A DNA stretch of 37,116 nucleotides from Candidatus Uhrbacteria bacterium (GTDB lineage: Bacteria; Patescibacteriota; Patescibacteriia; JACQRZ01), in contig JACQSA010000018.1 in assembly GCA_016206145.1 (NCBI GenBank), forward strand, positions 1 through 37,116, in the 5' to 3' direction. A model generated the notes under the pieces. It was not told the DNA's origin. It searched no databases and worked only from the letters and a program-made list of their open reading frames with translations. The position numbers and the translations under genes were made by a program. Positions 1 to 37,116 of this stretch are shown piece after piece. The number at the start of each line of letters is the position of its first letter. The stretch's first letter is position 1.

Positions 1-23
1 ATTGAACACAAAATGTGTTCAAT
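1..23. promoter_or_regulatory. perfect inverted repeat at window edge
   Basis: Bases 1-10 and 14-23 are exact reverse complements around a 3-nt centre (11-13). The repeat may extend beyond the window. It overlaps a possible GTG start at 15 and ends just before the ATG at 30, so it could be an operator or a hairpin in the flippase leader. No T-tract follows, so it does not look like a complete intrinsic terminator. Confidence 0.5.
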
Positions 24-29
24 AAATAT

Positions 30-1448
30 ATGTCCTTAGGCCATAAAATCATTCTCAATACAGGCTTCCAGATTTTTGCCAGAATTGTAAGTACTCTATT
101 GGCGGCTATTACTCTTGGACTTTTAACGCGTTACCTAAAACAAGAGGGGTATGGCGCCTTTACTATTGCCACCACATTCCCCCAATTCTTTGGAGTGTTC
201 GCTGATTTTGGGCTTTCCCTTATCGGCATTCAAATGATTTCCGAGGCTGGAGGAAATCACGCACGGAATTATCATGCAATTTTCACCCTTCGATTCGTTG
301 TTACATTGCTATGCACTCTTCTTGCGCCTCTTGTTGCATTGTTTTTCCCTTACCCAATGATAGTCAAGTTTGGCATTGCGATTATTTCGGTAAGCATCTT
401 TCTTTCTTCGCTCATTCAAATATCCACAATCCAATTCCAAGTAAACCTCGCGATGGCAAAACCGATGATCGCAGAAATCGTAAGTAAAATTTTTCTTATT
501 GTCGGCATCGGCATCGCAGTAATTTGGCAAGCAGATCTTTTATTTATTCTCTGGCTTATAGTGATCAACAATCTGATTCAATTATCATTGTTGCTTTTTT
601 GGAGTAATCGTTACTGTCGTCTGCGCTTTGTATGGGACATTCGTCTGTTCACAGAAATAGTAAGGCGTTCATGGCCTATCGGGCTTTCCATCATCTTTAA
701 TCTTGTATATCTCAAAGTAGATACTATTATTCTCTCGCTTTACTATCCTCGAGAGATAGTCGGGGTGTATGGCGGGGCATATAAGGTATTTGAAGTTCTT
801 GTTACTTTCCCGGGAATGTTTATGGGGATTGCGCTCGCGAGCTTTTCTCGCTCGTGGTCAGGGGGCGACAGGATTTCCTTTCAAAGATACTTCCAAAAAA
901 GTTTCGACTTTATGATGCTCTCTGCGCTACCTATTGTGATCTTTACTCCATTCGTTTCGCGTCCTCTCTTAAAAATTCTCCTCGGACAAGACTTTGAAGC
1001 ATCCGGAGAAATCTTAAACATCTTAACGATCGCAGCGGGATTGGTGATTATAGGATCTTTCTTTGGACATTTGATAAATGTAATCCATAAACAGAAAGTC
1101 ATGTTGGGGGGGTATGCGGCAGGAGCACTTCTGGGACTTATTGGATACGTTATCACCATACCTATCTTCTCTTACTGGGGAGCGGCATGGATGACAGTAG
1201 GTGTGGAGCTTCTTGTACTGATCGCGAGTGCTTTTATATTCCTTCGCAGTACGAAAATCTCTATCAATTTTGGATCAACAAAACGAATACTGATCGCAAC
1301 ACTTACTGCTGCCCTTTTTCTTGGGATATTCTCTTCATTACCGACTATTGTCACTCTGCTTATAGCGTGCGCCATCTATACCGGAACTCTCTACCTTTTT
1401 GGCGTAATACCGAAAAATCTTGTCCATGAACTGTTCAGAGGACGCTAA
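30..1448 (+). CDS. Wzx/MurJ-like polysaccharide flippase (MOP superfamily)
   Basis: This is an integral membrane protein of about 470 residues made almost entirely of hydrophobic helices (roughly 12-14 segments). It resembles the oligosaccharide flippases that move lipid-linked sugars across the cytoplasmic membrane. The N-terminal stretch with GFQIFARIV and LGLLTRYLKQEGYGAF is typical of the family, in which a Gly-rich helix is followed by a Y/F-G-x-F motif. An in-frame TGA at 3-5 limits the start. GTG at 15 lies inside a palindrome, so the ATG at 30 is preferred. No Shine-Dalgarno is visible. The cargo cannot be told from sequence. Upstream genes, perhaps glycosyltransferases of a surface polysaccharide locus, lie outside the window. 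Confidence 0.8.
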   Translation: MSLGHKIILNTGFQIFARIVSTLLAAITLGLLTRYLKQEGYGAFTIATTFPQFFGVFADFGLSLIGIQMISEAGGNHARNYHAIFTLRFVVTLLCTLLAPLVALFFPYPMIVKFGIAIISVSIFLSSLIQISTIQFQVNLAMAKPMIAEIVSKIFLIVGIGIAVIWQADLLFILWLIVINNLIQLSLLLFWSNRYCRLRFVWDIRLFTEIVRRSWPIGLSIIFNLVYLKVDTIILSLYYPREIVGVYGGAYKVFEVLVTFPGMFMGIALASFSRSWSGGDRISFQRYFQKSFDFMMLSALPIVIFTPFVSRPLLKILLGQDFEASGEILNILTIAAGLVIIGSFFGHLINVIHKQKVMLGGYAAGALLGLIGYVITIPIFSYWGAAWMTVGVELLVLIASAFIFLRSTKISINFGSTKRILIATLTAALFLGIFSSLPTIVTLLIACAIYTGTLYLFGVIPKNLVHELFRGR

Positions 1449-1481
1449 TTCGAAGAAACCGCCACGGTAACCACACAGCTC

Positions 1482-1510
1482 TTGCCTTTTCCCAAGCCCT
1501 CTGCTAGGAT
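1482..1510 (+). promoter_or_regulatory. sigma70-like promoter of rpsF operon
   Basis: TTGCCT (1482-1487) and TAGGAT (1505-1510) are separated by exactly 17 nt. Transcription would start near 1517, leaving about a dozen untranslated nucleotides before the rpsF ATG at 1530. Both hexamers match the E. coli consensus at 4 of 6 positions. The assignment is by pattern only. Confidence 0.5.
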
Positions 1511-1529
1511 GAGCGATATATTTTCTGCT

Positions 1530-2111
1530 ATGAATCATTACGAAGTACTCGCTATTATCACAAGCACTCTTGCAGATACTGAGGTGCCGTCTGCGATTGT
1601 AAAAATTGAAGAAACACTCAAGAAACATGAGTGTACTATCCACTATTCTCAAAACCTTGAACGCCGGAAGTTGGCATATCCGATTGCCCACCAACAATAC
1701 GGATCGTATGCGTTAATCGAGTTTGATTGCGCGCCCGAGCATATCGGGAGCCTTGAGCACGATTTTCGCCTTGCTCCTGAACTTCTTCGTCATGTGATAG
1801 TAAAACGTTCTGAGGTTGGAAAACCGCGGCCACTATTTAAAGAGGTAGAAGCTTCCTTCACAGAAAAACGGCCTGCTCGAAAAGAGATAAAAACCGTAAG
1901 TCTTGATGAGGCGCTACAAACTGTTGAACAAGAAACAAAAGAAGCGCAGAAAAATCCCGCACATGCACAAGAATCTTCTGTCCAGCCATTACGCGAAGAT
2001 CTTATGGCGGCGCAACCCGGAAGCCCCGACATATCACAGCCGCTAAGTGACGAGGATCTCGAAAAACAATTGAATGACAAGCTCGCCGAAATTCTCAAAG
2101 ATGGAATTTAA
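1530..2111 (+). CDS. rpsF: 30S ribosomal protein S6 with long C-terminal extension
   Basis: S6 binds the central domain of 16S rRNA as a heterodimer with S18, which is encoded two genes downstream. The N-terminal ~95 residues (NHYEVLAIITS, then an RRKLAYPI motif and the YGSYALIEF strand) form the S6 ferredoxin-like domain. The frame is open upstream, but the family N-terminus (M-x-H-Y-E) and the promoter position point to the ATG at 1530. The protein is 193 residues, well above the common 95-135. The extra ~95 residues are charged, rich in Glu, Gln, Lys and Ala, and probably disordered. It is the first gene of rpsF-ssb-rpsR-efp. No Shine-Dalgarno precedes the start. Confidence 0.93.
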   Translation: MNHYEVLAIITSTLADTEVPSAIVKIEETLKKHECTIHYSQNLERRKLAYPIAHQQYGSYALIEFDCAPEHIGSLEHDFRLAPELLRHVIVKRSEVGKPRPLFKEVEASFTEKRPARKEIKTVSLDEALQTVEQETKEAQKNPAHAQESSVQPLREDLMAAQPGSPDISQPLSDEDLEKQLNDKLAEILKDGI

Positions 2112-2127
2112 AAAATAAAATCCTTCT

Positions 2128-2592
2128 ATGGACTTAAATAAAGTGATGATTATCGGTCGAGTTACTAAAACTCCGGAATTACGCTCCACGCCCTCAGGAC
2201 AAAGCGTAACGACATTTAATGTTGCTACGAATCGTTCTTATACTGATTCCTCAGGACAGAAGCAAGAAAAAGCAGAGTTTCACAGCGTAGTTGCATGGGG
2301 TAAACTTGCTGAAATCTGTAGCCAATATCTTACGAAAGGACGCCGGGTGTATATCGAAGGCCGTCTTCAAACTCGTGATTGGGTAGGACAAGATGGATTG
2401 CGGCGCTACTCAACAGAAACCATTGCCGAAAACATGATTATGCTTGATGCGCCGTCTGGAGCAAGCGGTATGTCTTCAAGACGAGGAGAAACTCCCACTG
2501 CCGCCGCCAGCTCAGACTTTATGACAGACACAAACGATGGCGGTCAACCACCACAACAAGTAGAGCAGACGATTGAAGAAATTCCATTTTAA
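2128..2592 (+). CDS. ssb: single-stranded DNA-binding protein
   Basis: SSB coats single-stranded DNA during replication, repair and recombination. Residues 1-110 are the OB-fold: [17 protein letters not shown] at the start, then FNVATNRSY, the [12 protein letters not shown] strand and a [11 protein letters not shown] strand. A short Gly/Ser/Gln-rich linker leads to the acidic tip EEIPF, matching the family's C-terminal peptide that recruits partner proteins. The length of 154 residues is normal. It lies between rpsF and rpsR, the classical bacterial order, 16 nt after rpsF. The start is preceded by pyrimidines (CCTTCT) and not by a Shine-Dalgarno. RecA is encoded nearby on the opposite strand. 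Confidence 0.96.
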
Positions 2593-2603
2593 TATATCTT
2601 TCT

Positions 2604-2846
2604 ATGGCCGTACGACAAACAAGAAAAACACAGCAATCAAGAAAACCGCGTGAATGTTTTTTTTGTAAAAATATCAATACTGAAATAGATTATAAAGATG
2701 TTGCACTTCTAAGACGATTTATTTCTTCGTACGGAAAGATAGCTCCACGGAAACGAAGCGGAGTATGCGCAAGCCATCAAAGAAAACTTTCACTTGCTAT
2801 CAAACGAGCACGCATCATGGCTCTCCTGCCATTTGTAATCCAATAA
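2604..2846 (+). CDS. rpsR: 30S ribosomal protein S18 (cysteine-containing form)
   Basis: S18 pairs with S6 on the small-subunit platform. The 80-residue protein has the family core [17 protein letters not shown] followed by [15 protein letters not shown] and the basic helix [13 protein letters not shown]. Cysteines in CFFC near residue 18 and in GVCASH near residue 55 mark it as a Cys-containing variant that could bind zinc. It starts 11 nt after ssb with no Shine-Dalgarno (TTTCT precedes the ATG). The usual next gene, rplI (L9), is absent here, and efp follows after 4 nt. Confidence 0.95.
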
Positions 2847-2850
2847 TCCA

Positions 2851-3420
2851 ATGGCAATATTGCCCACTCTCAACTCTATTCGCGTAGGGGTTACTGTGCT
2901 TGTGCAGGGCGAACCATATCAAGTGTTATGGGCAAATTTCGTCCGTATGCAACAGCGCAAACCTGTCATGCAAACAAAGCTGAGAAATCTCAAGAACGGA
3001 AAAGTTCTTGAAATGAGCTTCAAACCAGGTGACAGTGTGGAAGAGGCGGATCTCCAAAAAAGAAAAAGCAGCTATCTCTACCGTGATGCCAATGGGATTT
3101 ATTTTATGGACGCTGAAACCTATGATTCTGTGCAGATCGATTCTGCTTCTCTCGGCGACCGTATGCTGCTCCTGCAAGAAGGGATGTTGGTAGATATCCT
3201 TTTCTTTAACGATTCTCCTATTAGCGTAAGTCTTCCGCCAAAAATTGACCTCAAAGTTACTTCAGCTCCACCGCCTATCAAGGGCGACTCTGCAAGTAAT
3301 GTAACAAAAAGCATAACCCTTGAGACGGGCCTTACACTTCAAGTTCCTCTTTTTATTAAAGAGGGAGATATGATACGCATCAATACGGATTCACTCGAAT
3401 ACGTAGAGCGAGTAACCTAA
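2851..3420 (+). CDS. efp: elongation factor P with atypical tip loop
   Basis: EF-P binds between the ribosomal P and E sites and relieves stalling at polyproline stretches. The 189 residues cover the KOW-like N-domain (QGEPYQVLWANF near residues 19-30) and two OB domains. The C-terminal domain keeps GLTLQVPLFIKEGDMIRI. The conserved tip loop that normally reads PGK/RG, with the modified Lys/Arg, is here residues 32-38, RMQQRKP. By alignment the E. coli Lys34 position is Gln35, followed by Arg36 and Lys37. The usual EpmA or EarP modification target is therefore missing or shifted. It is last in its operon and ends 10 nt from the convergent recA. Confidence 0.93.
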   Translation: MAILPTLNSIRVGVTVLVQGEPYQVLWANFVRMQQRKPVMQTKLRNLKNGKVLEMSFKPGDSVEEADLQKRKSSYLYRDANGIYFMDAETYDSVQIDSASLGDRMLLLQEGMLVDILFFNDSPISVSLPPKIDLKVTSAPPPIKGDSASNVTKSITLETGLTLQVPLFIKEGDMIRINTDSLEYVERVT

Positions 3421-3430
3421 GACAGAACCC

Positions 3431-4525
3431 CTAGCTCACGGCTACAGCTTCGCCTGTCGGCGCCTCTTCTGTTTCGTTTTGAGAGGGCACCATTTGAACC
3501 TCTGCGCTTTGTGCAAGCAATTCATTCAAAACATCTGAACGAATCTGAGTAAAAAGCTCTGCATGTTCTTTAAGAAATTGCTTTGCAACCTCTCGACCCA
3601 CACCAAGCCGCGTTTCGCCATACGAGTATGTGTTTCCTGTTTTACTGATCACGCGTTGAGTAACGGCAGTATCCAATAAATCTCCCGAAAGAGAAATTCC
3701 CTCATTATACATGATATCAAATTCGGTTGTCTGAAATGGCGGAGCAACTTTATTTTTGACTACTTTCACTTTTACTCTGCCTCCGATCACTTTGTCGCCG
3801 AGTTTAATCTGAGCTGCTTTGCGCACTTCAATTCGAATAGATGAATAAAACTTAAGCGCTGTTCCACCGGTAGTTGTTTCTGGGTTGCCAAAATATACGC
3901 CAATTTTTTGGCGTGTTTGATTGATAAAAATCACGATTGTTTTTGTTTTTCCAACGATAGCGGTTAATTTTCGAAGTGCCTGCGACATGAGACGGGCCTG
4001 TAATCCCATATGGCTATCCCCCATATCTCCTTCGATCTCTGCCTTTGGTGTAAGGGCTGCTACAGAGTCGATAACGATCACATCAACCGCATTTGAACGC
4101 ACAAGGGTCTCAACGATCTCAAGCGCTTGTTCTCCGTTGTCAGGCTGTGAAATAAGAAGTTCACTTACGTTAATGCCTAGACGCCGCGCGTATTCCGGAT
4201 CCAACGCATGTTCCGCATCAACGAACGCCGCAATACCTCCCAATTTTTGAACCTCTGCAATCACGTGTTGGGTAAGGGTAGTCTTGCCGGAAGACTCCGG
4301 TCCATAGACTTCAATAATACGACCACGCGGCATACCTCCGACGCCTAAAATAATATCAAGGCTCAATACGCCTGTAGAGATGGAGTCCACATTCATTCGC
4401 TTTGCATCACCGAGCTTCATAATCGAACCTTCTCCAAATCGATCGCGAATCTGATCGATCGCTTCTTTTACTGCACGTATTTTTTCTTTGTCTCCCAATC
4501 GCATGTCAACATCATTTTTTGCCAT
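3431..4525 (-). CDS. recA: recombinase RecA
   Basis: RecA forms ATP-dependent filaments on single-stranded DNA for homologous recombination and triggers SOS-type LexA cleavage where LexA exists. The 364-residue protein carries the Walker A motif GPESSGKTT, the strand [17 protein letters not shown] (Walker B), loop L1 ([16 protein letters not shown]) and loop L2 ([10 protein letters not shown]). An acidic tail ends the protein. It is third in an ftsK, rodZ-like, recA run, 20 nt after the rodZ-like gene. No LexA-type operator or separate promoter was recognised directly upstream. Confidence 0.97.
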
Positions 4526-4545
4526 ACTCGCTTTTCTGTTTAAGG

Positions 4546-5310
4546 TTAAATTGCGTCTTTTTTCGAAAAGAGTGCGCGCGGAACTTGAGTGCTTCTCGTC
4601 GTGGATTCATCAAACGGTTTTTGAGAGAAAATTACTGTACGCTCTTCGCTGCGGGATTGGCCAAATTTTTTTGCAGCAGTGACAGTGATGACGTTCACTC
4701 CCTCTTGCAGTCCTACCATCTGCCGAAAAACTCCCTCCTCGCTTTTTACCACATGTTCACCGTTGATCGTTACCTGCGCATGGGTATCTACACGGCCAAC
4801 CACCTCGATTGTATTGACGGCGCTGAGCGAATTATTATATGGGCTCACAATCAAAAGCTCTGGCGCGCGCATCATCCGATACCCCAAAAAAACAATATAA
4901 GAAAAACAGGCAGTGGCAATGAGTGCAGTCACGCCGGTGCGTATGATATGCGGAGTTACCCAAAAGTGGGATGCTCGAACTTTTGGCGCCAACGTGGATG
5001 GCGCGTCGTCATCTCGCGCAGAAGCATAAAACGGTTTTGCCGCTCTATACAGTTCGCAGACTTCCTCCCACTCAAACCCTACGTATGTGCTATACATGCG
5101 GAGTACGTTTTTTAAGTATACTTCTTCGCGAAACGCTCCAAATTCATTATTTTCAATACGCTCAAGATGTTTTCTCTGAATCACAAGAGTCCTTGCCACG
5201 TCATCCAGAGTCAATCCATGGGCAAAGCGTGCGGAACGAATATGATCACCAAGCGTACGCACGGTGCGTACTGGCGTACGGGTAAATGTCGCCATATTTT
5301 TCAGTCCCAT
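4546..5310 (-). CDS. RodZ-like transmembrane HTH protein with Ig-like extracellular domain
   Basis: The N-terminal ~75 residues form a HTH of the RodZ type ([20 protein letters not shown], then [14 protein letters not shown]). A linker and one membrane helix near residues 120-143 ([20 protein letters not shown]) follow. A C-terminal domain contains LLIVSPYNN and [18 protein letters not shown]-like strands, resembling Ig/glucodextranase-B-type beta domains. RodZ proteins couple MreB filaments to wall synthesis, but no mreB is visible here, so the role is inferred. Starts are possible at TTG 5337 (overlapping the ftsK stop), ATG 5310 (preceded by AAGG at a good distance) and ATG 5295. I chose 5310. 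Confidence 0.75.
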
Positions 5311-5333
5311 CTTAACCTTAGTGACAGAATTGT

Positions 5334-7547
5334 TCAAGGGGATAGGTTTTCTCCCTCATTCTGCGCACGAAAACCGTCACTTATTTCCATAGACAAAATC
5401 TCGCGGGGCTTTGCGCCATCAGCAGGACCGATAAATCCTTGCGCTTCGAGTAGGTCAAGAATACGTGCGGCGCGAGCGTACCCCACTTTTAATCGCCTCT
5501 GAAGCAGTGAAGCTGACGCCTTTCCCGCCTGCATAATAACCTCACGTGCATCGTCGAGGAGCGGATCATCATCGCCGCTTCCATCGTTAAAACCTCCGCC
5601 AATACTCGTATCACTTTTAAAACTCGTAATTCCGTCATCATATGTAACCTCGACGTTTTCTTTCAGCGCACCCACGATACGCTCAATCTCAGTATCAGAC
5701 ACATATACGCCTTGCAAGCGTGTGGGCTTGGAAAGTTCAGCAGAAACAAAAAGCATATCGCCCCTCCCCACAAGCCGCTCTGCCCCGGAAGTGTCAAGAA
5801 TAGTGCGAGAATCCATTTGCGATGCCACTGCAAACGCAATACGAGAAGTAATGTTTGCTTTTATCAACCCGGTAATCACATCAACCGACGGACGCTGGGT
5901 TGCGAGCACGAGGTGAATACCCACTGCGCGTGCCATCTGTGCAAGCCGAATAATAAGACTTTCTGCCTCAACGCCAACAGTAACCATAATATCGGCAAGT
6001 TCATCAATAATAACAACGATATAGGGAATTTTTTCAGCTCCCGACATATTGTATGAGGCAATATCACGTTTTCGCGCTCGTGAAAGCAGATCAAACCGCC
6101 TATCCATTTCTGCAATAGTCCATTTCAAAGCATGAATTGATTTTTTTACGTCTGTAATGACGGGGGTGAGAAGATGGGGAATTCCGTTATAACACGGAAG
6201 CTCAACGCGCTTTGGATCTACCATAATAAATCGAAGGTCTTCCTCAGTGTTTTGAAAAAGCAAACCAATAATAAGACTGTTGATACACACTGTCTTGCCG
6301 GACCCTGTAGACCCGGCGATAAGAAGATGAGGCATGCTTGCAAGGCTTGCGATTTTTACGCGACCGCCCACATCTTTTCCAAGAATAACGGAAAGGTTGC
6401 TGGGTCGCTTGCGAAAATCCTCCGATTCCAATGCTTCTTTCATGGAAACCCGGGCAATTTTTTGATTTGGCACTTCAACGCCAACGAGCGACTTTCCCGG
6501 AATGGGCGCTTCGATACGAACCGATTGAGCCGCAAGAGACAATGCAAGATCATTATGAAGCGCGACAATAGAAGAAACCTTAATTCCATCGGCTGGCTTG
6601 AGCGTATATTGCGTCACGGTCGGACCAATATGAATCTCCCCCATTTCCACCGGTATCCCGAAATTTTCCAATGTTTTTTGGATGACAATCTTATTTGCCT
6701 TGATATCTCCGCTTGTCGGTTGGGAATTTACAGATTCCAAAAGATCCAATGAAAGGTGGATTTTGCTTTTCACTTTTGGCGCTAATATCTGTATTGATCC
6801 GTTTTCACTCTTTCCTTCAAAGGAAGGTTTCGGCGGCGACGTCGATAGGTTCTCTTCCTTTATGTTCAGTTCTTTTTTTGAAAAATCAGGTACGGGAGGA
6901 AATGAAGCCTCTTGGTGTTCACGCTCAAATTGTACTTTCTTTTCAGTGTGCAGTTTCCCACTCAAAATCCGGATAATGGCGGCCCACATCACGTGCAGAG
7001 TACTGAAAAGGGATTCCAGAGAAACATTAAGAATAATGAGAAGAGAGCTTGTGCACAATGCAACCAATACAAGCAGTGTCCCCCAAAATCCAAGAACACT
7101 TATGAGCGAATATGCAAAAATAAATCCGATAAGCCCTCCCCCGTCACCCGCACTCGCTTTGAGATATGATTCTTCGGGTAAAAATTGCACATGCCAAAAC
7201 GCAGTGAAAGAAAATAAAAATAACAATGCGCCAAATATAGATATCCATGACAAATGATATTCATTGCGATATCGAAATAATGCCCCTCCCCACAGAATTA
7301 ACAACAGAGGGAATACGTATTTTGCTGCGCCAAAAAAAAGAGAAAGCCCTTGAGAAATGGCATCGCCCGCACGGCCTGCTCCCCCCACAAGGCTCAAAAG
7401 AAAAAGAATGCCTCCGGTAACAAAAAAGATGGCTTGTATCCCTTGGCGTACATGCGGGGTAAGGGCATTCCAAAAATTCTTCGCCGGGTTCAAAGACATC
7501 CTTTTTCTTTGGCGTTCTTCATTTTTCCTCTCTTTGTTTTTTTTCAT
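5334..7547 (-). CDS. ftsK: DNA translocase FtsK/SpoIIIE
   Basis: FtsK pumps chromosomal DNA through the division septum and coordinates segregation. The N-terminal ~190 residues hold about four membrane helices (FFVTGGILFLLSL at 41-53, LLLILWGGALF at 81-91, and others). A variable linker runs to ~270. The motor contains Walker A GSTGSGKT (412-419) and Walker B VVIIDELAD (511-519), with FIMVDPKRVELPCYNGIPHL between. A C-terminal winged-helix gamma domain (661-718, DPLLDDAREVIMQ to KVGYARAARILDLLEAQG) would read KOPS-like polarity sequences. The 737-residue length is typical of CPR and Gram-positive forms. It heads the ftsK-rodZ-recA run, after the rpoC terminator. Confidence 0.96.
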   Translation of the reverse strand: MKKNKERKNEERQRKRMSLNPAKNFWNALTPHVRQGIQAIFFVTGGILFLLSLVGGAGRAGDAISQGLSLFFGAAKYVFPLLLILWGGALFRYRNEYHLSWISIFGALLFLFSFTAFWHVQFLPEESYLKASAGDGGGLIGFIFAYSLISVLGFWGTLLVLVALCTSSLLIILNVSLESLFSTLHVMWAAIIRILSGKLHTEKKVQFEREHQEASFPPVPDFSKKELNIKEENLSTSPPKPSFEGKSENGSIQILAPKVKSKIHLSLDLLESVNSQPTSGDIKANKIVIQKTLENFGIPVEMGEIHIGPTVTQYTLKPADGIKVSSIVALHNDLALSLAAQSVRIEAPIPGKSLVGVEVPNQKIARVSMKEALESEDFRKRPSNLSVILGKDVGGRVKIASLASMPHLLIAGSTGSGKTVCINSLIIGLLFQNTEEDLRFIMVDPKRVELPCYNGIPHLLTPVITDVKKSIHALKWTIAEMDRRFDLLSRARKRDIASYNMSGAEKIPYIVVIIDELADIMVTVGVEAESLIIRLAQMARAVGIHLVLATQRPSVDVITGLIKANITSRIAFAVASQMDSRTILDTSGAERLVGRGDMLFVSAELSKPTRLQGVYVSDTEIERIVGALKENVEVTYDDGITSFKSDTSIGGGFNDGSGDDDPLLDDAREVIMQAGKASASLLQRRLKVGYARAARILDLLEAQGFIGPADGAKPREILSMEISDGFRAQNEGENLSP

Positions 7548-7589
7548 ACGCGATAGAAAAATATAACTTGGCTAGTATATCATAATTGC

Positions 7590-7631
7590 AAGTAAGAAAA
7601 AACAGGAATATGCATATACCATATCCCTGTT
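7590..7631 (-). terminator. rho-independent terminator after rpoC
   Basis: On the minus strand a 12-bp stem (arms 7620-7631 and 7601-7612, one G-U pair) with a 7-nt loop is followed by a T-rich run (7590-7600 read on the minus strand, TTTTCTTACTT). It lies 15 nt past the rpoC stop and isolates rpoBC from ftsK. Confidence 0.8.
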
Positions 7632-7646
7632 CATCAAAATAGTCTT

Positions 7647-10600
7647 CTATTCTTTTTTACTGTTATAGCCAGTACCCACCGGAATCAAACGGCCGATAAT
7701 GACGTTTTCTTTAAGACCTTGAAGATAATCAATTTTGCCCGTAACTGCGGCATTGATAAGTACGCGCGCTGTTTCTTGAAATGACGCTGCGGACAGCCAG
7801 CTTTGAGTGGAAAGGGAAGATTTGGTAATACCCATAAGCAAGTAGTCGCCTTTTGCCTCTTGCGTGCCGCTTTCCTTAGCGCGCGTATTTTCCTGAATAA
7901 ATTCTGTCCGTTCTACCACTTCGCCGGGAAGAAGGTTTGTATCTCCTCCTTCTGTCACATATACCCGGGAAAACATCTGCCGTACGATTACTTCAATATG
8001 TTTGTCGTTCAGCTTTTGGCCTTGAGAAAAATAAATGCGTTGGATCTCCCGAATAATATATTTCTGCGTTTCCGTCGTGCCGCGATACTTATAAAGTAAT
8101 TGAAGATCCATATTCCCCTCGGTAAGCCGCGTGCCGGGGCCGACAAGATCGCCGTCTTTGACGACTACATAGAGATTTTGAGGGACTACATACTCTTTGA
8201 CCTTAGATACAGTACACGAAACTGTAATTGCATCTTTGCCTATCTTTACAATACCCCCTCGTTCTGCGTGAAGTTCGTGTGCGCCAACAAGAGCGAGTAC
8301 ATCGCCTGCGTGTATTGACTGGCCGTCTTTCACTTCAATTGTCCGCTTGGTTCGCTTTTTCTTTTTCCCTTCTCCTTCCTCTTCTTGATCGGAAGGTGCG
8401 CTCTCCTGCCCGCCGCGCAAACGATATACATCGTCTTCTTGCGCTTCGTGGTGTATGGCGACCACTTTTTGTCCTTCTACGCCTCTTACAATTTCTTTGC
8501 CAGACTCATCAACAACTGATCGTTGCTTCTTTGAAATTGAAACAGTGCCTGCGACTTCACTTATAATCGCGCGTACTTTTGGTATGCGAGCTTCAAAAAG
8601 TTCTTCCACGCGAGGAAGGCCCTGTGTAATGTCGACTCCCGCAACACCGCCAGTATGAAAGGTACGCATAGTAAGTTGTGTTCCCGGTTCACCAAGACTT
8701 TGCGCGGCAATAATGCCGACTGCCGTACCTTCCTTCACCAGTGAATTATACGCGGGATCAAGTCCGTAACACTTCTGACACACTCCCCGAACAGAAGCGC
8801 ATGTAAGGAGCGAACGGATACGCAGGTGTTCTATTCCGCTTGCACGCAACGCGCTGACCTGCTCTTTGGTAATGTATTCACCCCGTTTTATAATCACTTT
8901 GCCTTGCGCGTCGGTAATGTGCTGAGGGCTCACACGTCCGAAGGCGCGCGCATAAAAATCAAGATCAAATTCCGCCCCTTCCTGCTTCGTGATTTCCAAT
9001 CCTTCTTTCTCAAGACAGTCTGACTCTGTAATAACTACGTCCTGAGCGACATCAACCAAACGGCGAGTGAGATATCCTGCGTTTGATGTTCTGAGCGCGG
9101 TATCTACAAGACCTTTTCGAGCTCCATGGGTAGAAATGAAATACTCAAGCACGCCAAGGCCTTCTTTAAAACTGCTTTTCACCGCAAGCTCGATAATTTC
9201 ACCGGATGGGTTTGCCAACAGTCCCTTCATACCAATAATCTGATTCAATTGGGCCCATGTACCGCGCGCGCCAGATTCAATAATGGTAGCAACTGAAGAT
9301 CCTTTCGGGAGTGCCTGTTTGGCAAGTTTTGAAATTTTATCTCGAGTCTCTGTCCAAATACCAATAATTTTATTACGGCGCTCCTGAAAGGTGAGCAGAC
9401 CGATTTCGTATTGGCTCTGCACTTCATCAATGCGCTTCGTCGCTTCTTTGATAAGCTCAGGTTTTTCAGAGAGAAGCGGAATGTCGTCCATGCCAAAAGA
9501 AAGGCCTGATTGCGTAAGATAATGCGCGCATGTCTCTTTAATCTCATCAAGAATGCCTGCGGTAATATCCATCCCTGTCATTTCAAGACATAAAGACACG
9601 ATTTCGCCCATCTTTTTCTTGTCAATCGTATCGTTCCAGTACGGCAACGTAGCAGGGAGCAGATTATTAAAAATAATTCTTCCAAGGGAAGTTTCCAGGC
9701 GCGTATGCGGGGCTTCCACACGCGCGCGTGTTGCAAGGCCTTCTGATACGCGGACAAGAATCTTTTCATTCAAACGGATAGAATCAAGTGAATATGCAAG
9801 GATCGCCTCCTCTTCTGAAGAAAATTTCTTAATGGCTCCCTGGTCTTTTGTGTCCTCCCCCTGCGCAAACGCTGTCATATAATACGCGCCCCAGACAATA
9901 TCCTGGCTCGGCATCGCGATCGGATGCCCTGTGGCAGGCTTTAAAAGATTTCGAGAAGCAAGCATTATGGTTGAGGCCTCTTGACGGGCTTCTTCGGAAA
10001 GCGGAACATGCACCGCCATCTGATCGCCGTCGAAGTCTGCGTTGAATGCAGCACATACAAGCGGATGAATCTGAATTGCTTTCCCTTCAATAAGTACTGG
10101 CTTGAATGCTTGAATGCCAAGCCGATGGAGTGTGGGCGCACGATTAAGGAGCACATACGAATCCTTTACGATCTCTTCAAGGATGTCCCATACTTCAGTC
10201 CATCCCGCTTCGATAAAGCGAGTCGCGCTTCGCACGTTAAATACATATTCCTGCTTTATAAGGCGGCTAATGACGAATGGCTTAAAAAGATCAAGGGCCA
10301 TTGTTTTTGGAAGACCGCATTCATGCAGTTTCAGGTGTGGTCCGACGACAATGACACTGCGCCCGGAATAATCAATGCGCTTACCCAAAAGATTCTGTCG
10401 AAAACGCCCCCGTTTGCCCTTCAACATATCTGCAAGAGATTTTAGTGTTCTCTTTTTCCCGGTAGATGCAATGACGGTTTTCCCGTGGCGGGCGGAATTA
10501 TCAATGAGCGCATCCACTGCTTCTTGAAGCATGCGTTTCTCGTTTCTGCAAATAACTTCCGGGGCCTTGAGTTCAATGAGTTGTTGCAGTCGATTATTGC

Positions 10601-11603
10601 GATTGATCACTCGACGATATAAATCATTGAGGTCTGAAGTAGCAAATCTGCCTCCGTCGAGCGCAACCATAGGGCGAAGATCCGGAGGAATAATAGGGAT
10701 CGTTGAAAGAACCATTGATTCAGGCCGGATTCCGTTTGCAATAAAACTTTTCACGAGTTTTGCTCTGCGGATAAGGCGCTCACGTTTTACGCCGCCTGCA
10801 ATTTCAATCTCCTTGTCAAGATGTGTCTCAAGCTTCGCGAGATCAGTACGCGCAAGAAGCGTACGGATCGCTTCCGCGCCGATCCCGGCTTCAAAAAGAT
10901 GCCCATACCGCAACGAAAGGTCGCGATAGGATTGTTCACTGAGAATTTTGAATGGTTTTAAGCTCTTTAATTCTTCCTCAACAATCTTTGTGCGTTCGTC
11001 GAGTTTTGCATATGCGGCGGCTTTTTCCTTCTCGATTTCTTGCTTTGCTTTTTCTTCTTGCACGGAAGAAAATTTGCGCGCAATCTCATTTTCCACACTT
11101 TTCCGTTTCGTCTTGTATTCCTCGCGCAACGCGTCGAGCGTTCCTTTCTTCGCAGATTCAGAAACATTCATAATGATAAAACTCGCAAAGTAGATGACTT
11201 TCTCAAGATTTTGAACCGAGAGATCTAAAGTCAGGCCGATCTTTGAAGGCACACCGCGAAGAAACCATATGTGGGAAACAGGAGCTGATAAGTCAATATG
11301 GCCCATACGCTCACGACGCACGATAGATCGAGTGACTTCCACTCCGCACTTATCGCAAACAATACCCTTATACCGAATCTTTTTATATTTTCCGCAATAA
11401 CATTCCCAATCCTTTGTCGGACCAAAAATCCGTTCTGAAAAAAGTCCGTCTTTTTCAGGACGCTGGGTGCGATAATTGATTGTTTCAGGACGCGTTACTT
11501 CGCCGTACGACCAACGATGAATATCTTCGGCTGACGCCACCTTGAGGCGTATTGCATCGAAATCTTGCACTGTAACACTATCTCTTGTTTCTTCGCGGTT
11601 CAT
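7647..11603 (-). CDS. rpoC: DNA-directed RNA polymerase subunit beta'
   Basis: This is the catalytic large subunit of RNA polymerase. Visible landmarks are the N-terminal zinc ribbon with C68, C70, C83 and C86, the catalytic NADFDGDQ motif with three metal-binding Asp at 521-528, the bridge-helix and trigger-loop region around [17 protein letters not shown] and [11 protein letters not shown], and the second zinc site ([13 protein letters not shown]). A short Glu/Lys-rich low-complexity insert ([15 protein letters not shown]) interrupts the C-terminal part. The 1318 residues are near the usual size without the large lineage-specific insertions. It starts 5 nt after rpoB with no other gene between them. 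Confidence 0.98.
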
Positions 11604-11608
11604 AGTAA

Positions 11609-14600
11609 CTATTGTTCTTCCGGTTTGATTTTTAAAAGCTCCACATCTAACGCAAGTCCTTTCAACTCTCTGATCAACACATTAAACGCCTCTGGCACAT
11701 TTGATTTCACAATTTTTTCACCCTTGATGATCGCCTCATAGGCTTTTGATCTGCCGGAGATATCATCAGACTTGATCGTAAGGATTTCTTGAAGCGTGTG
11801 AGCTGCCCCATACGCCTCGAGTGCCCATACTTCCATTTCTCCAAAACGTTGCCCGCCTGATTGCGCTTTTCCTCCCAATGGCTGCTGAGTGATTAAAGAG
11901 TACGGTCCGATTGAACGCTGATGAATCTTGTCTTCCACCATATGAATAAGTTTCATCATGTACATCACGCCAACCACGCTTTTTTCTTTAAAATATTCGC
12001 CTGTCCGTCCGTCAAATAGCTGAAGTTTTCCGTCATTGGGAAATCCTGCTTTCACAAGATTTTGCCGAATCGTGTCTTCTTGAATGCCGTCGAGCGCAGG
12101 GGTTGCGATATTGATATTCATTGTATGGGCAGCAAGTCCGAGATGGGTTTCGAGAAGCTGCCCCAGATTCATACGGGAAATCACGCCCAACGGTGAAAGT
12201 ATAATATCCACTGAAGTGCCGTCTTCCAAATGTGGCATATCTTCCATAGGCACCACACGGGAAATCACGCCCTTGTTGCCATGACGGCCTGCCATCTTGT
12301 CTCCCACTTGAATTTTACGTAAATGTGCAACAGTGATTTGCACGGTTTTGATCACTCCTGCAGACATTTTGTCTCCATTCTCGCGAGAAAATACCTTAAT
12401 ATCAATAACCTTGCCGTGCTCGCCATGCTCAAGATACATGGAAGAATCGCGGATGTCCTTTGCTTTTTCTCCAAAAATGGCCCGCAACAATTTCTCTTCC
12501 GGAGAAAGTTCGGTCTCGCCTTTTGGCGTAATCTTTCCTACCAATATGTCACCGGAAGAAACTTCTGCGCCAATACGCACAATGCCGTCTTCATCGAGAT
12601 CCTTTAATTTCTCTTCGCTCACGTTTGGAATATCGCGGGTGATCATTTCCGGTCCGAGTTTTGTATCGCGTACGGCAAGTGTGTAATTCTCAATATGAAT
12701 CGAGGTGAAACGGTCGTCATGCATAAGGCGATCCGAAATAAGAATGGCGTCCTCATAATTGCCAAGCTCCCATGACATAAATGCAACAACTACGTTTTGC
12801 CCAAGCGCAAGCTCTGCATTTTCTGTGGATGGCCCATCGGCAAGTACAGTACCTGACGCAACCTTGTCCCCTTTTGTGCAAAGCACTTTTTGGTTGATGC
12901 AAGTGGAAGCGTTTGACCGCCGAAATTTTGCCAGCGAATAATTTACAATCTCTTGATCATCTTTTTGCACAGTAATTTGATCACCCTCGACCCCGATCAC
13001 AGTGCCGGAAGTGTCGCTTACAAGCATACGGCCGGAATCAAGCGCAACGCGGTATTCCACTCCAGTACCAATACGTGGCGCATCAGGACATACAAGAGGA
13101 ACTGCTTGACGTTGCATATTTGAACCCATCAATGCACGAGCGGCATCGTCGTGTTCAAGGAATGGGATCAGAGAAGTTGAAATGCTTACGATTTGATTTG
13201 GCGCAACATCCATGTATTCCACGTGCTCAACTTGATCCAATGCCGGCTGTCCATATTTTCTCACCTCTGCTTTATCATTGATAAAATGTCCTTTCTCATC
13301 AAGCGGCGTGGGTGCGGCAGTTGTGATATGGCGTTCCTCAGTGAATGCGTCGAGATATACGACATCATCTGTTACCACAGGAGTTCCTTGTTTGTCTTTG
13401 GTGACTTTTCGAAAGGGGGTTTCAATAAATCCGTACTCATTGAGCCTAGCGTAGGAAGCAAGATGGCCCACCAACCCGATATTTGGGCCTTCCGGAGTTG
13501 CGATAGGGCAAATACGGCCATAATGCGTAGGATGCACATCGCGCACTTCAAAACCAGCGCGCTCGCGAGAAAGGCCTCCAGGCCCAAGAGCAGAAATGCG
13601 TCGTTTATGTTCGAGTTCTGAAAGCGGATTGGTCTGATCCATAAACTGAGATAACTGCGAAGACATGAAAAACTCTTTCACCGCAATAATCACCGGCCTC
13701 GCATTGATAAGTTTTGCGGGTGTAATCACGTCGATATCCAATGTGCTCATGCGATCTCGAATAATACGCACCATGCGGCCAAGTCCGATGCGAAACTTAT
13801 TCTGCACAAGTTCACCAACTGCGCGAATGCGGCGATTTCCCAAATGATCGATATCGTCAGGCTCAACCTGAGAGTTATTGTATTTGACGATTTCTGAAAT
13901 AATTGCAACGAGATCTTCTTTGTGAAGAACGCGACCGTCTTTTGTTTTTGTCAAAAAATCAAGATCAAATCGCAAGTTCATTTTATGCCTGCCAACTCTT
14001 CCAAGATCGTAGCGGTCAAACCAAAAAAACATATCAGTGATCAAAGAACGGGCATTATCGGGAGTTGCGAGATCCCCGGGACGAATGCGTTTGTAGATTT
14101 CCACCAAACCTTCTTCTTCGCTCTTTGCCAAGTCTTTTGCCAATGTCGCCTCAATATGATGCCGATCGGGATCAGTATCCACTTTCGCAAATAACGACTG
14201 GATTTCCTCGTCACTGCCGTATCCGAATGCTTTCAGAAGAGAAGTAACGGCGACTTTGCGTTTACGGTCAATTTTTACCCATATGCAATTGTTTTCGTCT
14301 GTTTCAAATTCAAGCCACGCACCTCTGTTTGGAATAATTTTTGCGCCATAATGCCGCCGATCTGAACCACGGTGGATCTCAGAGGTAAAGAAGACTCCGG
14401 CAGAACGTATTAATTGCGATACCACAACGCGCTCAACACCGTTGATAATAAAGGTACCGCGGTCAGTCATGAGAGGAAAATCTCCCAAATAAATATCTTG
14501 GTCCTTCTCTTCGTTTGTCCGTTTATTTACCAGTTTTGTCTTTACCCAAAGCGCAGATTCAAATGTGAGATTTTTTGCAAGGCTTGTCTTTTCGTCAAAT

Positions 14601-14818
14601 TTTGGCTCGTCAAAATAATACCCAATAAAACTCAGCTCCAAGTCGCGGCCCGCGATATCTTTAATGGGAGAGATTTCATCAAAAAGTTCTTCAAGACCGG
14701 TGTCTCGAAACCAACGATATGAATCCATCTGAACCTCGATTAAGTGAGGAAGAGGAATCACGTTATGCTCCTTTGTGTAATAGGCTCTTGTGTGGAGCTG
14801 TTGTCCCTGTATGTTCAT
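11609..14818 (-). CDS. rpoB: DNA-directed RNA polymerase subunit beta
   Basis: RpoB forms one jaw of the polymerase clamp and the rifampicin pocket. The rif region is recognisable as LSQFMDQTNPLSELEHKRRI followed by ALGPGGLSRERAGFEVRD. C-terminal blocks include KMAGRHGNKGVIS and GGKAQSGGQRFGEMEVWALE. The protein has 1069 residues, on the short side for bacteria but complete from end to end. Genes for L10 and L7/L12, which often precede rpoB, are not here. Instead a long leader with its own promoter and hairpin separates it from tRNA-Arg. No Shine-Dalgarno precedes the ATG at 14818. Confidence 0.98.
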   Translation of the reverse strand: MNIQGQQLHTRAYYTKEHNVIPLPHLIEVQMDSYRWFRDTGLEELFDEISPIKDIAGRDLELSFIGYYFDEPKFDEKTSLAKNLTFESALWVKTKLVNKRTNEEKDQDIYLGDFPLMTDRGTFIINGVERVVVSQLIRSAGVFFTSEIHRGSDRRHYGAKIIPNRGAWLEFETDENNCIWVKIDRKRKVAVTSLLKAFGYGSDEEIQSLFAKVDTDPDRHHIEATLAKDLAKSEEEGLVEIYKRIRPGDLATPDNARSLITDMFFWFDRYDLGRVGRHKMNLRFDLDFLTKTKDGRVLHKEDLVAIISEIVKYNNSQVEPDDIDHLGNRRIRAVGELVQNKFRIGLGRMVRIIRDRMSTLDIDVITPAKLINARPVIIAVKEFFMSSQLSQFMDQTNPLSELEHKRRISALGPGGLSRERAGFEVRDVHPTHYGRICPIATPEGPNIGLVGHLASYARLNEYGFIETPFRKVTKDKQGTPVVTDDVVYLDAFTEERHITTAAPTPLDEKGHFINDKAEVRKYGQPALDQVEHVEYMDVAPNQIVSISTSLIPFLEHDDAARALMGSNMQRQAVPLVCPDAPRIGTGVEYRVALDSGRMLVSDTSGTVIGVEGDQITVQKDDQEIVNYSLAKFRRSNASTCINQKVLCTKGDKVASGTVLADGPSTENAELALGQNVVVAFMSWELGNYEDAILISDRLMHDDRFTSIHIENYTLAVRDTKLGPEMITRDIPNVSEEKLKDLDEDGIVRIGAEVSSGDILVGKITPKGETELSPEEKLLRAIFGEKAKDIRDSSMYLEHGEHGKVIDIKVFSRENGDKMSAGVIKTVQITVAHLRKIQVGDKMAGRHGNKGVISRVVPMEDMPHLEDGTSVDIILSPLGVISRMNLGQLLETHLGLAAHTMNINIATPALDGIQEDTIRQNLVKAGFPNDGKLQLFDGRTGEYFKEKSVVGVMYMMKLIHMVEDKIHQRSIGPYSLITQQPLGGKAQSGGQRFGEMEVWALEAYGAAHTLQEILTIKSDDISGRSKAYEAIIKGEKIVKSNVPEAFNVLIRELKGLALDVELLKIKPEEQ

Positions 14819-14852
14819 GCGCGTATATTTTATGAACTCGATCCCTCGATAC

Positions 14853-14858
14853 TGTCAA
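14853..14858 (-). promoter_or_regulatory. possible second rpoB promoter -35 (TTGACA)
   Basis: A perfect TTGACA on the minus strand lies just past the hairpin T-tract, 35 nt upstream of rpoB. The best -10 partner is TAAAAT (14827-14832), but the 20-nt spacer is long. Inside the spacer is a 15-mer (14836-14850) that also occurs upstream of ileS. Confidence 0.25.
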
Positions 14859-14860
14859 GA

Positions 14861-14898
14861 AAAACAAAAAATTTCACCGGGCTTATTGTTTCGGTGAA
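14861..14898 (-). terminator. terminator-like hairpin in the rpoB leader
   Basis: On the minus strand a perfect 7-bp stem (14892-14898 with 14873-14879), 12-nt loop, is followed by ATTTTTTGTTTTTC. This has the form of an intrinsic terminator. It lies between the strong promoter at 15010-15038 and the rpoB start, so it either ends transcription from the ileS/tRNA operon or acts as an attenuator for rpoBC. Confidence 0.55.
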
Positions 14899-15198
14899 TT
14901 TCTTATGTGTACGTGTTTAATTACTCGCCCTCATTCCTATAGAAGTGGTGGTTATGTGGGATGGGGTTCCACGTTATTTCGATAACACGCCTTGATATAA
15001 AACAGATAAATACTACTATGGCTCTTTGCCCTTGTCAAGGGTTTGTGGCCTCTCCTAGAATTCCAAGGATCACAAATCCTAAATTTTGTTTAAATTATAA
15101 AGAAATTCTCGTTTTTCTCTTCTATCGCATTATTTTGAACAATTTTAGGTATCAACAGAAATACCCCATTCATACACAGGTTATCCACATTCTATACG
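14899..15198. other. AT-rich intergenic region between tRNA-Arg and rpoB
   Basis: This 300-bp gap has no convincing gene. It holds the rpoB promoter (15010-15038), an exact DnaA-box-like nonamer TTATCCACA at 15181-15189, an AT-rich stretch at about 15079-15160, and a 13-nt palindrome (15029-15041) overlapping the -35 element. The open frames across it are antisense readings of the tRNA or leader. Confidence 0.6.
15010..15038 (-). promoter_or_regulatory. strong sigma70-like promoter for rpoBC
   Basis: On the minus strand TTGACA (15033-15038) and TAGTAT (15010-15015) are spaced by 17 nt. The -35 is a perfect match. The predicted start near 15003 gives a 185-nt leader before rpoB. The -35 lies within the palindrome CCCTTGTCAAGGG (15029-15041), which could bind a regulator. 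Confidence 0.6.
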
Positions 15199-15273
15199 TG
15201 GTGCACCCGCCAGGAATCGAACCTGGATTTCGGGCTTCGGAGGCCCATGTTCTATCCATTGAACTACGGATGC
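15199..15273 (-). tRNA. tRNA-Arg(CCG)
   Basis: The 75-nt gene folds into a full cloverleaf: acceptor GCATCCG with CGGGTGC, D-arm GTTC/GAAC, anticodon loop CTCCGAA (anticodon CCG, decoding CGG), T-arm CCAGG-TTCGATT-CCTGG, discriminator A and an encoded CCA. A20 in the D-loop and C35 are tRNA-Arg identity elements. Its first 10 nt overlap the 3' end of the femAB-like gene, so it is probably cotranscribed and cut out by RNase P. Confidence 0.96.
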
Positions 15274-16292
15274 GAACGTGTATATGTTCTGCGCACCGCT
15301 CGAACGCATGAATACAGTGTATAGAGAAATGGGGAAAAAATACAATCTCTGGCAGAAGGGTATGATATCACAGTACCCCCAAATCCTTTCTTGAAGCGTG
15401 TAAGTCCTGCCCATGGATGAGAAGGGTCGTCTGTATCGGCGACTCCCCAAAAATCATAATATCGATACCCAAACATTTTCGCTTCTTTGATGATATGCCA
15501 ATGTAACGCAAATGGAGCCATGATATTCCTCTGCGCTGATGAGCTTGCGCCATGGACATATGTCGCAGTATCTCCAAAAAATAACACAAGCGCTCCGGCG
15601 AGCAATTGTTCATTTGCATATGCGGTGTACAAACGGACAAACGGTTGCGGATAATTTTGTGGCGATTTTTTTTGAAATAATTGAAAAAGTGTGCGATAGT
15701 ACGCCTCTTGGTGAAGATGAAAATGGTCCCTCTGCGCTGTTTCTTTGAGTAAAAACAAAAATTCTTTTTGTATCTTCGAGGAAGGAAAATCGTCAACGCG
15801 TATCTGGACTCCGTGCTTACCCGCCAGGCGTATATTGTATCTTGTTTTTGGATGCATCTCGGCCAACAGAGCCTCTTCGGTTTTGTCCAGCTCTATAAAA
15901 AGCGTTGTTTGAGGTTGGGTGGAAACGATTTTTTTTTGAGCGCGGCAGAAAAAAAAATCATTCGTTCCTTTCTGAGACTCCCAGCGTAAAAAAACAGCCT
16001 TTGTCCTTTTTTGCACTTCCTGCAGCTCTTTTTTCAGGCGAATGTCTTCCTCCTCTCCATACTCTCCTACCGGACCGTGCGGCAGATAAAGATAGGAATA
16101 TCCTGCCGCAAGCGCGTAGACAAACATTTGGATAATTGCAGTGCCCTTCCCCTCGCTGTATAACGAAAAACGCTCAACCCTATGCCCTATGATTTTTTGA
16201 AACTCCCCCCACTCATAACTTTGCAAAAATGGGGAGTGCGGTTGTCCTGCTACGATCGTATTCCATGCGCCAATGTCAAGTAGGTGCCTCAT
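15264..16292 (-). CDS. FemAB/FemX-family aminoacyltransferase (peptidoglycan bridge formation)
   Basis: FemAB proteins transfer amino acids from aminoacyl-tRNA to the peptidoglycan stem peptide at the membrane. They consist of two GNAT-like domains. The family signature HPKTRYNIRLAGKHGV is at 147-162. The second domain has LLKETAQRDHFHLH and the C-terminal YDFWGV, then HPWAGLTRFKKGFGG. The 342 residues match the family. The stop codon TAG coincides with bases 8-10 of the downstream tRNA-Arg gene. It starts 4 nt after ruvA in ileS-ruvA-femAB-tRNA. Which amino acid it adds is not visible. Confidence 0.88.
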   Translation of the reverse strand: MRHLLDIGAWNTIVAGQPHSPFLQSYEWGEFQKIIGHRVERFSLYSEGKGTAIIQMFVYALAAGYSYLYLPHGPVGEYGEEEDIRLKKELQEVQKRTKAVFLRWESQKGTNDFFFCRAQKKIVSTQPQTTLFIELDKTEEALLAEMHPKTRYNIRLAGKHGVQIRVDDFPSSKIQKEFLFLLKETAQRDHFHLHQEAYYRTLFQLFQKKSPQNYPQPFVRLYTAYANEQLLAGALVLFFGDTATYVHGASSSAQRNIMAPFALHWHIIKEAKMFGYRYYDFWGVADTDDPSHPWAGLTRFKKGFGGTVISYPSARDCIFSPFLYTLYSCVRAVRRTYTRSHP

Positions 16293-16296
16293 ATGC

Positions 16297-16863
16297 CTAC
16301 TTCCCCAGGGATTTCAAGGCGGCTTTCATGCGTTCCTCTACTTCAATAAGAGTGTCAGGAAGGGATTGTACAACGCTTCGCGCAATAGTGGACGAATAGC
16401 CAAGACGGATGAGCGCTTCGGTAATATCGCTGTCATCTCCACTGCCGCCATCTTCTGCGACGATCACTCCTATACGGTCGCGCAATTCTATTAAGATGCG
16501 ATCGGCTGTCTTTCCCCCTACCCCTGATACGCCCGTAAAAATTGTCCTGTCTCCGCGTGCGATTGCCGCTTTTATTTTTTCAACCGGCGCCGCATTCACT
16601 ATAGAGAGCGCACTTTTTGGGCCAACGCCAGAAACGGATAATAGTTGTTCAAAAAAATCCACCTCGTGTGCACCGATAAAGCCATAGAGTTCCATGCTGT
16701 TCTCCCGTACATGGTGATGGAGATAAAGCGCTATCTCTTGCCCCTCACTGATCTTATGAAGAAGCGCTTCTATTACCGCGATGCGGTATCCAATATCCTG
16801 CACAACTACAATAACTTTCCCTTTTTCTCGACGAAGTATAGTTCCTTTAATATATGCAAGCAT
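16297..16863 (-). CDS. ruvA: Holliday junction DNA helicase subunit RuvA
   Basis: RuvA binds Holliday junctions as a tetramer and loads the RuvB motor for branch migration. The N-terminal OB domain begins MLAYIKGTILRREKGKVIVVV. The two helix-hairpin-helix motifs are SVSGVGPKSAL and GVSGVGGKTADRI (residues ~75-125). The C-terminal domain III contacts RuvB (ITEALIRLGYSSTIARSVV). At 188 residues it is of normal length. It sits 3 nt after ileS and 4 nt before the femAB-like gene. RuvB and RuvC are not in the window. Confidence 0.95.
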   Translation of the reverse strand: MLAYIKGTILRREKGKVIVVVQDIGYRIAVIEALLHKISEGQEIALYLHHHVRENSMELYGFIGAHEVDFFEQLLSVSGVGPKSALSIVNAAPVEKIKAAIARGDRTIFTGVSGVGGKTADRILIELRDRIGVIVAEDGGSGDDSDITEALIRLGYSSTIARSVVQSLPDTLIEVEERMKAALKSLGK

Positions 16864-16866
16864 ACA

Positions 16867-19827
16867 CTACGTCATAAATGCGCATGCCACGCGCGCACCT
16901 TCGATCGTACACTCTTTACCATCTGTTGTCTGGTCAAGGGTAATGTCGGTAGCAAGAGTTGCCTTTGCGATGCTATCTTTGTGTTGGGAAATAATCATCT
17001 TGAGATTCTCATCTTTTGTACTTAATACGACCCTCACGTGATCTTTCACTGTAAGACCTACCTCTTTACGGCACGCATTGATCGTGCGCACGAGTTCACG
17101 CACGAGCCCTTCTTGTTTCAATTCTTGCGGAATATCTGTGTGAAGAGCCACAAACCCATCTCCTTGCATTTCTGAAACCCATCCCTGCCCGACAGGTGGT
17201 TTGTCTTGCACTGCGATTTTCTTCACATTCAACTCCTCACAAAGAAGCTCTTGCAATTCATCGTTCAAAAGAAAACTAACAGAAAGGGCGGGAAGCGGCT
17301 GTCGAACTTTAATGCCGCTCTTTGCTCGAAGCGCGTGGCCTATTTCTACAATTCTCCGGACAGTGGCCATGTCCTCCTCGATATTCTGTTCGCGAGAAAA
17401 AGTATTTGCCTGAGGAAAAAAATCAAGGTGGACAGAAAGCAATGCCTTGCCCTCAAGGGCTTGGTATATCTCTTCAGCAATGAAAGGAGTAAAGGGCGCA
17501 AGTAATTTACTTATCTCGCGCAGACACAAAAAAAGCGTTTCCCTTGCGTGTGTCGCAATGTCTTTGTCGCTGCTCTTGCATCGCTCGCGAGATCTTCGCA
17601 CATACCACTGAGAAAGATCTGAAATAAATGAAGACAAAAAAGTGGTTGCGCCTACAAGATGGTATGTGTCCAAATTCTTTGCCACTCCCTCGATACAACC
17701 GGACAAACGAGAAAGGATCCATTGATCAAGGACTGGAAGGCGCTTTGTCGCAAGAGTAAGAGTAGAGGTGTCCGCGTCTCCCTTCTCGGCGAAAAGAAGA
17801 TAAAATTGCAATACGTTTTTGAGGGTATTTATTATCTTATTGTATGTCTCGCGCACTCCGTGTTCAGAAAAATTCAAATTTTCCCCATGCATAACCGGCG
17901 AAGACGCAAGATAAAAACGTAGTGCATCCGCGCCGTACTGATCGAAAATATAATTTGGATCCGGGTAATTTTTAAGCCGCTTACTCATCTTCTTTCCGTC
18001 TTGAGCAAGCACAATGCCGTTTACAATCACGTGCAAAAACGCGGGCACTGTTCCTGCTGGTACGGGAATAGAAGGCTTGTCTCCTCTGCTGAGCGCTGTG
18101 GCAAGCACATGAAGGGTATAAAACCATCCCCGCGTTTGATCCTGTCCTTCGGCAATAAATTCTGCGGGAAAGCCGCGTTCAAATTTTTCTTTATTCTCGA
18201 AAGGATAGTGTGCCTGCGCATAAGGCATAGCGCCTGATTCAAACCAACAATCAAGGACTTCGGGAATCCGATGGAATACTTTTCCGTTCTTTCTTATCTC
18301 AATGCCATCAATCATGTGCTTGTGTAAATCGCTCACAGATACGCCTGACAACTTCTCCAATTCCTCAACGCTTGAGATGCATATGGTTTCTCCCTCTTCA
18401 CTTCTCCAAATAGGAAGTGGCGTGCCCCAAAACCGTGTCCGAGATATTGCCCAGTCACGAGCATTTTCCAACCATTTACCGAACCTCCCTTCTTTCATGT
18501 GTTCGGGCACCCATGCAATCTTTCCATTATTCGCGAGAAGATCATCTTTAATCTGAGTAACCCGCACAAACCAGCTACTTGTGGCGTAATTCAGCAGAGG
18601 GGTCTCGCATCGCCAGCAATGAGGGTAACTATGAGTGTATTTCTTTTTGGAAAAAAGTGCTCCGTGATGCGCAAGCCACTTAATAATCTCAATATCCATT
18701 TTTGAAGGATCCTCTTTTGGTTTGACCTCTTGCGAGGCAAAGTCTGTCACGTCGCCGGTACACTTTCCGTCCATTCCGACATATTGTACAAACGGGATAT
18801 TTTCTCTCGATCCAAGCTGATAGTCGTCCTCGCCAAATGCAGGAGCAATATGAACAACGCCGGTCCCTTCATCTGTGTTTACAAAATCAGCGGTCACCAC
18901 GCGAAAAGAATTTAGGTTGCCAGAAAAGTACGGAAAAAGCGGCTTATAGGTAAGGCCGACAAGATCCTTGCCTTTGAGTATTCTTTTGTGCTGTTCGTAT
19001 CTATCCGAAATAATGTCTTGATATTCTTCTATCTGATCTTGGGCAATGATAACAATATCTCCTGCGCCCTTTTCTTCAAGCATTACGTATGTGATCTTTT
19101 CGCCTACTGCAAGAAGCACATTGCCGGGCAATGTCCATGGTGTCGTAGTCCATACAAGAATAGAGATGGGTTTTGTTATTCCGAGAATTTCCTCCGCGTT
19201 TGTGAGAGTAAACTTTACTGTCGCGGTAATGTCAGTGATTTCCTTATATCCTTGCGTTACTTCAAAATTAGAGAGCGCCGTAGCGCACCGTGGGCATATA
19301 TGCATTGCCTTTTTCCCTTCATAGATCAAGCCCCGTTCCCATGCCTGCGCAAACACCCACCACACGCTCTCCATATAGGAAAGCTCCATGGTCATATACG
19401 GGCGATTCATATCCACCCATCGCCCCATGCGCGTAATGGTCTTTTTCCATTCCTCTGCGTATTCAAGCACTTGAGCGCGGCAGGTTTCATTGAATGCGGC
19501 AATGCCGAAATTTTCAATATCTTTTTTTGTTTTGAGGTTCAGTTTTTCTTCAATAATGTTTTCAATGGGCAATCCATGGCAATCCCATCCCCACACGCGT
19601 TCCACGCGATAGCCCTTCATGGTCCAGTAGCGAGGAATGATGTCTTTGAGAAGAGATGCGACAATATGTCCGTAATGCGGCAGTCCCGTGGCAAAAGGTG
19701 GTCCGTCATAAAAAACGTAGGGCATGTGTTCATCACGCACGGCAACCGATTTTTCAAAAATGGCGTGTTCTTCCCAAAAATCTAAAATCTTTTTTTCGCG
19801 CTCGGATACTGAATGTGCGTCTGGCAT
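16867..19827 (-). CDS. ileS: isoleucyl-tRNA synthetase, eukaryote/archaea-like type
   Basis: IleRS charges tRNA-Ile with isoleucine and edits valine. Class I signatures are PHYGH (HIGH equivalent, about residues 50-54 from the chosen start) in FATGLPHYGHIVAS, and KMSKRLKNYPDP (KMSKS). The CP1 editing domain lies between them (WTTTPWTLPGN). KMSKR with NYPDP and the C-terminal domain lacking the bacterial zinc-finger pattern point to the type 2 (eukaryote-like) form, which is often mupirocin-insensitive. A TTG at 19845 is possible, but the ATG at 19827 is preferred. The upstream region contains strong inverted repeats. It leads the ileS-ruvA-femAB-tRNA operon. Confidence 0.95.
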   Translation of the reverse strand: MPDAHSVSEREKKILDFWEEHAIFEKSVAVRDEHMPYVFYDGPPFATGLPHYGHIVASLLKDIIPRYWTMKGYRVERVWGWDCHGLPIENIIEEKLNLKTKKDIENFGIAAFNETCRAQVLEYAEEWKKTITRMGRWVDMNRPYMTMELSYMESVWWVFAQAWERGLIYEGKKAMHICPRCATALSNFEVTQGYKEITDITATVKFTLTNAEEILGITKPISILVWTTTPWTLPGNVLLAVGEKITYVMLEEKGAGDIVIIAQDQIEEYQDIISDRYEQHKRILKGKDLVGLTYKPLFPYFSGNLNSFRVVTADFVNTDEGTGVVHIAPAFGEDDYQLGSRENIPFVQYVGMDGKCTGDVTDFASQEVKPKEDPSKMDIEIIKWLAHHGALFSKKKYTHSYPHCWRCETPLLNYATSSWFVRVTQIKDDLLANNGKIAWVPEHMKEGRFGKWLENARDWAISRTRFWGTPLPIWRSEEGETICISSVEELEKLSGVSVSDLHKHMIDGIEIRKNGKVFHRIPEVLDCWFESGAMPYAQAHYPFENKEKFERGFPAEFIAEGQDQTRGWFYTLHVLATALSRGDKPSIPVPAGTVPAFLHVIVNGIVLAQDGKKMSKRLKNYPDPNYIFDQYGADALRFYLASSPVMHGENLNFSEHGVRETYNKIINTLKNVLQFYLLFAEKGDADTSTLTLATKRLPVLDQWILSRLSGCIEGVAKNLDTYHLVGATTFLSSFISDLSQWYVRRSRERCKSSDKDIATHARETLFLCLREISKLLAPFTPFIAEEIYQALEGKALLSVHLDFFPQANTFSREQNIEEDMATVRRIVEIGHALRAKSGIKVRQPLPALSVSFLLNDELQELLCEELNVKKIAVQDKPPVGQGWVSEMQGDGFVALHTDIPQELKQEGLVRELVRTINACRKEVGLTVKDHVRVVLSTKDENLKMIISQHKDSIAKATLATDITLDQTTDGKECTIEGARVACAFMT

Positions 19828-19903
19828 AAAGAGAGCTTGTGGCAAAATTGAGTCTGTAGAAAATTGTTTCTACAGACTCATCCCGAGGTCGCCAAAGGCG
19901 GCA

Positions 19904-19918
19904 ATCGAGGGATCGAGT
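19904..19918 (+). repeat. 15-mer repeat copy upstream of ileS
   Basis: ATCGAGGGATCGAGT occurs here on the plus strand and, inverted, at 14836-14850 upstream of rpoB. It is one arm of the palindromic element at 19880-19918, which looks like an interspersed intergenic repeat of the CATCCCGAG...CGAGGGATC kind. Confidence 0.6.
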
Positions 19919-19932
19919 CCTTAATATTAAGG
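19919..19932. promoter_or_regulatory. 14-bp perfect palindrome
   Basis: CCTTAATATTAAGG is fully self-complementary. It lies between the divergent ileS and GT-C genes and could be an operator, but no regulator is known. Confidence 0.35.
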
Positions 19933-20054
19933 TCTATCTCATAGAAACATCACAAAATAGGTCAGTAAAAAACGTTTTTCTACAGTCTCAAATTAGTTTT
20001 CTCGACGATTGACCATATGTGCGATAAGCTGTTAATCAGTATACCCAAAAATCT

Positions 20055-21560
20055 ATGTACTACAAGACCTATCTCCTTACCTTAAGCGTACTGCTATTGA
20101 TGCTTTTTTCATACCTTCACAGTACTCCTGTATTTCCAGATCCTGACTCCTTCTATCACGCGCGCATTACTGCATTGATGGTGGAGAAAAAAAATATCAT
20201 TACTGATTTCCAGTGGCTCCCTTTCACGACCCTAAAAAAAAATTTCATTGATCATCATCTTATCTATCACCTCTTCCTCTCTCCATTTGTTGCTGTCCTA
20301 GGGCCTTTGTGGGGAATAAAAATTGCAAGCAGCTTGGCGGCGACTGCCGTGTGGATAGTATTTTGGCTGTTGGCATGGCACCTCGTACCTATTAAAAATT
20401 CGCATAAAAAAGCTGCTCTCATATCGCTCTTTACTGTAAGTCTTCTTTTTAATGAGACCTTTTTTTTGCGCATGAATCTTGAAAAAATCCCGGCAGTATC
20501 CGTCCTTTGGCTTTTTGGCGGAGTGTATTCGATCTTGTATAAAAAAACGAAGCTTGTTTTTTTTCTTTCTTTTTTTTATGTATGGTTGCATTCCGGATGG
20601 CCGCTCCTGCCATTGATTGCTCTATTGACACGCGATCGCGCCATTATTCTTGCGAGCTTTCTCGGCGCGCTTGCCGGCCTTATCATCAATCCATACTTTC
20701 CGCAAAACATTTCCTTTTATCTCATTCAAATCTACGACATCGCGATAATCAATTATCGCCACATCCTCCCTGTAGGATCTGAGTGGTATCCTCCGGGTTC
20801 AAAAATGATTATATGGAACCTTCCTGCGATTTTTTTCTACTGCATCTCAACAATTCTTCTTTTTGCTCGGCCAATATTCCCACCTTCTTGCGGCAATACA
20901 AAAAGAAGCCCGCGGGAGTGGTTTCTTTTTTGCGTGTCTACTCTTTTTTTTCTGCTCACCATAAAATCCGCTCGCCACGGTGAATACTTTGTTCCTTTTG
21001 CGACTCTGTTTGGAGCGCTTGTGATAATCCCCCATCTATACAGTATCACGGCAGAAGAAATGCAGAAAAAAATCATGGCATTTCTTTGGAGAGGATTTTA
21101 TTCAACGTTCGGTGTGCTTACATTTGCATCTCTCCTTATGATTGTGCTGTTGAATTCGCTGTGGAATGTGATTCGCACATTCACGCAAGGTTCTACGATA
21201 TATAAATATGAAGGGGCTGCCGCTTTTCTTCAAAAATTAACCAAAAAAAATGAAATCGTATTTCATGACCGGTGGGATTCAATGTATCCATTATGGTATT
21301 ACAACCAAGACAATAGGTATATTTCCGGATTTGACCCCACCTTTTTATATAAAAAAAATCCGGAGCTGTTCTGGATGTATGAACGCATCTCGCAAGGAGC
21401 AATTCAAAAAAATATCGGAGAACGCATATATTCCCTCTTTGGCGCCCGCGCGATCATGGTAGAAAAAGAAAACAAGCCCCTGCAGGCTGCTCTTAAAAAG
21501 GATGAAAGTGTAAAAAAAATGTACGAGGACAAATTCCTAGAAATTTACCAATCTTACTAG
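20055..21560 (+). CDS. GT-C superfamily (STT3/GT39-like) membrane protein
   Basis: A 501-residue protein with about 11-12 membrane helices over residues 1-380 and a small soluble C-terminal part. The first extracytoplasmic loop carries acidic FPDPDSFYHAR (27-37), resembling the DxD or D-x-Y-H catalytic loop of STT3, GT39 and related enzymes that use polyprenyl-linked sugars. A second polar motif, HDRWDSMYPLWYYN, falls after the last helix. I infer a lipid-sugar-dependent glycosyltransferase acting outside the membrane, perhaps on surface proteins such as the adjacent pilin-like proteins. Overall similarity is recognised by architecture only. It stands alone on the plus strand, divergent from ileS and convergent with the pilin array. 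Confidence 0.6.
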   Translation: MYYKTYLLTLSVLLLMLFSYLHSTPVFPDPDSFYHARITALMVEKKNIITDFQWLPFTTLKKNFIDHHLIYHLFLSPFVAVLGPLWGIKIASSLAATAVWIVFWLLAWHLVPIKNSHKKAALISLFTVSLLFNETFFLRMNLEKIPAVSVLWLFGGVYSILYKKTKLVFFLSFFYVWLHSGWPLLPLIALLTRDRAIILASFLGALAGLIINPYFPQNISFYLIQIYDIAIINYRHILPVGSEWYPPGSKMIIWNLPAIFFYCISTILLFARPIFPPSCGNTKRSPREWFLFCVSTLFFLLTIKSARHGEYFVPFATLFGALVIIPHLYSITAEEMQKKIMAFLWRGFYSTFGVLTFASLLMIVLLNSLWNVIRTFTQGSTIYKYEGAAAFLQKLTKKNEIVFHDRWDSMYPLWYYNQDNRYISGFDPTFLYKKNPELFWMYERISQGAIQKNIGERIYSLFGARAIMVEKENKPLQAALKKDESVKKMYEDKFLEIYQSY

Positions 21561-21575
21561 AAAGACTAAGCTACC

Positions 21576-21995
21576 TTAGACACCCCTATTTCCCCAAATA
21601 ACTCCGGATAGTGCATTGGTTACAAACCATGTAACGGCAAACGATGCAAGCACGATTGCGATGCCAATGATAGAATTTTTGATATAGCCTTTGGCAGCTG
21701 TTGTCTGTTTCTCGTCTCCTCCCGCAGTCATGTAGAGAAAACCCGCGTAGACCAAAAGGCATACCATAAAAAGCCCCAAGAATCCAAGAATAATATTAAG
21801 GATTCCCACGATAATGTCTGCAGGGTGGCGTACTTTATTCGGATCTGTAATCTGAAACGCCTTAAGAAATGTTCTCCATGCGCTTCCCTCTCCCACGACA
21901 ATATCTTTGATATTTTTTTGCGCGCTTGCTCCCTCTATGAAAGACCCTGCCGCAAAAAAAAGTGTAAGAAAAATGAAAGTAATAATGCGGTTCAT
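21576..21995 (-). CDS. VirB2/TrbC-like pilin family protein, paralog A
   Basis: Predicted secreted two-helix membrane protein of 139 residues. The ATG at 21995 gives a clean signal peptide (NRIITFIFLTLFFAAGSF...GASA-Q) and sits 10 nt after paralog B. The core is helix 1 ending LGLFMVCLLVYAGFLYMTAG, a short cytoplasmic turn with GGDEK, and helix 2 starting at IIGIAIVLASFAVTWFV. This core is shared by all seven paralogs in the window. VirB2/TrbC-type pilins polymerise into conjugative or type IV secretion filaments. No T4SS ATPases are in the window, so filament formation is inferred. Last gene of the array. Confidence 0.7.
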   Translation of the reverse strand: MNRIITFIFLTLFFAAGSFIEGASAQKNIKDIVVGEGSAWRTFLKAFQITDPNKVRHPADIIVGILNIILGFLGLFMVCLLVYAGFLYMTAGGDEKQTTAAKGYIKNSIIGIAIVLASFAVTWFVTNALSGVIWGNRGV

Positions 21996-22005
21996 AAAAA
22001 AGGTG

Positions 22006-22422
22006 TTATTCCTCCTTTGTTGCAGTGCCCACAAGCTGCGTGAGGACAAAATTTGTAATTACGTATGCAGACACCAGAATAAGAATGCCTATGACTGAGC
22101 TTAAAATACGATCTCTTGCTGATTTTGTTTTCTTCTCATCGCCGCCTGCGTTCATCCACTCTACTCCCGCAAAGATCATCTGGATCACAAAATTGATTCC
22201 AAGAAACCCCAAAAAAATCTGAATAATAAGCGCAACCATTGTCGGGATATTTTGAGGAGCAATGCCTTCGCCGAACAGGGCTTTTTTTGCGTTTTGTAAT
22301 TGATCGCTCAGTGGTCCAGCGGCGCTTGCTCCAAAACCCGCAAGCACAAGCGCACTCACTACTACTCCCCCGGTAGCTATTTGTATTGCTCGATTTACTA
22401 TGTGTGATATTCGATGGAGCAT
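22006..22422 (-). CDS. VirB2/TrbC-like pilin family protein, paralog B
   Basis: 138 residues. A long N-terminal hydrophobic leader (to about residue 35, GFGASAA-G) is followed by a ~25-residue mature N-terminus (QLQNAKKALFGEG). The shared core is helix 1 with IFLGFLGINFVIQMIFAG, turn NAGGDEKKTKSA, and helix 2 (VIGILILVSAYVITNFV). It lies 8 nt after C and 10 nt before A. Same family and caveats as the other paralogs. Its mature part diverges most in the region before helix 1, which would be exposed on the surface in a VirB2-like topology. Confidence 0.7.
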   Translation of the reverse strand: MLHRISHIVNRAIQIATGGVVVSALVLAGFGASAAGPLSDQLQNAKKALFGEGIAPQNIPTMVALIIQIFLGFLGINFVIQMIFAGVEWMNAGGDEKKTKSARDRILSSVIGILILVSAYVITNFVLTQLVGTATKEE

Positions 22423-22430
22423 ATCTTTTA

Positions 22431-22862
22431 TTATTTTGGGAATCCTGCGGATTCTTGAAGCGCGCCGATAAAAAATTCTGTTATTGCATACGCGCCCAAT
22501 ACAATCGCCATGCCCACAATCGCTTGGAACATAAGCCCCATTGCCTCTTTAACTGTCTTTTCTTCGCCTTTTGCCTCCATATATTTAAACCCGCCGTAAG
22601 TAAAGAGAATCAAAAAGATGAGGCCCAAAAGTCCGAGCGCAACTCGAATGACATCGCCCACTACTGTGCCAATGGTCCGCGTGGTGTCTATCCCCACTCG
22701 CTCGCCTACATTAGTAAGCATCACATTGATTTTGCCTCGCACGCTTCCTTCCGGCGCTTCCGTTTCTGCGGCTATCGGTAAGGCAAACAACATTGCCGCC
22801 TGCATCACGAACAGCATTGCGCACATCATCCCAACTAACATATTTTTACTTGTAAGGCTCAT
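22431..22862 (-). CDS. VirB2/TrbC-like pilin family protein, paralog C
   Basis: 143 residues. The N-terminal leader contains two closely spaced hydrophobic runs rich in Met (NMLVGMMCAMLFVMQAAMLF) and probably ends at IAAE. An extended mature segment (GKINVMLTNVGERVGIDTT) precedes helix 1 (ALGLLGLIFLILFTYGGF), turn KYMEAKGEEK, and helix 2 (IVGMAIVLGAYAITEFF). The turn has KGEEK instead of GGxEK but keeps the Glu-Lys pair. One nucleotide separates it from D. Assignment rests on alignment of the core with its neighbours. Confidence 0.7.
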   Translation of the reverse strand: MSLTSKNMLVGMMCAMLFVMQAAMLFALPIAAETEAPEGSVRGKINVMLTNVGERVGIDTTRTIGTVVGDVIRVALGLLGLIFLILFTYGGFKYMEAKGEEKTVKEAMGLMFQAIVGMAIVLGAYAITEFFIGALQESAGFPK

Positions 22863-22863
22863 G

Positions 22864-23175
22864 CTATTTTATAATATTTTTGGTAAGCTCGCCAACAACG
22901 AAATTCGTAATCGCAAATGCCGCAAGGATGAGTATAAGTCCGACAACCGAGTGGAAAATAAAACCGCGAGCGGCATTCACTTTTTTTTCTTGCCCTTCCG
23001 AGAGAAGCCAGAGCATGCCTCCATACACCATGAGGCCTAAAAAAATCAAGCCCAAAACAGCGAAGAGTCCGTTTAGGACTCCTCCGACAAGCTGTGGAAC
23101 ATTTCCTTGCGTATTGAAAATATTCTCTCCGGCCTTGTTCAGGCCCGTGCCATTGATATCTAGGGCGAACTTCAT
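22864..23175 (-). CDS. VirB2/TrbC-like pilin family protein, paralog D (no signal peptide)
   Basis: Only 103 residues and lacking a signal peptide: the soluble start FALDINGTGLNKAGENIF runs straight into helix 1 (LNGLFAVLGLIFLGLMVYGG), turn LLSEGQEKKVNAARG and helix 2 (VVGLILILAAFAITNFV). The preceding gene ends 11 nt upstream, so no longer start is available in this frame. It may be inserted by its first helix, be a minor subunit, or be an assembly protein. It is closest to C and F at the turn (EGQEK). Family assignment rests on the shared core. Confidence 0.65.
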   Translation of the reverse strand: MKFALDINGTGLNKAGENIFNTQGNVPQLVGGVLNGLFAVLGLIFLGLMVYGGMLWLLSEGQEKKVNAARGFIFHSVVGLILILAAFAITNFVVGELTKNIIK

Positions 23176-23186
23176 TGGACTCTAGC

Positions 23187-23582
23187 TCATCCAAGGAGCT
23201 GTTCTTCAAATGTAGTAACAACAAAGTATGCAATGCCCCATGCGGCGAGGATTAAGACCAAACCAATAAACCCCTGAATCAAAAGTTTGCGGGCTGTTTC
23301 AAGGCGCTTTTCATTGCCACCGGCAGTCATCCACATAAAACCTGCTGCCAAAATGATAACCACCGCGATCAACCCGAGGAACCCAAGAAGGATATTGAGA
23401 ACCTTAATAATAGTGTCTCGAAGGTCTTGACGGGCCTGTTGAGGAACGCTTACATTTTGGAATAAGTTTACTCCCCTTCCAAATTCTTCCACACCATAAG
23501 CAGTCGGCGCGGGCACTACTGCAATTGCCGCCATACTGAGCATCCCCATAAGAAGTGATGTCGCGAGTATTCGCTTGATCAT
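23187..23582 (-). CDS. VirB2/TrbC-like pilin family protein, paralog E
   Basis: 131 residues with a classical signal peptide (IKRILATSLLMGMLSMAAIA, ending near APTAYG). The mature segment EFGRGVNLFQNVSVPQQ leads to helix 1 (LNILLGFLGLIAVVIILAAG), turn MTAGGNEKRLETA and helix 2 (FIGLVLILAAWGIAYFV). The GFxWMTAGGxEK core is the best match to the consensus of the set and to TrbC/VirB2-like proteins often annotated in CPR genomes. It opens the tight A-E run. A 96-bp gap with an inverted repeat separates it from F. Confidence 0.75.
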   Translation of the reverse strand: MIKRILATSLLMGMLSMAAIAVVPAPTAYGVEEFGRGVNLFQNVSVPQQARQDLRDTIIKVLNILLGFLGLIAVVIILAAGFMWMTAGGNEKRLETARKLLIQGFIGLVLILAAWGIAYFVVTTFEEQLLG

Positions 23583-23612
23583 ATATATTCGTTAATAAAT
23601 TATTTCCTTGTC

Positions 23613-23632
23613 ATTCCTGCGTAGGCGGGAAT
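23613..23632. repeat. palindromic intergenic repeat between pilin paralogs
   Basis: ATTCCTGC, GTAG and GCGGGAAT form an 8-bp stem (one G-T pair) with a 4-nt loop, in the gap between F and E. It is of the TTCCCGC...GCGGGAA type common as interspersed bacterial repeats. In the F-to-E transcript it could act as a processing or attenuation hairpin. Confidence 0.6.
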
Positions 23633-23678
23633 CTAGACTATTATACCACTTCTATAAAAACCGCAATGGGGATAAAGA

Positions 23679-24164
23679 TTACGAACTATATTCAGGCTTT
23701 GAATCTCCTCCACCTGGCGCAGTACTATCCATAATTGCAGGTGGCGCGGATGCCGGAGCCGCCCCACCACCCCCACCAGGCGGTACTGTAGGCGGCAACA
23801 GAATCCCGAGCAAAAACTGCACTATGATATAACTCCCAAATATAAGCGCTAGACCCAATGCCCCCCACGTCAAGGTATCCCAACCCTGTTTGATCTTTTT
23901 CTCTTGTCCCTGCGCGGTCATCCATGTAAACCCGCCATACAGAAAAATCAAAAGCGCAACTGTTCCCACAATGCCGAATAAACCTTTAAGGATGAGATTG
24001 ACAAGCTCGGGAACATTGTCGGCAGAAATCGGATTGACTAGACACACATACTTTGATTTATCACACTCCTGCGCGGCAAAAGCTACTGACGACGACAAAA
24101 AAAACGCACACATCACTATTGCCAGCACACTCACTGCGAATTTTTGTTTTTGATTTCTGCTCAT
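23679..24164 (-). CDS. VirB2/TrbC-like pilin family protein, paralog F with Pro/Gly-rich tail
   Basis: 161 residues. The signal peptide (KFAVSVLAIVMCAFFLSSS...AFA-AQ) is followed by a two-Cys mature N-terminus (ECDKSKYVC). The core is helix 1 (LFGIVGTVALLIFLYGGF), turn MTAQGQEKKIKQG and helix 2 (ALGLALIFGSYIIVQFL). After helix 2 a flexible extension starts at PPTVPPGGGGGAAP and ends KPEYSS. The Cys pair may form a disulfide outside. It is first in the array direction. It has no clear promoter, although TACAAT lies just ahead of the ATG. The tail is unlike the other short paralogs. Confidence 0.7.
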   Translation of the reverse strand: MSRNQKQKFAVSVLAIVMCAFFLSSSVAFAAQECDKSKYVCLVNPISADNVPELVNLILKGLFGIVGTVALLIFLYGGFTWMTAQGQEKKIKQGWDTLTWGALGLALIFGSYIIVQFLLGILLPPTVPPGGGGGAAPASAPPAIMDSTAPGGGDSKPEYSS

Positions 24165-24259
24165 GGTGTTTATTGTACCACCTATACCATTTAGAGTACA
24201 GAGTATGTAAATATCCCTCGACTCACATGAGATAGCAAGAATAACCTGCTTTTTTTATG

Positions 24260-24286
24260 CAAAATGGGATCTGACACGGTTTTTCC
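24260..24286 (+). repeat. degenerate ~26-bp repeat, copy 1
   Basis: Begins CAAAATGGGATCTGACACGG and runs into TTTTTCC. Near-copies in the same orientation are at 24941-24966 and 25949-25974, with a half copy at 25814-25828. These copies bracket the accessory patch. Confidence 0.6.
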
Positions 24287-24321
24287 ACAAAAGACCAAAA
24301 CAACAAGGTTTTGCGGAGTAA

Positions 24322-24579
24322 CTATTCATACAATTGTGCATGTGTCCCAACCTGATCAAAAACAATCTCTTCCCCGCGTATTAGATATAATGCTCGATAA
24401 TCTCCCGTGATGTTTATGCTTCCGTATGCTTTATACGCTCCCTTAAGTACATGGTTGTGCAGAAGCGGATCAAAGGAATTCTTGGAAAACCGTTCGACGC
24501 GTTCTACGAGTTGTTCTCGAACGCGGGAGGGAAGTTTCTTTGCCTGCTTAAGGAAATACTTCGAATACGAGATGTTCAT
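24322..24579 (-). CDS. RelE/YafQ-like mRNA interferase toxin
   Basis: 85 residues of the RelE/ParE fold: NISYSKYFLKQAKKLP at the start, then FDPLLHNHVLKGAYKAYGSI, a central INITGDYRALYLI strand and C-terminal FDQVGTHAQLYE. Such toxins cleave mRNA on the ribosome. His, Arg and Tyr near the end fit YafQ/RelE-like active sites, though the exact residues were not assigned. It overlaps the antitoxin by 4 nt (ATGA), a usual toxin-antitoxin arrangement. It is part of the accessory patch between pilin genes. Confidence 0.85.
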   Translation of the reverse strand: MNISYSKYFLKQAKKLPSRVREQLVERVERFSKNSFDPLLHNHVLKGAYKAYGSINITGDYRALYLIRGEEIVFDQVGTHAQLYE

Positions 24580-24857
24580 CGAAGTTCGTCGCGCAAAAAG
24601 TCAACGGCTTCTTTGTTGTTGCGAAAACGATAATAATCCCCTTTTTCGAGTTGCGCGCGTGATTGAGCAAGCATTTTACGGGTCCGCGCATTTGGCACAG
24701 GCGGCATATCAAAAGTAACGCTTTCTTCCGAAGCGAAGCGACGCAATTCGTTATTCAACACTGCATTTATGCTGATACCAAGCTTCTTGGCAACCCGCAT
24801 CGCGCGATTCTTGATATGAGGATCTGTTTTTATATTGATAACGGAGTACATGTTCAT
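24576..24857 (-). CDS. RelB/DinJ-family antitoxin
   Basis: The ATG at 24857 (or 24851) gives about 93 residues. The N-terminus has the ribbon-helix-helix pattern NIKTDPHIKNRAMRVAKKLG then SINAVLNNELRRF, as in RelB/DinJ. The C-terminal half (KMLAQSRAQLEKGDYYRFRN) would wrap the toxin. An earlier frame start at 24899 is unlikely, because it would put the -35 element and the operator inside the coding region. The operator lies immediately upstream, so the pair is probably autoregulated. Confidence 0.83.
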   Translation of the reverse strand: MNMYSVINIKTDPHIKNRAMRVAKKLGISINAVLNNELRRFASEESVTFDMPPVPNARTRKMLAQSRAQLEKGDYYRFRNNKEAVDFLRDELR

Positions 24858-24893
24858 ACCAAAAGTATACACTTTTGGTACTTTCAGTGTCAA
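24857..24893 (-). promoter_or_regulatory. relBE-type promoter with overlapping palindromic operator
   Basis: On the minus strand TTGACA (24888-24893) and TATACT (24864-24869) are 18 nt apart. A perfect 10-bp inverted repeat with a 4-nt centre (24857-24880) covers the -10 and most of the spacer. Transcription would begin at or next to the ATG at 24857, giving a leaderless message if that start is used. A repressing antitoxin-toxin complex is the expected ligand. Confidence 0.75.
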
Positions 24894-24940
24894 GAGCAAG
24901 TTTTAATGGTCGCAATCTGATGGGGCCTCTGCCTGTCATA

Positions 24941-24966
24941 CAAAATGGGACCATGCATCGTTTTCC
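24941..24966 (+). repeat. degenerate ~26-bp repeat, copy 2
   Basis: Begins CAAAATGGGACC and ends TTTTCC, with a divergent middle. It lies upstream of the RelBE pair, opposite copy 1 on the other side. Confidence 0.5.
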
Positions 24967-24981
24967 TAGAATATTTTCGCA

Positions 24982-25074
24982 TCAGATCACAGACCCGGGT
25001 ATCCTCTTTTTGTGTAGATCGACAATCTCTTTTCTCTGTAATGGCGTTAATCTCGTTCTTTTGTGAATAGTCAT
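24982..25074 (-). pseudogene. IS481-like transposase N-terminal remnant
   Basis: The ATG at 25074 starts a 30-codon frame with TIHKRTRLTPLQRKEIVDLH, similar to the N-terminal HTH of IS481-family transposases. The frame stops at 24982, but a shift near 24993 exposes VCDLMRKYS, which would continue the same domain. No DDE catalytic core is present. It is a decayed fragment. Confidence 0.45.
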
Positions 25075-25104
25075 ACGGTTGCCTACAGGATTTCTTACGT
25101 CTTA

Positions 25105-25418
25105 CTATTCAATACGAACCCCCGTTTTTTTTATTTCATACACAATCGGATCGGCGCTGCTTGCAAATTCTTTCACTGTAAACCCATGAGGTTCAATGCG
25201 TGTATCCACACTCATTCTTAAATCCCAAAGCAATAACCTGTTTTTATCCAAGTTCCTCTGCAATTTGTCAGAAACAACTGCGACATCAATGTCGCTCCAT
25301 ATATTTGCCTTTTTTTTGCGTGCGAGCCAAAAAGGTACATCGCAGAAAACGGATATTGCGCTTGACGCAACGCACGTGCGTAACGCTTTGCTATTTTTTT
25401 CGCTTGACTTCTTGGCAT
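25105..25418 (-). pseudogene. MNT-type nucleotidyltransferase, frameshifted at an A8 run
   Basis: The ATG at 25418 starts SQAKKIAKRYARALRQ then FSAMYLFGSHAKK, the first part of the GSxAKG...SDxDxxV signature. The frame breaks at eight A's on the minus strand (forward T-run 25311-25318). The -1 frame continues with ANIWSDIDVAVVSDKLQRN and ends KKTGVRIE at 25105. The two halves fit a complete small nucleotidyltransferase of the minimal NTase (MNT) type, often paired with HEPN proteins. Options are a true pseudogene, a sequencing error, or -1 slippage (A AAA AAA). No HEPN partner was recognised. Confidence 0.7.
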
Positions 25419-25642
25419 AGCCGTTTATACAATGAATCAATTTTAGACTTAAAAATCCTCATATACATGAGAGGTGTTTTTCGTTGTGTGAAAAATAGAG
25501 AGGTGTATGCCATTTTTCGAGTTTCGTAATTCAGAACAGAATTGGAGGTGGGGAAGCCTTTGGAGGTGAGAGTACGGGAATCAATCACAAAAAGCATTTC
25601 TCGATGAATGGCAGGCCAAACGTCCTCATGATTATCTTTCAT
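25391..25642 (-). CDS. hypothetical small protein overlapping the NTase start
   Basis: An 83-codon frame with basic C-terminus (SLYKRLCQEVKRKK) overlaps the NTase start by 28 nt and the transposase remnant on the other strand. I recognise no domain. It could be a partner of the NTase, but the overlap with a coding remnant makes it doubtful. Confidence 0.2.
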   Translation of the reverse strand: MKDNHEDVWPAIHREMLFVIDSRTLTSKGFPTSNSVLNYETRKMAYTSLFFTQRKTPLMYMRIFKSKIDSLYKRLCQEVKRKK

Positions 25643-25818
25643 GGGTCAACCAAAATGAGTCTGATGAAAAAATTGAACGACTGCGTACATGCGTGAATCG
25701 CGGGCAGCCGTTTGGTAGTAATTCATGGACGGAAAGAATAACAAAAGAGTGGATACCTGAGTCAACTTTTCGCAGAGAAGGAAGGCCGAGTAAGCAAAGA
25801 ACTAAAAACTATTCCTGA
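25570..25818 (+). pseudogene. C-terminal remnant of REP-associated tyrosine transposase (RAYT, Y1 family)
   Basis: A plus-strand frame without its own start reads LDEWQAKRPHDYLSWVNQ, then ERLRTCVNRGQPFGSNSWTE and REGRPSK before TGA at 25816. The VNRGxPFGSxSWTE and GRPxK motifs are characteristic of the C-terminal tail of IS200-related RAYT proteins. The catalytic HUH and Tyr region is missing. The stop codon overlaps a half copy of the local repeat (25814-25828), consistent with RAYT genes lying next to their cognate repeats. Confidence 0.75.
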
Positions 25819-25821
25819 CAC

Positions 25822-25913
25822 CGTTTCCACCGTTTCCACGCGGGCTCACGGAAGTTTCACCGACATTTTTAAGTGATAGAACCGAGGCGGTTTCACCGAC
25901 CTAGTTAAATGAT
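25822..25913 (+). repeat. short direct repeats after the transposase remnant
   Basis: CGTTTCCAC occurs twice in tandem (25822-25830, 25831-25839). A 24-nt unit beginning GTTTCACCGAC occurs at 25854-25877 and 25890-25913, identical at about 20 positions, with a 36-bp period. No spacer structure of a CRISPR is present. Confidence 0.55.
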
Positions 25914-25948
25914 TTGACACGGGGGTGTATTCGATTTCACTGATGAAA

Positions 25949-25974
25949 AAAAATGAGACCTAACACTGTTTTCC
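25949..25974 (+). repeat. degenerate ~26-bp repeat, copy 3
   Basis: AAAAATGAGACCTAACACTG then TTTTCC matches copy 1 at about 22 positions. It ends 4 bp before the stop of the large pilin-like gene and marks the right edge of the accessory patch. Confidence 0.6.
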
Positions 25975-25978
25975 TTAA

Positions 25979-27025
25979 TCATAATGCTATTGGCTCCTTA
26001 ACGGTCTCACACTCTTTCCCGATAGTATAGTCTCCAGCACTAAACGGCTTACTCCAACAAACTTCCTGCTCTGTTGCCCCAACTCGATTTGTTGGAAAGG
26101 GACAGAAATAAGCAGGCGTATTTTTAATACGGACTGGAGTAGCGTTAAATTCTTCTTGTAAAAATTGCTTGCACCTTTCTAGCTTCATCCGACGAGCTAC
26201 TTTCCCACCGTCAACCTTCACTCCACAACATCCTCCCATTACTTCGCTTATATCAAGACCTCCCCCCCCGCAAAAACCATTATAACAGTTCCCTGATACA
26301 CATTCACAATCTGATTTGCATGCTTTTGCATTCGCAATGGTTCCCCTACAAGCTGTGCCTGATGGTACAGTTGGAGGAGGAGGAGTAATAATTTTTGCAG
26401 GAGCGGCAAGGGCTTTTGCGAGTTCTGATGATGACATTGCCCGGTAACAAAGGGCATCCTTATGTATTTGATACCACTGCTCGCCAGCGCTTTGAAACGC
26501 AAGCTTCCCTGAACCTCCCGTGAGCGTCACAACGATCAAGTTCACTCCGACCCATGCGCCGAATACTATTAAAAGTCCGATCACGGCATTTTTCAATGTA
26601 GTCATACCTGCCTGTATGCGTTTTTCTGTTCCCCCGGCAATCAACCATTGAAACCCGCCCCAGACAAACATCAAAAGCGCAAGACTTCCGACCACACTGA
26701 GAAGCAAGTGATATGCTGACAAGACAGTCTGGACAATACCTGAAAGGCTGTGATAACAAGATATTTCTTCCCCATCATGAATGACACTGCCACATCCGCC
26801 AATCAAAAAACCTGTGGCTCCCTTCTCTGGTCGAGATCCTTTAATCAATTCGTTATCTAAGCAATATTGAACAGCCTCAACAGGCGCTGCAAAAAAAATC
26901 AATGAAGCCGAAAAGACAATCATCGTCAATACAGATACAAGTTTCCAGCTATGAAAGAATCTGTGGCTCCCCGATCGGACCGAGGATGATACTATAGGCA
27001 TACAATCGTTCATATCAATACCCAT
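25979..27025 (-). CDS. large VirB2/TrbC-like pilin family protein with Cys-rich C-terminal domain, paralog G
   Basis: 348 residues. A hydrophobic leader (29-51, ending AAPVEA) is followed by a Cys-containing mature N-terminus. The family core is at about 105-167 (VVGSLALLMFVWGGF, turn LIAGGTEKR, helix VIGLLIVFGAWVGVNLI). A Pro-rich linker (ITPPPPTVPSG) leads to a Cys-rich domain: CRGTIANAKACKSDCECVSG, NCYNGFCGGGG and later CC, RC, FC, VC and EC. I count 16 cysteines in the mature protein. It may be a tip or adhesive subunit of the same filament system. The start (27025) lies inside the 22-bp repeat; ATG 27013 is an alternative. It ends next to a mobile repeat. Confidence 0.68.
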   Translation of the reverse strand: MGIDMNDCMPIVSSSVRSGSHRFFHSWKLVSVLTMIVFSASLIFFAAPVEAVQYCLDNELIKGSRPEKGATGFLIGGCGSVIHDGEEISCYHSLSGIVQTVLSAYHLLLSVVGSLALLMFVWGGFQWLIAGGTEKRIQAGMTTLKNAVIGLLIVFGAWVGVNLIVVTLTGGSGKLAFQSAGEQWYQIHKDALCYRAMSSSELAKALAAPAKIITPPPPTVPSGTACRGTIANAKACKSDCECVSGNCYNGFCGGGGLDISEVMGGCCGVKVDGGKVARRMKLERCKQFLQEEFNATPVRIKNTPAYFCPFPTNRVGATEQEVCWSKPFSAGDYTIGKECETVKEPIAL

Positions 27026-27038
27026 TCTGGATTATTTG
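27017..27038. repeat. 22-bp direct repeat, left copy (vapBC flank)
   Basis: Identical over 22 bp to 27732-27753. It contains the start codon of the large pilin-like gene and the stop codon of the PIN toxin. Confidence 0.9.
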
Positions 27039-27418
27039 CTTGATTGAGTAGGAGGCGTTCCTATAGAATTTCGCAAATCAAGATTTGGAATGCTCTTAAA
27101 ATCCTTGATGTTCTTTGTGATTAGTGTGAAGCTCCACTCTAAAGCCGTTGCTGCAATAAGAAGATCAGGAAGCCGAGTTGATCGTGTTCTACCAAGTTCC
27201 CCTGCGCGTTGCGCGATACTATTGTCTACGCTCACTGGCGTCATTATGCTCATTAGATCAATCAGTGATCGAATGTCATCATCTCCTAACCCGGGATAGC
27301 GTAACGCTTCAGCGACTGTAATAGTTGAGATATAAAATTCCGTTTCCTTTGGAGCAGAGGAAAGAATATTTTCTGAGAGATGCAAGAGAAGAATATTTGT
27401 GTCAAGTAACACTCGCAT
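27032..27418 (-). CDS. vapC: VapC-like PIN-domain ribonuclease toxin
   Basis: 128 residues with PIN signatures: first Asp in VLLDTNILLLHL, Glu in TVAEALRYPG, Asp in RLPDLLIAATAL, and Asp in ITKNIKDF. These acidic residues coordinate metal for RNA cleavage. VapC toxins typically cut tRNA or rRNA. It starts 18 nt after the putative antitoxin. Its stop codon TAA comes from the duplicated 22-bp repeat, so the coding region ends exactly at the insertion boundary. Confidence 0.85.
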   Translation of the reverse strand: MRVLLDTNILLLHLSENILSSAPKETEFYISTITVAEALRYPGLGDDDIRSLIDLMSIMTPVSVDNSIAQRAGELGRTRSTRLPDLLIAATALEWSFTLITKNIKDFKSIPNLDLRNSIGTPPTQSSK

Positions 27419-27436
27419 AAAGTGGCGACAATGTCG

Positions 27437-27673
27437 CTAATTCCAATCGTTGCGAACCTTCCTCTGCCAGATAAGAATATCTTTTTCCGAATATTTATTA
27501 CGCGTTACTCCTCCCGTACGTGTAAGAATACTGTTTTTTGTACTGTAATTGCCAGAAACTGGAGAAATGCAAACAAGGCGGTCCTTTAATCGATGAAGCG
27601 CTTCATCGATATGCTCAAGTTCGCGATATATTGACTGAGACTGAATTGGTTCTTGGTGCATATTGGGTTCCAT
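27437..27673 (-). CDS. probable VapB-type antitoxin
   Basis: The ATG at 27673 (or 27661) gives about 78 residues. QSQSIYRELEHIDEALHRLK could form a helical hairpin, and the C-terminus is basic (KYSEKDILIWQRKVRNDWN). I do not recognise a standard AbrB, RHH or Phd domain. The antitoxin role is inferred from size, its place directly upstream of the PIN toxin, and its own promoter. A longer GTG-started frame from 27721 would run through the promoter. Confidence 0.5.
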   Translation of the reverse strand: MEPNMHQEPIQSQSIYRELEHIDEALHRLKDRLVCISPVSGNYSTKNSILTRTGGVTRNKYSEKDILIWQRKVRNDWN

Positions 27674-27681
27674 ATAATTCA

Positions 27682-27710
27682 ATACTAGCAAATAACGCAG
27701 TATAAAGCAA
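27682..27710 (-). promoter_or_regulatory. promoter of the VapBC-type cassette
   Basis: On the minus strand TTGCTT (27705-27710) and TAGTAT (27682-27687) have a 17-nt spacer. Start near 27675 would place it beside the antitoxin ATG at 27673. The promoter is inside the inserted segment, so the cassette carries its own expression signal. Confidence 0.5.
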
Positions 27711-27729
27711 TCCACACGCACCGTTCAAC

Positions 27730-29157
27730 CTAATACCCATTCTGGATTATTTGTTTCGTTTTAGTAAGCAACCCCCCAAAAAAAGTCTTTTGTTCTTCCG
27801 GAGTGCCGCCTTTGCCAAGCAGTGCTTCGGTGATCAGGCTCGCCATGGCGCGCTCCATTGTATCCGGATTTTTTCCATAAAACCATGTTTTTGCCATCAG
27901 GAGTTGTGCCGCAAACGGATAGAGCGCATCAGCCTTTTTCTGACCCTCGATCAGATCTCGAAGCGCAGTCGGTTTGCGCGTACTCTCAAGATATTTCTGC
28001 GCTTGTTCTTTTGCAGTGGCAAACAAAAGAAAATCCCATGCATAATCTTTACGCGCGGATCTTTTTGATACGACTTCAACCCAATAATTCGCCATAGTCG
28101 CAGGAACTTCGGGATTTAATTGAGGCAACGGCACCACTCCATAGCGGATCCGCGGATTGAGTGCGCGCAGCTGGTCCAAATGATACGAATACCCAAACAT
28201 CATTGCAGTACGCCCTTGAGTGAATGCCTCAAAGCTGTCTGAAAATTTCTCATCCCATGTATACAATTCCGAAGTGGGTGAGGCAAAATCAGTATAAAAC
28301 ATCAATGCGTTTATGGAGGGGTGCACTGAATCGTCTTTGATGTAATCAGGAATCCTGTCAAAAGTAATGCCCGTAGGGCTGCTCATTTGCGCGCCATTCT
28401 GCATCATCAAGGTAGCAAGGATATCTGTCGATCGCTGCACACTGCCCGCTCCCCCGAGCGCGGCACCGGAAATTTTGATCTCGCGCGTATTGGGATCGCG
28501 GACAGTTAAGCGCCCTTCAGAAACCATATTGGTAAACTCTGTCCAGCTTCGTGGCGGAGCTCCAATGCCTGCGTTATTAAACAGGTCTTTGTTGTAAAAA
28601 AGCGCAAGCACATCGACAAAATATGGAACCCCCACAAGAACTGTTTTGCCGTCAATATTCCTTATGACATCGCTGGTTACTGCGTCAATAAATTGCTCTT
28701 GCAATTCACGAATGGTGGGCGCAGGAATATCTTGCAGTTTGATGTCTGTTTTTTTTTGAAATCCGCTTGACGTCTGAATAAAAAACGCAATCTTTCTGGT
28801 GTCAGGCACCGGCTCAATTTTGGGTTCATATTTCCCCATCCATGTATTGTGGATAGAAAAAATATCCGGTCCGCGATTTTCTGCCAAAGCATTGACTAAT
28901 TCAGACTCATATTCTTCAAATCGAAGCCGCCTATATTGGATAGTAACATTCGGATGCTTTTGTTGATATTCGGCAATAATATCCTGTATCGCTTGATCGC
29001 CATCAAACACTCGCCAATAAGTAAGTGTGACGGGCAGTTTTGCCTCTTTGAGTTCTTTAGACGACGGACCTTTTGGTTTTAAGGCGATAAGCGCTGCAAG
29101 CACCCCAAAGATTACTACAAGCGCGAGTCCTAAAATAAGCAGTATTCGATTTTGCAT
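27730..29157 (-). CDS. ABC-type sugar solute-binding-like protein, membrane-anchored
   Basis: Family 1 extracellular solute-binding protein of 475 residues from the ATG at 29157. An N-terminal uncleaved-looking helix (RILLILGLALVVIFGVLAAL) replaces a lipobox Cys. The mature part has VTLTYWRVFDGDQAIQDII, then GPDIFSIHNTWM, FYNKDLFNNAGI and FTQGRTAMMFGYS, all usual in this fold. No permease or ATPase is in the window, so it could bind a ligand for another purpose. It starts 4 nt after the presenilin-like gene. Its last codons (QIIQNGY) are encoded by the 22-bp repeat. Next to it sits the inserted VapBC cassette. Confidence 0.8.
   Translation of the reverse strand: MQNRILLILGLALVVIFGVLAALIALKPKGPSSKELKEAKLPVTLTYWRVFDGDQAIQDIIAEYQQKHPNVTIQYRRLRFEEYESELVNALAENRGPDIFSIHNTWMGKYEPKIEPVPDTRKIAFFIQTSSGFQKKTDIKLQDIPAPTIRELQEQFIDAVTSDVIRNIDGKTVLVGVPYFVDVLALFYNKDLFNNAGIGAPPRSWTEFTNMVSEGRLTVRDPNTREIKISGAALGGAGSVQRSTDILATLMMQNGAQMSSPTGITFDRIPDYIKDDSVHPSINALMFYTDFASPTSELYTWDEKFSDSFEAFTQGRTAMMFGYSYHLDQLRALNPRIRYGVVPLPQLNPEVPATMANYWVEVVSKRSARKDYAWDFLLFATAKEQAQKYLESTRKPTALRDLIEGQKKADALYPFAAQLLMAKTWFYGKNPDTMERAMASLITEALLGKGGTPEEQKTFFGGLLTKTKQIIQNGY
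27732..27753. repeat. 22-bp direct repeat, right copy (vapBC flank)
   Basis: Second exact copy, 715 bp from 27017. It encodes the C-terminus of the solute-binding-like protein. Confidence 0.9.
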
Positions 29158-29161
29158 ATGA

Positions 29162-29998
29162 TTAGTATATCCCAAGCGCTGCAAATGCACCACCGAGCGC
29201 ACCGATCGTGATAAGAGGAAGCGCAGGAATAGGATGATGGCGGCTTACAATCAAAAGATGATTCAGTGTGATGCCCACCAGCATGCCTGCAACGCTCGCG
29301 ATTGCCGCAGGGAGGCTTGCGCGCACAAGGCTCGCAGAAAAGATCATGGGCAGTACGATATCCCCTCCTCCAACGATTAAAAAGCCGCTGCCAGGCTGCA
29401 CGTCGCGGATCTGCGCAAAATACTTTTTCACTGTATCCGGAACAAACAACGCAAAACTTGCTTGGCGCCGTATCAATTCATGCGCAAGAAGGATCATGTG
29501 CTTTGTAATGTACACAGCAATGATGTCATATACGGATAATGCCAAAAGGAGAAGCGCGGCAAACAGAAAATGAAACTGCAGTCCGAATATCGGGCCAATG
29601 CCCACGGCGGCTGCAATGACAACCATATTATGCACCCATACGGCAGGAAGAAGAAACAAAGCGCATAAAAACAGTGCGGAAACAAGCAGAGAAAGCTCGG
29701 GCGGAAACACTAAAAGAAAAAGCTTCATAAGTCCAAGAAAAACCACAAACAAAAACAAAAACCGATACAATGCACGCCCTTTATATAAATGGAGGAGAAT
29801 AAGGAGCGCGGCTGTTGCTGTAAAAAAGAGGATAAGAAACTGAAAAAAAACGGTTTGCGCTGATTCGGTTTCCCAAAAAAGAAACGGGTCTGTGGTCACA
29901 AATACAGGGGCTTGAGATGCGATAAACACTGCCGTGCCCTGCGCAAGCCCGAAAAGTGCAAGTGTGGAAAAAAGCAATGAGAGGCGAAGGCGAGTCAT
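29162..29998 (-). CDS. presenilin/signal-peptide-peptidase-like intramembrane aspartyl protease
   Basis: 278 residues with about nine membrane helices. Three signature elements are in order: YD in ALSVYDIIAVYITKHM (Y157, D158), G-x-GD as GGGD (210-213, D213), and PAL (258-260). The two Asp form the catalytic pair of the presenilin/SPP/GxGD family, and YD...TKHM closely resembles archaeal presenilin homologues. It would cut substrates within the membrane, possibly remnant signal peptides or a leader of neighbouring pilin-like proteins. It lies between the DoxX-like gene (15 nt) and the solute-binding-like gene (4 nt). Type IV prepilin peptidase (also GxGD) is the alternative, but PAL and YD...TKHM argue against it. 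Confidence 0.8.
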   Translation of the reverse strand: MTRLRLSLLFSTLALFGLAQGTAVFIASQAPVFVTTDPFLFWETESAQTVFFQFLILFFTATAALLILLHLYKGRALYRFLFLFVVFLGLMKLFLLVFPPELSLLVSALFLCALFLLPAVWVHNMVVIAAAVGIGPIFGLQFHFLFAALLLLALSVYDIIAVYITKHMILLAHELIRRQASFALFVPDTVKKYFAQIRDVQPGSGFLIVGGGDIVLPMIFSASLVRASLPAAIASVAGMLVGITLNHLLIVSRHHPIPALPLITIGALGGAFAALGIY

Positions 29999-30013
29999 TG
30001 AAGAAGGGTCCCG

Positions 30014-30376
30014 CTAGGCGTGATAGTGATCTTGCGTGTCGAGATACGATAATGCAATACTGGAAAAAAAGATTGCGATATCGCGAAACACCACGTCAAG
30101 AAGAGTAAGATTTGAAATGATGATCCCAAGCATTACACTTGCCGATAGTATCCCTGCAAAAAAAACATATCTTCCCCATAGAAGCCACGCAGCAAGAATC
30201 AATTCTCCAATAGAAAATAGGGTGAGGAGTGTATGTTCTGGGATCATGTCACGGATAAACTTCGGAAAGTACCCTACCCACGAAATAGGATCAAGGAATG
30301 CCGCGATGGCGGCGTATCCAAATACGCTCGCAAGGCCAATTCGAAGAAGAAAAGATACAACCCGCTCTTTTTTCAT
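30014..30376 (-). CDS. DoxX-like membrane protein
   Basis: A 120-residue protein with four hydrophobic helices: LRIGLASVFGYAAIAAFLDP, LTLFSIGELILAAWLLWG, FFAGILSASVMLGIII and FRDIAIFFSSIALSYLD. The final R-D-I-A...ALSYL helix and overall length fit the DoxX/DUF-type family. No conserved catalytic residues were identified, so the function is unknown (members are linked to redox or quinone chemistry). It opens the operon leading into the presenilin-like gene, with a promoter immediately upstream. Confidence 0.6.
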   Translation of the reverse strand: MKKERVVSFLLRIGLASVFGYAAIAAFLDPISWVGYFPKFIRDMIPEHTLLTLFSIGELILAAWLLWGRYVFFAGILSASVMLGIIISNLTLLDVVFRDIAIFFSSIALSYLDTQDHYHA

Positions 30377-30393
30377 AAAATTATCTATGAATA

Positions 30394-30422
30394 ATCATAC
30401 CATTTTTTTTATCGGAGAACAA
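30394..30422 (-). promoter_or_regulatory. possible promoter of the DoxX/presenilin operon
   Basis: On the minus strand TTGTTC (30417-30422) and TATGAT (30394-30399) are 17 nt apart. The start would be about 11 nt ahead of the ATG at 30376. The -35 is weak, the -10 good. Confidence 0.4.
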
Positions 30423-30498
30423 CGTGGACAGCTTCACGCCTGCGAAAAGAGAAGCAAGATTTCCCTTACGATCAAGATCGAAAAAAAGAATACGTTCG

Positions 30499-31908
30499 CT
30501 AATACCGATACTCTTCGTTTTTGTATGGCCCCTGCGCGCGTACGCCGATATATGTTGCCTGTGCGTTGGTCAGTGTTGTGAGATGAACGCCTAGTTTTCC
30601 AAGGTGCAAACGCGCCACTTCTTCATCCAATTCTTTTGGCAGGCGGTACAGCCCTGCGGAAAGTTCATTTTGCCATAAATATATTTGCGCCAATGTTTGG
30701 TTGGAAAAACTAGTGCTCATGACAAAAGAGGGATGTCCCTGCGCGCAACCGAGATTGACGAGCCTTCCTTCTGCAAGAAGATAGATTTCATGTCCGTCGT
30801 TAAACCGATACTTATCTACCTGGGGCTTGATGGACTCCCGCTTCACACCTGACAATGCATTGAGCGCATCCACCTGAATCTCGTTGTCAAAATGACCGAT
30901 ATTACAGACAATTGCCTGATCTTTCATTTTTTTCATATGCGCAAGACGGATCACGTCGCAGTTGCCTGTCGCAGTCACATACAGATCTGCCAACCCAAGA
31001 GTTTCTTCAACGGTTTTTACTTCATACCCTTCCATGGAAGCCTGCAACGCGCAAATCGGATCGATCTCAGTAACGATCACATGCGCCCCGAAATTTTTTA
31101 ATGCCTGCGCGCAGCCTTTCCCCACTTCTCCATATCCACACACAACCGCGGTTTTGCCGGCAATCATGACCCCTGTTGCCCGCTTTATTCCGTCCATTAA
31201 AGATTCACGACATCCATAGATATTATCGAATTTCGATTTCGTCACTGAATCGTTTACATTCACTGCGGCAAATAATAACTTGTTTTCTCGCACCATCTGT
31301 TCAAGACGATGCACTCCCGTAGTGGTTTCTTCTGATATTCCACGAATCTTTTTTGCCATGCGTGTCCATCGTATTGGATTTTTTTCGTATTCACGGGAAA
31401 GCAACCGCATCAACTCTCGCATGTCCGGACTTACGGATTTTGTGCGCGTTTTTAGAAGAGCGGAGGTTTTTTCCACCTTGACCCCCATATGAATAAGTAG
31501 CGTAGCGTCTCCTCCATCATCAACGATTAAATTTGGGCCATGTTCGTTGCCAAAATCGGTCGAGCGCTCAAGGCACCACCAATACTCAGACAGGCTCTCG
31601 CCTTTCCATGCAAACACGGGAATGCCTGCTTTTACAATTGCGGCGGCGGCATGGTCCTGAGTAGAAAAAATATTACAGCTTGACCATCGGATATCAGCTC
31701 CCAATGCGCACAACGTTTCTATCAACACAGCAGTCTGTATCGTCATGTGCAGTGAACCGGTGATGCGCGCGCCGCGCAAAGGCTTTTTCTTCGCATGTTT
31801 TTTTCGGATCGCCATAAGGCCTGGCATTTCATGCTCGGCAATGGTGATCTCCTTTCGTCCCCACTCGGCAAGCGAAAGATCTGCGATTTTAAAATCAAAA
31901 TTTTTCAT
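30499..31908 (-). CDS. ahcY: S-adenosylhomocysteine hydrolase
   Basis: This NAD-dependent enzyme splits S-adenosylhomocysteine into adenosine and homocysteine, clearing the by-product of methylation. The substrate domain begins [20 protein letters not shown], with [14 protein letters not shown] and STQDHAAAA. The NAD site [15 protein letters not shown] is around residues 256-270. HFDNEIQ and the C-terminal YRY that completes the partner active site are present. The ATG at 31908 follows the pfkB stop by 7 nt and matches the family start, whereas the longer frame to 31947 overlaps it. It closes the six-gene operon. Confidence 0.96.
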
Positions 31909-31915
31909 AAAAATC

Positions 31916-32851
31916 TTATTGGTATGTCTCTTGATAGCGCCTTTCAAATTCTTCCAAAGAAAAGCAATGATTCTGTGTTCCGTACTGCTCTATTGCATAC
32001 GCGGCGCTTACGCTTCCTGTGCGTGCGCAAGTTGTAAGATCTTTTTTTTGGGCATATGCCCAAAAAAATCCTGCGCGATACGCGTCACCGGCTCCGGTGG
32101 GATCTACAATCTGGCGCGGCGCGGATGCGCGCACTTCCATCATTTCCGCTCCATGATTGCTAAAAACCTGCGAGCCTTGCGCACCTCGAGTTATGATAAG
32201 TGTTTTTATTGTTTTAGACAACTCTTCTTGCGTATGGCCTGTTATTTTTTCCGTCAGGCGCATTTCGTAATCATTCACAATATAAAAAGAGCAACGCGGT
32301 AACAATTCTTCAAGCTCTTTACCGGAAAATCCGGGAAGCTGTTGTCCCGGATCAAATACAAATGGAATTTTTTTTGAAGCAAACGAGCGTGCGTGCGTGA
32401 TCATTGCCTCACGAAGCGTAGGCACTACCATGCCAAGACCATACTCTTCTGAAACATCCTCTATGCGAAGATCTCCCGCATGATCCGACGCGCCATTGTG
32501 ATATGCCGTGATTTGATTATCATCTTTATCGGTCAGGATAGATGCGTAAGACGTCAGGCGGCTCTCATGTTCCGCAATATATTTCGTGGAGATTCCATGC
32601 GTGCGGAGATAGTTATAATACTCACGGCCGTCTTTGCCAAGCACGGAAAGAATAATAGGGTTAGCGCCAAACAGTTTCATTGTATATGCGATGTTTCCGG
32701 CGCACCCTCCATAATTTTTTGAAATATCATCCACTAAAAAACACACGTTCAAAATATGGATCTGATCGGGTAATATGTGGTCTTTAAATCGACCGGGAAA
32801 ATCCATGATAGAATCGTACGCAAGCGAACCGGAAATGAGAATGTTCTTCAT
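31916..32851 (-). CDS. PfkB-family carbohydrate kinase, probable adenosine kinase
   Basis: 311 residues of the ribokinase fold. The N-terminus reads [18 protein letters not shown]; the substrate loop [15 protein letters not shown] and the catalytic/anion-hole motif [13 protein letters not shown] are intact (Asp in GAGD as base). The SLAYD...FPG start and GGCAGN resemble adenosine-kinase-type members of bacteria and CPR. Placement directly before S-adenosylhomocysteine hydrolase supports adenosine as substrate: adenosine to AMP would pull the reversible SAH reaction forward. Substrate is inferred, not visible. The start overlaps the preceding HD gene by 4 nt. Confidence 0.83.
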
Positions 32852-34035
32852 ACCATTTCTTTATATATCCCGCCAAAATCAATTCCTCCCACTATTCCTT
32901 TTACAATATATTTTTCCGCGATCATTGTCTTTGCTTCAATAAATTTCTCACTCACACATCCGTTTTTTATTGCCTCAATGCTTTCAATATACGCGGAAAG
33001 TTCGTCTGCCGCTTTTACTATTTCTCCGTCGCACGGATCGTGCTCGTCGGTATTGTACCGACGATTTATCTCATCCAATGATGCGATATGGCGCTGTCCT
33101 TTTTCTTGAACAGAATTTTCCGCGTCAAGTTCTGTGAAGAGATGAATTTCATCATGAAAAAAACTAGGAAGAAGCGGATATACGATTTTTGCCATCTGCT
33201 CTTTTTCGTACTCGATAATAAGTTCGCGCAAGCCTTCTGAAGAACGTTTGACAGGCGCAATAATATCACGGGTAAGCACTTCAGGTAAATCGTGAAACAA
33301 TCCTCCAAAAGTATTATTATAGATGCGCTTACCGCACGCCCCCAAAGAAAGAGAATACAGATACGAGATCATAGCAACGAAATAGCAATGCCCGAGAACA
33401 GATGTTTTTGGGATTCTGTGGACATGCGCCCATCGCGCCTGAAAACGAAGTTGGCCGCACAAATCAACAAATCCTTGAAGTCCTTTTTCCTTCTGTATTT
33501 CCTGAATGCCTTGTAAGTCCTCATATTCATGCACGCGGCGCAGAAGCGCTTCGCGAATTTGAGACATTTCAAACCCGTGCGGATTTGCGCGTTCGATAAT
33601 ATCAAATTCCCATATCGAAGCCAAAATACTTGCCGCCGAAAGAAGTCTTTTCTCTTGCGTGGCGTCTTCTGTAAGATGCTGCCCGAAACGGTTGGCAAGC
33701 GAGCTATCCACCGATGCAAGAAACGGCGAGACTTCCTTTGAAACAAAATCCATCAATCTCAGATATTGATCAGGACGTGTTCGAATCGCGTAAAGCACTG
33801 GAGATTTAATATCTGTAAGCACTATCTTTTCCAAACAAGAAAACAAACTCTCTTCGATAAGAACGTTCCAAGAAATTTTCTTTTTTCTCTCTTCAAATCG
33901 TCCAAGCACATATGCAATAAACAGCGTGTGCGCATGCTTGTCAAGTTCTGTAAATTCAATAGGGCGGAGTTTGTCATTCCACCGCTGAATATACGCTGCT
34001 TGAAAAAAATTAAAAACGAAATCTTTTGTGATCAT
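32848..34035 (-). CDS. HD-domain phosphohydrolase-like protein (YfbR/HD_3-like)
   Basis: 395 residues from the ATG at 34035, which overlaps the Nudix stop (ATGA). The N-terminal 190 residues have no recognisable domain but are mostly helical. The HD metal site reads RWAHVHRIPKTSVLGHCYFV, GLFHDLPEVLTRDI (His-Asp near 248-249) and KAADELSAYIES. Such proteins are nucleotidases or phosphohydrolases. Within a nucleoside-recycling operon a 5'-nucleotidase role is plausible, but the substrate is unknown. The start and stop overlap both neighbours, showing translational coupling. Confidence 0.75.
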   Translation of the reverse strand: MITKDFVFNFFQAAYIQRWNDKLRPIEFTELDKHAHTLFIAYVLGRFEERKKKISWNVLIEESLFSCLEKIVLTDIKSPVLYAIRTRPDQYLRLMDFVSKEVSPFLASVDSSLANRFGQHLTEDATQEKRLLSAASILASIWEFDIIERANPHGFEMSQIREALLRRVHEYEDLQGIQEIQKEKGLQGFVDLCGQLRFQARWAHVHRIPKTSVLGHCYFVAMISYLYSLSLGACGKRIYNNTFGGLFHDLPEVLTRDIIAPVKRSSEGLRELIIEYEKEQMAKIVYPLLPSFFHDEIHLFTELDAENSVQEKGQRHIASLDEINRRYNTDEHDPCDGEIVKAADELSAYIESIEAIKNGCVSEKFIEAKTMIAEKYIVKGIVGGIDFGGIYKEMV

Positions 34036-34604
34036 ATATCCCCAAACAAACACGCATAAAGGTGTGCGCGTTCATCCTTGTCATACCGCGCTTTTAATAA
34101 AGGCCCTGTCAAATCTGTGTTTCGAAATGCAGGATCGTCAGGAAGCAGTAAAAAATCATCAAATGAAATTCGAAGTTCTTCAATCTTTTCGCCGCTATCA
34201 AGAGAGGGTTCTGCTGTCTTTTTGCAATCTCGTGCGATATAGGTATAGATGTTCCATTTCATTCGCGACCGAAACGGTTCATGCTGCCTCCACATACTCC
34301 AATCAGAAGATTGGTATCCCATTTCTTCGCGCAATTCCCGCTTGCCGCAATCCACAGCGCTTTCACCTTCATTTCTTCTCCCTCCGGGAAGACTCAAAAA
34401 GGGTTCTTCGCTATCAGATTGCATCTGCCGTTGCAATAGAATCTCCTGCCCTACTATTGCAATAATCTCAACCGAATCGCTTCTGACAATACACTCATAC
34501 ACTTCCGTTGTTCCATCATACATTATTGCATCCCATTGCCATATTTCATACATGACGCCTTTAAAGGCGAGACGCGCATTGAGAGGAAGATTTTTTCTGT
34601 TCAT
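34032..34604 (-). CDS. Nudix hydrolase
   Basis: 190 residues with a perfect Nudix box in GGRRNEGESAVDCGKRELRE followed by EMGY, matching G-x5-E-x7-REUxEExGU. The Glu residues bind Mg for hydrolysis of a nucleoside diphosphate linked to another group. Flanking strands resemble ADP-ribose-pyrophosphatase-like members (VEIIAIVGQEILLQRQ before the box and IYTYIARDCKK after it). The substrate cannot be fixed, but ADP-ribose or another NDP-sugar would fit nucleotide salvage. 18 nt after the aminotransferase; overlaps the HD gene. Confidence 0.9.
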   Translation of the reverse strand: MNRKNLPLNARLAFKGVMYEIWQWDAIMYDGTTEVYECIVRSDSVEIIAIVGQEILLQRQMQSDSEEPFLSLPGGRRNEGESAVDCGKRELREEMGYQSSDWSMWRQHEPFRSRMKWNIYTYIARDCKKTAEPSLDSGEKIEELRISFDDFLLLPDDPAFRNTDLTGPLLKARYDKDERAHLYACLFGDI

Positions 34605-34622
34605 AAGCTATTTTGCAAAGGG

Positions 34623-35447
34623 CTATACTTCACTATGTTCTTTACAATACGCGCGAAATAATGTCTGCAGTTCCCGTGTCTTGGAAAATGGCCCCTTACA
34701 TTCATGCGTGTCTATATAACGAAGCGGCATTACGTTCATTGACGTGCTCGTGATAAAACATTCACTATATGTGGCAATCGCTTTTAGGGATATTGGCGCT
34801 TCTTGAATCTTAAACCGCCCTCGAGCCGCCTCCAGAATAATTTTTTTTGTGATTCCATCCAATACAAATTCGCGGGGCGGCGTAATGAGAACATCGTCCT
34901 TAAACGCAAAAAAATTCGTGCGCGTACCTTCTCGAATTGTTCCCTCTTTGTCAATAAGAAGCGCATCTAGCGCGCCGTGCGCGAGCGCTTCCCGATATGC
35001 CAAGAAACCTAAGAGCAGATCCTTTGTTTTCGCATTTGGAATCCTTCGCTCTCCCGCATATGTAATCGCTTTTGCTCCGTCACGATATAAGGAATCAGGA
35101 TAAAAAGTAAGACCCCCGAGAGGAATGCAATACAGTGTTGCCTGACCCAAGGCATCAGGATCTCCGATCAAAAGAATCCGTAACAATGCATCTTTCAACG
35201 CGTTTATTTCTACTGTTTTTTTGAGCCAAGAAAGAACATCTTTTGTGGTAAACGAATGAACAATCCCGATCAATGCGGCAGACTCAAACAACCGCTCGAT
35301 ATGATAGGTGGGAAAAAAAATTTTCCCTTGAACCACCTTGAGCGAAGAGTATACGCTGAAATCGAAAAAATATCCTTTATCAAATACCGATATGCACGCG
35401 TGTGCTTCATCAACTGCGTTACCATTTACTATACATGTTCGCTGCAT
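34623..35447 (-). CDS. class IV PLP aminotransferase (BCAT/DAAT/ADCL family)
   Basis: 274 residues of the class IV fold. The Schiff-base lysine is probably K140 in RRIPNAKTKDLLLGFLAYRE, and the PLP-nitrogen Glu is E173 in REGTRTNFFAF. Near the end CFITSTSMNVMPL resembles the phosphate loop in the family. It may be a branched-chain or D-amino acid aminotransferase, or aminodeoxychorismate lyase. The YFFDFSVYSSLKVVQGK start fits the branched-chain/D-amino type loosely. It lies between glutamine synthetase and the Nudix gene, suggesting nitrogen metabolism. Confidence 0.82.
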   Translation of the reverse strand: MQRTCIVNGNAVDEAHACISVFDKGYFFDFSVYSSLKVVQGKIFFPTYHIERLFESAALIGIVHSFTTKDVLSWLKKTVEINALKDALLRILLIGDPDALGQATLYCIPLGGLTFYPDSLYRDGAKAITYAGERRIPNAKTKDLLLGFLAYREALAHGALDALLIDKEGTIREGTRTNFFAFKDDVLITPPREFVLDGITKKIILEAARGRFKIQEAPISLKAIATYSECFITSTSMNVMPLRYIDTHECKGPFSKTRELQTLFRAYCKEHSEV

Positions 35448-35463
35448 GCGTACGGCAAATGAG

Positions 35464-36516
35464 TTAAGCGGTTGCAGTGACTGGTACAGAATACTGCCGT
35501 GCCGGTTCTGCGCATACTGTTTCGATCAGACGCGCGCATACTTTATACGGATCCATATTTGCGGCTGGTCTGCGATCTTCAAGATACCCACACCCATTTT
35601 TTGCGGTATAGATTGGTATACGGATTGATGCGCCCCTGTCTGAAACCCCATATCGAAATTCTGTAATGGGACATGTTTCATGTTTCCCTGTAAGACGCTC
35701 CTCGTTCCCTGCTCCGTAGACTGCAATATGCTCCTTGTGCCGTGCGCTGAGACGCTGACATGCTTCTTCTATAACTTTCAATCCTCCGAGTGCGCGCATT
35801 GCTTTTGTGCTGAAATTCGTATGCGCTCCTGCGCCGTTCCAATCTCCAAGCAGTGGTTTTGGCGCAAGAGAGACGGTCACTCCATACGCTTCTCCAAGGC
35901 GATGCAAGAGCCATCGAGATAGCCATAATTCATCTGCAACTTCCAAAGGACCCACAGCGCCTACCTGAAATTCCCACTGGCCCGGCATAACTTCTGCATT
36001 GATGCCTGAAATATGAAGACCCGCTACAAGACATGCTTCAAGGTGGGCCTCCACAAGATCTCTTCCGCTTACCTTGTCTGTTCCGACACCACAATAATAC
36101 GGACCTTGCGGACCGGGCACGCCTTCTTGCGGCCATGCAAGGGGCTTTAAACCTTTATAGAGGGTATACTCCTGCTCAATGCCAAACCATGGCTCATGAT
36201 CAACAAATCTCTCTGTAACTTCCCGAAGGTGCGCACGGCTATTGCTCGGATGGACTGTCCCGTCAGGATTTAATACCTCGCAGAGCACAAGCACGTGCGG
36301 ATTTCCTCGAATAGGGTCCTGCACCATTCGTACGGGCTTGAGAATACAATCGCTGGACCTCCCTTCTGCTTGTTCGGTACTTGATCCATCAAATGCCCAG
36401 TCGGGAAGCTCGGCAAGTGAGCGGACTTCAGTGTCGAGTATCTTTGTCTTAGAACGAAGCGAGGCGGTGGGCGTGTACCCATCGAGCCAAATGTACTCAG
36501 CTTTTATTGCTGCCAT
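35464..36516 (-). CDS. glnII: glutamine synthetase type II (GlnII, eukaryote-like)
   Basis: Makes glutamine from glutamate, ammonia and ATP. At 350 residues it is far shorter than the ~470-residue bacterial GSI. The start KAEYIWLDGYTPTASLRSK, WAFDGSSTEQAEGRSSDC, WFGIEQEYTLYK, GPYYCGVGTDKVSGRD, GINAEVMPGQWEFQVG and NGAGAHTNFSTKAMR are all hallmarks of the eukaryote/Rhizobium/Streptomyces type. The metal Glu and ammonia-binding residues appear intact. GSII has no adenylylation tail like GSI. It is the first gene of the operon. Confidence 0.95.
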   Translation of the reverse strand: MAAIKAEYIWLDGYTPTASLRSKTKILDTEVRSLAELPDWAFDGSSTEQAEGRSSDCILKPVRMVQDPIRGNPHVLVLCEVLNPDGTVHPSNSRAHLREVTERFVDHEPWFGIEQEYTLYKGLKPLAWPQEGVPGPQGPYYCGVGTDKVSGRDLVEAHLEACLVAGLHISGINAEVMPGQWEFQVGAVGPLEVADELWLSRWLLHRLGEAYGVTVSLAPKPLLGDWNGAGAHTNFSTKAMRALGGLKVIEEACQRLSARHKEHIAVYGAGNEERLTGKHETCPITEFRYGVSDRGASIRIPIYTAKNGCGYLEDRRPAANMDPYKVCARLIETVCAEPARQYSVPVTATA

Positions 36517-36605
36517 AAAAATGTGGTTAGCGGTTAGGGCATAAAGTCTAGGGCATCTCTTTTTATAATATACACCTCGTGCCTCAAACGCCGACTCTTC
36601 TCTTT

Positions 36606-36633
36606 ATCTTATAGAAACGATGCATTCCTGCAA
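36606..36633 (-). promoter_or_regulatory. possible glnII operon promoter
   Basis: On the minus strand TTGCAG (36628-36633) and TAAGAT (36606-36611) have a 16-nt spacer. This is a modest match, with about a 90-nt leader to the ATG at 36516. The rest of the 186-bp gap shows short direct repeats (GGTTAG, GGCAT-like) but no terminator. Confidence 0.3.
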
Positions 36634-36702
36634 GCCCCCTTTTTCCACATATTTACCGATATGCTCTATTTATTCTCTTTCCCATTCATAATTTCATATC
36701 GT

Positions 36703-37089
36703 CTATTTTTGATGAAGCGTACAGCCGGTTTTTTCTGCCAGCTTTTCTAAAGATACCTCACCAGACTCGCGGCTTGAATCAGCAAATTCCCATGTCGGGT
36801 ATCCATCTATTTTTTTTTCAGTACACGCTGGCAATTGTCCTTTCCCGTCAGCAGTTGAACATTCTACATACGGCAATAATTTTGCCGACTTGCCAAACAT
36901 TTTCTTTTGATTCTGGCAATGAGGACACCAAAAGGCTCCATAAAAGGTTGCGCCTTTATCTTTAAGACATCGGGCGAAATCGTCGAGAGGGCTTGGCTTA
37001 CTTTCCGATAATGCGAAGGCATAAATCCCTGCCGCGATTACAATACCCCCGAGAGAAAAAAGAATTATCTTTGTTGTATTTTTTTTCAT
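36703..37089 (-). CDS. membrane-anchored thioredoxin-like protein (VKOR-associated type)
   Basis: 128 residues. An N-terminal anchor (KIILFSLGGIVIAAGIYAFA) is followed by a thioredoxin-like domain with the active site FWCPHCQNQKKMF (CPHC) and the cis-Pro region IDGYPTWEF. LDDFARCLKDKGATFYGAFW and LPYVECSTADG closely resemble the thioredoxin partner or C-terminal domain of bacterial VKOR proteins, which oxidise cysteines to disulfides outside the membrane. A VKOR gene may lie just beyond the window. Likely client proteins here are the Cys-rich pilin-like protein and paralog F. The 24-nt upstream tail in the window shows no promoter. Confidence 0.82.
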   Translation of the reverse strand: MKKNTTKIILFSLGGIVIAAGIYAFALSESKPSPLDDFARCLKDKGATFYGAFWCPHCQNQKKMFGKSAKLLPYVECSTADGKGQLPACTEKKIDGYPTWEFADSSRESGEVSLEKLAEKTGCTLHQK

Positions 37090-37116
37090 TTTCTATTCCT
37101 TGAATAATAAGTACTG

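Follow-up and report, generated by a model that had tools for sequence, protein, structure and literature searches.

A presenilin-family protease homologue linked to a solute-binding-protein-like gene and VirB2-like pilins in a family of Uhrbacteria

Genes of the locus

Three closely packed genes lie on the minus strand of the window, the whole stretch of 37,116 nucleotides of Uhrbacteria DNA that was analysed. The cluster is headed by a gene for a small DoxX/MauE-like membrane protein (30014..30376), whose matches to the two families are sub-threshold (DoxX, 0.0033; MauE, 7.5e-4). After a gap of 15 bp it is followed by a gene for a 278-aa homologue of the presenilin/SPP-family GxGD intramembrane aspartyl proteases (PSH; 29162..29998; PF06550), and, 4 bp further on, by one encoding a 475-aa protein (SBP; 27730..29157; PF01547) with a family-1 solute-binding-protein-like ectodomain and an N-terminal TM anchor. 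The three ORFs are thus placed as in an earlier note on this DNA, and the start of SBP is the ATG at 29157, the listed GTG start at 29202 being an over-extension. Promoter and terminator scans at the locus gave no signal above that of shuffles. All evidence presented here is sequence-based, the genomes are MAGs, class and family labels are as assigned by the search tool, and lineage names follow the records that SBP matched best.

Downstream of SBP are seven tandem VirB2-like T4SS pilin genes (21576-27025), also on the minus strand and broken by two toxin-antitoxin insertions. The first of the array (25979..27025; PF18895 8.8e-9) encodes a T4SS (VirB2-like) pilin domain with a Cys-rich C-terminal extension; it is followed by a VirB2/TrbC-like T4SS pilin with a signal peptide (23679..24164; PF18895 4.4e-10, TrbC 9.6e-9) and by T4SS pilin paralogues at 23187..23582 (PF18895 9e-9), 22864..23175 (103 aa; E 1e-36 with a pilin profile built here), 22431..22862 (PF18895 5.3e-6), 22006..22422 (PF18895 4.6e-7) and 21576..22049 (PF18895 5.4e-8), the last of the array. 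The Cys-rich pilin that the earlier note placed after SBP is therefore present, but two ORFs intervene on the same strand: a PIN-domain VapC-like toxin gene (27032..27418; PF01850 8.8e-10) and, upstream of it, a 94-aa ORF (27437..27721), which matches no family and by its position is the probable antitoxin. A comparable extended pilin is found after SBP in most other genomes of the family; the A3 alignment of these proteins was too diverged (28% mean column identity) to be used for reasoning about the Cys-rich domain. PF18895 is found in 57/57 relatives, and T4SS machinery is encoded on contig C58 of the window's genome, in the form of a VirB4-like ATPase and PrgI/VirB3. The ATPase gene appears to be split into adjacent ORFs of 236 and 634 aa (L170, G000:C58, 4477-7098, minus strand).

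A perfect 22-bp direct repeat surrounds the PIN gene and the 94-aa ORF, one copy lying inside the 3' end of SBP (27732..27753) and the identical distal copy at the pilin start (27017..27038). The repeat duplicates the SBP 3' end (IIQNGY-stop) and forms an unusually clean insertion scar. The other insertion, inside the array, is a YafQ/ParE toxin and RelB-like antitoxin pair (24322..24899, minus strand; PF15738 5.5e-7, PF04221 3.1e-5). Pilin arrays have been invaded repeatedly, by YafQ/ParE-RelB, AbiEii and an IS200-like Y1 transposase (window 24322-24899; L029:4222-5686; L030:13122-15193).

The earlier note took YD, GGGD and PAL signatures as the mark of a GxGD intramembrane protease. A Pfam profile search bore this out, PSH matching PF06550 at E 2.9e-20 with 73.4 bits, well above the cut-off of 23.9. 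The profile for archaeal PSH, NF041679, was matched at 4e-23, but the score of 82.2 bits falls under its 125-bit equivalog cut-off; by these profiles PSH is homologous to archaeal PSH, yet outside the NF041679 equivalog. Nine helices are predicted, with the catalytic D158 of the YD motif (Y157-D158) in TM6, D213 of the GGGD motif (G210-G-G-D213) in TM7, and the PALP motif (P258-A-L-P) at 258-261. In an alignment of PSH homologues the YD and GxGD residues (Y, D, G, G, D), including both catalytic Asp, are invariant in 54/54 sequences, while the PAL motif is mostly kept, with A>G in 10. A profile of 16 PSH relatives matched PDB 4hyc at 2.9e-29 over nearly the full length and gave weak matches to human presenilins including PSEN1. 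The AlphaFold2 model has nine helices (pLDDT 90.3) with the Asp pair in TM6 and TM7, and its best Foldseek matches are archaeal PSH (4hyg/4y6k), followed by SPPL2a and PSEN1. Because the Pfam match, the profile, the model with its structural matches and the invariant Asp motifs agree, the assignment goes far beyond chance motif matching, and the prediction of a presenilin/SPP-family (A22, PF06550) protease homologue with intact active-site motifs is well supported.

SBP matches PF01547 at 6.9e-24 along most of its length and begins with a hydrophobic anchor that contains no Cys. Sequence matches to 60 PDB SBPs indicate the SBP fold of ABC sugar importers; an AlphaFold2 model of SBP was poor (pLDDT 54) and was set aside. 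SBP is the only PF01547 protein in the window's genome (95% complete), and a Pfam search of that whole genome at this completeness found no PF00528 permease. The earlier note had described a binding protein lacking ABC partners and had argued against classical sugar import, for which we likewise found no evidence here. Since 4/11 family genomes carry a single, non-adjacent PF00528 permease, sugar import may nevertheless occur in some of them. Five residues (W49, W302, Y326, W375 and W426) are identical in 90/90 orthologues, and D183 and W360 are nearly fixed and align with positions of the trehalose/maltose-binding protein 1EU8 that we take to be ligand contacts. From these fixed aromatics and aligned positions, SBP likely still binds a ligand, in this genome without a permease. 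Our best guess is that it would act as a surface receptor or adhesin at the T4SS.

Gene order in the family and across the class

PSH is present in 11/11 genomes of the window's Uhrbacteria family. SBP lies directly after it on the same strand in nine of them and after a gap of ~1 kb in G004, while the G007 contig stops at PSH and is uninformative for SBP order; pilins follow SBP wherever the contigs continue, and the order PSH-SBP-pilins is found in every informative genome. This order persists although the family PSHs are only ~40-60% identical to that of the window and the upstream genes change. The DoxX-like gene adjoins PSH in only 3/11 family genomes, the window's and the sister genomes G006 and G010, and was rejected as a member of the module. 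Of the four-gene order put forward in the earlier note, the PSH-SBP-pilin part is thus retained and the DoxX part is not. A peptide-pattern search for PSH alone in the genome contigs gave no match, and an SBP profile was used instead.

With this profile SBP was found in 348/380 genomes of the class (counts of genomes, here and elsewhere, do not represent independent events), mostly as one copy per genome; the named records that it matched include Uhr-, Falkow-, Magasanik- and Buchananbacteria. A pilin gene starts ≤700 bp downstream of SBP in 73/76 informative loci. PSH occurs in 58 of the 380 genomes, leaving 322/380 without it. Because the SBP-pilin pair is near-universal without PSH, it is an old core of the class to which PSH is a lineage-specific addition, and since the family PSHs form one clade (support 100/100), PSH most simply joined the module once, in the family ancestor. 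The SBP-pilin module and its linkage to PSH in the window's family are well supported.

In the rest of the class PSH adjoins neither SBP nor pilins. In several other families it is located in the spc ribosomal operon, either flanked by rplO-secY and adk-map or adjoining just one of these pairs. The rplO-secY pair immediately precedes it in L020, L136, L142, L145 and L153 and is separated from it by a small ORF in L147 and L150; adk is the next gene in L020, L136, L144, L145, L150, L153, L157 and L168. In the unrooted tree these PSHs fall into several deep lineages, which fits a spc position older than that at the pilin locus. The pilin-array and secY/adk placements make two separate genomic links of PSH to Sec-exported membrane proteins, the latter being an independent clue to the Sec pathway. 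In the wider phylum PSH was found in 13/379 genomes with varied neighbours, and no neighbour partner shared among the PSHs outside the class was found.

Topology and candidate substrates

The positive-inside charge bias of PSH places the N terminus and the large TM6-TM7 loop (loop 6) inside in 16/16 aligned homologues, a prediction that points to a presenilin-type (N-in) topology and not to the inverted, N-out topology of the SPP subtype. The topology of SPP is opposite to that of presenilin, and the proteins cleaved are of type I for presenilin and of type II for SPP (PMC2947513). A presenilin-type PSH would therefore favour N-out segments, for example mature pilin helix 1, as substrates; because signal peptidase should leave the mature N-terminus of the pilin outside, its first helix would be N-out and would fit. 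The SBP anchor, like signal peptides, is oriented N-in.

We tentatively propose, as a reading that falls a little short of an even chance, that PSH is an intramembrane protease for the Sec-exported membrane proteins of the module that trims or removes pilins, helix 1 first; it is from gene linkage and predicted topology that we infer pilins or SBP as its substrates. In the proposed scheme, PSH would have relocated in the Uhrbacteria family to the operon of a surface module found class-wide, and so have come under pilin-locus control; the module comprises one SBP-fold lipoprotein or anchored protein and tandem VirB2-like pilins, the T4SS ATPase gene lying elsewhere. Cleavage by signal peptidase would leave the mature pilin N-terminus outside, PSH would then cut N-out TM segments, beginning with pilin helix 1, and unassembled or surplus pilins would thereby be trimmed or removed. 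At the base of the pilus, SBP would probably recognize a glycan of the host surface or an extracellular ligand and would not feed an ABC importer. Against the pilin-trimming proposal, most genomes of the class have SBP and pilins without PSH, which is thus not needed for pilin biogenesis; the family synteny represents one relocation and could persist partly by linkage; and the neighbours of PSH outside the class vary. The surface-protein maturation or sensing module suggested in the earlier note is upheld as to the PSH-SBP-pilin linkage, but DoxX is not included and PSH is an addition to it; a role in surface-protein maturation is possible. We think it rather doubtful that PSH is dedicated to the T4SS pilus/SBP module, processing VirB2-like pilins or the SBP anchor. 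Were this so, it would be a counterpart, from the presenilin side, of the GxGD prepilin peptidases, with a natural bacterial substrate set.

PSH might instead clear remnant signal peptides of Sec-exported pilins or other proteins, in the manner of eukaryotic SPP. Its secretory context is seen twice, at the pilin array and as secY-PSH-adk in other families, its Pfam name and fold are SPP-like with SPPL2a among the best structural matches, and 53/57 genomes lack SppA (S49), although this loss is uninformative as a correlate of PSH, SppA being missing almost everywhere. However, the charge bias is presenilin-type and not SPP-type in every homologue aligned, PSH is lacking from most of the class though pilins occur in 57/57 genomes tested, and N-in signal peptides are usually handled by RseP/S2P, which is universal (57/57), so that PSH is not needed for these peptides. 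Given the N-in topology and RseP/S2P, pilin TM trimming is favoured and signal-peptide clearance, while unlikely, is its first rival.

Another route would be ectodomain release, in which PSH cuts the TM anchor of SBP and makes the bound SBP soluble. The two genes are only 4 bp apart, and the SBP anchor itself differs between lineages. The earlier note had remarked that SBP lacks a lipobox; this is true of the window but is not a property of the SBP family, as the lipobox Cys is present in 74/74 orthologous loci without PSH (two non-PSH misses, L107 and L113, looked on inspection like truncated or mis-started ORFs) and in 5/10 within the window's family. Loss of the lipobox and its replacement by a TM anchor are thus confined to the PSH family (5/10 against 0/74), a contrast whose Fisher p of 8e-6 ignores shared ancestry and is not for literal reading, and apparently took place twice. 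Two losses are few, the lipobox persists in half of the PSH-bearing family, and the SBP anchor is N-in/C-out, opposite to the presenilin-type expectation, which together make ectodomain release improbable. We give similarly little credence to a neutral relocation, with PSH in general membrane-protein quality control and a merely historical neighbourhood, for although PSH is monophyletic in the family, has other contexts elsewhere and is dispensable in most of the class, its link to SBP has survived upstream gene turnover and toxin-antitoxin insertions with very short gaps.

Comparison with known systems

Presenilin is a protease involved in Alzheimer's disease, and archaeal PSH serves as a model for gamma-secretase. 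The window PSH resembles archaeal PSH/MCMJR1 (4HYC, PF06550, NF041679) in its 9-helix fold, its YD/GxGD/PAL motifs and the full-length profile match, but is bacterial, shares only ~23% identity, scores below the NF041679 cut-off and is linked to SBP and T4SS pilins. Fold and catalytic motifs are also common to eukaryotic presenilin and SPP/SPPL (PSEN1, TMq up to 0.74), whereas the window PSH is a single small protein with no evidence of gamma-secretase partners and a predicted topology that is presenilin-like and not SPP-like. The GxGD prepilin peptidases (PilD/FlaK, A24) are likewise GxGD aspartyl membrane proteases that act on pilins; PSH belongs to a different family, however, and the pilins here are VirB2-like and not type IV prepilins. 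Little is settled about what presenilin homologues naturally do in prokaryotes, the role of the Haloferax SPP HVO_1107, for instance, being listed as unknown (PMC9263693), and the conserved operon offers candidate substrates in the seven pilins and the anchored SBP. The literature searches yielded no relevant paper on presenilin in CPR/Patescibacteria or on an SBP with a pilin in Patescibacteria.

SBP shares with the sugar-binding proteins of ABC importers (family 1, e.g. TMBP 1EU8) the PF01547 match along most of its length, but is encoded beside pilins and not MalFG-type genes, is TM-anchored in this lineage and occurs in a genome without a permease. The T4SS of Patescibacteria is thought to serve their host-dependent life. 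We regard the near-universal SBP, tied by synteny to VirB2 arrays in >90% of the class, as a strong candidate for a missing surface component of this system, and the papers searched make no mention of an SBP heading VirB2-like pilin genes class-wide (L051-L130). Tandem VirB2-like pilin arrays are a known feature of Patescibacteria (PMC12102498), and those of the window are of the same tandem PF18895 type with a T4SS ATPase in the genome; here, in contrast, SBP invariably comes first and one family has PSH in addition, and a term search of that paper found neither SBP nor presenilin mentioned. In some relatives PF18895 domains are contained within open frames of 2000-4700 aa (G036:C17, G049:C10, G052:C24 and others), which would encode giant pilin-domain proteins.
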